Assembly: GCF_018326285.1 (NCBI RefSeq)
Contig: NZ_AP023362.1
Span: forward strand, 62,001 to 126,000
Origin: Mycolicibacterium sp. TY81
Lineage (GTDB): Bacteria > Actinomycetota > Actinomycetes > Mycobacteriales > Mycobacteriaceae
Reading direction: 5' to 3'
Length of the DNA: 64,000 nt
A program made the translations under genes and the position numbers. The notes under the pieces are model-generated. The model ran no database searches and was not told where the DNA came from. It saw only the letters and a program-made list of their open reading frames with translations. This document shows positions 1-64,000 of this stretch, piece by piece; within the stretch, counting starts at the first letter, position 1, and every line of letters begins with the position of its first letter.

Positions 1-1164
1 CAACTCGAGGTCGGCGGCGGTGAATTCGCCTGGCTCCGGCACGATTCCGCCGAGGTTCTTGTTCACCATCGACAGCGAGCGCTGTGCCAGGTTGCCCAGT
101 TCGTTGGCCAGGTCGGCGTTGATGCGGCCGATGATGGCTTCCTCGCTGTAGCTGCCGTCCTGGCCGAAGGACACCTCGCGCAGGAAGAAGTAGCGCACCT
201 GGTCCAGGCCGAAGGCGTCGATCAGCGCGATGGGATCCACCACGTTGCCCACCGACTTGCTCATCTTCTCGCCCTTGACATTGATGAAGCCGTGCGCGAA
301 AACCCGCTCCGGAAGGGCGATTCCAGCCGACATCAGGAACGCCGGCCAGTAGACGCTGTGGAACCGGATGATGTCCTTGCCGATCATGTGCAGATTCGCC
401 GGCCAGTACTTGCCGAAGTCCTCGGCGGCGGTGTCCGGAAAGCCCACGCCCGTAAGGTAATTCGTCAACGCGTCGACCCACACGTACATGACGTGCTCGG
501 GGTGGTCGGGTACCGGGACGCCCCAGTCGAACGTGGTGCGCGAGATCGAGAGGTCCTTGAGCCCGCCCGAGACGAAGCTGACGATCTCGTTGCGCCGCAC
601 ATCGGGTCCGATGAATTCGGGATGCGCTTCGTAGTGCGCCAGCAGCCGGTCGGTGTAGGCCGACAGCTTGAAGAAGTAGGTCTGCTCCTCGGTCCACGTG
701 ACGGGCGTGCCGGTCTCGATGGCGAACCGGCTGCCGTCGCGCACCTCGGTCTCGTCCTCGGCGAAGAAGCGCTCGTCGCGGATCGAGTACCAGCCGGCGT
801 ACGTGCCGAGGTAGATGTCCCCGGCCTCGTTCATCCGGCGCCAGATTTCCTTGGACGCCTCGTAGTGGTCGGCGTCGGACGTCCGGATGAACCGGTCGAA
901 GGAGATGTTGAGCTTCTCCTGCAGCGCCTGGAACACGTCGGAGTTGCGCGTGGCCAGCTCCGCGGCGGTGATGCCTTCGGCCGCCGCGGCCTCGGCCATC
1001 TTCTGGCCGTGCACGTCGGTACCGGTCAGGTAGCGGACGTCGAAGCCGTCGAGCCGCTTGAACCGGGCGATCGCGTCGGTGGCGATGTACTCGTACGCGT
1101 GCCCGATGTGCGGTGCGCCGTTCGGGTACGCGATGGCGGTGGTGATGTAGAAAGGCTCACTCAT
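1..1164 (-). CDS. metG: Methionyl-tRNA synthetase, 3' end cut by window edge
   Basis: Class I aminoacyl-tRNA synthetase that charges tRNA-Met with methionine in the cytosol. The minus-strand product begins [16 protein letters not shown] and runs into [14 protein letters not shown]. This contains the HIGH signature of the Rossmann catalytic fold, followed by a LTGTDVHG stretch typical of MetRS. 388 codons are visible of the roughly 515 expected, so the C-terminal anticodon-binding part, including the KMSKS loop region, lies at or beyond the left edge. The ATG at 1164 is only 25 bp from the divergent tatD start. In M. tuberculosis metS also sits next to tatD and rpfB, which supports orthology. 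Confidence 0.95.
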
Positions 1165-1189
1165 TTGGGTCTCACTTTAGGGTGTCGCT

Positions 1190-4196
<3,007 letters not shown>

Positions 4197-4263
4197 GCCT
4201 GTCGCACTGGGTTTCTCGGCACTTGGTGCCCGAGGCCCTCGTGTCGGGCGTTACTGTCGTGGC

Positions 4264-5232
4264 GTGTCTGCGTCGGATGGAAACACTGCTTCTGAGTGGG
4301 TGCCCACTGGCTCGGTGACCGTCCGTGTGCCGGGCAAGGTCAACCTCTACCTCGGCGTCGGTGACTGCCGCGATGACGGCTATCACGAGCTGACGACGGT
4401 CTTCCACGCCGTCTCCCTGTTCGACGAGGTGACGGTCCGCAACGCCGATCTGCTGTCGGTGGAGATGCTGGGCGACGGCGCCGAAGGACTGCCGACCGAT
4501 CACCGTAATCTCGCCTGGCGGGCCGCCGAACTGATGGCCGAGCACGTCGGCCGCGCGCCCGACGTCGCCATCTCGATCGACAAGTCCATTCCGGTGGCCG
4601 GCGGTATGGCCGGTGGCAGTGCCGATGCGGCGGCCGTTCTGGTTGCGATCAACAATCTGTGGGAGCTGGGCGTCCCGCGCCGGGACCTGCATGCGCTGGC
4701 CGCCCGCCTGGGCAGCGACGTGCCGTTCGCGCTGCACGGCGGCACCGCGCTCGGTACCGGCCGCGGAGAGCAGTTGGCGACCGTGCTGGCGCGCAACACC
4801 TTCCATTGGGTGCTGGCCTTCGCCGAGGGCGGGTTGTCCACGCCGAAGGTTTTTGCCGAGCTGGACAACCTGCGGGCAGACGGGCGCAAGGGCGGCCCGC
4901 CGGCGCTGGACGATCCCGAGCCGTTGCTGACCGCGCTGGCATCCGGGGATCCCCGAGAACTCGCACCGCTGCTGGGCAACGACCTGCAGGCCGCGGCGGT
5001 CAGTCTGGACACCGGCCTGCGGCGCACACTGCGAGCCGGTGTCGAAGCCGGGGCGCTGGCGGGCATCGTGTCCGGTTCCGGACCGACGTGCGCATTCCTG
5101 TGCGCCTCCGCCGACGACGCGGTCGAGGTCGGTACCCAGCTTTCCGGCGCCGGGGTGTGCCGGACGGTACGTGTGGCCAGCGGCCCGGTGCACGGCGCCA
5201 GGGTGGTGCCGGCGCCCAGCAAGCAGGGCTGA
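4264..5232 (+). CDS. ispE: 4-diphosphocytidyl-2-C-methyl-D-erythritol kinase
   Basis: GHMP kinase of the MEP isoprenoid pathway; it phosphorylates CDP-methylerythritol. Signatures are [15 protein letters not shown] at the N-terminus, the glycine-rich ATP loop [17 protein letters not shown] near the middle, and [12 protein letters not shown] near the C-terminus. GTG at 4264 ([11 protein letters not shown]) gives 322 residues. GTG at 4300 gives [10 protein letters not shown], which matches the start I recall for M. tuberculosis, and 310 residues; neither has a strong ribosome-binding site. It follows rsmA in the conserved operon. Confidence 0.94.
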
Positions 5233-5268
5233 TCCGGGTGTGACCCAGCACTCAATTCGGCCAACAGT

Positions 5269-5297
5269 TTGTTAGCTACTTAAGAGTCTCTTAAGAT
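5269..5297 (+). promoter_or_regulatory. Promoter with 17-bp palindromic operator
   Basis: TTGTTA (5269-5274) and TAAGAT (5292-5297) are separated by exactly 17 nt, a good SigA-type arrangement. The perfect palindrome CTTAAGAGTCTCTTAAG (5279-5295) fills the spacer and overlaps the -10 box, as expected for a repressor operator. The predicted transcription start falls at about 5303, where an ATG lies. Promoter activity is inferred. Confidence 0.5.
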
Positions 5298-5302
5298 GAT
5301 CG

Positions 5303-5518
5303 ATGGTGTATGCCAGCGGCCAGGCGTGGAACGCAATGGTTTCTCTCACCGGCGGTGTCGGTGAGCGGATGCGCAGCGCCGGAGTCATGGCAGTGCAGCC
5401 ATCGATTCGAGATATAACCGCGGCCGAATTGTGCGTGCGCGCCTCTACATGTGCGCCTGGCACCGGACGGACTATGGAACGACGGGCAGTGGCGCCTGAC
5501 CTCAGGAGGTTGTCGTGA
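5303..5518 (+). CDS. Possible leaderless 71-aa ORF coupled to pks16-like gene
   Basis: Open frame [18 protein letters not shown] to a TGA that overlaps the GTG start of the next gene in the sequence GTGA. Its ATG lies about 6 nt downstream of a convincing -10 box, so the mRNA could start at the ATG and be leaderless. I see no domain or membrane segment, and codon use is only moderately GC3-rich. M. tuberculosis has a small hypothetical gene (Rv1012) in the same position, but I cannot confirm homology. The ORF may instead be just the leader of the next gene. Confidence 0.4.
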
Positions 5519-7152
5519 GCCGATTTACCGACAAGATGTACTACAACGCTCGTACATCGCAGCGGGGCATGGTCACCGGTGAGCCGCACGAGCCAGTGCG
5601 CCACACCTGGGGTGAGGTCCACGAGCGGGCGCGCCGCGTCGCCGGCGGCTTGGCGGCCGCGGGCATCGGCCCCGGCGACAAGATCGGTGTGCTGGCCGGT
5701 TTCCCGGTCGAGATCGCCCCGACCGTGCAGGGCATCTGGATGCGCGGCGGCAGCCTCACCATGCTGCACCAGCCGACGCCCCGTACCGACCTGGCCGTCT
5801 GGGCCGAAGACACCATGAACGTCATCGGCATGATCGAGGCCAAGGCCGTCGTCGTCTCCGAGCCGTTCCTGGTCGCCATCCCCGTGCTGGAGGAGAAGGG
5901 CCTGCAGGTCCTCAAGGTCGGCGACCTGCTCGCCGCCGAGCCCATCGACCCCGTCGAGACCGGCGAGGACGACCTCGCGTTGATGCAGCTGACCTCGGGT
6001 TCGACCGGATCGCCCAAGGCCGTGCAGATCACGCACCGCAACATCTACTCCAACGCCGAGGCCATGTTCATCGGCGCCGAGTACGACGTCGACAAGGACG
6101 TCATGGTCAGTTGGTTGCCGTGCTTCCACGACATGGGCATGGTCGGCTTCCTCACCATCCCGATGTACTTCGGCGCCGAGCTGGTCAAGGTCACGCCGAT
6201 GGACTTCCTGCGCGACACCCTGCTGTGGGCCAAGCTCATCGACAAGTACAAGGGCACCATGACGGCGGCCCCGAACTTCGCCTACGCGCTGTTCGCCAAG
6301 CGGCTGCGCCGCCAGGCCAAGCCGGGCGAATACGACCTCTCCACCCTGCGGTTCGCGCTGTCCGGCGCCGAGCCCGTCGACCCCGCGGACGTCGAAGACC
6401 TGATCGACGCCGGTAAGCCGTTCGGGCTGAAGGCCTCGGCCATCCTGCCCGCCTACGGTATGGCCGAGACCTGCCTTGCCGTGTCGTTCTCGCCGTGCAA
6501 CGCCGGCCTGGTCGTCGACGAGGTCGACGCCGATCTGTTGGCCGCGCTGCGGCGTGCCGTGCCCGCCTCGAAGGGCAACACGCGTCGCCTGGCCTCGCTG
6601 GGCCCGCTGCTGCGCGACCTCGAGGCCCGCGTCGTCGACGAGGACGGCAACGTCCTGCCCGAGCGCGGTGTCGGCGTCATCCAGCTGCGCGGCGAATCGG
6701 TGACCCCCGGCTACATCACCATGGCCGGCTTCCTGCCGACGCAGGACGAGAACGGTTGGTACGACACCGGTGACCTCGGGTACATCACCGAGGAGCAGAA
6801 CGTCGTGGTGTGTGGCCGCGTGAAGGACGTCATCATCATGGCGGGCCGCAATATCTACCCGACCGACATCGAGCGGGCCGCGGGCCGTGTCGAGGGCGTG
6901 CGCCCGGGCTGCGCCGTGGCGGTGCGCCTCGACGCCGGTCATTCGCGCGAGACGTTCGCTGTCGCAGTCGAATCCAACGCCTGGCAGGACCCGGTGGAAG
7001 TGCGCCGGATCGAGCACCAGGTGGCGCACGAGGTCGTGACCGAGGTCGACGTGCGGCCGCGCAACGTCGTCGTGCTGGGCCCCGGCACCATCCCCAAGAC
7101 CCCGTCCGGCAAGCTCCGTCGCGCCAACTCGGTGGAACTCGTCACCGGCTAG
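5515..7152 (+). CDS. pks16: Pks16-like acyl-CoA/acyl-AMP synthetase
   Basis: 545-residue adenylate-forming enzyme that activates a carboxylic acid, probably a fatty acid, through an acyl-AMP. The P-loop-like [16 protein letters not shown] motif is near residue 165. [15 protein letters not shown] and the hinge region [16 protein letters not shown] follow, then the catalytic lysine context [11 protein letters not shown] near the C-terminus. There are no polyketide synthase modules despite the historical pks16 name. The N-terminus [15 protein letters not shown] closely resembles my memory of Rv1013. A strong AGGAGG lies 5 nt before the GTG start. The natural acyl substrate is unknown. Confidence 0.88.
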
Positions 7153-7172
7153 GTTCGAGAAGACGTGAAAGC

Positions 7173-7203
7173 CCCCTGATTTCCTTGGAAGTCAGGGGTT
7201 TTT
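7173..7203 (+). terminator. Rho-independent terminator after pks16-like gene
   Basis: CCCCTGA (7173-7179) pairs with TCAGGGG (7192-7198). An inner TTCC/GGAA can extend the stem after one mismatch. A run of five T (7199-7203) follows, 20 nt after the upstream stop codon. Confidence 0.75.
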
Positions 7204-7299
7204 ACGTTTTTCGCGCGGGCGGCATCGCTCGCTTCGCTGAGCGAAAGCTGTGAACCCCGGGTAATCTCGCCAATTACGGACGAGAGGACCGGCGGATTC

Positions 7300-7722
7300 A
7301 TGAGGCGTGTGGTGGCTGCCCTGGCGGCGGTGCTCGGCGTGAGCGCCATCGCCGCGGTGCCCGCGTGCGCCGACGGTTCGGCGGGCGTGATCGGTAAGCC
7401 GAACAACATTGCCGCCGCGGTCGGTTCCGGCGTTCGCGGCGGCACCGTCGTCGGCTTCACCGCGACCGGGCCTGACGTCCACGCGGCCTCTGTGGCGGTG
7501 ATTGCGGCCTGTAACCGGGCCGGCGCCGACCAGTGCACCAGCGATGAGGTCACCAACGACCGGTTGTGCATCGTCAACGTGCATGCCCCTGCGAGCGGTG
7601 TCGTGTCCGGCGGCGCGGGGTCGACGATCGATGACGCCCGCCGCGACGCTTTCAACCGGGCGGAGGCCAACAACACTCCTCTTGCTGCGGACTCACCCAC
7701 GCTGGCCTCGTCGTGCCCGTGA
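7300..7722 (+). CDS. Secreted DUF4189-like protein
   Basis: 140-residue exported protein. MRRVVAALAAVLGVSAIAAV forms a Sec signal peptide with a likely cleavage near ACA-DG. The mature part has four widely spaced Cys (AACNRAG, DQCTSD, RLCIV and the terminal SSCP), suggesting disulfides. Its stretch GAGSTIDDARRDAFNRAEA resembles the repeated A-x-x-D-A motif of DUF4189 proteins, which are common as small secreted mycobacterial proteins of unknown function. An AGAGGACC sequence precedes the ATG at a suitable distance. Function unknown. Confidence 0.7.
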   Translation: MRRVVAALAAVLGVSAIAAVPACADGSAGVIGKPNNIAAAVGSGVRGGTVVGFTATGPDVHAASVAVIAACNRAGADQCTSDEVTNDRLCIVNVHAPASGVVSGGAGSTIDDARRDAFNRAEANNTPLAADSPTLASSCP

Positions 7723-7858
7723 ACTGAGGCACGCGCGCAGCGGTCGTCACGAATTCCGTTGCCTGGGAAAGTTCCTCGGCCATCCGGTGACCTTGCTCAC
7801 CGTCAATTCTCAGACCGCCAGGTCACCGCATTTCGGCTGCTCGCAGACATGTGAGTTT

Positions 7859-7945
7859 GCCATGAGTTCATGGCACGGTCACATGGCTGAAACATATAGT
7901 CGAACTAACATGCGGGGACAGAAGGCAGGCTGAGGGACAGAAGGC
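7859..7945 (+). promoter_or_regulatory. Palindrome, -10 box and tandem 12-mers before small secreted gene
   Basis: The 247-nt gap 7723-7969 holds three elements. GCCATGAGTTCATGGC (7859-7874) has two perfect 7-bp arms. TATAGT (7895-7900) is a plausible -10 box. GGGACAGAAGGC occurs twice, at 7915-7926 and 7934-7945. The palindrome covers the expected -35 position, so a regulator could compete with RNA polymerase. The repeats lie in the presumed 5' UTR. Confidence 0.35.
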
Positions 7946-7969
7946 CTTCCCCGGAAATGAGAAGGTGAC

Positions 7970-8233
7970 ATGACTCATCAAGGCAAGCGCACGATGGCAG
8001 CTCTGCTGGTGGGCCTGGCCTCGGTCAGCGGCATCATGGCGCCCGTCGCAGGTGCCCGCCCGACCTGTCAGGACTCCGGCAGCACGTCGACATGCGAGAC
8101 GAACGGCAGCGTGGCGATCAAGGCGACCCCGGGCATCCGTACCCAGGACACCACCCAGAGCTCGCGCGTGGGCGCGCAGGGCCGCCGTAACTGCTACACC
8201 GATGCCGTTGACCGGCAACACATCTGCGGATAA
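7970..8233 (+). CDS. Small secreted Cys-containing protein
   Basis: 87-residue exported protein of unknown function. MTHQGKRTMAALLVGLASVS followed by PVAGA gives a short signal peptide. The mature peptide PTCQDSGSTSTCETNGS has two Cys close together and two more at the C-terminus (RNCYTDAVDRQHICG), so two disulfides are likely. The start is supported by GAGAAGG 7 nt upstream. Short secreted proteins with this layout occur in many mycobacteria, but I recognise no characterised relative. Confidence 0.65.
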   Translation: MTHQGKRTMAALLVGLASVSGIMAPVAGARPTCQDSGSTSTCETNGSVAIKATPGIRTQDTTQSSRVGAQGRRNCYTDAVDRQHICG

Positions 8234-8250
8234 TCTTCCTGCGAGAATCG

Positions 8251-8288
8251 CGAAAGCCCCCAAATTCGGTGGAATTTGGGGGCTTTCG
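8251..8288. terminator. Bidirectional terminator between convergent genes
   Basis: A perfect 17-bp stem (8251-8267 with 8272-8288) has a GGTG loop. The GAAAGCCCCC core gives a GC-rich stem flanked by A/T-rich pairs. It lies between the ends of the small secreted gene and the convergent pth gene, so it can serve both strands. Confidence 0.8.
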
Positions 8289-8308
8289 TGGTTTCACGCC
8301 GCGGACGG

Positions 8309-8884
8309 CTACCAGGCGTGGACGGTGTTCTGTGCCGCCTCGACGCCGTGCTGCAGCAGCAATTCCGTTGCGTCGGCGGCTTGTTCGAGGATGGTGCCCA
8401 ACTCGGGCCGTTCCCTCGAATTGAAGTTCTCCAGCACGAACGCGGCCGGGTCCTGCCGTCCCGGCGGGCGGCCGACGCCGATGCGGACCCGCTGAAAGTC
8501 CTTGGTGCCCAAGGCGGAAGCGATCGAGCGCAGGCCGTTGTGGCCGCCCTCGCCGCCGCCGAACTTGAGCCGGATACGGCCGAAGTCGATGTCCAGCTCG
8601 TCGTGGAGCACCACGACGTCAGCCGGTGCGACCGAATAGAACTTCGCCAAAGGCCCCACGTGCCTACCGGATTCGTTCATGTAGGTGCGCGGCTTGGCGA
8701 GCACCACGGACCGGCCTCCCAGCCGGCCCGTGGTGACCTCAGCTCCGGATTTCTTGTGCACCTTGAATCCTGAGCCGATGCGCTCGGCCAGGATGTCGGC
8801 AACCAGAAATCCAACGTTGTGCCGCGTTGTTTCGTAGCGCGGCCCAGGATTGCCCAGGCCGACCACCAGCAGTGGCTCGGCCAA
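8309..8884 (-). CDS. pth: Peptidyl-tRNA hydrolase
   Basis: Cleaves peptidyl-tRNAs released from stalled ribosomes so the tRNA can be reused. The 191-residue product shows [20 protein letters not shown] with the catalytic His in TRHNVGF. It also has the conserved Asn in YMNESG and HDELDIDFG with the catalytic Asp. [13 protein letters not shown] completes the substrate groove. Length matches the family. It follows rplY by 6 nt on the same strand, the arrangement also found in M. tuberculosis. Confidence 0.96.
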
Positions 8885-8890
8885 AGCGGA

Positions 8891-9559
8891 CTACTCCGAC
8901 TCGGCAGCGGCCTCTTCGGCCGCCTCGCCCTCGGCTGCGGCCTCTTCGCCCGAAGCGGCCTCTTCCTCGCCGGCGCCCTCGGCGTCCAGGTCCTCAGCGG
9001 TCGGCGCGGTGACGACGTTGACGACCAGCGTCTCGGCGTCGGTCACCAGGGTGACGCCCTTGGGCAGCTCGACCTGGCCGGCCAGGATCTGGGTGCCGGC
9101 CTCGACGCCCTCGACCGAAACGGTCAGCGACTCGGGGATCGACAGCGCCTCGGCCTCGATCTGGATGGTGTTGGCGTCCTGGGTGACCAGGGTGCCGGGG
9201 GCGGCGTCGCCCTCGACGAGGACGTTCACATCGACGGTGACCTTCTCGCCACGCTTCACGACGATCAGGTCGGCGTGCTCGATGTTGCGCTTGATCGGGT
9301 GGACGACGACCTGCTTGGTCAGCGCGAGCTGCTCCTTGCCGGCGATGTCCAGGGTGAGCACCGCGTTGGTGCCCGAGTTACGCAGGACGGCGGCGAACTC
9401 GCGGGCGTTGATCTCGAGGTGCTGGGGGTCGGTGCCGTGGCCGTACAGTACGACGGGCACGCGGCCTTCGCGACGGGCCAGACGCGAGGCGCCCTTGCCG
9501 GTCCGGGTGCGGACCGCAGCGGTCAGATTGTTCGAGGTGGGGGCCGCGTTCTTGGCCAT
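8891..9559 (-). CDS. rplY: 50S ribosomal protein L25/CTC
   Basis: 5S rRNA-binding protein of the long L25 (CTC) type, 222 residues. It starts [21 protein letters not shown], followed by [20 protein letters not shown]. The C-terminal beta domain and a low-complexity acidic Ala/Glu tail are typical of actinobacterial L25. The ATG at 9559 is chosen because AGGAG lies 8 nt upstream. An in-frame start 18 codons earlier would add residues unlike the family. Confidence 0.94.
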
Positions 9560-9701
9560 GTGAATTGCTCCTGATGCCGTATCTACTGGGTGGCACGGCC
9601 AGGGCTGAAGCACGTCAGTGCTGTAGTTCCCGTCGATAACGGTGGCCTGAAAACAGACCGACCCTCGCCGTGATCGTCAGCAAGACTAGCGGAAACGCCC
9701 C

Positions 9702-10571
9702 TTACAGCGGAAATTCAGTGGTAGTGAGCTGGGCAGACAGGTCCCACAGTGCGGTCGCGGTGCGCGCCGAGCGGGCTGCCGGCTTGATCAGCTGGGTGGG
9801 GCCGGTCGGCCCGCGGAAGCCGAATTTCGGGCCGACGAACGTGTTGCCCGGCAGGTCCTGCGACGCCGCGAACAGCGTCTGGCGGGCGCCGAAGGCGGCG
9901 GGGGTGGCGATCTTGTTGGCGGCGAGCCAGAACTTGTCGCCGAACTCGTTGCCGGTGTGGCCCTGCAGGTTGGTGGCCGAGTAGCCCGGGTGCGCGGTCA
10001 GCGCCCGCACGGGAGAGCCGGCCACCGACAGCCGGCGCTGCAGGTCCTTGGTGAACAGCAGGTTCGCCAGCTTCGACTGGCCGTACGCCAGCCAGGCCGA
10101 GTACGGCCGCGACTTCCAGTTCAGGTCCTTGAGGCTGATGTAGCCCAGCAGGTGCAGCTCGGACGAGACCGTGACGACGCGGTCGGTGATCTTGGGCAGC
10201 AGCAGATTGGTCAGGGCGAAATGGCCGAGGTGGTTGGTGCCGATCTGGCTCTCGAAACCGTCCTCGGTCACCGCGAAGGGCACCGCCATGATGCCTGCGT
10301 TGTTGATCAGGACGTCGACCTTGTCGACACCGGCGGCGAACTTCCGCACCGAGGCCAGGCTCTGCAGATCCAGGGGCCGAACCTCGACGTCGCCCGTCAT
10401 GCCCGCGGCCGCGGCGTCGCCCTTGGCGGTGTTGCGGCAGGCGAGGATGACCTTGGCGCCCACACGGGCCAGTTCACGGGCGGTGATCTCGCCGAGGCCA
10501 CTGTTGGCGCCGGTGACGATGACGGTGCGGCCGGCGAAGGAAGGAAGGTCGGCGGCGGTCCATTCGCTCAT
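9702..10571 (-). CDS. Short-chain dehydrogenase/reductase
   Basis: 289-residue classical SDR oxidoreductase of the retinol-dehydrogenase/WW-oxidoreductase-like group common in mycobacteria. VIVTGANSGLGEI is the cofactor glycine motif, INNAGIMAVP the NNAG motif and AYGQSKLANLLF contains the catalytic Tyr-x-x-x-Lys. CRNTAKGDAA after strand two has the Arg expected for NADP preference. It lies 24 bp downstream of lpqT on the same strand and may be co-transcribed with it. Substrate unknown. Confidence 0.85.
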   Translation of the reverse strand: MSEWTAADLPSFAGRTVIVTGANSGLGEITARELARVGAKVILACRNTAKGDAAAAGMTGDVEVRPLDLQSLASVRKFAAGVDKVDVLINNAGIMAVPFAVTEDGFESQIGTNHLGHFALTNLLLPKITDRVVTVSSELHLLGYISLKDLNWKSRPYSAWLAYGQSKLANLLFTKDLQRRLSVAGSPVRALTAHPGYSATNLQGHTGNEFGDKFWLAANKIATPAAFGARQTLFAASQDLPGNTFVGPKFGFRGPTGPTQLIKPAARSARTATALWDLSAQLTTTEFPL

Positions 10572-10595
10572 GACGGCGAGCTTAGTGCGGAGCCG

Positions 10596-11255
10596 CTACT
10601 TGGGTCCGACCGAGAAGCCCTTGATGATCGCCTCGATGTCGCCCGCCTGCTCCTTGGCCTGCTCGGCGTACGTCGTGACGGTCAGCTGGATCAGGTAGTG
10701 GATCCCCGGTCGCGGCGGCGACGGCTGCGCGATGACGATGCGGTTGTACGACTGCATCCGGCGGTTGTGCAGGTCGTAGCTGCCCTCGATCATCGCCGAC
10801 GGATAACCCTGGAAGTCCTCGGTCGAGCTGTAGAGCTTCTTGAAGTTCTCGGACAGCAGCGCGTCGGCGTCGGAGTGTTTGAGGGCGTCCTTGACGTCGA
10901 AGTCACCGGACAGCTGGAACACCATCAGCATCGCCAGGGGATAGGTGTCGTTCTTGGCGATCGTCACGGTGCCGGGCGAGTAGTTGAGGTTCTTGTAGCC
11001 CGTCCAGCCCTGCGGCCGTGGCAGTGTCACCTTGAGATCGGTGAGCTGATCGGGGACGACCTGCTTGCTCTGCACGCCGAGCTTGTTCAGGTAATCGGGG
11101 AACGGGATCAGGCTGGCCTTGTCCACCGGCGTCGTGCTGGTGGTCGGCGTCGTCGACCAGATCGACTTGTAGTCAGGCGTTTTCGCGTCGCATGCGGCGA
11201 GGGTCAGGGCGGTCGCAACGGACAGCAACGCACCGACGATCCGCTGCGGGATCAC
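10596..11255 (-). CDS. lpqT: LpqT-like lipoprotein
   Basis: 219-residue lipoprotein with the signal MIPQRIVGALLSVATALTLAAC, in which LAAC is a good lipobox (Cys 22). The mature part has a Thr-rich linker, then a compact domain containing LPRPQGWTGYKNLNYSPG and several alternating hydrophobic strands. I place it in the LpqN/LpqT family of mycobacterial envelope lipoproteins. In M. tuberculosis lpqT also lies between rplY and prs. The start overlaps the arsC stop by 4 nt. Biochemical role unknown. Confidence 0.85.
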   Translation of the reverse strand: MIPQRIVGALLSVATALTLAACDAKTPDYKSIWSTTPTTSTTPVDKASLIPFPDYLNKLGVQSKQVVPDQLTDLKVTLPRPQGWTGYKNLNYSPGTVTIAKNDTYPLAMLMVFQLSGDFDVKDALKHSDADALLSENFKKLYSSTEDFQGYPSAMIEGSYDLHNRRMQSYNRIVIAQPSPPRPGIHYLIQLTVTTYAEQAKEQAGDIEAIIKGFSVGPK

Positions 11256-11590
11256 AGAATCTCGCGGACCGCGTCGATCGGGCGGGCCAGCCGAGTGCCC
11301 TTGTCGGTGACGACGAACGGTCGCTCGATCAGGATCGGGTGTTCGGCCATGGCGTCGAGCAGCTGCTCGTCGGTGGCCTCGGCCAGATTGAGTTCGGTGT
11401 AGAGGGCCTCGCGCTTACGCACCGCGGTCCGGACGTCGATACCCGCAGCCTTGATCATCGCCGCGAGCTCGGCCCGGGTCGGCGGCGTCTTCAGGTACTG
11501 CACGACCTCGGGCTCGATGCCGTTCTCCCGCAACAGATCCAGCGTCTTGCGGGAGGTCGAGCATTTCGGGTTGTGGTAAATCCGCGACAT
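11252..11590 (-). CDS. arsC: ArsC-family arsenate reductase (glutaredoxin type)
   Basis: 112-residue thioredoxin-fold protein beginning MSRIYHNPKCSTSRKTLDLL. The catalytic Cys of NPKCSTSRK and the three downstream Arg-type positions (KREALYTEL, ERPFVV, and RLARP) match the ArsC/YffB family. The family reduces arsenate with glutathione or another thiol; in mycobacteria the thiol donor would probably be mycothiol or mycoredoxin. No other ars gene is nearby, so a different thiol-transfer role is possible. It sits directly behind prs with a 1-nt junction. Confidence 0.85.
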   Translation of the reverse strand: MSRIYHNPKCSTSRKTLDLLRENGIEPEVVQYLKTPPTRAELAAMIKAAGIDVRTAVRKREALYTELNLAEATDEQLLDAMAEHPILIERPFVVTDKGTRLARPIDAVREIL

Positions 11591-12570
11591 TACGCAGAAC
11601 CGTCGAAAAGGCCGGTGACCGAGCCGTTTTCGAACACCGCGCGGATGGTCGCGGCCACCAGCGGCGCGATCGACAGCACGGTCAGTGCCGGGAACTGCTT
11701 GTCCGGCGTGATGGGCAGCGTGTTGGTGACGATGACCTCGCGGGCGCCGCAGTCGGCGAGGCGCTGGGCCGCGGGGTCGGACAGCACGCCGTGGGTGGCG
11801 GCGATGATGACGTCCTTGGCACCGTCTTCGCGTAGCAGTTTGACGGCGCCGGCGATGGTGCCACCGGTGTCGATCATGTCGTCGGTCAGGATGCAGGTCT
11901 TGCCCTTGACCTCACCGACGACGCGGTTGGCCTTGACCTGGTTGGGGACCAGCGGGTCGCGGGTCTTGTGGATGAAGGCCAGCGGCACGCCGCCCAGGGA
12001 GTCGGCCCACTTCTCGGCGACGCGCACGCGACCGGAGTCGGGGGAGACGACGACGAGGTCGGAGTCGCCGTACTTGTCACCGATGTAGCCGCAAAGCAGC
12101 GACTGCCCGCGCATGTGGTCGACCGGACCGTCGAAGAAGCCCTGAATCTGGTCGGTGTGCAGGTCGACCGAGACGATGCGGTCCGCGCCGGCGGTCTTGA
12201 GCAGGTCGGCGACCAGGCGGGCCGAGATGGGCTCGCGGCCGCGGTGCTTCTTGTCCTGGCGCGCGTACGGGTAGAACGGCAGGATCGCGGTGATCCGCTT
12301 GGCCGACCCGCGCTTGAGCGCGTCGATCATGATGAGCTGTTCCATCAACCAGTGGTTCAGCGGCGCGGGGTGGCTCTGCAGCACGAAGGCGTCACTGCCG
12401 CGCACCGACTCGTCGAAACGGACGAAGATCTCGCCGTTCGCGAAGTCCCGGGATGTCTGCGGGGTGACCTCGACGCCGAGCTCTTTGGCCACCTGTTCGG
12501 CCAGTTCGGGGTGCGCGCGCCCCGAGAAGAGCATCAGATTTTTGCGGTTGTCGGTCCAGTCCGTGGCCAC
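11590..12570 (-). CDS. prs: Ribose-phosphate pyrophosphokinase
   Basis: Makes PRPP from ribose-5-phosphate and ATP for purine, pyrimidine, histidine, tryptophan and arabinan precursor synthesis. The 326-residue product shows LFSGRAHPELAEQVAKELG, YARQDKKHRGREPISA, the metal-binding SVDLHTDQIQGFF motif and the PRPP loop LTDDMIDTGGTI. Length is normal. It heads the prs-arsC-lpqT-SDR run; a strong hairpin separates it from glmU. Confidence 0.96.
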   Translation of the reverse strand: MATDWTDNRKNLMLFSGRAHPELAEQVAKELGVEVTPQTSRDFANGEIFVRFDESVRGSDAFVLQSHPAPLNHWLMEQLIMIDALKRGSAKRITAILPFYPYARQDKKHRGREPISARLVADLLKTAGADRIVSVDLHTDQIQGFFDGPVDHMRGQSLLCGYIGDKYGDSDLVVVSPDSGRVRVAEKWADSLGGVPLAFIHKTRDPLVPNQVKANRVVGEVKGKTCILTDDMIDTGGTIAGAVKLLREDGAKDVIIAATHGVLSDPAAQRLADCGAREVIVTNTLPITPDKQFPALTVLSIAPLVAATIRAVFENGSVTGLFDGSA

Positions 12571-12616
12571 TGTGTGCTGCTTTCGCGGTGGGGGCTCGAT
12601 ACGTCGTAATCGTACT

Positions 12617-12652
12617 TACCGGTAACCCTGTCCCGTTGCCGGGTTACCGGTA
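12617..12652 (-). terminator. Hairpin between glmU and prs
   Basis: Perfect 12-bp arms TACCGGTAACCC (12617-12628) and GGGTTACCGGTA (12641-12652) enclose a 12-nt loop. The hairpin lies 22 nt after the glmU stop and 47 nt before the prs start. No long T-run follows, so it is either a tract-less mycobacterial terminator or an attenuator for prs. Confidence 0.6.
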
Positions 12653-12673
12653 TACCAACATCAGATGTCGGGA

Positions 12674-14116
12674 TCAGGCCTCGCCGCGTGCTTTCCTCGC
12701 GGCTTCGGCGGCCTTCGACTCGGGTCGCTTCCGTTCGACCCAGCCCTCGATATTGCGCTGTTCGCCCTTCGAAACGGCCAGCGCACCAGGGGGTACGTCC
12801 TCGCGGACCACGGTGCCGGCGCCGGTGTAGGCGCCGTCGCCGACGGTCACCGGTGCGACGAACATCGTGTCCGAGCCGGTGCGCACGTGGGAACCGATGG
12901 TGGTGCGGTTCTTGTTCTCACCGTCGTAGTTGACGAAGACGCTGGACGCGCCGATGTTGCTGTACTCGCCGATGTCGGCGTCCCCGACGTAGGTCAGGTG
13001 CGGCACCTTGGTGCCGGTGCCGATCTTCGAGTTCTTCACCTCGACGAACGCACCCAGCTTGCCGTCGGCGCCGAGTTCGGTGCCGGGCCGCAGATACGTG
13101 AAGGGGCCGACGGTGGCGCCCGCCCCGATGACCGCGAGCTGCCCGTGGGTGCGGATCACCTCGGCGCCGTCGCCGACCTCCATGTCGGTCAGCGTGGTGT
13201 CGGGGCCGATGACGCAGTTGGCGCCGACGTCGGTGGCGCCCAGCAGCTGGGTACACGGCCTCACGACGGTGTCGCGGCCGATGCTCACGTCGACGTCGAT
13301 CCAGGTGGTGCTCGGGTCGATGACCGTGACGCCCGCGCGCTGGTGGCCGGCGATGATGCGGCGGTTCAGTTCGGCGGCCACCTCGGACAGCTGCACACGG
13401 TCGTTGACGCCGGAGACCTGCGCGCTGTCGTCGACATGGTGGGCCCGCACGATCTGGCCGTCGCCGCGCACGATCGAGATGGCGTCGGTGAGGTAGAGCT
13501 CCTGCTGCGCGTTGTCGGAGCGCAGCCGGCTCAGTGCCGAGCGCAGGGCGGCCGCGTCGAAGGCGTACACCCCGGAGTTCACCTCGCGGATGGCGCGCTG
13601 GGATTCGGTGGCATCGGCCTGCTCGACGATGCCGATCACCTCGTGGTCCTGCGTGCGCAGGATGCGGCCGTAGCCCGTCGGGTTGGTGACGGTCGTGGTC
13701 AGCACGGTGGCCGCCGCGGTCGCGGCGGCGTGGGTATCGACGAGATTGGCGAGGGTGTCGGCGTCGAGCAGCGGCACGTCACCCGCGGTGACGACGACGG
13801 TGCCGGCGAAGTCGCCGGGCAGTGCGGACAAGCCGCAGCTGACGGCGTGCCCGGTACCGAGCTGCTCGTCCTGGATGGCGACGGTGACGCTGCGCCCGAG
13901 GCCGCCCGCGATCTCGTGCACATGCGCGGTGACGCGCTCGCGCTCCTTGCCGACCACCACAACGAGGTGCGTCGGATTGACCTTGGCGACGGCATGCAGC
14001 GCGTGTGCCAGCATGCTGCGGCCGGCCAGCGTATGCAGGACCTTCGGGATGTCGGAGCGCATCCGGGTGCCCGACCCGGCCGCCAGGACGATGACAGCGG
14101 CTTCGCCTCGAGTCAC
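12674..14116 (-). CDS. glmU: Bifunctional UDP-GlcNAc pyrophosphorylase/acetyltransferase
   Basis: Catalyses acetylation of glucosamine-1-phosphate and uridylylation to UDP-GlcNAc for peptidoglycan and linker synthesis. The 480-residue product starts [20 protein letters not shown], then [12 protein letters not shown]: the nucleotidyltransferase loop with catalytic Arg and Lys. QLGTGHAV and GDVPLL follow. The C-terminal half is a left-handed beta-helix of hexapeptide repeats with [18 protein letters not shown]. The lysine-rich tail after the helix is short and actinobacterial-like. A tRNA-Gln gene lies just upstream on the same strand. Confidence 0.97.
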
Positions 14117-14153
14117 GTACGCCTCTCTCTACGCGGATGGTCGCGCTTTACAG

Positions 14154-14225
14154 CTCCGTCGCCAGGACTCGAACCTGAACTATCTGAACCAAAATCAGAG
14201 GTGCTGCCGATTACACCACGACGGA
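14154..14225 (-). tRNA. tRNA-Gln (anticodon UUG)
   Basis: 72-nt cloverleaf on the minus strand. The acceptor stem TCCGTCG pairs with CGACGGA and the discriminator is G. The anticodon stem TCTGA/TCAGA encloses loop TTTTGGT, giving UUG. The T arm reads TCAGG-TTCGAGT-CCTGG. The 3' CCA is not encoded. It lies between divergent glmU and the TetR gene. Confidence 0.93.
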
Positions 14226-14268
14226 TTACTCGCCAGAGACTCTAATGCAAGCGGATAGGCTGGCGACC

Positions 14269-14904
14269 ATGGCAGCGGCGGAGAACGGAGCGCGCAGCCC
14301 TCGTGCGCGCATGACCGGCAGTGAACGCCGTCAGCAGCTCATCGAGATCGCCAAGTCGCTTTTCGCCGAACGCGGCTACGACGGCACGTCCATCGAGGAG
14401 ATCGCGCAGCGCGCCAACGTCTCCAAGCCTGTCGTCTACGAGCATTTCGGTGGTAAGGAAGGCCTCTACGCCGTCGTCGTCGACCGTGAGATGTCCGCGC
14501 TGCTCGACGGCATCACGTCGTCACTGACCAACAACCGGTCGCGGGTGCGCGTCGAGCGGGTGGCGCTGGCGCTGTTGACCTACGTCGAGGAGCACACCGA
14601 CGGCTTCCGCATCCTGATCAGGGATTCGCCGGCGGCCATTACCTCGGGCACCTACTCGACGCTGCTCAACGACGCGGTCAACCAGGTCAGCTCGATCCTG
14701 GCCGGTGACTTCTCCCGCCGCGGGCTCGACCCGGAGCTGGCGCCGCTCTATGCGCAGGCGCTCGTGGGCTCAGTGTCGATGTCCGCGCAGTGGTGGCTGG
14801 ACACCCGCGAACCGAAGAAGGAAGTGGTCGCCGCGCACCTGGTCAATCTGATGTGGAACGGCCTGACGCATCTCGAGTCGGATCCCGAGCTGCACGAGAA
14901 CTGA
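14269..14904 (+). CDS. TetR-family transcriptional regulator
   Basis: DNA-binding repressor of the TetR type. The N-terminal helix-turn-helix is clear: RRQQLIEIAKSLFAERGYDG followed by TSIEEIAQRANVSKPVVYEH. The ligand domain has many helices (SALLDGITSSLTNNRSRVRV, EEHTDGFRILIRDSP). It strongly resembles my memory of Rv1019, which also lies between glmU and mfd. The ATG at 14269 (MAAAENGARSP) gives 211 residues; ATG 14311 (MTGSERRQQL) is an alternative. Ligand and targets unknown. Confidence 0.88.
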   Translation: MAAAENGARSPRARMTGSERRQQLIEIAKSLFAERGYDGTSIEEIAQRANVSKPVVYEHFGGKEGLYAVVVDREMSALLDGITSSLTNNRSRVRVERVALALLTYVEEHTDGFRILIRDSPAAITSGTYSTLLNDAVNQVSSILAGDFSRRGLDPELAPLYAQALVGSVSMSAQWWLDTREPKKEVVAAHLVNLMWNGLTHLESDPELHEN

Positions 14905-14927
14905 GTTCACGTTCGGCTGACGGGGTC

Positions 14928-16175
14928 CTAGCCGCAGTCGCGCAGCAGCAGGTCCGCCGTGGTCTCCCGGCGGATCAGCGCCCGGACCCGGCGGTCGCAC
15001 ACGGCGATGACCGGTGGCCGGGTCGTCATGGTGAAGTTCGACGCCGTGCTGTGGTGGTAGGCGCCGGTGCACGCGGTGGCGAGCAGATCGCCGGGGTGGA
15101 CGTCGTCGGGCAGGTCGAGGTCGTCGGCGATGACGGTGCCGTCGCGGCCGAGGACGGTGGCGGGTCGCGTGGGCCCGAGCGGGTGCCGATTGGCAAGGGT
15201 GACAGTGTAATTCGCGACCGGCGCCGAGTGCGGGTGGCTGCCGTCGACGGTGACGACGGCGCGGCCGTCGGTGCGGGCCGACACCGACTGCACGCGGTGC
15301 AGCGTCACGCCGGCCCGGCCGCTGATCGCGCGGCCGGGTTCGACGACGAGCCGGGGCCGGGGGAAGCGGTTGGCGGCGCAGGCGGCGTCGAGGGCGTCTT
15401 CCAGGAAATCGGCGAGGGCCGCCACGTCGAGTTCGGGTTCGCCGGTCCGGTAGGCGATGGCGTGGCCGCCGCCGATGTTCAGTTCGGTGAGCACGACGCC
15501 GTGGGCGGCGCGCACATCGGTCATGGTGTCGACGAGACCGCGCACGGCCTCGACGTACACCTCCGGTTCGGCGATCTGCGTGCCGAGGTGGCAGTACAGG
15601 CCGGCCAGCGGCAGTTGCGGGGTGGCGAGCGCCCGGCGGACGGTCGGCAGCACGTCGACACCGGGCCGGACCTGCAGCAGCACGGCCTGCCGCCGGCGCG
15701 CGACGCCCGCCAGGTAGGCCATCTCGATGGGGCAGTCCAGCACGATGCGGCCGACGCCGGCGCCCGCGGCGGTCGCCAGCTCGTCGACCGACTTGCCGCT
15801 GCCGTGGACGACGATGCGCGCCGGGTCCATGCCGCCGGCGAGGGCCGTGGCCAGCTCGGCCGTCGAACACACCGCCATGCCGAGGCCGGCCTCGTGCACC
15901 CAGCCGGCAACGGTCCTGGTCAGCAGGGACTGGGCGGCGTAGACGACCTCGACGCCGCGCAGCGTGGCGCGGTAGTGCTGGGCCCGCTTGCGGAAGTCCG
16001 CCTCATCCAGAACATATGCGGGCGTGCCGAACTCGTCGGCCACGTCGGTGAGCGCGACCGACCCGACGCAGAGTCGTCCCAAGGCGTCGACCTGGGTGGT
16101 CAGCGGCCAGATGGTGGTGTCGATGCGCGGACGCATGGCGCCCCGCAGGGACGGCAGGATGTCGAGCAGTGTCAT
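14928..16175 (-). CDS. LysA-like fold-III PLP protein, catalytic Lys replaced
   Basis: 415-residue relative of diaminopimelate/ornithine decarboxylases: an alanine-racemase-like barrel then a C-terminal beta domain. Conserved pieces are VYAAQSLL, VHGSGKSVDEL, GLYCHLGTQIA, LNIGGGHAIAY, VEPGRAISGRAGV and CTGAYHHSTASNF. In LysA the first motif is YAGKA, where Lys forms the PLP Schiff base; here it is Gln (codon CAG). The partner-subunit Cys-Glu of the CESGD motif is also missing (LGRDGTVIADD). PLP phosphate contacts look kept. It is therefore probably a pseudoenzyme, or uses PLP differently. It is inserted between the TetR gene and mfd, which are adjacent in M. tuberculosis. Confidence 0.8.
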   Translation of the reverse strand: MTLLDILPSLRGAMRPRIDTTIWPLTTQVDALGRLCVGSVALTDVADEFGTPAYVLDEADFRKRAQHYRATLRGVEVVYAAQSLLTRTVAGWVHEAGLGMAVCSTAELATALAGGMDPARIVVHGSGKSVDELATAAGAGVGRIVLDCPIEMAYLAGVARRRQAVLLQVRPGVDVLPTVRRALATPQLPLAGLYCHLGTQIAEPEVYVEAVRGLVDTMTDVRAAHGVVLTELNIGGGHAIAYRTGEPELDVAALADFLEDALDAACAANRFPRPRLVVEPGRAISGRAGVTLHRVQSVSARTDGRAVVTVDGSHPHSAPVANYTVTLANRHPLGPTRPATVLGRDGTVIADDLDLPDDVHPGDLLATACTGAYHHSTASNFTMTTRPPVIAVCDRRVRALIRRETTADLLLRDCG

Positions 16176-16282
16176 GGATCCACCCTGCGCCCGGAATCGC
16201 CCGGTGAGCGCCCCGTTGACGATCCCTTGACGGGACGGTGCCCAATATTGACGAAGTCCTGCGAACTACAATCGGAGTCATC

Positions 16283-19200
16283 ATGACCTCCCCGGGGCAG
16301 CAATCGATCCAAACCCCGTTGGCGGGGCTCGTCCAACTCGCACTCACCGATCCTGGCCTGCAGGAACTGACGCGGCAGGCCGCCGAGGGTGTCGCCGAGC
16401 AGGCTCTGGTGGGCCCGGTCAGCGCGCGGCTCCCGGTCGCGGCCGCGCTGGCCGCCGCCGGTCCGGTGCTGGTCGTCACGGCCACCGGTCGCGAGGCCGA
16501 CGACCTCACCGCCGAACTGCGGGCCGTCCACGGCGACGCCGTGGCGCTGTTCCCGTCGTGGGAGACGCTGCCGCACGAGCGGCTCTCGCCCGGCGTGGAC
16601 ACCGTGGGTGCCCGGCTGACGGTGCTGCGCCGGCTGGCGCGGCCCGACGACGCCCGCCTCGGCCCGCCGCTGCGCGTGGTGGTCACCACGGCCCGGTCGC
16701 TGTTGCAACCGCTGGCCGGCGGGGTCACCGACGCCGAGCCGGTGACGTTGACCATCGGCGGTGAAGCCGACTTCGACGACACCGTGGCGCGGCTGGTCGA
16801 GCTGGCCTACACGCGCGTCGACATGGTGGGCAAGCGCGGCGAATTCGCCGTCCGCGGCGGCATTCTCGACGTCTTCACGCCGACCGCCGAGCACCCGGTG
16901 CGCGTCGAGTTCTGGGGCGACGAGGTCACCGAGATGCGGATGTTCTCGGTGGCCGACCAGCGGTCCATCCCCGAGATCGCGGTCGACACGGTGATCGCGA
17001 TGCCCTGCCGCGAACTGCTGCTGACCGCGGATGTCCGCGAACGCGCCGCCGAGATCGGGGCGGGCCTGCCCAGCAGCGACAACCAGGTCACCGGCAGCAT
17101 CGCCGACATGATGGCCAAGCTCGCCGAGGGCATCCCGGTCGACGGCATGGAGGCACTGCTTCCGGTGCTGCGCCCGGGCGAACTGGCATTGCTCACCGAC
17201 CGGCTGCCCGCCGGTGCGCCGCTGCTGATCTGCGACCCGGAGAAGGTGCGCACCCGCGCCGCCGATCTGATCAAGACGGGCCGCGAGTTCCTGGAGGCCT
17301 CGTGGTCGGTGGCCGCCGTGGGCGGCGACGCGCCGATTGATGTTGAGCAGCTTGGTGGTTCGGGTTTCCGGGACTTCGTGGAGGTCCGTGAGGCCGCGGC
17401 CGCCGGTGGCCACCCGTGGTGGACGCTGAGCCAGCTGGCCAATGAGTCGGCCGCGGAGGTCGACATCCGGCCCGCGCCGTCGGCCCGCAGCCAGCAGAGC
17501 CTCGAGGAGATTTTCGCGATGCTCCGGGCCCACATCGCCACCGGCGGGCTCGCCGCGGTGGTGACCCCCGGTACCGGTACCGCGCACCGCGTTGTCGAGC
17601 AGCTCGGCGAATCCGACGTCGCCGCAACGATGTTGGAGCCCGGTGAGGTGCCAAAGCCCGGTGTCGTCGGCGTGCTCAAGGGCCCGCTGCACGACGGTCT
17701 GGTGCTGCCCGGCGTCAACCTGGTGATCATCACCGAGACCGACCTGACGGGTAACCGCGCCGGAGCTACCGAGGGCAAAAGGCTTGCCGCCAAACGGCGT
17801 AACGTCGTCGACCCGCTCGCCTTGACGGCCGGTGACCTGGTGGTGCACGACCAGCACGGCATCGGCAAGTTCGTCGAGATGACCGAGCGCGTGGTCGGTG
17901 GCGCCCGGCGCGAGTACCTGGTGCTCGAATACGCCTCGGCCAAACGTGGCGGTGGATCCGACCGGCTGTACGTGCCGATGGACTCGCTGGACCAGCTGTC
18001 CCGCTATGTCGGCGGCACCGAGCCCACGCTGAGCCGGCTCGGCGGTAGCGACTGGACCAACACGAAGACCAAGGCGCGCAAGGCCGTTCGCGAGATCGCG
18101 GGCGAGCTGGTGTCGCTGTACGCCAAGCGGCAGTCCGCCCCGGGACACGCGTTCGCGCCGGACACCCCGTGGCAGGCCGAGATGGAGGACGCGTTCGGCT
18201 TCACCGAGACCATGGACCAGCTGACCGCCATCACCGAGGTCAAGTCCGACATGGAGAAGCCGGTCCCCATGGACCGCGTCATCTGCGGTGACGTCGGCTA
18301 CGGCAAGACCGAGATCGCGGTCCGCGCGGCGTTCAAGGCCGTGCAGGACGGCAAGCAGGTCGCGGTGCTGGTGCCGACGACGCTGCTGGCCGACCAGCAC
18401 CTGCAGACCTTCACCGCCCGCATGGCCGGGTTCCCGGTGACGGTCAAGGGCCTGTCCCGGTTCACCGATCCCGCCGAATCCCGTTTGGTAGTCGAGGGTT
18501 TGAAGGACGGCTCGGTCGACGTGGTGATCGGCACGCACCGACTGCTGGCGACCGGCGTCACCTGGAAAGACCTCGGCCTGGTGATCGTCGACGAGGAGCA
18601 GCGCTTCGGTGTCGAGCACAAGGAGCACATCAAGTCGATGCGCACCCACGTCGACGTGCTGACCATGAGCGCCACCCCGATCCCGCGCACGCTGGAGATG
18701 AGCCTCGCGGGTATCCGGGAGATGTCGACGATCCTGACGCCGCCCGAGGAACGCTTCCCGGTGCTGACTTACGTTGGGCCACACGACGACAAGCAGGTCG
18801 CCGCGGCGCTGCGGCGTGAACTGCTGCGCGACGGGCAGGCGTTCTACATCCACAACCGGGTGAAGTCGATCGACAACGCGGCCGCGCGGGTGCGTCAGAT
18901 GGTGCCCGAGGCGCGGGTCGTCGTGGCGCACGGGCAGATGCCCGAGGAAATGCTGGAGAAGACCGTCGAGGGCTTCTGGAACCGCGAGTACGACATCCTG
19001 GTGTGCACCACGATCGTCGAGACGGGCCTTGACATTTCGAATGCCAACACGCTGATCGTGGAGCGGGCCGACACCTTCGGCCTGTCGCAGCTGCACCAGC
19101 TGCGGGGCCGCGTCGGCCGCAGCCGCGAACGTGGCTACGCGTACTTCCTGTACCCGCCCGAGGTTCCGCTCACCGAGACCGCGCACGACCGGCTGGCCAC

Positions 19201-19936
19201 CATCGCGCAGAACAACGACCTGGGCGCCGGTATGGCCGTCGCGATGAAGGACCTCGAGATCCGCGGCGCCGGCAATGTGCTGGGTGTCGAGCAGTCCGGG
19301 CATGTCGCGGGCGTCGGCTTCGACCTGTACGTCCGGCTCGTCGGTGAGGCCGTCGAGGCCTACCGGGCCGCGGTTGACGGGAAAACCATTGCGGCCGTGG
19401 AGGAACCGAAGGAGGTGCGGGTCGACCTGCCGATCGACGCCCACCTGCCGCCGGACTACATCGCCAGCGACCGGCTGCGGCTCGAGGCCTACCGCCGGCT
19501 GGCTGCGGCGTCCGATCACGCGGCCGTGGCGGCTGTCGTCGAGGAGTTGGTGGACCGCTACGGACCGCTCCCCGAACCCGCGCAGCGCCTCGTCGCGGTG
19601 GCGCGCCTGCGGCTGTTGTGCCGTGAGTACGGCGTCACCGAGGTGTCCGCGATCTCGGACTCGACCATCCGTCTGACGCCGCTGACGCTCCTGGACTCGG
19701 GGCAGCTGCGGCTCAAGCGGATGTATCCCGGCGCGACGTACCGGGCCACCACGTCGACGGTCCAGATTCCCATTCCGCGGGCCGGTGCCGGGGTCGGCGC
19801 GCCCCGCATCCGTGATCTGGAGCTGGCCCGCGCGGTGGCCGGATTGCTGCTGGTGCTCGACGGGAAAGCGGCAGGTGAAGTCGACATCACTGACCTGGGA
19901 GGTAGCGCAGTGGGAGAATCGGGGCAGTCCAAGTGA
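16283..19936 (+). CDS. mfd: Transcription-repair coupling factor
   Basis: 1217-residue ATP-dependent translocase that releases RNA polymerase stalled at lesions and recruits UvrA. In order it has a UvrB-like N-terminal part ([30 protein letters not shown]) and an RNA-polymerase-interacting domain ([14 protein letters not shown]). The helicase core follows, with Walker [32 protein letters not shown] and QLRGRVGRS. The TRCF C-terminal domain is last. The ATG at 16283 ([10 protein letters not shown]) is preferred over 16238 because it sits 4 nt after CGGAG and aligns with the family N-terminus. It overlaps mazG by 4 nt. Confidence 0.97.
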
Positions 19937-20880
19937 CGGTCGTCCTGGTCGATCCGCGCCGCCCCTCGCTGATGCCGATCGACGCTCTGGTCCTGCTCAC
20001 CGGCGACGTGCAGTACACCGAGGAACTACCGGTCAAGGTGCCGTGGTCGTTGCCGGCCGGCCGGCCGGCGTACGGCGACGCCGACAATCCGGCACCGGTG
20101 CTGTTGTCCTCCGATCCGGAACATCCGCAGGTGCGGGCCCGGCTCGCGGCCGGCGAGAAACTGATTGCGGCGGACGGTTCGCAGCCCGGAGAGCGGCTCA
20201 TCGACGCCGTCACGATGATGGACAAGCTGCGCACCAACGGTCCGTGGGAGAGCGAGCAGACGCACGACTCGCTGCGCCGGTACCTGTTGGAGGAGACCTA
20301 CGAGCTGTTCGACGCGGTGCGGGGCGGCAACGCCGACGACGTCCGTGAGGAACTCGGAGATGTGTTGCTGCAGGTGCTGTTTCACGCCCGCATCGCCGAA
20401 GACGCGCCGCTACACCCGTTCGGCATCGACGACGTCGCCGACACCCTGATTCGTAAGCTGGGCAACCGGGTGCCGGCAGTACTTGCCGGACAAGAGATTT
20501 CGCTGGAAGACCAGATCGCCCAGTGGGAAGAGCGCAAGGCGCTGGAGAAGGCGGCACGGACGTCGTGCATGGACGAGGTGCCGACGGCGCTGCCGGCGCT
20601 GGCGCTGGCGCAGAAGCTGATCGAACGGACCGGCACGGCCGGTTTGCCGTCCGATCTGCTTCCGGCCGGGCTCACCTCGGTGACGCTGGAACCTGGCGTC
20701 GACGCCGAAAGTGCCTTGCGCACAGTGGCTCTGGAATTCATCGACACTGTGCGCGAGGCCGAGCGCCGCATCGTCGCCGCCCGCCGCGGCGACGAAGTGG
20801 CGGTGGAGTTGGATGCCGCACCGTTGGGCGCGGTGTCAGAGGACGAGTGGCGGGAGCACTGGCCGCCTCAGGACGTCTGA
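19933..20880 (+). CDS. mazG: Nucleoside triphosphate pyrophosphohydrolase MazG
   Basis: House-cleaning enzyme that hydrolyses non-canonical and excess NTPs/dNTPs to monophosphates. The catalytic all-alpha module is [20 protein letters not shown] then [10 protein letters not shown]...[15 protein letters not shown], with the ExxE and ExxD metal ligands. An N-terminal extension of about 85 residues precedes it, as in mycobacterial MazG. The GTG start lies inside the mfd stop codon region, so coupling is likely. The last codons overlap a hydrolase remnant on the other strand. Confidence 0.92.
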
Positions 20881-20985
20881 GTCGCGGCCTCGTCGATCAG
20901 GTCGGCCACGGCCACCGCCTGCGAAGCCAGCGACGCGTGGCTGGCGTCGAGTTCGATGATCTTGCGCGGGCTGATGCGCTCCGCC
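20868..20985 (-). pseudogene. Alpha/beta-hydrolase C-terminal remnant
   Basis: The minus-strand frame ends SPRKIIELDASHASLASQAV, then AVADLIDEAA. This is the usual C-terminus of alpha/beta hydrolases, with the catalytic His in DASHASL. Upstream the frame becomes Arg/Pro-rich and loses any resemblance to the fold, and no serine elbow is found. I read it as the last ~38 codons of a deleted gene. Its stop codon overlaps the end of mazG by 13 nt. The rest of the 20881-21440 gap holds no convincing gene. Confidence 0.55.
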
Positions 20986-21088
20986 GAGGCCGGCTTCAGC
21001 CGGGCGTTCAGCCGGCGGTTCGGCGCCCCGCCGCTGCGCTGGCGAAACACCGTGGGCCGCGCCGGCTGAGACGGTGCGCTGCAGCGTC

Positions 21089-21144
21089 CGAACGCAACTG
21101 CACGGCGACTCTCGGGCTGGTTTTCCGCCACCCAGTTGCGTTCG
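21089..21144. repeat. 12-bp inverted repeat in non-coding gap
   Basis: CGAACGCAACTG (21089-21100) and CAGTTGCGTTCG (21133-21144) are perfect inverted copies with a 32-nt spacer. They lie in the 560-bp region between mazG and a small membrane-protein gene, where no gene is recognisable. The element could be a dispersed palindromic repeat or part of a structured RNA. Confidence 0.6.
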
Positions 21145-21440
21145 AGCGACGGCGGATCCTGAGCGGGTTGTCGCACAGAGGGGGCGCATCGGTCCGTCTC
21201 CTGGCCGGCGACACAAGTGCCTGGTGTGGTGACAGTGACTGCAACAATGCGCCCGCCACCGCGAATGTGCAGCTAGAGCGCCCATTCGGCTGGATCTGCG
21301 ATCTGTGCGCACGGTCGCGGCCCAACTACCGACACACCCGCAAGGCCCCAGAACTTGGGATCGGTAGCCGCCGGGCCCCGGTGTGATTGCTCCAACGACG
21401 CCGACAACGAGCGTCCGAGACACCTGAGGAAGGAATCACC

Positions 21441-21728
21441 ATGAAGCTCCCCGCCGCCATCGAACAGCACGTCAACCGCTTCGATCGTCAGCAGAGCCTG
21501 ATCATCGCGATCAGCACCGGCCTCCTGGCTTTCTGGTCGGGCTACCGTGTCGCCTGGTCGCTGTACCTGACCATGACCTACGACTTCCTGTTCGGCTCGC
21601 TGGTCTTCCAGATCGCCCTGTGGGGTGTCATCGGTGCGGCGGCAGCGCTCGCGTCGTTCGCGTTCTACAACCGCTACCGCACCGCCGACCAGCCCGACAC
21701 TCAGCCGAGCAGCGTCGATCCCCAGTAG
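21441..21728 (+). CDS. Small two-helix membrane protein
   Basis: 95-residue protein starting MKLPAAIEQHVNRFDRQQSL behind a good GAGGAAGG. Two hydrophobic segments are visible (IIAISTGLLAFWSGYRVAW and LVFQIALWGVIGAAAALASF), with a short polar C-terminal tail. I do not recognise the family. Its end overlaps the convergent efeB end by 28 nt. It lies next to the iron-uptake operon but on the opposite strand, so a shared role cannot be claimed. Confidence 0.7.
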   Translation: MKLPAAIEQHVNRFDRQQSLIIAISTGLLAFWSGYRVAWSLYLTMTYDFLFGSLVFQIALWGVIGAAAALASFAFYNRYRTADQPDTQPSSVDPQ

Positions 21729-23020
21729 TCCGACGAACCATCACGCACACCCGGCGGGCAGGCGAAGATGCCGCTGCCGGTGTGCGTGATGTATTCGTTC
21801 AGGGCGTCGTTGTCGGACAACTTGGTCTGCATCGGGATGAACGATTCGGCCGGGTTGCGGACGAACGCGATGAAGAACAGACCCGCATCCAGGTGGCCGA
21901 AACCGTCTGAGCCGTCGGTGAAGTTGTAGCCGCGGCGCAGAATCTGGGCGCCGTTGTTGGCTTCGGGCGAGGCCAAGCGCACATGCGAGTCGACGTCGAT
22001 CAGCGGCGCGCCGTCGGCGCCCTTGCTCTCGAAGTCGAGCGGGGTGAATTCGTCGGTGTACCCGTTGGGTGCGCCGCTGCCCTTCTGCCGGCCGATAACC
22101 CGCTCCTGCTCCGCGAGCACCGTGCGGTCCCACGATTCGATGAGCATCCGGATGCGGCGGCTGATCAGATACGCGCCGCCGGTCATCCAGGCCGGTCCGT
22201 CGCCGGAGCCGACCCAGACGTGCTGGTCGATGGCCGCGGTGTCCTCGGCCTTCAGGTTGTTCGTTCCGTCCTTGAACCCGAACAGGTTTCGTGGCGTGGA
22301 CTGTGTGACGGTGGTCGACGACGTGCGGCCGAACCCGAGCTGCGAGTACCGCACCGCGACCGTGCCGAAACCGACGCGGGCCAGGTTGCGGATGGCGTGC
22401 ACCGCGACCTGCGGGTCGTTGGCGCAAGCCTGCACGACGATGTCGCCGCCGCAGCGCTTCGGGTCGAGCGTCTCGTTGCGGAACTTGGGCAGGTCGACCA
22501 GATGTGCCGGCCGCTGCCCGTCGATGCCGAACCGGTCCTTGCCGTCCTTGCGGAAGAACGTCGGGCCGAAGCCGATCGTGAGGGTCAGCGCAGAGGGTGA
22601 AAGCCCAAGGGCCTCACCGGTATCGGCCGGCGGGGCGTACGGATTGAGCCCGATGGCCCCGTGCGCGACGGCCTCCTCGCCGAGCGTCATGCGCTCGGCC
22701 ATCTCGGTCCACTTCTTCAGCATCGCGACGACGTCGGCCTTCTTGTCCGTCGTGACGTCGAAAGTGGCGAAGTGCATCCGGTCCTGCGCGGCGGTGACGA
22801 TGCCCGCCTGGTGGGTGCCGCGGAACGGCACCGGCTTGGTCAGGCTGTTGTCGACGACGGCCGCGGAGGAACGGCCGGCCAGCGCGCCGGTGGCGGCGGC
22901 GCCGACGACGGCGGCCGTCACCCCGGCAGCGCCGAAGAGCTTGCGCCGGCTGAGCCCACCGGACTCGGTCACGGTCGGCTCAGCGGTCGCCGGCTGGGGC
23001 TCACTGCTTGGCGACGACAC
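21701..23020 (-). CDS. efeB: EfeB-type DyP heme peroxidase, Tat-exported
   Basis: Deferrochelatase/peroxidase partner of the EfeUO iron uptake system. The 439-residue precursor has a Tat signal with the twin-arginine SRRKLFG, then a long Ala-rich h-region. The DyP signature GFKDGTNN supplies the catalytic Asp, and an Arg-rich segment (ISRRIRMLIESWDRT) follows. The enzyme would act outside the membrane on heme or dye-like substrates. The GTG start overlaps the efeO 3' end by 20 nt, consistent with one transcript. Order efeU-efeO-efeB is the standard one. Confidence 0.93.
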   Translation of the reverse strand: MSSPSSEPQPATAEPTVTESGGLSRRKLFGAAGVTAAVVGAAATGALAGRSSAAVVDNSLTKPVPFRGTHQAGIVTAAQDRMHFATFDVTTDKKADVVAMLKKWTEMAERMTLGEEAVAHGAIGLNPYAPPADTGEALGLSPSALTLTIGFGPTFFRKDGKDRFGIDGQRPAHLVDLPKFRNETLDPKRCGGDIVVQACANDPQVAVHAIRNLARVGFGTVAVRYSQLGFGRTSSTTVTQSTPRNLFGFKDGTNNLKAEDTAAIDQHVWVGSGDGPAWMTGGAYLISRRIRMLIESWDRTVLAEQERVIGRQKGSGAPNGYTDEFTPLDFESKGADGAPLIDVDSHVRLASPEANNGAQILRRGYNFTDGSDGFGHLDAGLFFIAFVRNPAESFIPMQTKLSDNDALNEYITHTGSGIFACPPGVRDGSSDYWGSTLLG

Positions 23021-24161
23021 CCTGCACCTCGCTGACCTCCTTGCTCAAGGCGTCGACGGCGCGCGAAAGTTCCTGCCGCTCAGGCTCGGTCACCTTGTCG
23101 TACGAGATGAAGCCGTCGCCCTGGCGCCACTTGTCCAGCAGCTTCTGGACATTCTCGAAGGCCGCGTCGACGTCCTTGCCCAGCTGCGGGTTGCGCTCGT
23201 CGAGGATGGGGTCCACCGAGCCGACCGCGGTGCGCGAGCCCTCGATGTTGGCCTGGATGTCCCACAGGTCGGTGTGGCTGAAGATGTCTTCTTCGCCGGT
23301 GATCTTGGTCTTGGCGATCTCGTCCAGCAGTTCCTGCGCGCCACCGGCGATCTTGGTGGAGTCGATGGTCCACTTCGGATCCTTGACGCCGGCCTCGAGC
23401 TCCTTGACGTCGGCGACCAGCTGGTCGGCCAGGGCGTTGGCGTCAGGCTGCAGGCCGGTGACCCACAGCTGCTTCTCCAGCACGTGGAAGCCGGTCCACT
23501 TGTCGCCGGGCTTGACGTCGGCTTCGCGCAGGTCGATCCGCGGGTCCAGGTCATCCGGGAACGACTCGGCGACCGGCTCGATGCGCTCGTAGAAGGTACG
23601 GGCCTTCGGGTACTGCGCCTTGGCGCCGGCGACGTCACCCTTCTTCACGGCGGCGGCGAACGCCTCGGTGGCGGGCACCAGGGCGGTGGTCTGCTCGACG
23701 ACGTACTTCTTGTAGAAGTCCGCGGCGTCCTTGAACTTGCCGGTGTCGTCGATCTTGACGGTGTCGCCGGTGACGGTGAAGTCACCGCGGATGCCGTCGC
23801 CGACCATGCCGGGCTTGCACGCGGTCTTGTAGGTGCCGGCTTCGGGCAGCTGCACGATCAGCTTGCGCTGCAGGCCGGGGGAGACGTTCTCGATCTCGCC
23901 CATGACCTTGTCGCCGGGGCCGTAGACGTAGAACTCGGTGACCTTGGTGCCGTTGTTGGTGACGACGAAGGTGCTCGGGCCCGTCTTGGCCGACGTTGCC
24001 GACAGCTTGCAGGCATCATCGGTCGCGGTCACGGTGATCTCGCCGGAGGCGGACTTGTTCTCGTCCGTCTTGGACGAGCACGCGGAGACCGCGGTCAGGC
24101 CGGCGAGCAGGGCTACCGATGCAGCTACGCCGGTCTTGACGTTCAGGGCAGCGAGATTCAC
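23001..24161 (-). CDS. efeO: EfeO iron-uptake lipoprotein
   Basis: 386-residue lipoprotein. VNLAALNVKTGVAASVALLA leads to the lipobox VSAC. A cupredoxin-like domain follows (ITVTATDDACKLSA ... TYKTACKPGMVGDG). The C-terminal M75 imelysin-like peptidase domain has the HxxE metal motif in GFHVLEKQLW. EfeO binds ferrous/ferric iron or copper outside the membrane and passes iron to EfeU. The frame stays open far upstream into efeU, but the GTG at 24161 overlaps the efeU stop by 4 nt and gives the signal peptide. Confidence 0.92.
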   Translation of the reverse strand: MNLAALNVKTGVAASVALLAGLTAVSACSSKTDENKSASGEITVTATDDACKLSATSAKTGPSTFVVTNNGTKVTEFYVYGPGDKVMGEIENVSPGLQRKLIVQLPEAGTYKTACKPGMVGDGIRGDFTVTGDTVKIDDTGKFKDAADFYKKYVVEQTTALVPATEAFAAAVKKGDVAGAKAQYPKARTFYERIEPVAESFPDDLDPRIDLREADVKPGDKWTGFHVLEKQLWVTGLQPDANALADQLVADVKELEAGVKDPKWTIDSTKIAGGAQELLDEIAKTKITGEEDIFSHTDLWDIQANIEGSRTAVGSVDPILDERNPQLGKDVDAAFENVQKLLDKWRQGDGFISYDKVTEPERQELSRAVDALSKEVSEVQGVVAKQ

Positions 24162-25054
24162 TTGGCGGACCTTTCGAGGGTGGCAGCAGGGGCGGGTTTG
24201 GCTGCGACGGGTCGCAGGAACAGCGTCAGGACGACCACGAGGTAGGCCAGCCAGCAGACGAACTGCAGGATCGAGGGGGCGGGGCTGATGTTGAAGACGC
24301 CCTGGATCACCTGGCCGTACCACGACGACCAGTTGAAGGCGCCGGTCATGTCGAAGGCCTTGGCGCCCAGGCCGGGCAGCCAGCCGACGGTCTGCAGCGC
24401 ATGGATGGCGTACGACAGGATGCCCGCGGCGACGACGACGAGGAACGCGCCGGTGTACTTGAAGAACTTGGCCAGGTTGATCCGCACCGCGCCGGCGTAC
24501 ATGCCGTACGCGACGACGACGGCGATGAGCAGTCCGATCACGAGTCCGGCCAGCGGCCAGGCGGTGGACGCGTTGGCGTAGCCGACCATGAACAGCGCCG
24601 TTTCGACGCCCTCGCGGCCGACGGCCAGGAACGCGAGCGTGGCGACGGCCATGCCGCCGGTCTCCAGGGCGCGCGCCATGTCGCTGCGCAGCTCGCCGGA
24701 GATGGTGGCCGCGGCTTTGCGCATCCACAGCACCATGGTCGTCACGATGATCACCGCCACCAGGGAGGCGACGCCGGCGATGGCCTCGGCGGCCAGGCCG
24801 GAGATGGTGTTCTCGCTGAGCTGGATCGTCAGGAACACACCGATGGTCATCGCGATGGCTGCGGCGACGCCGAGCCAGACCCACTTGAGGGCGTCGCGGC
24901 GGTCGGATTTCACGAGGAAGGCGATGAGGATGGTGACGACGATCGCAGTTTCCAGGCCTTCGCGAAGCCCGATCAGCAAGCTGCCAAATAGCTGTGAGGA
25001 AACGCCGGGGCCGGCGGCGACCAGCGATGTCGAGACCGCGAAAGTGGTGGTCAT
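24158..25054 (-). CDS. efeU: EfeU/FTR1-family iron permease
   Basis: 298-residue integral membrane permease with about seven hydrophobic helices. The two iron-coordinating REXXE motifs are present: LREGLETAIVV near the N-terminus and VGREGVETALFM mid-protein. It moves iron delivered by EfeO/EfeB across the membrane. The ATG at 25054 (MTTTFAVSTS) follows AAGGATT; a TTG two codons upstream is less likely. It is the first gene of the operon, and an IdeR-like box lies about 30-50 bp upstream. Confidence 0.93.
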   Translation of the reverse strand: MTTTFAVSTSLVAAGPGVSSQLFGSLLIGLREGLETAIVVTILIAFLVKSDRRDALKWVWLGVAAAIAMTIGVFLTIQLSENTISGLAAEAIAGVASLVAVIIVTTMVLWMRKAAATISGELRSDMARALETGGMAVATLAFLAVGREGVETALFMVGYANASTAWPLAGLVIGLLIAVVVAYGMYAGAVRINLAKFFKYTGAFLVVVAAGILSYAIHALQTVGWLPGLGAKAFDMTGAFNWSSWYGQVIQGVFNISPAPSILQFVCWLAYLVVVLTLFLRPVAAKPAPAATLERSAK

Positions 25055-25084
25055 CCGCAATCCTTAGATAGACTAAACGGCAAC

Positions 25085-25103
25085 ACAGGTTTGCCTTGCC
25101 AAA
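25085..25103 (-). promoter_or_regulatory. Probable IdeR (iron) box before efeUOB
   Basis: The 19-mer ACAGGTTTGCCTTGCCAAA matches the DtxR/IdeR consensus TTAGGTTAGCCTAACCTAA at 13 of 19 positions by my count. An overlapping dyad CTTGCC(7 nt)GGCAAG spans 25095-25113, and outer AGGTT/AACCT halves lie at 25087 and 25116. Iron-dependent repression of efeUOB by IdeR is inferred. Confidence 0.5.
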
Positions 25104-25247
25104 GGAAGGCAAGCCAACCTTATCAGCGGATGGGCGACCGTCGTACCTTCGTGCCGGAAAGCTTGCGCTTCGGGGTGCGCTCAGCCCGGCATGCGACGAT
25201 GACGGGACGACGAATCCGTCGAAATCTCTGGGTATAGGGGAGTACCG

Positions 25248-25973
25248 GTGTTGCGAGCGCGATGGCTGCAGGCGAGCGCTGTTGTCGCCGCGACGGCGCT
25301 CCTGATGGCCTCGAGCTGCTCATTTCAGCCCGGCTACCTGCGCGGAGTGCCGCCGCCACCCGGGCCCGCCGTGCCCCCGATCAACACTCATGTGAAGGGT
25401 CGGGGCGCGGACCAGCTGCATGACTGGGCCGAGCATCTGGCACCGCCTCTCGGCATTCCGGTCATGGCGCTGGAGGCCTACGGGTACGCCGCGCGCGTGG
25501 CCGAGGTCGAGAACCCCAAGTGCCACATCGCGTGGACGACGCTCGCCGGCATCGGCATGGTCGAGAGCCATCACGGCACCTACCGCGGCGCGACCATCGC
25601 CCCGAACGGCGACGTCACGCCCCCGATCCGCGGTGTGCCACTCGACGGCACCATGAACAATCTGCGGATTCCGGACTCCGACTCGGGCAGCATGGACAGC
25701 GACGACGCCGTCGACCGCGCCATGGGGCCCATGCAGTTCATCCCGGACACCTGGCGGTTGTACGGCGTTGACGCCAACAACACCGGTTTCGCCAGCCCCG
25801 ACAACATCGACGACGCCGCGCTGTCGGCGGCGGGTTACCTCTGCTACCGCGGCAAGGATCTGTCCAGTCCGCACGGCTGGATGGACGCGCTGCACGCCTA
25901 CAACCTGTCCGACGACTACGCTCGCGCCGTGCGGGACTGGGCGACGGCGTACGCGAACGGGCACCAGAGATAG
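25248..25973 (+). CDS. lpqU: LpqU-like lytic transglycosylase lipoprotein
   Basis: 241-residue exported protein with an N-terminal hydrophobic segment ending LLMASSCSFQPG, where Cys is a plausible though weak lipobox. The lysozyme-like domain of the MltB type shows TTLAGIGMVESHHGTY with the catalytic Glu, then DRAMGPMQFIPDTWRLY and AAGYLCYRGKDL. It would cleave peptidoglycan glycan strands at the membrane. In M. tuberculosis lpqU lies between mazG and eno, as here once the efe insertion is ignored. GTG start. Confidence 0.88.
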   Translation: MLRARWLQASAVVAATALLMASSCSFQPGYLRGVPPPPGPAVPPINTHVKGRGADQLHDWAEHLAPPLGIPVMALEAYGYAARVAEVENPKCHIAWTTLAGIGMVESHHGTYRGATIAPNGDVTPPIRGVPLDGTMNNLRIPDSDSGSMDSDDAVDRAMGPMQFIPDTWRLYGVDANNTGFASPDNIDDAALSAAGYLCYRGKDLSSPHGWMDALHAYNLSDDYARAVRDWATAYANGHQR

Positions 25974-26054
25974 GTCTGCGAATAGCTACCGGTAGCTGAC
26001 GCACTTCACACCCTGGCACCGTTTAGGCTGATGGGCGTTCGCACGAGTCCGTGA

Positions 26055-27362
<1,308 letters not shown>

Positions 27363-27385
27363 TTTCGCGGGTCTGACCTACCGAC

Positions 27386-28081
27386 ATGGCCGATCCCAAA
27401 CGGCGTACCCCCGCCTCTCGCCCCGCCAAACCCGGCGAGGCGAAGCGGGGGCGTGCCGGGGCCGGCACGTCGGCGGCCAAGGCGGGTAACCGGCCCAAGG
27501 CCGAGCCACGGCGCGTCCCGGACAACCTGCCGGTTCCGGTCACCGAGCCCATCCGGCAGGCCTATGCGGAGTCGGTCGAGCACCATGCCGAGCAGCGGCT
27601 GGGGTCGGCGGCGCGGCGCGCGGCGATCCTCGCCGTCGTGGTGTGCGTGCTGACCCTGACCATCGCCGGGCCGGTCCGCACCTTCTTCGCGCAGCGCACG
27701 GAGATGCAGCAGCTGGCCACCGCCGAGTCCCAATTACGTTCGCAGATAGCCAATTTGGAGCAACAGAAGGTGAAGCTGGCCGACCCGGTGTACATCGCCG
27801 CGCAGGCCCGTGAGCGGTTGGGCTTCGTGATGCCAGGCGATATCCCGTATCAGGTGCAACTGCCTCCCGGCGCCGTCACGACACCGGTCGCACCCGCGCC
27901 GTCGCCCACCGCGAAGAGCAACCAGCCCTGGTACACCGCGCTGTGGCACACCATCGCCGATCAGCCGCACGGGCTGACGCCGGCTCCGGCCGTCGTCCCG
28001 CCCGGCCCGGACGGCGTCACCCCGGACCCTGACGTGCCCCCGACCGATCTGCCCGCACCCCAGGCGCCGCCCGGTGGTTGA
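27386..28081 (+). CDS. FtsB/DivIC-like septum formation protein
   Basis: 231-residue bitopic membrane protein. It has a basic Pro/Lys-rich cytoplasmic N-terminus of about 70 residues and one TM segment (AAILAVVVCVLTLTIAGPV). A short coiled coil (QLATAESQLRSQIANLEQQK) follows, then the Y-x-x-x-x-ARE-R-L-like element YIAAQARERLGFVMPGD diagnostic of FtsB/DivIC. The C-terminus is Pro-rich. It would join FtsL and FtsQ in the divisome. It corresponds in position to Rv1024. It overlaps the next gene by 8 nt. Confidence 0.88.
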   Translation: MADPKRRTPASRPAKPGEAKRGRAGAGTSAAKAGNRPKAEPRRVPDNLPVPVTEPIRQAYAESVEHHAEQRLGSAARRAAILAVVVCVLTLTIAGPVRTFFAQRTEMQQLATAESQLRSQIANLEQQKVKLADPVYIAAQARERLGFVMPGDIPYQVQLPPGAVTTPVAPAPSPTAKSNQPWYTALWHTIADQPHGLTPAPAVVPPGPDGVTPDPDVPPTDLPAPQAPPGG

Positions 28082-28565
28082 CGCTGCTGATCTCGAAGCC
28101 GTTGCGGCCCAATTGGGGCGGGAACCGCGTGGCGTCCTGGAGATCGCCTACCGCTGCCCCAACGGCGAGCCCGGCGTGGTCAAGACCGCGCCGCGACTGC
28201 CCGACGGAACCCCTTTTCCCACTTTGTATTACCTGACGCACCCGGCGCTGACCGCGGCCGCCAGCCGACTGGAGTCGTCGGGCCTGATGCGGGACATGAC
28301 CGAACGCCTGCAGGCTTCCGAAGAGCTGGCGGCGGCGTATCGGCGCGCGCACGAGTCGTTCCTGGCCGAGCGGGACGCCATCGAGTCGCTGGGCACGACC
28401 TTCTCCGGCGGCGGCATGCCCGACCGGGTCAAGTGCCTGCACGTGGTGATGGCACATTCGCTCGCAAAAGGACCGGGTCTCAACCCCTTTGGCGATGAGG
28501 CGTTGGCGTTGTTGGCGGTCGAACCGGCGATGGCCGGGATTCTGGATCCGAAGGTGTGGGTGTGA
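28074..28565 (+). CDS. DUF501 family protein
   Basis: 163-residue conserved protein of unknown function. Family-typical features are GREPRGVLEIAYRCPNGEPG, FPTLYYLTHPALTAAASRLE, CLHVVMAHSLAKGPGLNPFG with Cys-His residues, and the final GILDPKVWV. DUF501 genes sit between the ftsB-like and ppx genes in many actinobacteria. The start overlaps the upstream gene by 8 nt and the end overlaps ppx by 4 nt, so translation is probably coupled. Confidence 0.9.
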   Translation: MVDAADLEAVAAQLGREPRGVLEIAYRCPNGEPGVVKTAPRLPDGTPFPTLYYLTHPALTAAASRLESSGLMRDMTERLQASEELAAAYRRAHESFLAERDAIESLGTTFSGGGMPDRVKCLHVVMAHSLAKGPGLNPFGDEALALLAVEPAMAGILDPKVWV

Positions 28566-29515
28566 GTTCGCGGGTTGCGGCGGTCGACTGCGGTACGAAC
28601 TCGATCCGGCTGCTCATCGCGGACGTGGCCGACGGCCGGTTGCGGGACGTCCACCGCGAGATGCGGATCGTCACCCTCGGTGAAGGTGTCGACGCCACAG
28701 GCGAATTCGCGCCTGCCGCGCTGGCCCGGACCGAAGCGGCGCTGACCGACTATGTCGAGACGATGCTGGCGCACGACGTGACCAAGGTGCGGATGGTCGC
28801 CACCTCCGCGGCTCGCGACGCCGGGAACCGCGACGAGTTCTTCGCCATGACCGCGCGCCAGCTGGGTCGGGTGATGCCGGGGGCCGTGGCCGAGGTGATC
28901 ACCGGGACCGAGGAAGCGGCGCTGTCGTTCCGCGGCGCCGTCGGCGAATTGGACCCGGCCACAGGGCCTTTCGTGGTCGTCGACCTGGGTGGCGGCTCGA
29001 CCGAAGTGGTGCTCGGCGGGACCGGTGCCGCGGTTGCGGATGTGGTCGCGAGCTTCTCGGCCAACATCGGCTGCGTCCGGCTCACCGAGCGCTGCCTGCA
29101 GACCGACCCGCCCACCGCCGACGAGGTCGCGGCCGCACGTGCCATGGTGCGGGAGAAGCTGGACGAGGCTCTGGGCGTCGTGCCCATCGAAGGTGCCCGG
29201 ACGTGGGTCGGTGTGGCCGGCACGTTCACCACGGTTGCCGCGCTGGCCCTGGGGCTACCGGAGTACGACTCCGAGGTGATTCACCTGTCCCGCATCGGAA
29301 TTCCGGATGTCGTCAAGGTGTGCGATGAACTGATCGCGATGCCGCGGGCGCAACGCGCCGAACTCGGCCCCATGCACCCGGGCCGCGTGCCGGTGATCGG
29401 CGGCGGCTCCGTCGTCGTCGAGGAATTGGCCCGCGAATTCGGTCAGCGGGCGGGGATCACGGAATTGGTGGTCAGCGAGCACGACATCCTGGACGGCATC
29501 GCGCTGTCGGTCTGA
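28562..29515 (+). CDS. ppx: Exopolyphosphatase/GppA-type phosphatase
   Basis: Actin-fold hydrolase of the Ppx/GppA family that degrades polyphosphate or pppGpp. Phosphate-1 motif AAVDCGTNSIRLLIADV opens the protein; the catalytic Glu lies in ITGTEEAALSF; phosphate-2 is VVDLGGGSTEVVL. GTFTTVAALAL and VIGGGSVVVEEL close the core. The 317-residue size fits the short actinobacterial form lacking the C-terminal HD-like domain. It matches the position of Rv1026. The GTG start at 28562 overlaps DUF501 by 4 nt. Confidence 0.92.
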   Translation: MSSRVAAVDCGTNSIRLLIADVADGRLRDVHREMRIVTLGEGVDATGEFAPAALARTEAALTDYVETMLAHDVTKVRMVATSAARDAGNRDEFFAMTARQLGRVMPGAVAEVITGTEEAALSFRGAVGELDPATGPFVVVDLGGGSTEVVLGGTGAAVADVVASFSANIGCVRLTERCLQTDPPTADEVAAARAMVREKLDEALGVVPIEGARTWVGVAGTFTTVAALALGLPEYDSEVIHLSRIGIPDVVKVCDELIAMPRAQRAELGPMHPGRVPVIGGGSVVVEELAREFGQRAGITELVVSEHDILDGIALSV

Positions 29516-29593
29516 CGCCGAGCGTGGGGGCCTACGCGGAAAACCGAAGCGAATCCCTCGTCAACCCCCACGGTCGACGGTCGAGAATCCTGA

Positions 29594-29692
29594 CTAGACC
29601 TTGCAGTTCGGGCGGTTGTGGCAGTGGTGTCCGTCGCGGCAGGCGTTGCACTGACAGCCACAGGTCGACACGTTCTTGGTGGAAACCTTCAT
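29594..29692 (-). CDS. 32-aa Cys/His-rich metallothionein-like peptide
   Basis: Short gene preceded by AGGGGTGA at 7 nt. The product MKVSTKNVSTCGCQCNAC continues RDGHHCHNRPNCKV. Six Cys and three His in 32 residues, with the C-x-C-x-C-x-x-C cluster, suggest a metal-thiolate peptide that buffers Zn or Cu. It does not match my memory of M. tuberculosis MymT beyond the CxC pattern. It is flanked by non-coding DNA, 78 bp from ppx. A zinc-knuckle-like tail (HHCHNRPNC) is an alternative description. Confidence 0.7.
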   Translation of the reverse strand: MKVSTKNVSTCGCQCNACRDGHHCHNRPNCKV

Positions 29693-29806
29693 TACTGATC
29701 ACCCCTGTTTGTCTCGGCTTATCGAGATATGACTACCTCACCATAGTTCGATCGCGGGATGGAGTGAAGGTCACGGGAGCGACCGGCGCGACGGTGTCAT
29801 GACAGA

Positions 29807-29852
29807 CCGACGGCCGGAACCAGTCCTCGTGAGACTGGCTTCCGGCCGTCGG
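29807..29852 (-). terminator. Long hairpin after cutinase gene
   Basis: CCGACGGCCGGAA (29807-29819) pairs with TTCCGGCCGTCGG (29840-29852). CCAGTC and GACTGG extend the stem across a 1-nt bulge. It begins 11 nt after the cutinase stop on the minus strand. No T-run follows, as is usual for many mycobacterial terminators. The rest of 29693-29863 holds nothing else I can name. Confidence 0.65.
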
Positions 29853-29863
29853 CAGGGGGTGAT

Positions 29864-30619
29864 TCAGTTGGCTGAGTCGTCCGACGTCTGGACCATCGGG
29901 GCGGCGGGAGCGGCAGGCGCGCCCAGCTGGCGGGCGACGAAGTCCGCAGCCTGGTTGGCCATGCCGTTGAACTTGTAGGCGCTGTGAGCGGAACGGTCCA
30001 TGCCGCCGCCACAGATCGGGTCGCCGGGGGCGCACAGCTGGATGGTCTTGCCGGCGTAGGCGCCGCCGATGTTGATGGCGGGCGCACTGCGGTCGGCGAC
30101 GCTCAGCACGAACGGGCTCGGGGTGCCGAACAGGACGACAGCGGCGACGTGCGAGGCGACCGACGCGGGCATCGGGCCGGAGATGCCGGCGGGCAACGCG
30201 AATCCGGCGGGAACGCTGCTCATGGTGCTGTAGCCGGCGACGGCCGCGCCCTGCGAGTAGCCGCCGATGACGATCTTGGTGGCGGGGCACGAGGCGGCGA
30301 TGGACTCGATGCGGTTGGTGGCGTCGGCGACGCCGTCAGCGGCGGCACCGAAGTCCAGGGAGGCCGGGTAGTTCACGCCGTAGGCGTCGATGTTGCGACC
30401 GGGCATCCGGGCGTTCAGTGCGTCGACGAAGGCTTGGCCGGTGGCTCCGACGCCGGGGGCTTCGAAGGTACCGCGGGCGAAGACGACCTCGACGTTCGCA
30501 CAGGAGTCGTCAGCGGCGTTGGCGGTCGCGACCGGGCCGGCGATGGCGCCGGCGATGATCGTGAAAGCGGCCACGGCGGTCAATGCCACCTTGCCGGCCG
30601 CGTTACGAATGGCGCTCAT
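29864..30619 (-). CDS. Cutinase-like secreted serine esterase
   Basis: 251-residue exported alpha/beta hydrolase of the mycobacterial cutinase-like (Culp/Cfp21) family. A signal peptide (SAIRNAAGKVALTAVAAFTI) ends near ANA-ADD. VEVVFARGTFEAPGVG starts the domain. IVIGGYSQGAAVAG carries the nucleophile Ser. The disulfide-bearing CAPGDPICGGG contains the catalytic Asp, and a His lies in RSAHSAYK. The likely role is hydrolysis of ester lipids outside the cell. The ATG at 30619 is chosen for the signal peptide; longer frames upstream are non-coding in look. A Pro/Ala-rich tail follows the domain. Confidence 0.9.
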   Translation of the reverse strand: MSAIRNAAGKVALTAVAAFTIIAGAIAGPVATANAADDSCANVEVVFARGTFEAPGVGATGQAFVDALNARMPGRNIDAYGVNYPASLDFGAAADGVADATNRIESIAASCPATKIVIGGYSQGAAVAGYSTMSSVPAGFALPAGISGPMPASVASHVAAVVLFGTPSPFVLSVADRSAPAINIGGAYAGKTIQLCAPGDPICGGGMDRSAHSAYKFNGMANQAADFVARQLGAPAAPAAPMVQTSDDSAN

Positions 30620-30774
30620 GTTGTTTTCCCCGTCCTTGAAGTTCCAGTTGCCTGGTATAAGCCGAACGGGGGAGCTGCGATTCCGCGCGGTCGTGTGACG
30701 TACCGCATACCTAGGGTGACTAAGCACTGGGGATGACCAGGGGCCTCGAATGCGTTGGATTCGGGCCGCCGGCG

Positions 30775-31455
30775 CTACTCCTGGAAGCGGTACCCCATCC
30801 CGGCCTCGGTCAGCAGGTGTTTGGGGTGTGACGGGTCGACCTCGAGCTTGCGGCGCAGTTGCGCGAGATACACCCGTAGATAGTGGGTCTCCTTGGCATA
30901 GGCCGGACCCCACACCTCTTTGAGCAGCTCCTCGCGGCCCACGAGCTTGCCGCGGTTGCGCACCAGCATCTCCAACATGCCCCACTCGGTGGGCGTCAGG
31001 TGCACCTCGGTGCCGCTGCGCGTGACCCGCTTGGCCGCCAGATCGACCGTGAATGAGGAGGTCTCTACGACGGGTTCATCGGTCTCGGACGCGGCCGCGC
31101 CACGGCGTACCGCGGCGCGCAGCCGGGCCAGGAACTCGTCCATGCCGAACGGCTTGGTGACGTAGTCGTCGGCGCCGGCGTCGAGGGCCTCGACCTTGTC
31201 CATGGAGTCGGTGCGCGCGGACAACACGATGACGGGCGCGGTGAGCCAGCCGCGCAGCCCGGCCAGCACGTCGATGCCGGACATGTCGGGCAGGCCGAGG
31301 TCCAGGATCACCACGTCGGGCTTGTGTTCGGCGGCCGACTTCAGCGCCTCGGCGCCAGTGGCCGCGACAGACACGTCGTAGCCGCGCACCGACAGGTTGA
31401 TGCGCAGGGCGCGCAGAATCTGCGGTTCGTCGTCGATGACCAGAACCCGTGTCAC
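30775..31455 (-). CDS. kdpE: KdpE response regulator
   Basis: 226-residue OmpR/PhoB-type regulator. The receiver has the acidic pair in VIDDEPQ, the phospho-acceptor Asp in VVILDLGLPDMSG, and the Lys in VTKPFGMDEF. The C-terminal winged helix runs from FTVDLAAKRVTRSGTEVHL to HYLRVYLAQLRRKLE and ends GMGYRFQE. It should activate the kdp operon under low potassium or high osmolarity. It overlaps kdpD by 4 nt and is the last gene of the operon, not divergent from kdpFABC as in M. tuberculosis. Confidence 0.95.
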   Translation of the reverse strand: MTRVLVIDDEPQILRALRINLSVRGYDVSVAATGAEALKSAAEHKPDVVILDLGLPDMSGIDVLAGLRGWLTAPVIVLSARTDSMDKVEALDAGADDYVTKPFGMDEFLARLRAAVRRGAAASETDEPVVETSSFTVDLAAKRVTRSGTEVHLTPTEWGMLEMLVRNRGKLVGREELLKEVWGPAYAKETHYLRVYLAQLRRKLEVDPSHPKHLLTEAGMGYRFQE

Positions 31456-33983
31456 ACCCGATCCTTTCCCGCGGCCGCCAGGTCAACCACGACGGTCAGC
31501 CCGCCGCCGGGGGTGTCGGTGGCAGAGATGGTGCCGCCCATTGCTTCGACAAATCCTCGTGCCACCGAAAGACCAAGTCCCACACCGGTGCTGTTGTCAT
31601 GGTCACCGAGGCGTTGGAACGGCGCGAACAGTTGCTCTTCGGTGCCGCGGGGGATGCCCGGCCCCTCGTCGACGATGGTGATGAGCACCCGCTCGCCGAC
31701 CTGCCCGGCATTCACCCGCACCACGCTGCCCGCGGAGTACCGCAGCGCGTTGTCGATGAGGTTGACCAGCACCCGCTCGAGTAGGCCCGCATCGGCCAGC
31801 GCGACGGCGTCGCCCACTTCGACCTTGACCCGGTCGAGCCCGCGGTTCGCGTAACCGGTTGCTCCGCGGCTGATTCCGAGCAGCGCCCGCTGCACCACCT
31901 CTTCCATGTACACCCGCCGCAGCTCCGGCTTCACCACCCCGGCGGCCAGTCGCGACGAGTCGAGCAGGTTGCCCACCAACGCGGTCAGTTGATCGACCGA
32001 TTCCTCGATGGTGGCCAACAGTTCGGCGGTGTCCTCGGGCGAGAATCCGACGTCCTCGCTGCGCAGGCTCGACACCGCCGCCTTGGCCGCGGCCAGTGGG
32101 GTGCGCAGGTCGTGGCTGACGGCGCTCAGCAGGGAGCGGCGCAGCTCGTCGGCCTTGGCCAGGGCTTCGGCGCGGCCGGCTTCCTCGGCCAGGGCGCGCT
32201 GGCGCACCAGGCCCGCCGCCTGCCGCGCGACGGCGCCGAGCACCCGGCGATCGCGGGCCTCGGTCTTGCGGCCGGCCATCAGCAGCCAGTATTGGTCGTC
32301 GCTGACCTCGATGGCGGTGTCGGCGGAATCGACTGTCACACAGGGTTCTTTGCCGACGCAGGCGACGATGCCGTCCTCCTCGTGCAACAGGCTGACGGCC
32401 CGCTGCGCATATGTCTCCCGGACGCGCTCGAGCAGTGTGGTCAGGTCGGCGCCGCGCAGCACGCTGCCGGCGAACAGGGCCAGCAGCTCGGCCTCCTGCG
32501 ACGCATGCCGGGCTTCCCGGGATCGTTTGGCGGCACCGTCGACCAGCGCGGCGACGGCGACCGCGACCGCCAGCAGCACCACGATGGTTAGGGCGCTGTC
32601 GGGGTCGGCGATGGTGAAGCTGTACCGCGGGGCGACGAAGAAGTAGTTGAGCAGCAGGCCCGACAGCACGGCCGACAAGGCCGCCGGCGCGACGCCGCCG
32701 AGCAGCGCGACGACCAGCACGCCGATGAAGAACACCGCGCTCTCGCCGCCGATGTGCAGGAACGGATCCAGTAGTGCGGTGACGGCGGTGATGACGGCGG
32801 GCACGACGATCGCGGCGAGCCACGACGCCAGGTGCCGCTGCCCGCGGGTCGCCGTCGACCACGACCAGCCCGGCCGGGACTGCTCATGGGTGACCATGTG
32901 CACGTCGATCTTGCCGGAGTTCTGGACGGTCTTGGCGCCGATGCCCTCGTCGAAGAGCCGGGCCCACCGCGACCGCCGCGAGGTGCCGAGCACCAGCTGG
33001 GTGGCGTTCATCTCGCGCGCGAAATCCAATAGGGCACTGGGGACGTCACCGTCACTGCCGCCGACAACGGTGTGCAGCGTGGCGCCGAGGCTGGCCGTCA
33101 GCTCGCGCACCTTGCCCATCTGCGGGGCGGACACGCCCGTCAGGCCGTCGCCGCGAACGACGTGCACCACCATCAGTTCGGCGCTGGATTTGGAGGCGAT
33201 GCGCGACGCGCGCCGTACCAGGGTCTCGGATTCGGGGCCACCGGTGACCGCCACGACGACACGTTCACGCGCTTCCCAGGTGTCCGAAATATTGTGCTCG
33301 GCACGGTATTTCGCGAGCGCGGCGTCGACCTGGTCGGCCAGCCACAGCAGCGCCAGTTCGCGCAGTGCGGTGAGGTTGCCCTGCCGGAAGTAGTTGGACA
33401 GCGCCGCGTCGACGCGTTCGGGTGCGTACACGTTGCCGTGGGAGAGCCTGCGGCGCAGGGCTTCCGGGGTGATGTCGACCAGTTCGATCTGGGCGGCACT
33501 GCGGACCACGGAGTCCGGCACCGTCTCCTGCTGCTCGATGCCGGTGATCTGGGCGACGACGTCGTTGAGGCTTTCCAGGTGCTGGACATTGACGGTGGAG
33601 ATGACGGTGATGCCGGCGTCGAGCAGTTCCTCGACGTCCTGCCAGCGTTTGGCGTTCTTGCTGCCGGGTGTATTGCTGTGCGCCAGTTCGTCGACCAGCA
33701 CCACCTCGGGGTGGCGCGCCAGCACCGCGGGAACGTCCAACTCGGCGAACGTCCCGCCGCGGTAGTCGATGAACCGCGGCGGGATCCGTTCGATGCCCTC
33801 CATCGCCTCGGCCGTCTTCTTGCGACCGTGCGTCTCGACCACGGCGGCGACGACGTCGGTGCCGCGTTCGAGACGGCGGTGCGCCTCGCCGAGCATCGAG
33901 AAGGTCTTGCCCACGCCGGGGGCCGCACCCAGGTAGATGCGTAGCTCGCCCCGCTTGTCCGGCGTTCCCATGTCTCCCATCAT
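31452..33983 (-). CDS. kdpD: KdpD sensor histidine kinase
   Basis: 843-residue membrane sensor. The N-terminal KdpD domain has the Walker motif LGAAPGVGKTFSML and LVDELAHSNTPG. A Usp-like domain (VAVTGGPESETLVRRASRIA) follows, then four closely spaced TM helices around residues 400-500 and a GAF-like domain. The kinase core has the H-box SAVSHDLRTPLAAAKAAV, DNALRYSAG (N-box), DEGPGIPRG and GLGLSVARG. It senses K+ status and phosphorylates KdpE. The start overlaps kdpC by 4 nt. Confidence 0.95.
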   Translation of the reverse strand: MMGDMGTPDKRGELRIYLGAAPGVGKTFSMLGEAHRRLERGTDVVAAVVETHGRKKTAEAMEGIERIPPRFIDYRGGTFAELDVPAVLARHPEVVLVDELAHSNTPGSKNAKRWQDVEELLDAGITVISTVNVQHLESLNDVVAQITGIEQQETVPDSVVRSAAQIELVDITPEALRRRLSHGNVYAPERVDAALSNYFRQGNLTALRELALLWLADQVDAALAKYRAEHNISDTWEARERVVVAVTGGPESETLVRRASRIASKSSAELMVVHVVRGDGLTGVSAPQMGKVRELTASLGATLHTVVGGSDGDVPSALLDFAREMNATQLVLGTSRRSRWARLFDEGIGAKTVQNSGKIDVHMVTHEQSRPGWSWSTATRGQRHLASWLAAIVVPAVITAVTALLDPFLHIGGESAVFFIGVLVVALLGGVAPAALSAVLSGLLLNYFFVAPRYSFTIADPDSALTIVVLLAVAVAVAALVDGAAKRSREARHASQEAELLALFAGSVLRGADLTTLLERVRETYAQRAVSLLHEEDGIVACVGKEPCVTVDSADTAIEVSDDQYWLLMAGRKTEARDRRVLGAVARQAAGLVRQRALAEEAGRAEALAKADELRRSLLSAVSHDLRTPLAAAKAAVSSLRSEDVGFSPEDTAELLATIEESVDQLTALVGNLLDSSRLAAGVVKPELRRVYMEEVVQRALLGISRGATGYANRGLDRVKVEVGDAVALADAGLLERVLVNLIDNALRYSAGSVVRVNAGQVGERVLITIVDEGPGIPRGTEEQLFAPFQRLGDHDNSTGVGLGLSVARGFVEAMGGTISATDTPGGGLTVVVDLAAAGKDRV

Positions 33984-34867
33984 CCAATACGGGCTGGGTA
34001 CTTCTGGTCCAACACGACATTCAGCTGCAGGACGTTGACCCGCGGCTCACCCATGAAGCCCAGGGCGCGGCCGGTGGTGTTGTCGCGCACCAGTGCCCGG
34101 ACCTGGTCGGCGGAAAGGTGCCGCGCCTTCGCGACCCGGTCCACCTGCAGGTCGGCGTAGTCGGTCGAGATGTCGGGATCCAGGCCGCTGCCGCTGGCGG
34201 TGACGGCGTCGGCCGGCACCTGCGGATCGGCGGGCGCCGCACCGCGGATGGCGACGATCTGCCCGGCGGTGTAATCCGCGCCATCCGTGGCGCATTCGAC
34301 CCGCACGCCCTCATACGTCGCCAGGAACGGCACCCTGGTGGTGGCGCACGGCTGGTTGACGCTGACCACCTGGGTGGGGTGGCTGACGTTGCCGGTGGCG
34401 TCCCGGGGGCCGATCACCGACAGCACCGCACCCACACCGTCGGCGGTGCAGAACGGACGGGCGCCGGCGGCGCGGTCCAGGCCTTCGGCCTCGGCGACGG
34501 CGTAGCTGCGGGTGCACACCTGGGTCAGCAGGCTCGGCTTGTTGGCCGCATCGACGATGCTCTCGGGACCGAGATTGCCCGCGCCGCTGGCCATCGGGTC
34601 GTACCCGGTGCCGGCGTTGGAAGGCCGGCTCTGGAAATACTGCGGCAGCGCATTGCCTTTGGCGTCGGTGAAGAGCTGGCCGATCAGGGAGCTACCGACG
34701 ACCTTGCCATTGACCGTGACGAGCGAGCCGTCGGCCTTGTCCTTGAGCCCGGGCAGCTGGGCGACGGCCCAGACGAGCACCGGGTAGGCCAGGCCGGTGA
34801 TGACGGTCAGGACGAGCAGTGCGCGCAGCGCGGCGCTGTGTACGCGAATCAGGTTGCCGATGTTCAT
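33980..34867 (-). CDS. kdpC: KdpC with long Cys-containing insertion
   Basis: Accessory subunit of the KdpFABC potassium pump, with one N-terminal TM helix and an extracytoplasmic domain. The framework matches E. coli KdpC: YPVLVWAVAQLPG, GSSLIGQLFTD, YFQSRPS, YDPMASGAGNLGP, VTASGSGLDPDIS, RVAKARHLSADQVRALV, LQLNVVLD. At 295 residues it is about 100 longer than the usual 190. The extra block lies between NLGPESI and VPADAVT and carries four Cys (TQVCTRS, PFCTADG, NQPCATT, VECATDG). As I recall, similar insertions occur in other actinobacteria, but not in M. tuberculosis KdpC. Confidence 0.93.
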   Translation of the reverse strand: MNIGNLIRVHSAALRALLVLTVITGLAYPVLVWAVAQLPGLKDKADGSLVTVNGKVVGSSLIGQLFTDAKGNALPQYFQSRPSNAGTGYDPMASGAGNLGPESIVDAANKPSLLTQVCTRSYAVAEAEGLDRAAGARPFCTADGVGAVLSVIGPRDATGNVSHPTQVVSVNQPCATTRVPFLATYEGVRVECATDGADYTAGQIVAIRGAAPADPQVPADAVTASGSGLDPDISTDYADLQVDRVAKARHLSADQVRALVRDNTTGRALGFMGEPRVNVLQLNVVLDQKYPARIG

Positions 34868-34869
34868 GA

Positions 34870-36983
<2,114 letters not shown>

Positions 36984-36984
<1 letters not shown>

Positions 36985-38654
36985 CAGTGGATTCCTTCAG
37001 CAAGGGGGCCGAGCGCCAGCGCCGGCAGGAAGGTCAGGGCGACGAGGATCAGCGTCACGCCGGCGACCATGCCGACGAACTGCGGACGGTGCGTCGGCAG
37101 CGTGCCGATCGACGGGGGAGTGCTGCCCTGTTTGGCCAGCGAGCCCGCCAGAGCGAGAACCAGGATCATCGGCAGGAAGCGGCCGATCAGCATCGCCAGG
37201 CCCAAAGCCGTGTTGTACCAAACCGTATTGACCGACAGGCCGGCGAACGCCGAGCCGTTGTTGTTGGCGGCCGACGTGAAGGCGTACAGCACTTCGGACA
37301 GGCCGTGCGGGCCCGAGTTCAGCATCGCCGCGCGCTCACCCGGCAGCGCCATGGCAAAAGCGGTGCCGGTCAACACGATCAGCGGCGTGACAAGGAAATA
37401 GCTTGCGGCCAGCTTGATCTCCCGCGGCGTGATCTTTTTGCCCAGGTATTCCGGCGTGCGTCCGACCATGAGGCCGGCCACGAACACCGTGATCACCGCG
37501 AGGATCAGCATGCCGTACAGGCCGGAGCCGGTACCGCCCGGCGCGACCTCACCGAGCTGCATGTTGAACATCGTCATCAGGCCGCCGAGGGACGTGTACG
37601 AGTCGTGGAACGAGTCGACCGCACCGGTGGAGGTCAGGGTGGTGGCGCTGGCGAAGACCGCCGAATTGGCCACGCCGAAGCGCTGTTCCACGCCTTCCAT
37701 CGATGCGCCGATGGCGGTGGGCACGGTGCCGTGGTGCTGGTTCTGGAACAGCAGCATGAGGCTGGTGCTGATGATTGCCAGGACCGCCATGACCGCGACG
37801 ATCGCGTATCCCTGCTTGCGGCTGTCGACCATGCGGCCGAACGTGCGCGGCAGTGAGAACGAGATCACCAGCAACAGAAAGATCTCCACCCAGTCGGTCC
37901 AGGCCGTCGGGTTCTCGAACGGGTGTGCCGAGTTGGCGTTGAAGAAACCGCCACCGTTGGTGCCCAGCTCCTTGATCACTTCCTGGCTGGCCACGGGACC
38001 ACCGGTGAGGGTCTGCTGCGCACCGGCGAGGGTGTCGGCGACCTGGTCGTGCAGGTGGAAGTTCTGGATGGCCCCGCCGGCGATGAGGATCAGCGCGGCA
38101 ATGACGGCCAGCGGCAACAGGATTCGGATCGTGCCGCGCACGAGGTCGACCCAGAAGTTGCCCAGTTCGGTGGCGTGCCGGCGGGCGAACCCGCGCACGA
38201 GTGCGACCGCGACGGCCATGCCGACCGCAGCCGACACGAAGTTCTGCACCGACAGACCGGCCATCTGCACCAGGTGGCCCTGGGTGGTCTCACCCGAGTA
38301 GGCCTGCCAGTTGGTGTTGGTGACGAAGCTGACGGCGGTGTTCCACGCCAGGTCGGCCGTCATCGGGGTGGCCGGGTCGTTCAGGTGCAGCGGCAGGACA
38401 CCCTGCACCAGCTGGAAGAAGAAGAGGAACAGCAGCGAGACGGCCGAGAAGGCGAGCGCGCTGCGGGCGTAGGCGCCCCAGTTCTGCTCGGCCTCCGGGT
38501 CGGCGCCGATCACTTTGTAGATGAGACGTTCAGCGCGCGAGTGCTTTTCGGATGCATATACGCGGAACATGTAGTCGCCCAACGGCACATGCACCGCGGC
38601 GAGCGCGACGATCAGGGAGAGCAGGAACGCGATTCCCGCGGCGGTGGGGCTCAC
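36984..38654 (-). CDS. kdpA: KdpA potassium-translocating subunit
   Basis: 556-residue subunit with about ten TM helices that forms the K+ selectivity pathway. Filter-like loops are readable: [52 protein letters not shown] and [16 protein letters not shown]. The GTG at 38654 ([16 protein letters not shown]) shares one base with the kdpF stop (TAGTG) and gives the normal length. A longer open frame upstream would run through kdpF. Confidence 0.96.
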
Positions 38655-38743
38655 TAGAACCGCTCCGGAAAGAGCAGTGCGGCGACCAGGAACAGTGCGA
38701 TCACCAGACACAGCACCAGGCCGATGGCGTTGGCGAGGTTCAC
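38654..38743 (-). CDS. kdpF: KdpF small stabilising subunit
   Basis: 29-residue single-helix peptide [20 protein letters not shown] followed by AALLFPERF. The terminal PERF is typical of KdpF, which sits between KdpA and KdpB and stabilises the complex. The GTG start overlaps the upstream micropeptide stop by 4 nt (GTGA), and the stop overlaps the kdpA start by 1 nt. Confidence 0.93.
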
Positions 38744-38823
38744 AGGCGCTCGACCGCCTTCTGGATTACGCCGAGCAGCGCGAAAATCGCGACCGTCAGC
38801 AGCACGAACACCACTACAGACAT
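38740..38823 (-). CDS. 27-aa membrane micropeptide heading the kdp operon
   Basis: Product [20 protein letters not shown] followed by QKAVERL: one hydrophobic helix with a basic C-terminus. GGGAGAA lies 6 nt before the ATG, and the stop overlaps the kdpF start by 4 nt, so it is well placed to be translated. It differs from KdpF in lacking PERF. I infer an accessory subunit or a translational lead-in for kdpF; I recall unannotated peptides of this kind before kdpF in other actinobacteria but cannot verify it. Confidence 0.65.
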
Positions 38824-38914
38824 GGGTTCTCCCACACGTAAACGGGTCGCCGGCCCTCGGCGACCTCGTCAGCATCGGCCCGCGGGAGCGGCCATCCCGC
38901 GATCTTGACGCCTT

Positions 38915-38943
38915 CTTTACGGCCGGCCCGGCTTCCTTTACGG
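38915..38943 (-). promoter_or_regulatory. Tandem CTTTACGG repeats upstream of kdp
   Basis: CTTTACGG occurs at 38915-38922 and 38936-38943, 21 bp apart (two helical turns), in the context CTTC(C)TTTACGG. A further TTTACGG lies at 39040-39046. OmpR-family regulators bind tandem direct repeats, so this is a candidate KdpE site about 90-120 bp before the first kdp ORF. The 333-bp gap 38824-39156 shows no gene. Confidence 0.4.
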
Positions 38944-39156
38944 AATTCCGCACCGAGCGCCGGGCCCACTGTGCGCGCGACGCGAAAAATGCCTGTTCAT
39001 GTGATGTTTTGCACACGATGGGCCGCCGGTGCCGACGCATTTACGGGCGGCCTGGACGGTGGAAGTCGTAAGCAGGTGATGTCGCGTGGGCGCTCAACCG
39101 GCTAACGTGCCATGCAGTGTGGGGCCGATCACCCCTCAAACCTCGGGAGGCATGTG

Positions 39157-40803
39157 GTGTTGGACGTCGTCGGTGGAGTGCAGCAGAAGCTGGGCCGCAT
39201 AGCGGAATCCGCAACCGCGCTACGCAGGCTGTTCGAGACCGGCTTCCTGGATCTCGCCAACCCTGGGGCGATGATCGAGACCGCCAAGAATGCGCCGATA
39301 TTCGGCCCGCAGGCCACCATGGCCATCCAGGGCGGACGCAAGTATGCGGGGCTGCCGGCGCTGGTGGATGAACGCGGCACGTTGACCTACCGGCAGGTGA
39401 ACGATCAGTCCTGGGCGCTGGCCCGTGGTCTTCAGGGCCTGGGAGTGGCGGAAGGCTCTGTGGTCGGGCTGTTGTGCCGGGATCATCGTGGCCTGATCCT
39501 GGCCATGGTGGCGTGCGGCAAGCTCGGGGCTCGGCTGGTTCTCATGAACACCGGCTTCGCCAAGCCACAGTTCGCTCAGGTCTGTGACCGTGAAGGCGTC
39601 AAGGTCGTGCTGCACGACAGCGAGTTCATCGGGCTGCTGGACGCCCTGCCCGCGGACATGCCGCGCGTGCTGACCTGGGTCGACGAGGGCGCCGAAATCC
39701 CCGATGGCGCACAGACTCTCGACGCCATCGTCGCGGCCAACTCCACCGAGCCGCTGCCGGCGCCGAGCAAGGCGGGTGGCTCGGTGATCCTCACCAGCGG
39801 CACGACGGGCCTGCCGAAGGGTGCGCCCCGAAGCTCGGTGTCGCCGTTGGCGACGGCGCAGATCATCGACCGTATCCCGTTCCCGCGCAAGGGCACCATG
39901 GTCATCGTCTCGCCGATCTTCCACAGCACCGGGTGGGCCACCTACACCGTCGGCGCAGCGCTGGGGAACAAGGTGGTGACCGCCCGGCGGTTCAACGCCG
40001 AGCGGACGCTGCAGCTCATCGCCGAGCACAAGGCCGACATGCTCGTCGCGGTGCCGACGATGCTGCACCGGATCGTCGAACTGGGGCCCGAGGTCATCGG
40101 CAAGTACGACACCTCATCGCTGAAAACGATCCTGATCGCCGGGTCGGCGTTGAGTCCGGAACTGTCCAACCGGGTGCAGGACACCTTCGGCGACGTGCTC
40201 CACAACCTGTACGGCTCAACCGAATGTGCCATCGCCAGCGTCGCCACCCCGGCCGAACTGCGTCTCGCCCCTGGCACGGCCGGACGGGCGCCGGTCACGT
40301 GCGAGGTGGTGTTGTACGACGAGAACGACCGGCGCATCACCGGCAGGAACCGGCGGGGCCGCATCTTCGTCCGCAACGGCGCACCGTTCAGCGGTTACAC
40401 CGACGGCCGGAACAAGCAGATCATCGACGGCTACATGTCCAGTGGCGACATGGGGCATTTCGACGACAATGGGCTGCTGTTCGTCGACGGTCGTGATGAC
40501 GACATGATCGTCTCCGGTGGCGAGAACGTGTTCCCGCAGGAGATCGAAGAACTGCTCGCCGAACGGGACGACATCTATGACGCGGCTGTCGTCGGCGTCG
40601 ATGATGTGGAATGGGGAAAGCGCCTGCGCGCCTTCATCGTTTCGCAGCCGGGCGCGACCCAGGACGCCGATGAGATCAAGGCGTTCGTCAAGAACAACCT
40701 GGCCCGGCACAAGGTGCCGCGCGACGTCGTGTTCATCGAAGAGCTGCCGCGCAACACCACCGGCAAGCTGCTGCGCCGCGTGCTGATCGAGATGGACGTC
40801 TAG
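39157..40803 (+). CDS. FadD-like fatty-acyl-CoA/AMP ligase
   Basis: 548-residue adenylate-forming ligase similar to mycobacterial FadD2/FadD12. The AMP-binding motif is VILTSGTTGLPKGAPRSSVS; LYGSTECAIASVATP, YMSSGDMGHFDDNGLLFVDG, RDDDMIVSGGENVFPQEIEE and the catalytic TTGKLLRRVLIE follow. It would activate a fatty acid as acyl-AMP then acyl-CoA. GGGAGG (39145-39150) fits the GTG at 39157 best; GTG 39154 and TTG 39160 are close alternatives, and 39112 is too far upstream. The next gene starts 8 nt downstream. Confidence 0.88.
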   Translation: MLDVVGGVQQKLGRIAESATALRRLFETGFLDLANPGAMIETAKNAPIFGPQATMAIQGGRKYAGLPALVDERGTLTYRQVNDQSWALARGLQGLGVAEGSVVGLLCRDHRGLILAMVACGKLGARLVLMNTGFAKPQFAQVCDREGVKVVLHDSEFIGLLDALPADMPRVLTWVDEGAEIPDGAQTLDAIVAANSTEPLPAPSKAGGSVILTSGTTGLPKGAPRSSVSPLATAQIIDRIPFPRKGTMVIVSPIFHSTGWATYTVGAALGNKVVTARRFNAERTLQLIAEHKADMLVAVPTMLHRIVELGPEVIGKYDTSSLKTILIAGSALSPELSNRVQDTFGDVLHNLYGSTECAIASVATPAELRLAPGTAGRAPVTCEVVLYDENDRRITGRNRRGRIFVRNGAPFSGYTDGRNKQIIDGYMSSGDMGHFDDNGLLFVDGRDDDMIVSGGENVFPQEIEELLAERDDIYDAAVVGVDDVEWGKRLRAFIVSQPGATQDADEIKAFVKNNLARHKVPRDVVFIEELPRNTTGKLLRRVLIEMDV

Positions 40804-40810
40804 GGCGGCG

Positions 40811-42130
40811 ATGCCGACCGAACTCAGCGCCGAGCAGGCCGCTGCCCGGTTGCAGGCCGTCGACACGCTGGGCATCACCCTCGGCCCCGGCCAGCCGCCG
40901 GCGTTACTGAGGGCGCTCGGCGCGCGCCAGGACTGGTCGAATCTGCGGGTGTTCGGGGCGCTGTTGGCCGTTGGTACCGAACTGTTTTCGCGCCCGGGCG
41001 TGCACTACGTCTCCGGCTTCTTCGGGCCGATCGAACGGGCGTTGCGGGACATGGGCGCCGACATCGAGTTCGCCGCCGCGGACTTCCGCCGGTTCGCGCC
41101 ACTGCTGGAGCGGCAGAAGCCGCGGGTGATGACGACCGTCGCCACCCTGCCTGATGCCGACGGGTGGTGCTCGCTGTCGCTGCATGCGGGCGGGACGGTC
41201 GCCGAACTGCGCCGGGCCGGGGCAGACCCGCAGCGACTCCTCATCGTCGAGGTATCCGAGTCCTACCCAAGGACTTTCGGATACGGCGCGCGCCGTCACG
41301 CACTGCACGTCGACGAGATCGACATCCTCGTGCCCTCGACCGAGGCGCCGCTGGCCCTGCCCGGCGGCGACGCGCCACCGACCGAGGTCGAGCGGTCGAT
41401 CGCGCGGCACGCCGTCGGCTTCATCGGTTCGGGCGCGACGCTGCAGACCGGAATCGGCGCAATTCCCAACCAGATTGCCACCTTGCTGGCCGAGGGCGAC
41501 GGCAGCGGGTACGGCCTGCACACCGAGATGTTCACCGACGGCTGCATGCATCTGCACCGCGCGGGCAAGATCACCAACACCGGTAAGGGGCAGTACGACG
41601 GCGTCAGCGTCACGACGTTCGCATTCGGGTCGCAGGAGCTCTATGCGTGGCTCGACGGCAACCGCGATGTCGCGTTCCTGCCCGTCGACATCGTCAACTC
41701 GCCGGAGGTGATCGCCGCGAACACGGACATGATCTCCATCAATGGCGCACTCGCAGTGGACATTCAAGGGCAGGTGATCGCCGACACCATCGACGGGGGA
41801 CAGTTCAGCGGCATCGGTGGCGCCGAGGACTTCGTGGCCGGGGCGGGGCTGGAGCTGTCGGACCGCTCGCTGATCTGTCTGCCGTCGACGTTCGTCAAGG
41901 ACGGCGAGCTGCGGTCGCGGATCGTGCCATGGTTCGGGCCCGGCGCGGTGATCACGACGCCGCGGCAGCAGGTCGACGTCATCGTCACCGAATACGGGGC
42001 AGCGGAACTGGAAGGCAAGACCGTCCGCGAACGCGGCGAGGCGCTGGCGGCGATCGCGCACCCGCAGTTCCGGGACGCCCTGCTGGCGGCGGCCCTACGC
42101 GCCGCGAAGGGGCGTTCGCCGGTCGGCTAG
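40811..42130 (+). CDS. Acetyl-CoA hydrolase/CoA-transferase family protein
   Basis: 439-residue family I CoA transferase/hydrolase related to Cat1 and acetyl-CoA hydrolase. IGSGATLQTGIGAIPNQI is the CoA-binding loop. GYGLHTEMFTDGCMHL holds the expected catalytic Glu. GGAEDFVAGAGLELSD and VTEYGAAELEGKTVRERGEAL are C-terminal family motifs. It starts 8 nt after the ligase gene and probably acts with it, moving or removing CoA from an acyl-CoA. Substrate not predictable. Confidence 0.85.
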   Translation: MPTELSAEQAAARLQAVDTLGITLGPGQPPALLRALGARQDWSNLRVFGALLAVGTELFSRPGVHYVSGFFGPIERALRDMGADIEFAAADFRRFAPLLERQKPRVMTTVATLPDADGWCSLSLHAGGTVAELRRAGADPQRLLIVEVSESYPRTFGYGARRHALHVDEIDILVPSTEAPLALPGGDAPPTEVERSIARHAVGFIGSGATLQTGIGAIPNQIATLLAEGDGSGYGLHTEMFTDGCMHLHRAGKITNTGKGQYDGVSVTTFAFGSQELYAWLDGNRDVAFLPVDIVNSPEVIAANTDMISINGALAVDIQGQVIADTIDGGQFSGIGGAEDFVAGAGLELSDRSLICLPSTFVKDGELRSRIVPWFGPGAVITTPRQQVDVIVTEYGAAELEGKTVRERGEALAAIAHPQFRDALLAAALRAAKGRSPVG

Positions 42131-42155
42131 CACCAATTCGTGATTCACTGCCGCC

Positions 42156-42533
42156 ATGACGAGCAGCGACCAGCCGTGGTGGATCTCCGCGCCTGTTGCT
42201 GACCTGGCCGCGGCGATCCTGCCGCTGTTCGGGCAGTCGTCGTTCGACAGCGATCGAGCGGCGATGACGGACGTCGTGTCATGGCTCCGGACCGGCGCCC
42301 GCGCTCCCCGTGGCACGTTCTCCGCGGGCGTCTCCACCCGCGGTGATGTGTTCCAGAACCCTGACCTGCGCGCCGTCGCGGAGGCCATGCAGTTGCTCGA
42401 ACGCTCGGGCCTGCTGCTGCGGGTCCTGGTCCCGTCGAGCCACTCCAGCTTTGACGTCGGTTTGACGCGCCTGGGCTGGCACGCCGTCCAGACCGGCACG
42501 GTCCGACAGCATCTCGGCATCCGCGACCCTTGA
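42156..42533 (+). CDS. Hypothetical protein, 125 aa
   Basis: I do not recognise this protein. It begins MTSSDQPWWISAPVADLAAA and appears soluble and mixed alpha/beta. A possible winged-helix-like part (LRAVAEAMQLLERSGLLLRV ... FDVGLTRLGWHAV) is visible. It follows the CoA-transferase by 25 nt, so it may be in that operon. Codon use is normal for the window. Its stop codon overlaps the -35 box of the next gene's promoter. Confidence 0.6.
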   Translation: MTSSDQPWWISAPVADLAAAILPLFGQSSFDSDRAAMTDVVSWLRTGARAPRGTFSAGVSTRGDVFQNPDLRAVAEAMQLLERSGLLLRVLVPSSHSSFDVGLTRLGWHAVQTGTVRQHLGIRDP

Positions 42534-42564
42534 CAATCATGTGGGACCGGGGGTCCCATATAAC
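42530..42564 (+). promoter_or_regulatory. Palindromic operator between TTGACA and TATAAC
   Basis: TTGACA (42530-42535) and TATAAC (42559-42564) flank the perfect palindrome TGGGACC-GGG-GGTCCCA (42542-42558). The 23-nt spacer is too long for a normal SigA promoter, so either the true -10 differs or DNA distortion by a regulator is needed. The palindrome itself is clear; its role as operator for the AurF-like gene is inferred. Confidence 0.45.
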
Positions 42565-42601
42565 TGGGTGGGCAACGGTGCTCGCGTGGGAGGTTGATGT
42601 C

Positions 42602-43618
42602 ATGGCAGCTACGAAGACGATCCGCCGGTGGCGCGCCGGTATGGATGTGCGCGACGACGTCGACTACTGCGCGAATCTGGAGACGCTCTCGGCGGGCTCT
42701 GTGCGCCGGAACTTCAACCCCTACCTGGATGTTTCGTGGGATTCGCCCGAATTCCGGGTGACGGAGAACGACCCGCGCTGGGTGCTGGCCAAGAGTGACC
42801 CGATCGGTATGAGCGCGTGGTACCAGGCGCAGCCGCTGGAGAAGCAGATCGCGATCGGCATGTGGCGCCAGGCGAACGTCGCCAAGGCCGGCCAGCAGTT
42901 CGAGAGCATGCTGATCCGTGGGTTGCTCGCCTACACGTTCTGGGTGCCCAACGGCAGCCCCGAATACCGGTATTGCCTGCACGAAGCGAACGAAGAGGGC
43001 AACCACACCCTGATGTTCCAGGAGATGGTGAACCACGTCGGTGTGGACGTCCCGGGTCTGCCACGCTGGATCAAGTGGCTCAACTGGACCTTCCCGCTTT
43101 TCGCCAGCCCGACGCCGGCATTCTTCTTCATGATGGTGCTGTGCGGCGAGGAGCCCATCGACCACATGCAGAAATCCATTCTGCGCGAAGGCAGTTCGAT
43201 CCATCCGATCATGGAGCGCGTCATGGCGATCCATGTCGCCGAGGAAGCGCGACACATCTCGTTCGCCCACGAGTTCCTGCGCCGGCGCGTCCCGGAGATG
43301 CGGCCGTTCAACCGCTTCGTGCTGTCGCTGTTCTATCCATTGGGCTTCCGTGTGGCGGCGTCCCTCATCGCCAAGCCGCCCCGCATCTTCTGGCGTCAGT
43401 TCGGCATCCCCAAGTCCGTGAAGAATGAGATCTTCTGGCGGTCGCCCGAATCCCGGACGATGCTGCGCGAGTTCTACGGTGACGTGCGCATGCTCGCCGA
43501 GGACACCGGCCTGATGAACCCGGTTGCGAAGGTGTTGTGGCGGATCTTCCGGATCGACGGTCCGGCGTCGCGCTACCGCAGCGAGCCGGCGCGCCAGGCC
43601 GTCGTCCCTGTGGCCTGA
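42602..43618 (+). CDS. AurF-like diiron oxygenase
   Basis: 338-residue protein of the p-aminobenzoate N-oxygenase AurF-like ferritin-fold family. Diiron ligands are visible as Glu/His pairs on helices: QQFESMLIRG, HEANEEGNHTLMFQEM, CGEEPIDHMQ and HVAEEARHISFAHEFL. These oxygenases oxidise amines or related substrates using two irons and O2. The ATG at 42602 (MAATKTIRRWR) sits behind a GGGAGG; the frame extends upstream into the promoter region. Substrate unknown. Confidence 0.82.
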   Translation: MAATKTIRRWRAGMDVRDDVDYCANLETLSAGSVRRNFNPYLDVSWDSPEFRVTENDPRWVLAKSDPIGMSAWYQAQPLEKQIAIGMWRQANVAKAGQQFESMLIRGLLAYTFWVPNGSPEYRYCLHEANEEGNHTLMFQEMVNHVGVDVPGLPRWIKWLNWTFPLFASPTPAFFFMMVLCGEEPIDHMQKSILREGSSIHPIMERVMAIHVAEEARHISFAHEFLRRRVPEMRPFNRFVLSLFYPLGFRVAASLIAKPPRIFWRQFGIPKSVKNEIFWRSPESRTMLREFYGDVRMLAEDTGLMNPVAKVLWRIFRIDGPASRYRSEPARQAVVPVA

Positions 43619-43652
43619 CCGAGGCCCGTCGCCGAGATCTTTTCTCGAGCCA

Positions 43653-43679
43653 TGTCGAAATCCGCCCCACCCGTTCGAC
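43653..43679 (+). promoter_or_regulatory. ECF-type promoter before YCII-sigma pair
   Basis: TGTCGA (43653-43658) and CGAC (43676-43679) are spaced by 17 nt. A TGTCGA -35 with a CG(A/T)C -10 is what I recall for ECF42-type sigma factors, so autoregulation by the downstream sigma gene is likely. A separate TGTGTG/CACACA-like inverted motif lies 10-20 nt further downstream. Confidence 0.45.
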
Positions 43680-43719
43680 GTGTGTGTGAAGGATTGACAC
43701 ACCGACGAAAGGTCAGGCA

Positions 43720-44103
43720 ATGCGCTACATGGGTTTGGTCATCATGGATCCCAACCAGGGTCCGCCGCCGCAGGCACTGATGGACGCGATGGAGGTCTAC
43801 GTCGGCAAGAACGCTGCCGACGGCATCTATCTGGACGGCGGTGGTCTGGGACAGGGCGAGAACCGCATCGGCTACCAGGTCCGCGCCGGCCAGATGAGCG
43901 CGACCGACGGGCCTTTCACCGAGGCCAAAGAGATCATCGGTGGGTTCGCGATGCTGGAGTACCGCAATCACGCCGAGGCCGTCGAGGGCGCCCGGTCCTT
44001 CACCGAACTGCACCGGGAGCACTGGCCTGAGTGGGAAGGCCGGGTCGAGATGCATCTGATCGAAGGCGCACCTGACCAGGAACCGGGTGCTTGTCCCCGG
44101 TAA
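43720..44103 (+). CDS. YCII/DGPF-domain protein
   Basis: 127-residue YCII-related protein beginning MRYMGLVIMDPNQGPPPQAL. It contains the DGPF signature in SATDGPFTEAKEIIGGFAML, and REHWPEWEGRVEMHLIEG at the C-terminus. DGPF proteins occur next to ECF42 sigma factors in many actinobacteria and may influence the sigma factor, although they are not classical anti-sigma factors. Its 3' end overlaps the sigma gene by 13 nt. Confidence 0.88.
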   Translation: MRYMGLVIMDPNQGPPPQALMDAMEVYVGKNAADGIYLDGGGLGQGENRIGYQVRAGQMSATDGPFTEAKEIIGGFAMLEYRNHAEAVEGARSFTELHREHWPEWEGRVEMHLIEGAPDQEPGACPR

Positions 44104-45329
44104 CTACAACCGAGGCAGTGACCGCCGCCTGGCGTGCCGAATCGGCGCGCCTCGTGGCGGCGCTGGCCCGCATGACCCGCGATATCGAACTCGCGGAGGA
44201 CGTCGCACAGGACGCGCTCGTCGCGGCGCTGGAGGAGTGGCCCGAGCGCGGAATTCCGGCCAACCCGGCCGCGTGGCTGATGACGGCGGCGAAGCGCCGC
44301 GCCATCGACCACATCCGTCGCGCCGAGACGCTGCGCCGCAAGACCGAGGAGATCGGACACCGCCTGGAGGAGGTCGATATGCCCGATTTCGCCGGGCAGG
44401 TCGACTTCATCGAGGACGACGTGCTCCGACTGATGTTCCTGACGTGCCATCCGCAGCTGGCCCCGGCGTCGCGGGCGGCGTTGACGCTGAGGTTGGTGTC
44501 AGGGTTGAGCACCGCCGAGATCGCCCGTGCCTTCCTGGTGCCGGAATCGACGATGGCACAACGGATCAGCCGGGCGAAGAAGACTCTCGTCGGCGCCGAC
44601 ATGGAACTGCCGGTGGGGGCCGAGCGCGTGGCACGCCTCGACGATGTGCTGGCCGCCATCTACCTCACCTTCAACGAGGGATATGTGGCGACCACCGGCA
44701 CGGATTGGACGCGCCCCGACCTCTGTTTCGAAGCGATCCGGCTGGCCCGCATGGTGGCCGCGATGGTGCCGGACATCCCGGATTCGCTTGGGCTGCAGGC
44801 ACTTGTCGAACTCCAAGCGTCGCGGATTCCCGCCCGTGTGGACCGTGACGGCGCGCCGGTGCTGCTGGACGATCAGGACCGGGCGCGGTGGGATCACCTG
44901 CTGCGCCGCCGTGGGTTGCAGGTGCTGGCCCGCGCCGAGCAGCTCGCCGAGGCTGGTGCGCCCGTCGGGACCTACTTCTTGCAGGCGGCCATCGCTGCGT
45001 GCCATGCGCGCGCGATCAGGGTCGAGGACACCGATTGGCAGCGGATCGCGGACCTGTACGACGTCCTGGCGGTCGCCGCGCCGGGCCCCGTCGTGGAGGT
45101 GAACCGCGCCGTGGCACATGGGCGTGCCTACGGGGCAGCGGCGGGGCTGGCGGTGCTCGACGCGCTCGGGCCCGATCCGCTGCCCCGATCACCGCTGCCG
45201 CATGCGGTGCGCGGCGATCTGTTGGAGCGTCTGGACCGAGTCGCCGAGGCGTCGGCGGCGTTCACACGTGCCGCCGAACTCAGCACCAATGACGCCGAGC
45301 GCGCGTTGCTGCGCCGTCGGGCTGAATGA
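44091..45329 (+). CDS. ECF42-type RNA polymerase sigma factor
   Basis: 412-residue ECF sigma factor with an extended C-terminus. Region 2 is seen in ARMTRDIELAEDVAQDALVA and AWLMTAAKRRAIDHIRRAET. Region 4 is LRLVSGLSTAEIARAFLVPE followed by STMAQRISRAKKTL. The remaining ~200 residues are helical and TPR-like (AAIYLTFNEGYVATTG; GDLLERLDRVAEASAAFTRA), the feature that defines ECF42. TTG at 44091 is 8 nt behind AGGAA; GTG at 44118 is an alternative. No separate anti-sigma gene is present, so the C-terminal domain may do the regulation. Confidence 0.87.
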   Translation: MSPVTTTEAVTAAWRAESARLVAALARMTRDIELAEDVAQDALVAALEEWPERGIPANPAAWLMTAAKRRAIDHIRRAETLRRKTEEIGHRLEEVDMPDFAGQVDFIEDDVLRLMFLTCHPQLAPASRAALTLRLVSGLSTAEIARAFLVPESTMAQRISRAKKTLVGADMELPVGAERVARLDDVLAAIYLTFNEGYVATTGTDWTRPDLCFEAIRLARMVAAMVPDIPDSLGLQALVELQASRIPARVDRDGAPVLLDDQDRARWDHLLRRRGLQVLARAEQLAEAGAPVGTYFLQAAIAACHARAIRVEDTDWQRIADLYDVLAVAAPGPVVEVNRAVAHGRAYGAAAGLAVLDALGPDPLPRSPLPHAVRGDLLERLDRVAEASAAFTRAAELSTNDAERALLRRRAE

Positions 45330-45445
45330 TCCAGGACTTGCTGCGATCAACCGGAGCAAAGCACTTGTCAGCGCCGATGGGGTCGGGTGTCGCAGACCGC
45401 TCGGCCCAGTGTCGTGATTGACCATCTTGAGACGTTGGGTCAGGA

Positions 45446-46285
45446 TTGTTTCAAGCGACGGTCCTGAGGCGGTCGCGTGCTTCGATGCGGGGCGGGGGTG
45501 AGCAAGCCATCTCTGAACTTCTCATGGACCTTCGCCAGGCGATCGACCGAGACGAACTATCCCTGGTCTATCAGCCCAAATTCGACGCGCACACGGCCGG
45601 TGTCGTCGGGGTGGAGGCGTTGTTGCGATGGCGCCATCTCGACCGCGGTCTACTGCGGCCCGCCGATTTCCTGCCGTTGGTGCGTGAGCACGGCCTGATG
45701 GAACAGGCCACCGGTCTGGTCGTCAACATGGCGCTCGACGATGCGCTGCGGTGGTACGCCGCCGGGGCGGAAGTGCCTGTGGCCGTTAACCTTTTCGCGC
45801 CGCTACTGAGCGACTTGAACCTGCCGGACCACCTGTGCCAGGCGCTGGATGACCGCGGTTTGCCGCCCTCGGCGCTCGCGGTCGAGATCACCGAAGACCT
45901 GTTCGTCGACAACATGGAAGACACCCGGACGGTGCTGACGGGCCTGCTCGACCACGGCATCAGCGTCGCGCTCGACGATTTCGGCACGGGATACTCCGCA
46001 CTCACCTACCTGTCCGATCTGCCGGTCGACGAGATCAAGCTGGACCACGACTTCATCGCGCGGGTCACGGCTGACGAGCGTGCCTCGTTGGTGGTGCGCA
46101 CCATCATCGACCTCGCGCACCGGCTCGGTTTCGGGATTGTCGCCGAAGGCATCGAGAGTGCCGAATCAGCCTCGCAGTTAAGGGATTTCGGGTGCGATGT
46201 GCTGCAGGGATTCTTCCTCAGCCCGCCCCTACAGGCGTCCGAAGTCCTCGGTGTGGTGAGTGCCGGCGCTCGGGCGGCGTTCTGA
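45446..46285 (+). CDS. Stand-alone EAL-domain c-di-GMP phosphodiesterase
   Basis: 279-residue protein consisting almost only of an EAL domain. Catalytic residues appear intact: VEALLRWRH (Glu), VAVNLF (Asn), VEITED (Glu), ALDDFGTGYSALTYL (Asp-Asp), EIKLDHDFI (Lys), AEGIES (Glu) and DVLQGFFLS. It should hydrolyse c-di-GMP. No GGDEF or sensor domain precedes it; the first ~25 residues are low-complexity. Starts at 45446 or 45485 are possible, the latter before a G-rich stretch. It may be a truncated GGDEF-EAL gene. Confidence 0.82.
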   Translation: MFQATVLRRSRASMRGGGEQAISELLMDLRQAIDRDELSLVYQPKFDAHTAGVVGVEALLRWRHLDRGLLRPADFLPLVREHGLMEQATGLVVNMALDDALRWYAAGAEVPVAVNLFAPLLSDLNLPDHLCQALDDRGLPPSALAVEITEDLFVDNMEDTRTVLTGLLDHGISVALDDFGTGYSALTYLSDLPVDEIKLDHDFIARVTADERASLVVRTIIDLAHRLGFGIVAEGIESAESASQLRDFGCDVLQGFFLSPPLQASEVLGVVSAGARAAF

Positions 46286-46329
46286 GTTTGCATATTTTGC
46301 GGCGCTCGACTTGACGCCAGAGAGATTTC

Positions 46330-46373
46330 AACGGACAGTTGATTTGTTGCTCAATCTGATAACGGTCAGTTGA
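46330..46373 (+). repeat. Direct repeat in upstream region of hydrolase gene
   Basis: AACGGACAGTTGA (46330-46342) and AACGGTCAGTTGA (46361-46373) match at 12 of 13 positions, 31 bp apart (three helical turns). They lie in the 155-nt gap before the alpha/beta-hydrolase gene and could bind a dimeric regulator. Confidence 0.45.
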
Positions 46374-46440
46374 GTGATGCGCAGCGTCGCGCGCGGTTAC
46401 GTCCGGCAGTGCTCACTGTGTTGGGAAGGCGCCCTCACTC

Positions 46441-47337
46441 ATGTCCACGCTCACATCCACAGCCGTTCCTGTCGAAATGACGGCCACCGAAACAGGTTTC
46501 CTCCGGCGCAATGGTCCCGATGGTGCCCGAGTCGCGTATCAGACCTGGGGGCGGCGACGTCCGGGTGCGTCATGCGGCGATGTCCTGCTCGTTCACGGAT
46601 CGTTGCAGTCCTCGAAAGTATGGTCCAAGCACGGCTACGTGGCGCAGTTGGCGCAGCGCTACCGGGTCATCACCATTGATGTGCGTGGCCACGGGCGCAG
46701 CGATAAGCCCGAACACCCCGCCGGGTACGACATTCAGGCTTCGGTGCGCGACGTGTGCGCACTGCTCGACCACCTCGGGATCACTCAGACGCATTACCTG
46801 GGGTACTCGCTGGGAGGTCGCATCGGTTTGACCCTGGCGGCGGTCGCGCCGGAACGGCTCGCGTCTCTGGTGGTCGCCGGCTCGTCGTCCCGGCCGCAAC
46901 GCGGTGCGGTCAACGTGGTGATGTTCCCCGATGCCATTGCGGTGACGGAGAAGTGGGGCGTCGAGGGATTCGTGCGGGGCTGGCAGGAGCATCGCGGTAC
47001 GACGATGGGCTCGGGATTTCGCGCCACGGTCGATGCCCTCGGCGCGCGGGGGCTCGTCGCCTTGATGCGGCAGTGGGATGCCGAACCCGGGGTTGCTGAG
47101 GACGTGCTGGCACAGGTCCAGACGCCGTCGCTGTTCTTCGCTGGTTCCCGAGACATGTTGCGATTGGCTGATTCCCGCCATGCCGCGGCACTGATGCCGC
47201 GCGCCTATTTCACGCTGCTCGAGGGCGCCGACCACGGGCAGACCATCGCGATGCGTGACCGCATTCTAGACCGGGCCGAGGCATTCTTCCGCTTGGCAGA
47301 ATTCCCGGATATCGAGAAGCTCAGCGCCGTCGGTTGA
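46441..47337 (+). CDS. Alpha/beta-fold hydrolase
   Basis: 298-residue soluble hydrolase. VLLVHGSLQSSKVW forms the oxyanion-side HG motif. THYLGYSLGGRIGLTLAA is the nucleophile elbow with catalytic Ser. LFFAGSRDMLRL gives the acid strand, and EGADHGQTIAMRD contains the catalytic His. It resembles epoxide-hydrolase/haloperoxidase-like esterases; the substrate cannot be told. It is convergent with the membrane-protein gene and ends 1 nt from it. Confidence 0.85.
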   Translation: MSTLTSTAVPVEMTATETGFLRRNGPDGARVAYQTWGRRRPGASCGDVLLVHGSLQSSKVWSKHGYVAQLAQRYRVITIDVRGHGRSDKPEHPAGYDIQASVRDVCALLDHLGITQTHYLGYSLGGRIGLTLAAVAPERLASLVVAGSSSRPQRGAVNVVMFPDAIAVTEKWGVEGFVRGWQEHRGTTMGSGFRATVDALGARGLVALMRQWDAEPGVAEDVLAQVQTPSLFFAGSRDMLRLADSRHAAALMPRAYFTLLEGADHGQTIAMRDRILDRAEAFFRLAEFPDIEKLSAVG

Positions 47338-47338
47338 T

Positions 47339-48481
47339 TCACTGCCGCGAGATCGCCGGTGCCCGCAGCTCGCGCGAGACCTCGAGGAGCCAGCTGAGTT
47401 CGTTGGTCGGCTCGGTTCCCCACGGTTCACCGGCGATCTGGCCATGCGAATCGCCGACCGGAATCTGCCTGGTGCGCTGATGTTCAATGGCGGTGCGGAT
47501 TTGTTGCGCCGCTGAGGTTTTTGCGGGGTCATTGCAGACATAAGGACGGATGGCGCTGAGTCCGTCGCGGATTTCGACGATGCGGCGGTACAGCCGATAG
47601 TCGTGATCGCCGATTGGGGCCCGAGGCGGCGCGAGAGCGATGTGTGAATTGCCTTCGTAGAGCGCGGTCCACAGCGGCTCCAGTTGCCGGTGCCACCGGT
47701 AGGTCTGTACGCGGCGGACTGCTGCGCGGGCCAGTTGGGAAAAGGACGGTCCCGCAAGACCTATGGCGATCAGCACCTGCCCCACCGCGGCGACGAATGG
47801 TGCCAGGTGCTGCCAGGACATACTGCGGTTGGTGAGCAGGCCGTAGATGGCCGAATCCGCACGCAGCAGGCAGAAGACGAGACACAGCGCGGCTCCGGCG
47901 GCGGTGAGCAGCAGACTGCGCCGCAGCCAGGCCACCTCGTGGTAGCGGGCGTACTGCAGGCACCGCACGATAATGATCACTGCGCCAAGGGCATACGTGC
48001 CCAGGTACAGCAGCATGTAGGTGACCCAGACGGGTTCGCCTCCGTGCGCGGCGTAGAAATCTACGGGGAGTTCGGCCTCCGGTGCGGCGATCCAGCAGAT
48101 GATCAACGCGACCGCCGCCAGGCAGGCCAGGACGATCCACAGGCGCAATCGGCGATAGGCGCGGCGGCCGGACTCGCCCCAGAACGTGATGACCGCGAGG
48201 ACACACGCAGTCCACGCCATGCCCCCGGTCAGGCTCAGGATGAGTCGGCAGATGTTGTGCACCCCGATCGCCCGGTCCAGCCATGCCGACACGCTCGGAA
48301 TGGAAAGTGTGACCGCAATTCCTTTGAACAGGAACGACATCAGCAGCGCTATGGACGCGGGCGGCCGCACGGGGGACCGGCTGATGGCCAGGGCCACCAC
48401 GACGACGGCGCCCCACATGAACGCTGCGGAGACTGCATAACTGAAGGCCGTGTTCTCGAGCATTTGGGCCACCGAAGACAT
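47339..48481 (-). CDS. Polytopic membrane protein (MAB_1171c-like)
   Basis: 380-residue protein with about seven TM helices in the first 250 residues (SYAVSAAFMWGAVVVVALAI, LWIVLACLAAVALIICWIA and others). A soluble tail of about 130 residues rich in Arg and Trp follows (YRWHRQLEPLWTALYEGNSH). It fits the MAB_1171c-like family of actinobacterial membrane proteins, for which no activity is established as far as I know. The ATG at 48481 overlaps the ImmA/IrrE stop by 1 nt. It is the third gene of the XRE-ImmA-membrane operon. Confidence 0.8.
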   Translation of the reverse strand: MSSVAQMLENTAFSYAVSAAFMWGAVVVVALAISRSPVRPPASIALLMSFLFKGIAVTLSIPSVSAWLDRAIGVHNICRLILSLTGGMAWTACVLAVITFWGESGRRAYRRLRLWIVLACLAAVALIICWIAAPEAELPVDFYAAHGGEPVWVTYMLLYLGTYALGAVIIIVRCLQYARYHEVAWLRRSLLLTAAGAALCLVFCLLRADSAIYGLLTNRSMSWQHLAPFVAAVGQVLIAIGLAGPSFSQLARAAVRRVQTYRWHRQLEPLWTALYEGNSHIALAPPRAPIGDHDYRLYRRIVEIRDGLSAIRPYVCNDPAKTSAAQQIRTAIEHQRTRQIPVGDSHGQIAGEPWGTEPTNELSWLLEVSRELRAPAISRQ

Positions 48482-48999
48482 CACGGCCTCGCTGAATTGC
48501 CCTCGAGTCTCAGCGACGCGAGAACGCGTCCCAAGTTGGCGTTCGATAGCGAGACGGTTTGCGGTGCACCGCGTCTGACCCGTTGCCCCATGATGGAGGC
48601 GAGTGTTTCGGCCTCGATCTCCTGGCGGTCCAGGTAGTTCTCGCGGCGCAGCACTTCGGCCGGGCCGGTTGGGCCGGCGGCGGAGTGGCCGCACAGCACG
48701 TGGCTGAGCTCGTGCAGGATGATGTGCTCGCGGTGCATCGTGGTGGTCTCGCTGTCGAAGACCACGTAGTCGGTGGGGCCGGTGCGCACCAACATGCCGT
48801 GCACACCGCTGCCCGACAAGCGATACGGCAGCAGCTGGATGTCACGTCCGCTGATCGTGCTGGCGATCACGCGGATGTCGTCGACCGTGGTGAGCTTGTC
48901 CAGCCCCAAAGCCACCAGCTTGCGTGTGCAGTCACGGTGGATCGCCTTGAGCTCGCGCGTCGATCGCGGAACTGTTGCTGCGCCGCACGACGCGTCCAT
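48481..48999 (-). CDS. ImmA/IrrE-family zinc metallopeptidase
   Basis: 172-residue protein with the zinc protease motif HELSH in REHIILHELSHVLCGH, and a downstream Glu in RQEIEAETLASIMGQ that could be the third metal ligand. ImmA/IrrE peptidases cleave partner XRE repressors to induce regulated genes. The N-terminal part (DKLTTVDDIRVIASTISGRD) is typical. It starts 2 nt after the XRE gene, so the obvious partner and probable substrate is that regulator. Confidence 0.88.
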   Translation of the reverse strand: MDASCGAATVPRSTRELKAIHRDCTRKLVALGLDKLTTVDDIRVIASTISGRDIQLLPYRLSGSGVHGMLVRTGPTDYVVFDSETTTMHREHIILHELSHVLCGHSAAGPTGPAEVLRRENYLDRQEIEAETLASIMGQRVRRGAPQTVSLSNANLGRVLASLRLEGNSARP

Positions 49000-49001
49000 G
49001 A

Positions 49002-49478
49002 CTACCGTTCGGCTTTCGTGGGGGCTATGGTCGGCAGGCCCTGCAGCGCGCGCACGTGATCCAGCACGGCGGCAACGGTTTCCAGGCTCTCCTTGTTGAG
49101 GCCGATGGCGCGCAACGCAATCAGTTCGACATCGTCGCGCACGGATTCATCGAGTGCGCCGAGCCGCTCGTCGAGTGAATGCGACCGCACCGGGTCGGTG
49201 ATGGTCGACAACGGCACCTGAAAGAAGTCGGCCAACGCACCGAGCAGGTCGATGCCGGGGCGCGCCCGCTTGCCGGTGCGCAGCGCGGAGAGATAAGCGC
49301 CGCCGACCTTGATTTCGGGATGGGCCTTCTTGAGGGCGGTCGCGACTTCTTCGTTGGTCCACATCCGGCCGTCGGGACGCCGATGGGCGTCGAAGAGCGC
49401 GTTGATGCGCTCAGCGAGGCTGTCGCCCGCGTCGTGTGCATCGGGCTGCCGGTTCGGTGTGGTCGGCGAAGTCGCCAT
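49002..49478 (-). CDS. EspR-like XRE transcriptional regulator
   Basis: 158-residue regulator. The DNA-binding part LAERINALFDAHRRPDGRMW continues into NEEVATALKKAHPEIKVGGA and YLSALRTGKRARPG. This closely parallels EspR of M. tuberculosis as I remember it (RLNRLFD ... YLSQLRSGNRTNPS). The C-terminal helix RDDVELIALRAIGLNKESLE and AVLDHVRAL also resembles the EspR dimerisation domain. It heads the operon with the ImmA/IrrE peptidase and is divergent from a tRNA gene. Confidence 0.83.
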   Translation of the reverse strand: MATSPTTPNRQPDAHDAGDSLAERINALFDAHRRPDGRMWTNEEVATALKKAHPEIKVGGAYLSALRTGKRARPGIDLLGALADFFQVPLSTITDPVRSHSLDERLGALDESVRDDVELIALRAIGLNKESLETVAAVLDHVRALQGLPTIAPTKAER

Positions 49479-49513
49479 CTCCCCAGTGAAGCATCGATAT
49501 CAGCAGGCCTCAA

Positions 49514-49554
49514 CTCGTAGACGAGTGTTCTCGTGCAATTCAACTTGTGGTTGA
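49514..49554 (-). promoter_or_regulatory. Dyads in promoter region of EspR-like operon
   Basis: CTCGTAGACGAG (49514-49525) is a palindrome with two 5-bp arms. TCAAC-TTGTG-GTTGA (49540-49554) is a second. Both lie 36-76 bp before the EspR-like start, where autoregulation would act. Binding is inferred. Confidence 0.35.
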
Positions 49555-49636
49555 TCTCGCGATCTCGGCCGGACCGCTGCGTACGGTCGGACTGGCGGGC
49601 GCTACCGTCATGGCGGCGCCGGTTGACTCGGTGCCC

Positions 49637-49710
49637 GCCCCCATAGCCCAATTGGCAGAGGCAGCGGACTTAAAATCCGCCAAGTGTCGGTTCGAGTCCG
49701 ACTGGGGGCA
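49637..49710 (+). tRNA. tRNA with anticodon UAA (Leu by anticodon), class I shape
   Basis: 74-nt cloverleaf. The acceptor GCCCCCA pairs with TGGGGGC; the discriminator is A. The anticodon stem GCGGA/TCCGC encloses loop CTTAAAA, giving anticodon UAA (codon UUA). The T arm reads GTCGG-TTCGAGT-CCGAC. The variable region is only 5 nt (CAAGT), whereas bacterial tRNA-Leu normally has a long variable arm. The following bases are CCC, so CCA is not encoded. Structure is clear; amino-acid identity is less certain. Confidence 0.8.
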
Positions 49711-49841
49711 CCCACACATTGCCTGCCCTGGTTGCATCACTCCACCTCCCTGAGCGACCTACCTCAGAAACGAGTAGCGCGGTACTCGTGATGGCCGCGC
49801 GCTGTCGCGTGATGCTTCCTCGTGAGAGGAGGTGGGCCGCC

Positions 49842-51452
49842 ATGGGTGCGCTACTTCCGCGCCGCCACGCGAGTGTGCCGGCCCTCGGCTGCGCGATCGC
49901 GTTGGCGATCCTGTTCGGGGGCGTCGGCGTGGTGTTCGCCGACACGGGGTCGACACCGACACCGGCCGCGCCCACAACGACCGCTTCGCCCCCGCTGAAG
50001 GCGTTACCTCCGGTGATCGCGGCACCCGCGCCGGCCGCCGACTCAGCCACCCTCACGCTTGCGCCATCGCACGGCGGCTCGGGAACTCAGGTCACGGCCA
50101 CCATCACAGGCTTCGGTTACTGCCTGGACTCCCCACACCTGCTCTGGGACGGCGGGCCGCTGTCCGCCGGCAGCGATCTGACGTTCACGGTGCCGGACAG
50201 TCCGGCCGGTGCGCACCGGGTGACCGCAGTGTGCAGACTCCTGGATGGGGCCCGCACGGTCGCCCCGGCGTCGTTCACGATCGATGTGACCGAGAAGCCC
50301 ACCCTCACACTGGAACCCGGCAAAGGGCCCGCCGGCTCGCAGGTGACGGCTACTCCCAAAGGCTTCGGGATGTGTGTCGACGCTCCGCGTCTCCAGTGGG
50401 ACGGCCAGCCTTTGACTGCCAAGGCCGTAGACCCCGCCGTCGGCAGTCTGGCGTTCACGGTTCCGGATGGCCCGGCAACCGGACACACCGTCACAGCGGT
50501 ATGCGGGTCCCTGCGCAAATTGCCAGTGTCGGCATCTGCGCCCTTCACAGTGGTCGAAACCCCGAAGCCCACTTTGACTTTGAGCACCCCGAAGGGAACG
50601 GCAGGATCACAAGTGACGGCGACGGGTACGGGTTTCGCCTGCCCGGACAGCGGCGACGTGCAGTTGTTCTGGGACGGGGACAAGTCACCGTCGACCAAAG
50701 CCACGCCTTTCACTTTCCGTGTCCCGTTCACCGTTCCCGCGTCAGCGTCCGTTGGCGAGTACACGGTGCTGGCCGCCTGCGCCGACGATCCCGACGTCGC
50801 GGCCAGTCAGCAGTTCACCGTCGTCAGCCCGGTGACGAACCAGGGAGCCGCGGCGGCGTCGATCTCGCTCGACCCCACGCAAGGGCATGGGGGAGATGCG
50901 GTGCTCATCGTCGGCTCGCAGTTCCTCTGTGCCGACCACGAGCGGACGGTGACGCTGTCGTGGGATGGCGCCCCGCCCCGATTTGAGGTGGCTCTCGACG
51001 GGAACGGCCACTTCGCGACATGGTTTGCCGTCCCATCCGATGCCGCAGTGGGCAGTCACACAGTGCGTGCCTCGTGCGCGGATGGATCGGCCTGGGACAC
51101 TGGGGATTTCGCCATTGTGGCCGTAGGTCTTCCGGTGCCACCGCCAGCCACGCCCCCGACGGTGCCACCGCCTCCGATTATCCCGTCGCAGACGCATGAG
51201 TGGTGGCCGCTCGTCCTGGTCGCCGCGGTCCTTGCGGTGTTGCTGCTGGCCGCGGCCGTCCACTTCGGCCGGCGCGCACTTCGGCCCCCGCGGGTCCAGG
51301 TGGTCACGCGACCCGGTGGTCCTGCCACTGTCACATTGCGTGCGACGCCGGCGGCCGGCGAGACGACGCTCGCCATCCGCGTGGCGGTGCATTCCAAGCC
51401 TGATGTCGTGACCTTGAGAGGGGTGGATGATGATCGCATCCGCGTTGACTGA
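49842..51452 (+). CDS. Ig-repeat, membrane-anchored surface protein
   Basis: 536-residue protein. A signal or first TM segment (ALGCAIALAILFGGVGVVFA) is followed by a Pro/Thr-rich linker. Four Ig-like repeats of 80-100 residues come next, each with a GxxV-x-A/V-x-GF-x-C start and an AVC/ASC end (TLAPSHGGSGTQVTATITGF; TLEPGKGPAGSQVTATPKGF; TLSTPKGTAGSQVTATGTGF; SLDPTQGHGGDAVLIVGSQF). The Cys pairs suggest one disulfide per repeat. A Pro-rich hinge, a TM helix (WWPLVLVAAVLAVLLLAAAV) and a ~55-residue cytoplasmic tail follow. GAGAGGAGG precedes the ATG. Role unknown; adhesion-like architecture. Confidence 0.78.
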   Translation: MGALLPRRHASVPALGCAIALAILFGGVGVVFADTGSTPTPAAPTTTASPPLKALPPVIAAPAPAADSATLTLAPSHGGSGTQVTATITGFGYCLDSPHLLWDGGPLSAGSDLTFTVPDSPAGAHRVTAVCRLLDGARTVAPASFTIDVTEKPTLTLEPGKGPAGSQVTATPKGFGMCVDAPRLQWDGQPLTAKAVDPAVGSLAFTVPDGPATGHTVTAVCGSLRKLPVSASAPFTVVETPKPTLTLSTPKGTAGSQVTATGTGFACPDSGDVQLFWDGDKSPSTKATPFTFRVPFTVPASASVGEYTVLAACADDPDVAASQQFTVVSPVTNQGAAAASISLDPTQGHGGDAVLIVGSQFLCADHERTVTLSWDGAPPRFEVALDGNGHFATWFAVPSDAAVGSHTVRASCADGSAWDTGDFAIVAVGLPVPPPATPPTVPPPPIIPSQTHEWWPLVLVAAVLAVLLLAAAVHFGRRALRPPRVQVVTRPGGPATVTLRATPAAGETTLAIRVAVHSKPDVVTLRGVDDDRIRVD

Positions 51453-52098
51453 GACGGTGACCGTTCGAGACCTCCTGTACTGCGATGCGGTGGTCGAACC
51501 GACTCGGGCGCTGACCGAATCGCTGCACCAGAGCGGCACGATCAACAACCTCGTTGCGCGGTTCCCCGGGGTGACGCCGCTCGTCGAGGGCGAGGTGGCC
51601 AGACAGACTGATGAACAACTCTCGCTGAGCCTGCTCGATCTGGCCGTCGACGGATGGAAGAAGTTCGACGAGCTCGTGGCGGCTGCCCGCCGGACGCACG
51701 AAAATGCGGCGGCCCGGGAGACCGTGAAGTTGGTGACGCACAAGATCGAATGCAGCCACCCGTGGACCGTCCAGGTTTTCGTCAATGGCAAGCCGGCCGG
51801 CACCGTCGAGGTGGAGTTGACCGTCTGCTTCGACATGGACCTGGTGGTTCTGGTCGTTCAGCAAGGTCGGATCGCGGCCGTCGAATCCGGGCGTTGCACC
51901 ATCACCGCGGCGTTGGAGATCGCACGGATCGAAGTCATCAAACGCCAGGCCCGGTTCGACTTGCGCCTGCGAATCTCCTTCGGCCATGGCCTGATTCTGG
52001 CCGGACCCGGCGCACACGGCGTGCCGGCTCAGCCCGCTGGCCTCGTCAATGCGCAACCACCGACGGCGAACGGGTACCGCTATCCCGTACACCGCTAG
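51427..52098 (+). CDS. Hypothetical partner of Ig-repeat protein
   Basis: 223-residue protein without signal peptide or TM segment; family not recognised. The first half is helical (ALTESLHQSGTINNLVARFP; SLLDLAVDGWKKFDELVAAA). The second half is beta-rich (WTVQVFVNGKPAGTVEVEL; MDLVVLVVQQGRIAAVESGR), ending RLRISFGHGLILAG. It overlaps the preceding gene by 26 nt, with GAGAGGGG before the start, so the two are almost surely co-expressed. It may bind the cytoplasmic tail of the Ig protein. Confidence 0.65.
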   Translation: MMIASALTETVTVRDLLYCDAVVEPTRALTESLHQSGTINNLVARFPGVTPLVEGEVARQTDEQLSLSLLDLAVDGWKKFDELVAAARRTHENAAARETVKLVTHKIECSHPWTVQVFVNGKPAGTVEVELTVCFDMDLVVLVVQQGRIAAVESGRCTITAALEIARIEVIKRQARFDLRLRISFGHGLILAGPGAHGVPAQPAGLVNAQPPTANGYRYPVHR

Positions 52099-52190
52099 CG
52101 CCTCGCGTGGGAGTGAGCCGGGGATCCCCCAAGATTTCCTTTGTCCCCGGATCGGGCAGCGTGCAGCGCGTCCGGGGGAGAATGCATGAC

Positions 52191-52757
52191 ATGACCAGCT
52201 TCACCCGCCGGGGCGCAGCGACTGCGATGACCGTCGTCGGGGTGCTCGCAATTACCGCCTGCGCATCCGATCAACTGGTGGAGACCAAGGACATCCCGAA
52301 AGACCAGGCTGCTCAACAGCTCAACGCCACTTTCGTCCACGCTCGCGTCCCGGCGAGTTTCGCGCCGCTGGCCGCTACCGTCAGCACGACCACGTGGGGC
52401 TCGGAGGCCCGAACCGTCAAAGCCGCTTTCATGGCCCCGCGACCCGACTTTGATCAGTTCATGAAAACCATCAGAATCCAGGGCGATCCGACGTGGATGA
52501 AGGACAGCTCGGGTACCTGCCCACCTGACAGCAGCCCACATCCGGCGCAGGTGGCATACGCCCCACCCGCCCCGGTGCTGAAGGATTGGTATGACCGCGG
52601 AATCTTCCAGCGCTGCACACCGATTGAATCTTGGACTATCTCATCGACTGAATTCAGTGACACTGCTCGATCCGCGGGACACATCTTCGCGCAGCCGGCC
52701 CGCAACGCCGCCGACTCCGGCGAATTGACTGTCCTCATCGGCACCACGATCGCCTAG
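52191..52757 (+). CDS. Putative lipoprotein, 188 aa
   Basis: Begins MTSFTRRGAATAMTVVGVLA followed by the lipobox ITAC, so it is probably lipid-anchored outside the membrane. The mature part has one Cys pair (SGTCPPDSS and FQRCTPIES) and no domain I recognise. Start 52191 is preferred over 52182, which lies too close to the GGGGGAGA ribosome-binding site. It follows the Ig-repeat pair by 92 nt on the same strand and may belong to the same surface module. Confidence 0.7.
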   Translation: MTSFTRRGAATAMTVVGVLAITACASDQLVETKDIPKDQAAQQLNATFVHARVPASFAPLAATVSTTTWGSEARTVKAAFMAPRPDFDQFMKTIRIQGDPTWMKDSSGTCPPDSSPHPAQVAYAPPAPVLKDWYDRGIFQRCTPIESWTISSTEFSDTARSAGHIFAQPARNAADSGELTVLIGTTIA

Positions 52758-52904
52758 GCTGGCTGCAGCCGTTTCTGAGCGGCCGCGAGTTTGGCGATCT
52801 GCATATCCCGGGCCCATGCACCGGTACCTCTAGCAAATCTCCACCACCGCGCGTTTACTGATCCCACGGCGTTTCGGTGGCATCAGCAAGACCCGGAGGT
52901 TGCC

Positions 52905-53720
52905 ATGGGCCTTCTCGACGGCAAGGTCGCATTCGTGACCGGAACCGCGCGCGGCATGGGGCGAAATCACGCGATACGGCTCGCGCGCGAGGGGGCATCG
53001 GTTATCGGGATCGACGTCGCGGCCGACGTCACGCCGCACGGCGGGTGTCCGGGGCCTCGTGAGGCGGACCTGCATGAGACGGTGCGCCTCGTCGAGGCCG
53101 CGGGCGGCAAGTGCCTCATGGCGGTCGCCGACGTCCGGGACTCTGCGGCCATGGACGCGGTGGTCAAGGAAGGCGTCGACAGGTTCGGCGGACGCCTCGA
53201 CGTCGTCGTCGCCAACGCGGGCATCAGCACCTGGGCGCGCTTCTGGGAGATGCCGGAGGACCAGTGGCAGACAATGATCGACGTCAACCTCACCGGTGTC
53301 TGGCGCACGATGAAAGCTGCTGTCCCGCATATGATTGCGGCGGGCAATGGCGGCTCGATCATCAACATCAGCTCGGTGGCCGGGATCAAGTCATTGCCGG
53401 GCCAGGCTCACTACAGCGCCGCCAAGCACGGCGTGGTCGGGCTGACGAAGTCGGCGGCGATCGAGCTCGCGGAGTTCAAGATCAGGGTCAACTCCATCCA
53501 CCCGTGGGGCGTCGACACCGTGCTCGCCGCGGATCCCACGGTCGGCACGTTGCTCACGGATCACCCGAGCTACCTGATGTCCTTCGGCTGCATACTCAGC
53601 GACCCGTTCCCCGCGAGCGTCGATGACATCTCCGATGCGGTCATCTACCTGGCGTCGGATTTGTCACGAGCGGTCACGGCAACGCAGTTGACCGTCGATA
53701 TGGGTGCCACGAAGGTCTGA
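52905..53720 (+). CDS. Mycofactocin-type SDR oxidoreductase
   Basis: 271-residue SDR resembling the mycofactocin-coupled subfamily. VAFVTGTARGMGRNHAIRLA is the cofactor motif with the family-typical GRNHA. VIGIDVAADV, VANAGIST, INISSVAGIKS and AHYSAAKHGVVGL (catalytic Tyr and Lys) follow. Enzymes of this group hold NAD tightly and pass electrons to the redox peptide mycofactocin. The ATG at 52905 (MGLLDGKVAF) lies 5 nt after GGAGG. No mycofactocin biosynthesis genes are nearby. Substrate unknown. Confidence 0.85.
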   Translation: MGLLDGKVAFVTGTARGMGRNHAIRLAREGASVIGIDVAADVTPHGGCPGPREADLHETVRLVEAAGGKCLMAVADVRDSAAMDAVVKEGVDRFGGRLDVVVANAGISTWARFWEMPEDQWQTMIDVNLTGVWRTMKAAVPHMIAAGNGGSIINISSVAGIKSLPGQAHYSAAKHGVVGLTKSAAIELAEFKIRVNSIHPWGVDTVLAADPTVGTLLTDHPSYLMSFGCILSDPFPASVDDISDAVIYLASDLSRAVTATQLTVDMGATKV

Positions 53721-53901
53721 TCACCCCTCATCGGTGGGGCGCGCTGGTACTCGATCCATCTCGCACTGAAGTTCGCTCTTCGGGCTATATCGCGGTGCGG
53801 TTTGACGGACAATCGTAGAGAGCGTCAACAGTTCATATTCTCAGCCGACGAAGGCCCAGGCCGTGCGCCGGTGCGGTGAGCACGGGAGAGAAGGCGCCAT
53901 C

Positions 53902-54204
53902 ATGATGTACGCAGAGTACGAAGTGGCGGCAGTGTTGGTGCTACTCGTTGGCGCCGCGTGCGAGGTGACGGCGACCCACCTGCGCCGCGCCCACCCCGCT
54001 CGGTTGCCGGATCGAAAAGCGGCGCCGCCGTTATCGAACGCTCATGGAACCCGTTCAGCACCAACGGTTTACCGGACCGGCACTTCGGCCCCGCCGAAGG
54101 GACTGCGACTGGCCATGGAACGCTCGCATGCCCGGCGGATGGAACGGCGCCGCGTAAAGATGGAATTTCAAGCCTGGCTGGAGATCACCTCGCGGCCACT
54201 CTGA
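53902..54204 (+). CDS. Small membrane-anchored basic protein
   Basis: 100-residue product starting MMYAEYEVAAVLVLLVGAAC: one N-terminal TM helix followed by a basic, Arg/Pro-rich tail (RRAHPARLPDRKAAPP; MERSHARRMERRRVKM). GAGAAGG supports the start. I do not recognise a family and codon use is only moderately biased, so it may be a lineage-specific gene. The 181-nt region before it has a TTGACG/CGTCAA inverted pair (53802-53807, 53823-53828) of unknown meaning. Confidence 0.5.
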   Translation: MMYAEYEVAAVLVLLVGAACEVTATHLRRAHPARLPDRKAAPPLSNAHGTRSAPTVYRTGTSAPPKGLRLAMERSHARRMERRRVKMEFQAWLEITSRPL

Positions 54205-54256
54205 TGACGGACCAAACCCATTGCGAAGCTGCGCCACCGTCCTACGATCGGTCGGT

Positions 54257-54886
54257 ATGACCCGCAAGCTCGCGTTGCTCTCCGCCGTCGCCGCCTTGGC
54301 CCCCGTCATCCCGACCTACGCACCAGCCGCAATCGCCGCACCGTGCCCCGACGTCCAGGTCGTGTTCGCCCGCGGCACCACCGAGCCGCCGGGCCTGGGC
54401 AGTGTCGGTCGTCCCTTTGTCGAGGACCTGCGTGCCCGGGTGGCGCCGCGCACCGTTGAAGCGACGCCGGTCGACTATCCGGCGAGCAACGACTTCGCCG
54501 TCAGCACCCCAGCCGGCATCGACGCCGCGCGGTCGGTCATCGAGTCCACCGCAGCCAACTGCCCGAAGACCAAGATGGTGCTCGGCGGCTACTCGCAGGG
54601 CGCGGCGGTCATCGAAGGGGCCACCAACTCGACGTCGCCGCAGACTGCCAGTCGGGTGGCCGCCACCGCGCTGTTCGGGGCGCCGCGCACCGGTTTCGCG
54701 GGCATGCTCGCCGGCGGACCGCTGCCGGAGCTGGCGCCGCAGTACGTCGCCAATGCCATCGATCAGTGCGCCGAGGGGGACCCGATCTGCTGGGTGGGCG
54801 GCGGCTTCGACGTCGGTGCCCACGGTTCATACGTACAGTCCGGAAAGGTCACGCAGGCAGCCGATTTCGCGGCCGGCCGACTCTAG
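54257..54886 (+). CDS. Cutinase-like secreted esterase
   Basis: 209-residue exported hydrolase of the Culp family. A signal peptide (TRKLALLSAVAALAPVIPT) ends near AIAA-PCP. VVFARGTTEPPGLGSVGRPF, MVLGGYSQGAAVIEG (nucleophile Ser), CAEGDPICWVGGG (Asp and disulfide) and GAHGSYVQSG (His) make the triad. The protein ends KVTQAADFAAGRL without the Pro/Ala tail seen in the other cutinase of the window. Its last 36 or so bases are repeated 3.6 kb downstream. Confidence 0.9.
   Translation: MTRKLALLSAVAALAPVIPTYAPAAIAAPCPDVQVVFARGTTEPPGLGSVGRPFVEDLRARVAPRTVEATPVDYPASNDFAVSTPAGIDAARSVIESTAANCPKTKMVLGGYSQGAAVIEGATNSTSPQTASRVAATALFGAPRTGFAGMLAGGPLPELAPQYVANAIDQCAEGDPICWVGGGFDVGAHGSYVQSGKVTQAADFAAGRL
54840..54875 (+). 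repeat. Direct repeat, left copy (3' end of cutinase)
   Basis: 36-bp sequence beginning CCGGAAAGG and ending TTCGCGGCCG. It matches 58434-58469 at 34 of 36 positions, with 26 consecutive identical bases (54850-54875). It encodes the TQAADFAA region of the cutinase. The pair brackets a 3.6-kb segment. Confidence 0.85.
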
Positions 54887-55006
54887 ATCAGAGATATCCC
54901 AGCGCCACCCGCGGCTGGTGGGCTTGCTTTCGAGGCCTCGGCATGCCCGCATCCGATGTCTGGCGTCCCGCGGATGTTCAGGGCGATTGATACTCGTTGC
55001 TACGAT

Positions 55007-55090
55007 ATCTTTGCGGCAATAGTTTTATGCAGTTGATTACTTTCGGCGATTAACTTTCTGTCGATAAATTTCAATATGAAATAACGAATA
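55007..55090 (+). promoter_or_regulatory. AT-rich upstream module, copy 1
   Basis: The AT-rich gap 54960-55170 holds ATCTTTGCGGCAATAGTTTT (55007-55026), TTCAATATG (55070-55078) and AATAACGAATA (55080-55090). All three recur upstream of the secreted-protein gene at 56978. They probably mark shared regulation of these two genes. The AT-richness would suit an Lsr2-type silencer, which is inference. Confidence 0.45.
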
Positions 55091-55170
55091 TTTCCGGCGT
55101 AATTCGCCCCACGCGGTGATCAGTGTGAAGTAATTTGCGGGTGCAGGTTACCGATTACTGAGGGGGAGTT

Positions 55171-56631
55171 ATGCAAACGTGTGTCCGGGCCGGTATGACC
55201 AGCGGTGTGGCGCTGATCGGAGCGAGTGCCATTGCGCTGTCACCGATAGTGGTGGCACCGCAGCAGGTGCACCTGCCGGAGGTCCCGGTGTCGAGCCTCG
55301 CGACGACATTGACCGCGTCGGTCAATCCCATTAGCGAATGGGCGAAGGTCCTCACGACATCGTTCAACAACATTTCGGCCCTCGGTCAGCAGGTGTGGGC
55401 CGACCCCGCTCCCATCCTGAAGCAGATCGTCATCAATCAGATCGGCTACGCGAACACCATCGCCACGGGGCTGGGCGCCGCCGGCAACAGCTTCGTCACG
55501 GCTGTGAAGGCACTTCCACCGGCTTTCCAGCAGGCAGCTCAGCAAATGGCCGCCGGCCAGATCGGCGGAGGCTTGGACCTGGCATTCACCGCCATGCTCG
55601 CGCTGGTGATACAACCCGGCTTTGCGCTGATAGGAAGTGGGGTACTGGATATCCCCGGCAAGGTTATGCAGAACATCACCAACGTCGTCAAACTAGCCCC
55701 CACTCTTCTTGTCAGCGTGGGTTTGTCTCTGCTTGGCACGGTTAGCGGCGTCGAGAAGGCGTTTGGGGATACCGCGCAAGCGGTGTACGACGGGGTGCGC
55801 TCCGGCAACTTGGGGGCGGCTGTGAACGCGATCATCAACGCCCCCGCCGTGCTCACCAACACCTTCCTCAACGGGTACGCGCCGATGTTACTCCCGGGGA
55901 TTCTGACTCCGACCGGCATCGGAATCCCGGGTCTTGTCGCTACGGTCATCGGCCTTCGCGACGTCATCGCGCAAGCGCTGGGCGCACCGGTGCCCGTCGC
56001 GGCGAAGGTGGCCGATGCTGGACCGGCCGCCCTTCCGTCGGCCGTCGTGTCGGCCGCGACGGTCACGTTGGGTGCCGAGAAGGTGACGACGCCTGATACC
56101 GCGAAGGTTACGGCGACGGAGACCACGCCGACGAAGGCCACGCCGGCAGAACCCGCCGCGACCGCGCCAGCCGCCACGAAACCAGACGCAGGGGAACCCG
56201 CCTCAACTTCGTCCGAAACACCCTCCACTGCAACCGAAACGAAGCCCGATTCGGGTACGACCGCGGGCAGTACCACACCGAGCGGTGGCACCGATACGAC
56301 CAGCGGCACCAAGACCGGTACACCTGGCACGGCCGGCGAGCCAACGAAGCCCACTGGGTCGACCGGGAGCGAGACTGGCTCGGGCGGCGCCACCACTCCA
56401 AAAGGTGGTGCCACCGGTGGCACCAAGACCGGTACACCTGGCAAGGCCGGGGACGGTCTGACGAAGGCGATCAACTCCGCAGGGGAAAACCTGAAGTCCT
56501 CGTTGAATAAATTCGGCGCCGGACTCAAGAACGGTTTCGGCAAGCCAGCCAAGCCCAGCAAGAGCGGCAGTGGCAGCGTAGGCGCAAGCAGTGCAGGCGC
56601 AAGCAACGCAGGCGGCGGCAGCAGCAAGTAA
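55171..56631 (+). CDS. Secreted Ala/Gly-rich protein with Thr-Pro-Gly tail
   Basis: 486-residue exported protein beginning MQTCVRAGMTSGVALIGASA, a signal-like hydrophobic start. The first 270 residues are helical and hydrophobic (NQIGYANTIATGLGAAGNSF; LLVSVGLSLLGTVSGVEKAF; GIGIPGLVATVIGLRDVIAQ), resembling PE/PGRS-associated and PE-PPE-like helical domains. The remaining ~200 are a Thr/Pro/Ala then Gly/Ser/Lys-rich low-complexity tail. I do not recognise a characterised relative. GAGGGGGAG precedes the ATG. The gene lies within the repeat-bracketed segment behind an AT-rich upstream region. Confidence 0.72.
   Translation: MQTCVRAGMTSGVALIGASAIALSPIVVAPQQVHLPEVPVSSLATTLTASVNPISEWAKVLTTSFNNISALGQQVWADPAPILKQIVINQIGYANTIATGLGAAGNSFVTAVKALPPAFQQAAQQMAAGQIGGGLDLAFTAMLALVIQPGFALIGSGVLDIPGKVMQNITNVVKLAPTLLVSVGLSLLGTVSGVEKAFGDTAQAVYDGVRSGNLGAAVNAIINAPAVLTNTFLNGYAPMLLPGILTPTGIGIPGLVATVIGLRDVIAQALGAPVPVAAKVADAGPAALPSAVVSAATVTLGAEKVTTPDTAKVTATETTPTKATPAEPAATAPAATKPDAGEPASTSSETPSTATETKPDSGTTAGSTTPSGGTDTTSGTKTGTPGTAGEPTKPTGSTGSETGSGGATTPKGGATGGTKTGTPGKAGDGLTKAINSAGENLKSSLNKFGAGLKNGFGKPAKPSKSGSGSVGASSAGASNAGGGSSK
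56305..56443 (+). repeat. 25-bp direct repeats in tail of secreted-protein gene
   Basis: A 25-bp unit starting GGCACCAAGACCGG and ending CACCTGGCA occurs at 56305-56329 and 56419-56443. It encodes GTKTGTPG twice. The repeat shows recent internal duplication of the low-complexity tail. Confidence 0.75.
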
Positions 56632-56647
56632 CCGCATCAATCCACCA

Positions 56648-56683
56648 ATCGGCCCCTCCCTCAACGACCAGGGAGGGGCCGAT
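56648..56683 (+). terminator. Terminator after Ala/Gly-rich protein gene
   Basis: A perfect 14-bp stem, ATCGGCCCCTCCCT (56648-56661) with AGGGAGGGGCCGAT (56670-56683), has an 8-nt loop. It starts 16 nt after the stop codon. Only a short T-rich tail (TGCTGCCTTT) follows. Confidence 0.78.
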
Positions 56684-56783
56684 TGCTGCCTTTAGGCAGG
56701 GCCACTGTGTCAGGGCAAGGTGCGCCCTTCGACTGTCGCATCGCCGTTGGCCGTTGCATGCATGCGCCATTTCTGTATGCAAC

Positions 56784-56881
56784 ATCTTTGTGGCAATAGC
56801 TTTCTGCTATTCAATTCTCAATACCGAAAAACTAATAACGAATAATGAATGCGACACGGCATTCGAAACGTATTCAATATG
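56784..56881 (+). promoter_or_regulatory. AT-rich upstream module, copy 2
   Basis: ATCTTTGTGGCAATAGCTTT (56784-56803), AATAACGAATA (56834-56844) and TTCAATATG (56873-56881) repeat the elements found before the gene at 55171, with different spacing and order. The 346-bp gap 56632-56977 otherwise holds only the terminator above and an unusually A/T-rich stretch (about 56800-56940). Confidence 0.45.
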
Positions 56882-56977
56882 TGCACGGAAATTGACTAGA
56901 TGCGAGTTATGTTTTTTTCGCTCTAAAGCGGCGCGGCATTCTCGCCACGTCGTTACCTTCACCTCTTGGAGATGACA

Positions 56978-57580
56978 ATGCGATCGAATACGTCCATGTT
57001 GCGTCGTGCCGGCGCCATTACTCCGATGGCGCTTGCTGCCGCACTTTGTTTCGCCGGGACGGCACATGCAGCCGTCCCGGTGAATTGGACTTGTCAGGCC
57101 GCGGGCTCAACGTCGAGCATGACAACCTCGGTTACCACCACCGCGCCGGCTTCGGTGACCGCGGGTTCTCCCGTAGCCATTACCATTGCACCGGGCTCAT
57201 CGACGGTTCCGACGACGGCGGCTATTTTTACGATCAAGAGTATTAGCAATTTGAAGATGCTCATCCCGGTCCCGGCCAACTCGACCTATGTCTCCTCCAG
57301 TGCATCCGGTGGATCCGTCCCGGGCTCGACCGCCCTCGTAGGCAGTAATGTCGTGCTTACCGTTCCCGGTCCAATTCTTGCCGGCGCGACGTACACACCG
57401 CCCCAAGTCACCATCAACGTGACGGCCAACGCTCCCGGCTCAATTACCAGCAAGTACGCCGGTACCAGTTATTCAAACCCCGGTATGACCATGACCACTA
57501 CGGTTACATCGATTGGCGACATCCCAACCGCGTGCTACCCGAGTCCGTCTCCGACGCTCACCACCACGACCGTCACGTAA
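56978..57580 (+). CDS. Secreted Thr/Ser-rich beta-type protein
   Basis: 200-residue exported protein. MRSNTSMLRRAGAITPMALA leads into a signal peptide cleaved near AHA-AVP. The mature part is rich in Thr, Ser, Val and Pro, with regular beta strands (VTAGSPVAITIAPGSSTVP; VGSNVVLTVPGPILAGATY; PPQVTINVTANAPGS). One Cys lies near each end (NWTCQAAG; TACYPSPS). It looks like a single beta-sandwich surface protein; no family recognised. ATG 56978 fits CTTGGAG at 7 nt better than 56972. Base composition is lower in GC than neighbours. Confidence 0.68.
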   Translation: MRSNTSMLRRAGAITPMALAAALCFAGTAHAAVPVNWTCQAAGSTSSMTTSVTTTAPASVTAGSPVAITIAPGSSTVPTTAAIFTIKSISNLKMLIPVPANSTYVSSSASGGSVPGSTALVGSNVVLTVPGPILAGATYTPPQVTINVTANAPGSITSKYAGTSYSNPGMTMTTTVTSIGDIPTACYPSPSPTLTTTTVT

Positions 57581-57677
57581 CCCTGACGGCGCGCAAGAAG
57601 TAGCCGGCTGTACATGGGGCGGCGCTGATGGGATCAGGGACAGATTCAGCGCAAGGCCTGGGGAAGTGCAGCGGTGA

Positions 57678-57721
57678 ATGGCCCTCGACTGGGCTGAATG
57701 AACAGCCCAGTCGAGGGTCAT
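57678..57721 (+). terminator. Long terminator hairpin
   Basis: ATGGCCCTCGACTGGGCTG (57678-57696) pairs with CAGCCCAGTCGAGGGTCAT (57703-57721) with one mismatch and a 6-nt loop. It lies 98 nt after the secreted-protein stop. The rest of the 329-bp gap 57581-57909 shows no gene in either strand. Confidence 0.7.
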
Positions 57722-57909
57722 TGCGATTCTCCAGTCGAGCCACGCTGAGAAGTTGAGTTCCACGACCGGCAGGTATCGCCGGCCAGGGCGGTGACAAAAT
57801 AGGCCATCGACAGATCTAGCCAAAGCGTCAATAATTCCATCCGGAACCACTCGGCCGTCGCTATGATCAGGCCCAGTCAAAGGAAAACCTTGGGGGAGGT
57901 CTTCGTCCG

Positions 57910-58395
57910 ATGGCATCTGAACTGGCACGGATCGCAGCAGTCCTGAAGAGAACGATGGATTCTCTGCACGGATCGGTCGATGACTTGGCGCGTGAGTTGG
58001 TGCGGGTGCTCGGCGTCAATCACACAGATCGACGTGCCTTGGAGCTCATTCTCTTTGCGGGCGAGACCGTCACGACGCCGGGGCTGCTGGCCGAGCGGCT
58101 CGGTCTCACTGCCGCTGGAACCACGATCGTCCTCAACCGCCTGGAGAAGCTGGGCTACGTCACTCGATCGCTACATCCCATCGATCATCGCCGAGTAACC
58201 GTAGTGGCCACGGATCTCGCTGCCAGCCGTCTCTCGGAACTCGTCTCCCCGCTGCTGGACCAGGGCGGCAAGATGTTGTCGCGTCATTACAGCGCTGCGG
58301 AGATTGATCTGATTGTCGGGTTCCTCGCTCGCACGGACGAAATACAGCAAGCCCATCTCAAACGGATGCGTGAATTGGAACCGTACCCACACTAG
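57910..58395 (+). CDS. MarR-family regulator
   Basis: 161-residue winged-helix regulator. The reading head is RALELILFAGETVTTPGLLA then ERLGLTAAGTTIVLNRLEKL; the wing is GYVTRSLHPIDHRRVTVVAT. The N-terminal helix (ARIAAVLKRTMDSLHGSVDD) and C-terminal helices form the dimer interface. GGGGGAGG precedes the ATG. It lies inside the repeat-bracketed segment with the two secreted-protein genes and may regulate them. Confidence 0.87.
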   Translation: MASELARIAAVLKRTMDSLHGSVDDLARELVRVLGVNHTDRRALELILFAGETVTTPGLLAERLGLTAAGTTIVLNRLEKLGYVTRSLHPIDHRRVTVVATDLAASRLSELVSPLLDQGGKMLSRHYSAAEIDLIVGFLARTDEIQQAHLKRMRELEPYPH

Positions 58396-58433
58396 AAGTC
58401 GTCGTCGATCGACAGAACCGCAGTTGGTGCGGG

Positions 58434-58469
58434 CCGGAAAAGGCACGCAGGCAGCCGATTTCGCGGCCG
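58434..58469 (+). repeat. Direct repeat, right copy (cutinase remnant)
   Basis: 36-bp near-copy (34/36) of the cutinase 3' end at 54840-54875. It encodes the same TQAADFAA peptide followed by ANCPG, and no cutinase gene precedes it here. It marks the right border of the segment and may be the original 3' end of the cutinase gene. Confidence 0.85.
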
Positions 58470-58523
58470 CCAATTGCCCGGGCGTACTCTTCAGGCGACG
58501 GTTCGACGAGCGGAGGCACACCG

Positions 58524-59666
58524 ATGAGCGAAGTACCCGAAACCGCGTTGGAATTGCGGTCCCTGGTAACTCCGGACGGCACGCTCGAACTCTCGCTGCA
58601 GGACGTCGACATCCCCGCCCCGGCCGCGGACGAAGTCGTCGTCCGCGTCGAGGCGTCGCCGGTGAACCCGTCGGACCTGGGCCTGCTGATTCCCGGCGCC
58701 GACATGTCCGCCGCGACAATCACGGGCACCCCGGAGCGTCCCGTCGTCACCGCGCCCTTGCCGGACGGAGCGCTGGCGCATCTGGCCGTCCGCGTCGGAC
58801 AATCGCTTCCCGTCGGCAACGAAGGTGCAGGCACCGTGGTGGCGGCGGGGGAGTCGGCCGCGGCGCAGGCGCTTTTGGGCAAGGTGGTGGGTATCGCCGG
58901 CGGCGCCATGTATTCGCAGTACCGCGTCGTGAAAGCCGCGGCCTGCCTGGTGCTTCCCGACGGCGCGACGGCGAAGGAAGGGGCGTCGTCGTTCGTCAAC
59001 CCGCTGACGGCGCTGGGCATGGTGGAAACCATGCGCGGCGAAGGACATTCGGCTTTGGTGCACACGGCGGCGGCGTCGAACCTGGGTCAGATGCTGGTCA
59101 AGATCTGCCTTGCCGACGGGGTGCCGCTGGTCAACATCGTGCGCAAGGCGGAGCAGGAACAGATCCTGCGGGACCTGGGCGCCGAATACGTATGTAACTC
59201 GGCCGCACCGACATTCGAGCACGATCTGCTCGAGGCGCTCAAGGCCACATCCGCGACGCTCGCCTTTGACGCCACCGGCGGCGGCACGCTCGCCAGCCTG
59301 ATTCTCAATGGCATGGAGCAGGCGGCCAATGCGACCGCGACGCAGTACTCGCGCTACGGCTCGTCGGTTCACAAGCAGGTGTACATCTACGGCAGCCTCG
59401 ACACCGGCCCGACGATCCTCAACCGAAGCTTCGGTATGTCGTGGGGCATCGGCGGTTGGCTGCTCACGCCGTTCCTCGCCAGTGCGGGGGCCGAGGTCAT
59501 CGGTAGGCTCCGGGCGCGCGTGGCGGCAGAGCTCACCACCACCTTCGCGAGCAACTACACGCAGGAAGTCTCACTTGCCGGTCTGCTCAAACCCGAGGCG
59601 TTCAACAGCTATCTCAAGAAGGCAACGGGCGAGAAGTTTCTCGTGACGCCGCAATCGGTCTCATAG
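58524..59666 (+). CDS. MDR-superfamily quinone/alcohol oxidoreductase
   Basis: 380-residue zinc-independent medium-chain dehydrogenase/reductase. It has the GroES-like start (DEVVVRVEASPVNPSDLGLL), LPVGNEGAGTVVAAGESA, and a nucleotide domain with ALVHTAAASNLGQMLVKICL replacing the usual glycine-rich motif. The zinc Cys/His ligands are absent. It probably reduces quinones or enals with NADPH. An insertion after the first strand (ATITGTPERPVVTAPLPDGA) is noticeable. A 35-nt gap separates it from the direct-repeat copy. Confidence 0.82.
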   Translation: MSEVPETALELRSLVTPDGTLELSLQDVDIPAPAADEVVVRVEASPVNPSDLGLLIPGADMSAATITGTPERPVVTAPLPDGALAHLAVRVGQSLPVGNEGAGTVVAAGESAAAQALLGKVVGIAGGAMYSQYRVVKAAACLVLPDGATAKEGASSFVNPLTALGMVETMRGEGHSALVHTAAASNLGQMLVKICLADGVPLVNIVRKAEQEQILRDLGAEYVCNSAAPTFEHDLLEALKATSATLAFDATGGGTLASLILNGMEQAANATATQYSRYGSSVHKQVYIYGSLDTGPTILNRSFGMSWGIGGWLLTPFLASAGAEVIGRLRARVAAELTTTFASNYTQEVSLAGLLKPEAFNSYLKKATGEKFLVTPQSVS

Positions 59667-59734
59667 CTGGCAAATCCCTGTCAGGCGCGCAGCAAGACGC
59701 GCGTACCAAATGAATCTCAGCTACGTTTCGGCGC

Positions 59735-60574
59735 ATGATCTCCGTCGTCATCCCGTGCCGGGACGGTGCCGGCGTGCTCGCCAAACAACTGGATGCGCTA
59801 CTGGCGCAGGAGACCAGTACCGAGTTTGAGATCGTCGTCGCCGACAACGGGTCAACGGACGGCACCGCTGACCTGGTGCGGTCCTACGCGGATCCGCGCG
59901 TGCGCGTCGTGGATGCCGGTCGGGCACCTGGCGCCAATGTCGCTCGCAACATTGGGATCACGGCGTCCAAGGGTGAGTACATTCTGCTCACCGATGCCGA
60001 CGATGTCGTCCACGCGGGATGGATCGAGGCGTATCACCGGGCGTTCATGGGAGGAGCGCAGGCGGTCGGCGGTGGACTCGATCGAATCCTCGCAGACGGC
60101 ACCGTGCTGGCTCGGGAACGTCGGCTGTATCCGGCGCTGGGCCGCAAAGATGTGTTCGCGAACGGCACGAACTGCGGGTTCACGCGCGAGCTGTTCTACC
60201 GGGTGCACGGCTTCGACGAATGGTTCAAAGGCGGCGCTGACGAAGTCGACTTCTTCTGGCGGGCAGCCGAAGCCGGGTTCATGTTGGAGTTGGTGCCGGA
60301 CGCTGTGGTGAGCAAGGTGCAGCGCACCGATCTGAAGGCGGCCTTCGTTCAGTATCGGAATTTCGGCCGCGGTGAAGCACGCGTCCTCGACAAGTTCCGT
60401 CCGTGGTGGCTGGGGCCCGCCGTAGTGGGGGCTGCGTTTCAGTCGCTCGTATGGGGTGCGGCGTGGTTGTCCGGTGTCGGCCGCCGAAAGACGACGTGCG
60501 CGCTGGCGTGGAACGTCGGCGCGCTGCAGGAAGCAGTACAGCTGCTGCGCGTACGCGCTACCGGCCGAGCGTAG
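59735..60574 (+). CDS. Family 2 glycosyltransferase
   Basis: 279-residue GT-A fold transferase. ISVVIPCRDGAGVLAKQLDA and FEIVVADNGSTDGTADLVR open the domain. YILLTDADDVVHAGW holds the DXD metal motif, and FKGGADEVDFFWRAAEAGF is the acceptor-side ED motif. A single hydrophobic region near the C-terminus (VVGAAFQSLVWGAAWLSG) may touch the membrane. Donor and acceptor are unknown; a cell-wall glycan or glycolipid role is likely. It is not in an obvious operon. Confidence 0.85.
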   Translation: MISVVIPCRDGAGVLAKQLDALLAQETSTEFEIVVADNGSTDGTADLVRSYADPRVRVVDAGRAPGANVARNIGITASKGEYILLTDADDVVHAGWIEAYHRAFMGGAQAVGGGLDRILADGTVLARERRLYPALGRKDVFANGTNCGFTRELFYRVHGFDEWFKGGADEVDFFWRAAEAGFMLELVPDAVVSKVQRTDLKAAFVQYRNFGRGEARVLDKFRPWWLGPAVVGAAFQSLVWGAAWLSGVGRRKTTCALAWNVGALQEAVQLLRVRATGRA

Positions 60575-60711
60575 GTCAGGGCCGGCTCCACGCGCAGCCC
60601 ATTTGCTGACGGCCGTCATCACATCGGCAACAGTCGCCTTGTGATGGCAAGAAGGTGGTCCCCGAGTGGCCGTCGCGTCAATTTACGCTTTGCTAGAGGT
60701 TTGTCATTTGC

Positions 60712-62073
60712 GTGCCGCCAGGGTGGTGGCAGTCGTACCCTGCATTTCAGTCTCGATCAAGGCCGGACAACGGCGCCCGGCCACACCTCGATCTGACGCT
60801 GGAGTGCCATGACGAAACCACGGCCGCCACTGCAGCCGTTGCCGCCCGTCCTGCGGGCCAGGTCCATGCTCCGCTCAACCGAGATCGCACGCCGCCCTAC
60901 AAGATCGTCGGCCTGATCGCGGCACTGGTCGTCGCCGCCGGGATGACGCTCACCTGGCTCCAGTTCCGCGGCGCCTTCGACACCAAGGCTCAGCTGTACG
61001 TGCTGGCCAGCCGGGCCGGGCTGTCGATGGACAACGGCTCGAAGGTCACCTACAACGGCGTACCGATCGGGCGGCTCACGGGTAGCGAAGTGGTGGCCGC
61101 GCCCGGTGAGAAGGCGCAAGCCAAGCTGATCCTCAACGTCGATCCGCGCTACCTCAGTGTGCTGCCGCGCAATGTGGACGTGAAGCTGCTTGCCACAACG
61201 GTATTCGGCAACAAGTACATCTCCATGACGTCGCCGCCGGACCCGACGCCGCAGCGGCTCAAGGCCGGCGACACCGTGAACGCTGTCAGTGTCACCACGG
61301 AATTCAACACGCTGTTCGAAACGATCACCGCGATTTCCGAGCAGGTCGATCCGATAAAGCTGAACGCGACGCTGTCCGCTGCGGCCCAGGCCCTCGACGG
61401 CTTGGGCGACAAGTTTGGTCGGTCGCTGGTCGACGGCAACGTCATCCTGGCCGATCTCAACCAGCGGATGCCGTCCATCCGGCATGACAACCGCGCGCTG
61501 GCCGATCTGGCCGAGGTCTACGCGAACGCGTCTCCGGATCTGTGGGACGGCCTCAAGAACGCGGTGACCACCGAGCGCGCACTGAATGATCAGCGCGGCG
61601 ACATCGACCAGGCGTTGATGGCATCGGTCGGGTTCGGCAATACCGGCGGTGACATCTTCGAGCGCGGCGGGCCGTACCTGGTGCGGGGCGCACAAGATCT
61701 GCTCCCGACGTCCCAGGTGCTCGACCGGTACAGCCCCGAGATCGATTGCGGGATAAGGGCTCTCCCGCGCGCGGTAGAGGCCACCTCCTTCGCTGTCGGT
61801 GGCAATGGATATTCGCTGATATCGCACACCGCGCTCGTCGGCTCGGCGAACCAGTACGTCTACCCGGACAATCTGCCCCGGATCAACGCCCGCGGCGGGC
61901 CCATGGGCCGGCCCGGTTGCTGGACCGTCACCCGGGACATCTGGCCCATGCCGTACATGGTGATGGACACCGGCGCGTCGATCGCGCCGTACAACCATTT
62001 CGGGCTCGGATCGCCGTTCGCATCCGAGTACGTCTGGGGCCGTCAGGACGGCGAGAACACCATCAATCCGTGA
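60712..62073 (+). CDS. Orphan MceA-like protein, 5' end unclear
   Basis: MCE-family protein, close to Mce1A: one TM (IVGLIAALVVAAGMTLTWLQ), the MlaD/MCE domain (SKVTYNGVPIGRL ... TTVFGNKYISMTSPP), then the helical channel-forming part with PIKLNATLSAAAQALDGLGD. It ends YVWGRQDGENTINP. MCE proteins form lipid-transport channels in the envelope. No other mce genes are adjacent. The only start in this frame before the TM is GTG 60712. A better start, ATG 60810 after TGGAG, opens another frame (MTKPRPPLQPLPPV) that stops at 60917, so a frameshift is likely. Confidence 0.75.
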   Translation: MPPGWWQSYPAFQSRSRPDNGARPHLDLTLECHDETTAATAAVAARPAGQVHAPLNRDRTPPYKIVGLIAALVVAAGMTLTWLQFRGAFDTKAQLYVLASRAGLSMDNGSKVTYNGVPIGRLTGSEVVAAPGEKAQAKLILNVDPRYLSVLPRNVDVKLLATTVFGNKYISMTSPPDPTPQRLKAGDTVNAVSVTTEFNTLFETITAISEQVDPIKLNATLSAAAQALDGLGDKFGRSLVDGNVILADLNQRMPSIRHDNRALADLAEVYANASPDLWDGLKNAVTTERALNDQRGDIDQALMASVGFGNTGGDIFERGGPYLVRGAQDLLPTSQVLDRYSPEIDCGIRALPRAVEATSFAVGGNGYSLISHTALVGSANQYVYPDNLPRINARGGPMGRPGCWTVTRDIWPMPYMVMDTGASIAPYNHFGLGSPFASEYVWGRQDGENTINP

Positions 62074-62123
62074 CCGCCGATGGGTACCGCTGCGGCGTAC
62101 TCTTGTTCCAAGAGGTGTGCGGC

Positions 62124-62828
62124 GTGACAGGAACGACATCCGGTTCCAGCAGTGGGCGCGGCCAGCGGCTCGTTGATGCCGCCGGTGGTTCAGGCATATG
62201 TGCCGGCACCCACGCGGCGATATTGCAGCGGATGGTGGACCATGCCGTCCGCGAGATACCCGGCGCGAAGTACGCGGGTGTGACGACCGCGGGCTTTCCC
62301 GCCCAGTTGGATACGGTCGTGATGACGCATCCGTACGCCGCATTGGTGGATGCCATCCAGCAGTTCCAGCGTCAAGGCCCATTCCTGAGCGCGGCGTGGA
62401 AGCGCGATGTCCTACGGGTGAACGATCTCGAGTCCGATGACCGCTGGCCGGCCTATCGACGGGATGTGCTCAGGTCGACGCCCATTCGTGCGGTGCTGTC
62501 GTTCCGCTTGTTCACCACGGCCCGCTCGGTCGGCGCTCTGATGATCTACGCGAACGAACCCCACGCGTTCGACCGGCACGCCGAGGAGATCGGCTACGTG
62601 GTGGCGACTCATACCGCGCTGGCGGTCGGCGGCGCACAACCGCGCGATCTGGTTCGACACGTGCGGGACAACTGGGATGTGGTCAGCGAGGCGAAATCGA
62701 TTCTGATGGAACGGTTTCAGGTTGGCGCTTCCGAAGCCTTCCAAATGCTGAAACGCCTGTCGCTGAGTAGTAGCACCGACCTGCTCGGACTCTCGCAACG
62801 GGTGATCGACAAGGCCAAGCAGCTCTAG
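62124..62828 (+). CDS. GAF-ANTAR antitermination regulator
   Basis: 234-residue cytoplasmic protein. The N-terminal GAF-like sensor domain spans about residues 25-160 (MVDHAVREIPGAKYAGVTTA; VLSFRLFTTARSVGALMIYA). The C-terminal ANTAR RNA-binding domain is clear (NWDVVSEAKSILMERFQVGA followed by SEAFQMLKRLSLSSST). ANTAR proteins bind paired hairpins in mRNA leaders and prevent termination. GTG 62124 follows AGAGG at 8 nt. Its stop overlaps the convergent CheR-PAS gene in CTAG. Mycobacteria use such regulators for lipid-related genes; targets here are unknown. Confidence 0.87.
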   Translation: MTGTTSGSSSGRGQRLVDAAGGSGICAGTHAAILQRMVDHAVREIPGAKYAGVTTAGFPAQLDTVVMTHPYAALVDAIQQFQRQGPFLSAAWKRDVLRVNDLESDDRWPAYRRDVLRSTPIRAVLSFRLFTTARSVGALMIYANEPHAFDRHAEEIGYVVATHTALAVGGAQPRDLVRHVRDNWDVVSEAKSILMERFQVGASEAFQMLKRLSLSSSTDLLGLSQRVIDKAKQL

Positions 62829-64000
62829 TCGACCACTTCCATCAGCAGCAGCGCGCCCCGAAGACTGTCGTCCGGTGAGGTGAACGACGAACATGCGACC
62901 CGCACCCGCGCCGTCCGGCCCCGACGGTTCACCGCGTTGACGATCACTTGCCCAGAACTCTGGGGATCGACGAATGCGTGACCGATCAACGGACGGACGT
63001 CATCGAGTGGCAGCCCGATGTCGAGCGACGTGATGGCCACACCCTGCGTCTCGTCGGCGCGCAGGCCCCATAGTTCCTCCGAACCGCGGTTCCACATGAC
63101 GACCCGCATCTCCCGGTCCACCACCACGACGCCCAGACGGATCGAGTTGACCAGGGCGCTGATGAAGGTGCGGGAATCGTCGAGTTCGGCGCTGCGCTCC
63201 CGCAGTGCGTCGTTGATGGTGTGCAGTTCGTCGTTGGTGGACTGCAGCTCCTCGTTCATGGTCTCGAGCTCTTCGTTGGTGGACTGGAGCTCTTCGTTGG
63301 TGGTCTCGAGCTCCTCCACCGTCGACTGCAGTTCCTCGTTGGTGGTTTCGAGTTCCTCGTTGGTGGACTGCAGTTCCTCGTATGCCGTCTCGAGCTGCCG
63401 GTTGGTCTGCACGACCTTGTCCAGCAGTGCCCGCATCGCGGTGACGTCGAAGAAGACGATCGAGACGCCGAGCAACCCGTTGTCGGCGTCGACGAGCGGG
63501 TTGATGTGGATCTCGAACCACACGGCCTCGGCGCCGGCGCGCTGCCACTGCACGTCCTGAATCCGCGCCGAGCGGCGTTCGACCTTTGCTTGCTCGATGT
63601 AGGAGCGCAATTCGACTGGGCGATAGGAGATTTCGAGGTCGCGCAGGAGGCGGCCGATGTCGCGCGCCGACAATCCGAAGCTGGTTTCGGCCTGCTGGTT
63701 GATCATGGCGACGGTGTCATCGCCGGTGACGACGATCTGGGCCACCGGGCTGGCGCGGAAAGCCAGGTCGCGGACCGTCGTCAACCCGTTGAGTTCGCCA
63801 TGACGCTCATATAGTGCTGCCGCCGGATCATAACGATCGAGTGAGGTGTGAGTGCCGATGGCTTTCCGGAAGATGCGGTTTTTCAGATCCAGTGGGGTGA
63901 ACCGGTCGCCGTGGCTCAACAGCATCTCGGCGTGGCCGAGGAACAGCGCACCTTTCGGCGCGAGCGCGAAATGCAACCGATTCAAGACACCGCGCTGGGT
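62825..64000 (-). CDS. CheR-PAS type signalling protein, 5' part beyond window
   Basis: The visible 391 codons start inside a CheR methyltransferase C-terminal part (NRLHFALAPKGALFLGHAEM; DRFTPLDLKNRIFRK). A PAS domain follows (VAQIVVTGDDTVAMINQQAE), with a DVQWQRAGAEAVWFEIHINP segment. A long coiled coil of EELQSTNEELETTN repeats and a second PAS domain (LGVVVVDREMRVVMWNRGSE) come next. This is the middle and C-terminal part of a CheB-CheR-PAS hybrid; the start and any CheB part lie to the right of the window. No kinase domain follows: it stops after the second PAS. Confidence 0.85.
   Translation of the reverse strand, partial: TQRGVLNRLHFALAPKGALFLGHAEMLLSHGDRFTPLDLKNRIFRKAIGTHTSLDRYDPAAALYERHGELNGLTTVRDLAFRASPVAQIVVTGDDTVAMINQQAETSFGLSARDIGRLLRDLEISYRPVELRSYIEQAKVERRSARIQDVQWQRAGAEAVWFEIHINPLVDADNGLLGVSIVFFDVTAMRALLDKVVQTNRQLETAYEELQSTNEELETTNEELQSTVEELETTNEELQSTNEELETMNEELQSTNDELHTINDALRERSAELDDSRTFISALVNSIRLGVVVVDREMRVVMWNRGSEELWGLRADETQGVAITSLDIGLPLDDVRPLIGHAFVDPQSSGQVIVNAVNRRGRTARVRVACSSFTSPDDSLRGALLLMEVVD
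63215..63385 (-). repeat. 42-bp tandem repeat encoding a coiled coil
   Basis: About four imperfect units encode EELQSTNEELETTN-type 14-residue repeats within the signalling gene. Units differ mostly at third codon positions, suggesting selection on the protein. The heptads give a continuous coiled coil between the two PAS domains. Confidence 0.85.

What the first reader, a model, noticed from the sequence alone, without database searches (positions are those of the whole stretch)
47339..49478. EspR-like regulator, ImmA/IrrE protease and seven-helix membrane protein form one operon
Three genes are packed with a 2-nt gap and a 1-nt overlap. ImmA/IrrE proteases usually cleave the adjacent XRE repressor; here the regulator resembles the nucleoid-associated secretion regulator EspR, and the third partner is a polytopic membrane protein that could be sensor or effector. 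This suggests a membrane-signalled, proteolytic switch of unknown output.
Basis: partly seen in the sequence, partly recalled or inferred. Interest (0 to 1): 0.7.

Follow-up and report, generated by a model that had tools for sequence, protein, structure and literature searches.

The report
Membrane-linked protease switch for EspR-like regulator
Three mycobacterial genes look like a switch in which a seven-helix membrane protein controls a protease that cuts a DNA-binding regulator, and relatives of the same protease and membrane protein also lie beside EspR, a well-studied regulator, in many mycobacteria.

Summary
The operon is real: HTH regulator (49002-49478), IrrE-type metalloprotease (48481-48999) and a seven-helix protein with a DUF6545 tail (47339-48481), minus strand, 2-nt gap and 1-nt overlap. 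Protease and membrane protein form a widespread actinobacterial pair: in 396 genomes, 34 of 38 MAB_1171c-family hits have the protease in the same cluster; 12 of 38 also have an EspR-type HTH directly upstream of it. The window HTH is a distant EspR relative (33%), not EspR. The genome's true espR lies elsewhere and is convergent with a divergent pair of the same kind that profiles miss. That pair is beside espR in 52 of 98 sampled genomes of the genus. EspR residues 103-110 read AARTVGLS in 45 of 46 pair-bearing species but take 31 forms in 46 species without the pair; the DNA-recognition segment takes one form in both. The segment lies in the C-terminal dimerisation half, where IrrE cuts DdrO. 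Best reading: the membrane protein gates proteolysis of an EspR-family regulator. Cleavage, signal and output are not shown, and the footprint rests mainly on one loss of the pair.

The parts
49002..49478 (-). EspR-family HTH regulator, 158 aa; its C-terminal half (DESVRDDVELIALRAIGLNKES) aligns with EspR 92-113
48481..48999 (-). soluble IrrE/ImmA-type zinc metalloprotease, 172 aa, HELSH and EIEAE
47339..48481 (-). MAB_1171c-family protein, 380 aa: seven predicted membrane helices, N-out/C-in by loop charges, cytosolic DUF6545 tail (residues 258-373)
49510..49554 (.). putative operator upstream of the HTH gene: three TCAAC/GTTGA half-sites (49510-49514, 49540-49544, 49550-49554) aligned with those of three relatives (L270-L272, two of them near-identical); binding not tested

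Best explanation
The operon encodes a membrane-gated proteolytic switch. The EspR-family HTH binds as a dimer to its own promoter and probably others (inferred). The seven-helix protein senses something at the envelope and, through its cytosolic DUF6545 tail, controls the soluble IrrE-type protease (inferred). The active protease cuts the HTH in its C-terminal dimerisation half, near the segment that aligns with EspR 103-110, and so ends DNA binding (inferred from IrrE/DdrO). True EspR has a divergent copy of the same protease and membrane protein beside it in many mycobacteria, so the same mechanism probably acts or acted on EspR. Shown here: gene order, families, protease fold, association across genomes, and a constraint on EspR's C-terminal half that goes with the pair.
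Against: No cleavage shown. 22 of 38 family hits have the protease but no EspR-type HTH directly upstream, so the HTH is not obligatory. The pair label needs two changes on the espR tree: the footprint is mainly one loss, and another change in that clade could explain it. Five espR-homologue loci in other genera lack a nearby pair yet keep the segment (RAFDLSEES); a one-protein search of those genomes found no protease in three and a 31% match in two. The membrane protein could not be modelled well (pTM 0.38); hydropathy gives seven helices in 29 of 62 family frames and six in 23.
Confidence: 0.5

Rival explanations
1. Protease and membrane protein are the working unit and act on some other protein; the HTH merely autoregulates the operon.
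For: 22 of 38 family hits have the protease but no EspR-type HTH directly upstream; the own genome's plasmid-like contig C2 has a protease-membrane pair without an HTH found beside it.
Against: The pair stays beside espR while its orientation changes, and EspR's C-terminal half is far more constrained where the pair exists.
Confidence: 0.22
2. A stress- or phage-triggered module like CapH/CapP: cleavage of the HTH releases expression, and the seven-helix protein is the effector.
Against: The espR-linked pair is kept across 52 of 98 genus genomes, unlike typical accessory defence genes; no PADLOC match for the membrane protein or, beyond a weak generic HTH, the regulator; no match to the membrane protein in phage records.
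Confidence: 0.13
3. The membrane protein is a transporter, as its family name says, and HTH plus protease only adjust its expression.
For: NCBIfam name 'putative transporter'. A MAB_1171c knock-out made about half the biofilm and had lower MICs (CLA 0.5 v 2, FOX 4 v 16) (PMC8707978, passages).
Against: N-out/C-in topology and a conserved soluble tail fit a receptor as well. CLA 0.5 is shared by 9 of the 12 'MIC' mutants of that paper and FOX 4 by 6 of 12. No transport assay was seen in the passages read.
Confidence: 0.1

Closest known systems
IrrE(PprI)/DdrO of Deinococcus
   Same: HTH regulator with a C-terminal dimerisation domain and an IrrE-fold protease
   Different: IrrE has a GAF-like domain and is thought to answer to zinc or ssDNA inside the cell (passages); here the protease is a short domain, and a seven-helix protein is its constant partner
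ImmR/ImmA of ICEs and CapH/CapP of CBASS (ImmR/ImmA recalled)
   Same: adjacent HTH and M78-type protease genes
   Different: no membrane partner recalled for these; no phage match for the membrane protein
BlaR1/BlaI (recalled)
   Same: membrane sensor, metalloprotease, repressor
   Different: BlaR1 holds the protease in the membrane chain; here the protease is a separate soluble protein with another fold
EspR
   Same: homologous over 129-135 residues; true espR has a divergent pair of the same kind beside it
   Different: 33% identical, not the orthologue; convergent genes at espR, one operon here
MAB_1171c and its neighbours in M. abscessus-like genomes (L270-L272, unnamed, identified by inference)
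   Same: same triple, 64% identical membrane protein
   Different: one extra gene between the alpha/beta hydrolase and the operon in L271

Membership tests
MAB_1171c family (NF042915) with DUF6545 | profile score over the curated cut-off | tested here: met
   285.4 v 100 bits; DUF6545 75 v 24.4
IrrE/ImmA (Peptidase M78) | Pfam PF06114 score over the gathering cut-off | tested here: not met
   14.5 v 22 bits; so I call it IrrE-type by fold and motif, not a Pfam M78 member
IrrE/ImmA (Peptidase M78) | HExxH with a downstream glutamate | tested here: met
   HELSH and EIEAE; H96, E97, H100, E127, E129 and E131 invariant in 48 aligned rows
IrrE/ImmA (Peptidase M78) | IrrE-like fold | tested here: met
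IrrE/ImmA (Peptidase M78) | cleaves the neighbouring HTH regulator | not testable with these tools
   needs an assay
EspR orthologue | best match of EspR in the genome | tested here: not met
   true espR at C1:4795347 scores 283 bits with itself and 223 with PDB EspR; the window HTH scores 55
EspR (wider family) | homology over HTH and C-terminal half | tested here: met
   E 6.7e-13, query residues 14-148
CapH/CapP (CBASS) | linked CBASS nucleotidyltransferase and effector | not tested
   only the three operon proteins were scanned against PADLOC; capP 19 bits
BlaR1/MecR1-type receptor protease | protease domain inside the membrane sensor chain | tested here: not met
   protease is a separate 172-aa protein without a hydrophobic segment

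The most novel reading that the evidence does not exclude
EspR, the nucleoid-associated regulator of mycobacteria, is by origin the substrate of a membrane-gated IrrE-type protease. Protease and seven-helix partner still sit beside espR in about half of the sampled species; a large clade lost them, after which EspR's C-terminal cleavage region drifted and EspR became free of proteolytic control. The window operon is a second, co-directional copy of that old switch.
Probability: 0.38. Interest if true: 0.9.

Novelty: new variant of a known kind. Interest (0 to 1): 0.7.

Why it matters
HTH-plus-IrrE-type protease switches are known from Deinococcus, ICEs and CBASS operons, with signals from inside the cell. 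Here such a protease is paired with a seven-helix membrane protein across many actinobacteria, which would give a short route from envelope to promoter. It also gives a direct, testable idea of how EspR may be controlled in species that keep the pair, and why its C-terminal half differs so much in those that do not. None of the titles listed by the searches made here describes this link (open-access papers only, listings only except).

Tried and rejected
Window HTH as espR orthologue: rejected. Viral origin: no match to the membrane protein in phage records; in viral contigs 2 stretches matched a pattern and none was confirmed (single-protein query, close relatives only, one scan of eight). 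Recent transfer at the tRNA-Leu: not supported, since L270-L272 have the triple in a similar neighbourhood: alpha/beta hydrolase (L271, 70%), the gene block of window 24.2-29.5 kb, and a tRNA-Leu(taa) 2-7 kb away (L272 was searched only for tRNAs and profiles), although the window has about 17 kb more between that block and the hydrolase; yet the operon was found in only 4 of 98 genus genomes at 64% or more. HTH tree to show that EspR descends from a triple: deep forks unresolved, no claim. Fold of the membrane protein: model too weak for a search. Sigma-70 promoter scan: nothing found in 47200-49700. Palindrome ACGAGTGTTCTCGT at 49521: one match in the window, expected 0.06, but not kept in relatives. 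Distance-tree correlation of the three proteins: considered, not run. The five rows of other genera without a nearby pair count against a simple rule that loss of the pair is followed by drift.

Full report
Observation. The HTH matches EspR chains of the PDB (4ndw, E 6.7e-13). The protease matches Pfam M78 only below its cut-off (14.5 v 22 bits) but has HELSH and EIEAE. The third protein is a clear MAB_1171c-family member (285 v 100 bits) with a DUF6545 tail (75 v 24.4 bits).

Association in actinobacteria. In 396 genomes of the phylum, 38 hits in 21 genomes pass the family cut-off; 49 genomes have a match at E 0.001. The neighbourhoods of all 38 were read. In 31 the protease is directly upstream on the same strand (gap -11 to 122 nt by profile edge; for one, L231, placed by coordinates); in 3 more it is in the same cluster (two second copies of tandem membrane genes, one changed order); in 4 none was found, one of these a fragment. 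An EspR-type HTH lies directly upstream of the protease in 12 of 38; two more have it upstream of the membrane gene without a protease. Of the other 22, one has an EspR-type HTH nearby on the other strand; for the remaining 21 hits (20 loci) I looked at the same-strand frames upstream and saw no obvious HTH, but did not scan them with other profiles. So protease plus membrane protein is the core, and the HTH is a frequent third part. The profiles used were built by iteration at E 1e-4 within these loci.

EspR itself. The own genome has a true espR at C1:4795347 (223 bits to PDB EspR). Convergent with it lie a membrane gene and a protease gene that curated profiles miss (34.5 v 100 bits NF042915; 20 v 24.4 DUF6545; 17.3 v 22 M78). 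Profile-profile comparison joins them to the family (98.6%, E 5e-16; 99.4%, E 7e-22). A scan of named genomes gave 80 espR loci, the best 80 of 275, so biased to close relatives: 79 have both genes in the same convergent order, with HELGH in all 79 proteases; in the 80th the contig ends right after espR. Of 98 genomes drawn from the genus, EspR is in 98, and the pair is beside espR in 52: 29 of 30 (one protease beyond the short stretch, seen) and 23 of 68. Genome-wide searches found the espR-type membrane protein in the same 52, its best match beside espR (one genome has a weak second match by an EspR paralogue), and the protease at 71% or more in the same 52 (weaker protease matches occur in 11 more genomes). 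In 20 espR-homologue loci of other genera, picked by hand from 49 rows at 49-55% identity, 15 have such a pair within the 8-kb stretch, some convergent and some co-directional.

Other EspR-type genes. Of 35 loci (31 from the list or the own genome, four fetched because the operon was known there), 22 hold membrane-family genes beside the HTH, 18 of them as same-strand neighbours with the protease (in one of the 22 the protease lies just outside the stretch; in one the genes are broken), and 13 hold the HTH alone.

A footprint on EspR. With 50 pair-bearing and 46 pair-less species, residues 1-30 and 31-60 vary little in both (0.12 and 0.19 bits with, 0.09 and 0.13 without), but residues 61-90 (0.09 v 0.35) and 91-132 (0.45 v 1.00) vary far more without the pair. 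With 92 full-length rows, residues 70-113 differ by 4.9% among pair species, by 7.1% between the three M. abscessus-like genomes and the other pair species, and by 26% among pair-less species, while four-fold sites differ by 50%, 56% and 42% and residues 4-65 by 5.3%, 9.2% and 3.9%. Residues 103-110 take 2 forms in 46 pair species (AARTVGLS in 45) and 31 forms in 46 others; segment 40-50 of the HTH takes one form in both. The PDB EspR printed has AQRAHGLP there. EspR's C-terminal domain mediates dimerisation (PMC3315491, passages). IrrE cuts the 129-residue DdrO between Leu106 and Arg107 in its C-terminal dimerisation domain, which ends dimerisation and DNA binding (PMC8072749, passages; cleavage-site loop also in PMC10904395, passages). 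A pattern of A/S/T at 103, R at 105, G/E/N/D/A at 108 and L/M at 109 is kept by 29 of 31 HTHs of triples and 11 of 11 with a convergent pair, against 6 of 12 solo paralogues and 3 of 6 solo espR orthologues (rows picked by hand).

Results against. The pair label needs two changes on the espR tree, so the footprint rests mainly on one loss, and another change in that clade could explain it. Five espR-homologue loci in other genera lack a nearby pair yet keep RAFDLSEES; a search of those genomes with one protease found nothing in three and a 31% match in two. G397 lacks the pair but its EspR is nearly unchanged, which fits a recent loss without proving it. Most family members outside the genus have no EspR-type HTH beside the pair.

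Mechanism. I think the membrane protein senses something at the envelope and controls the protease through its tail, and that the protease cuts the HTH in its C-terminal half. Shown: anatomy, fold, association, constraint. Inferred: sensing, tail-protease contact, cleavage, output. The operon's promoter region has three TCAAC/GTTGA half-sites that align with those of three relatives, which suggests autoregulation. A MAB_1171c knock-out in M. abscessus made about half the biofilm (PMC8707978, passages); that paper treats it as a transporter gene, and its lower clarithromycin MIC is shared by 9 of 12 mutants of its class.

Comparison with the known. The parts are an IrrE-type protease, a MAB_1171c/DUF6545 protein, and an HTH that is a distant EspR relative. 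Together they would work like IrrE/DdrO with an outside sensor, or like BlaR1/BlaI split over two proteins; the operon is a member of neither. None of the listed papers describes it.

Noticed in passing
L011:3765-5806 and L012:4945-5497: The own genome's contig C2 (278 kb) carries a further protease-membrane pair without an HTH found beside it, and remains of another membrane-family gene.
   Followed up: partly
L252:190-3387 and L253:49-3387: In two M. abscessus-like genomes an EspR paralogue (46-47%) is convergent with a row of two or three membrane-family genes.
   Followed up: no
L228:3583-7129: In G409 espR is split into two pieces about 1.4 kb apart, beside an intact-looking pair.
   Followed up: no
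43720-45329: A YCII-domain gene beside an ECF sigma factor with a DUF6596 tail.
   Followed up: no
49719-51452: A 577-aa frame with repeated segments and no Pfam match at E 0.001, just beyond the tRNA-Leu.
   Followed up: no
L271:6810-7682: One extra gene without a window match lies between the alpha/beta hydrolase and the operon in this M. abscessus-like genome.
   Followed up: no
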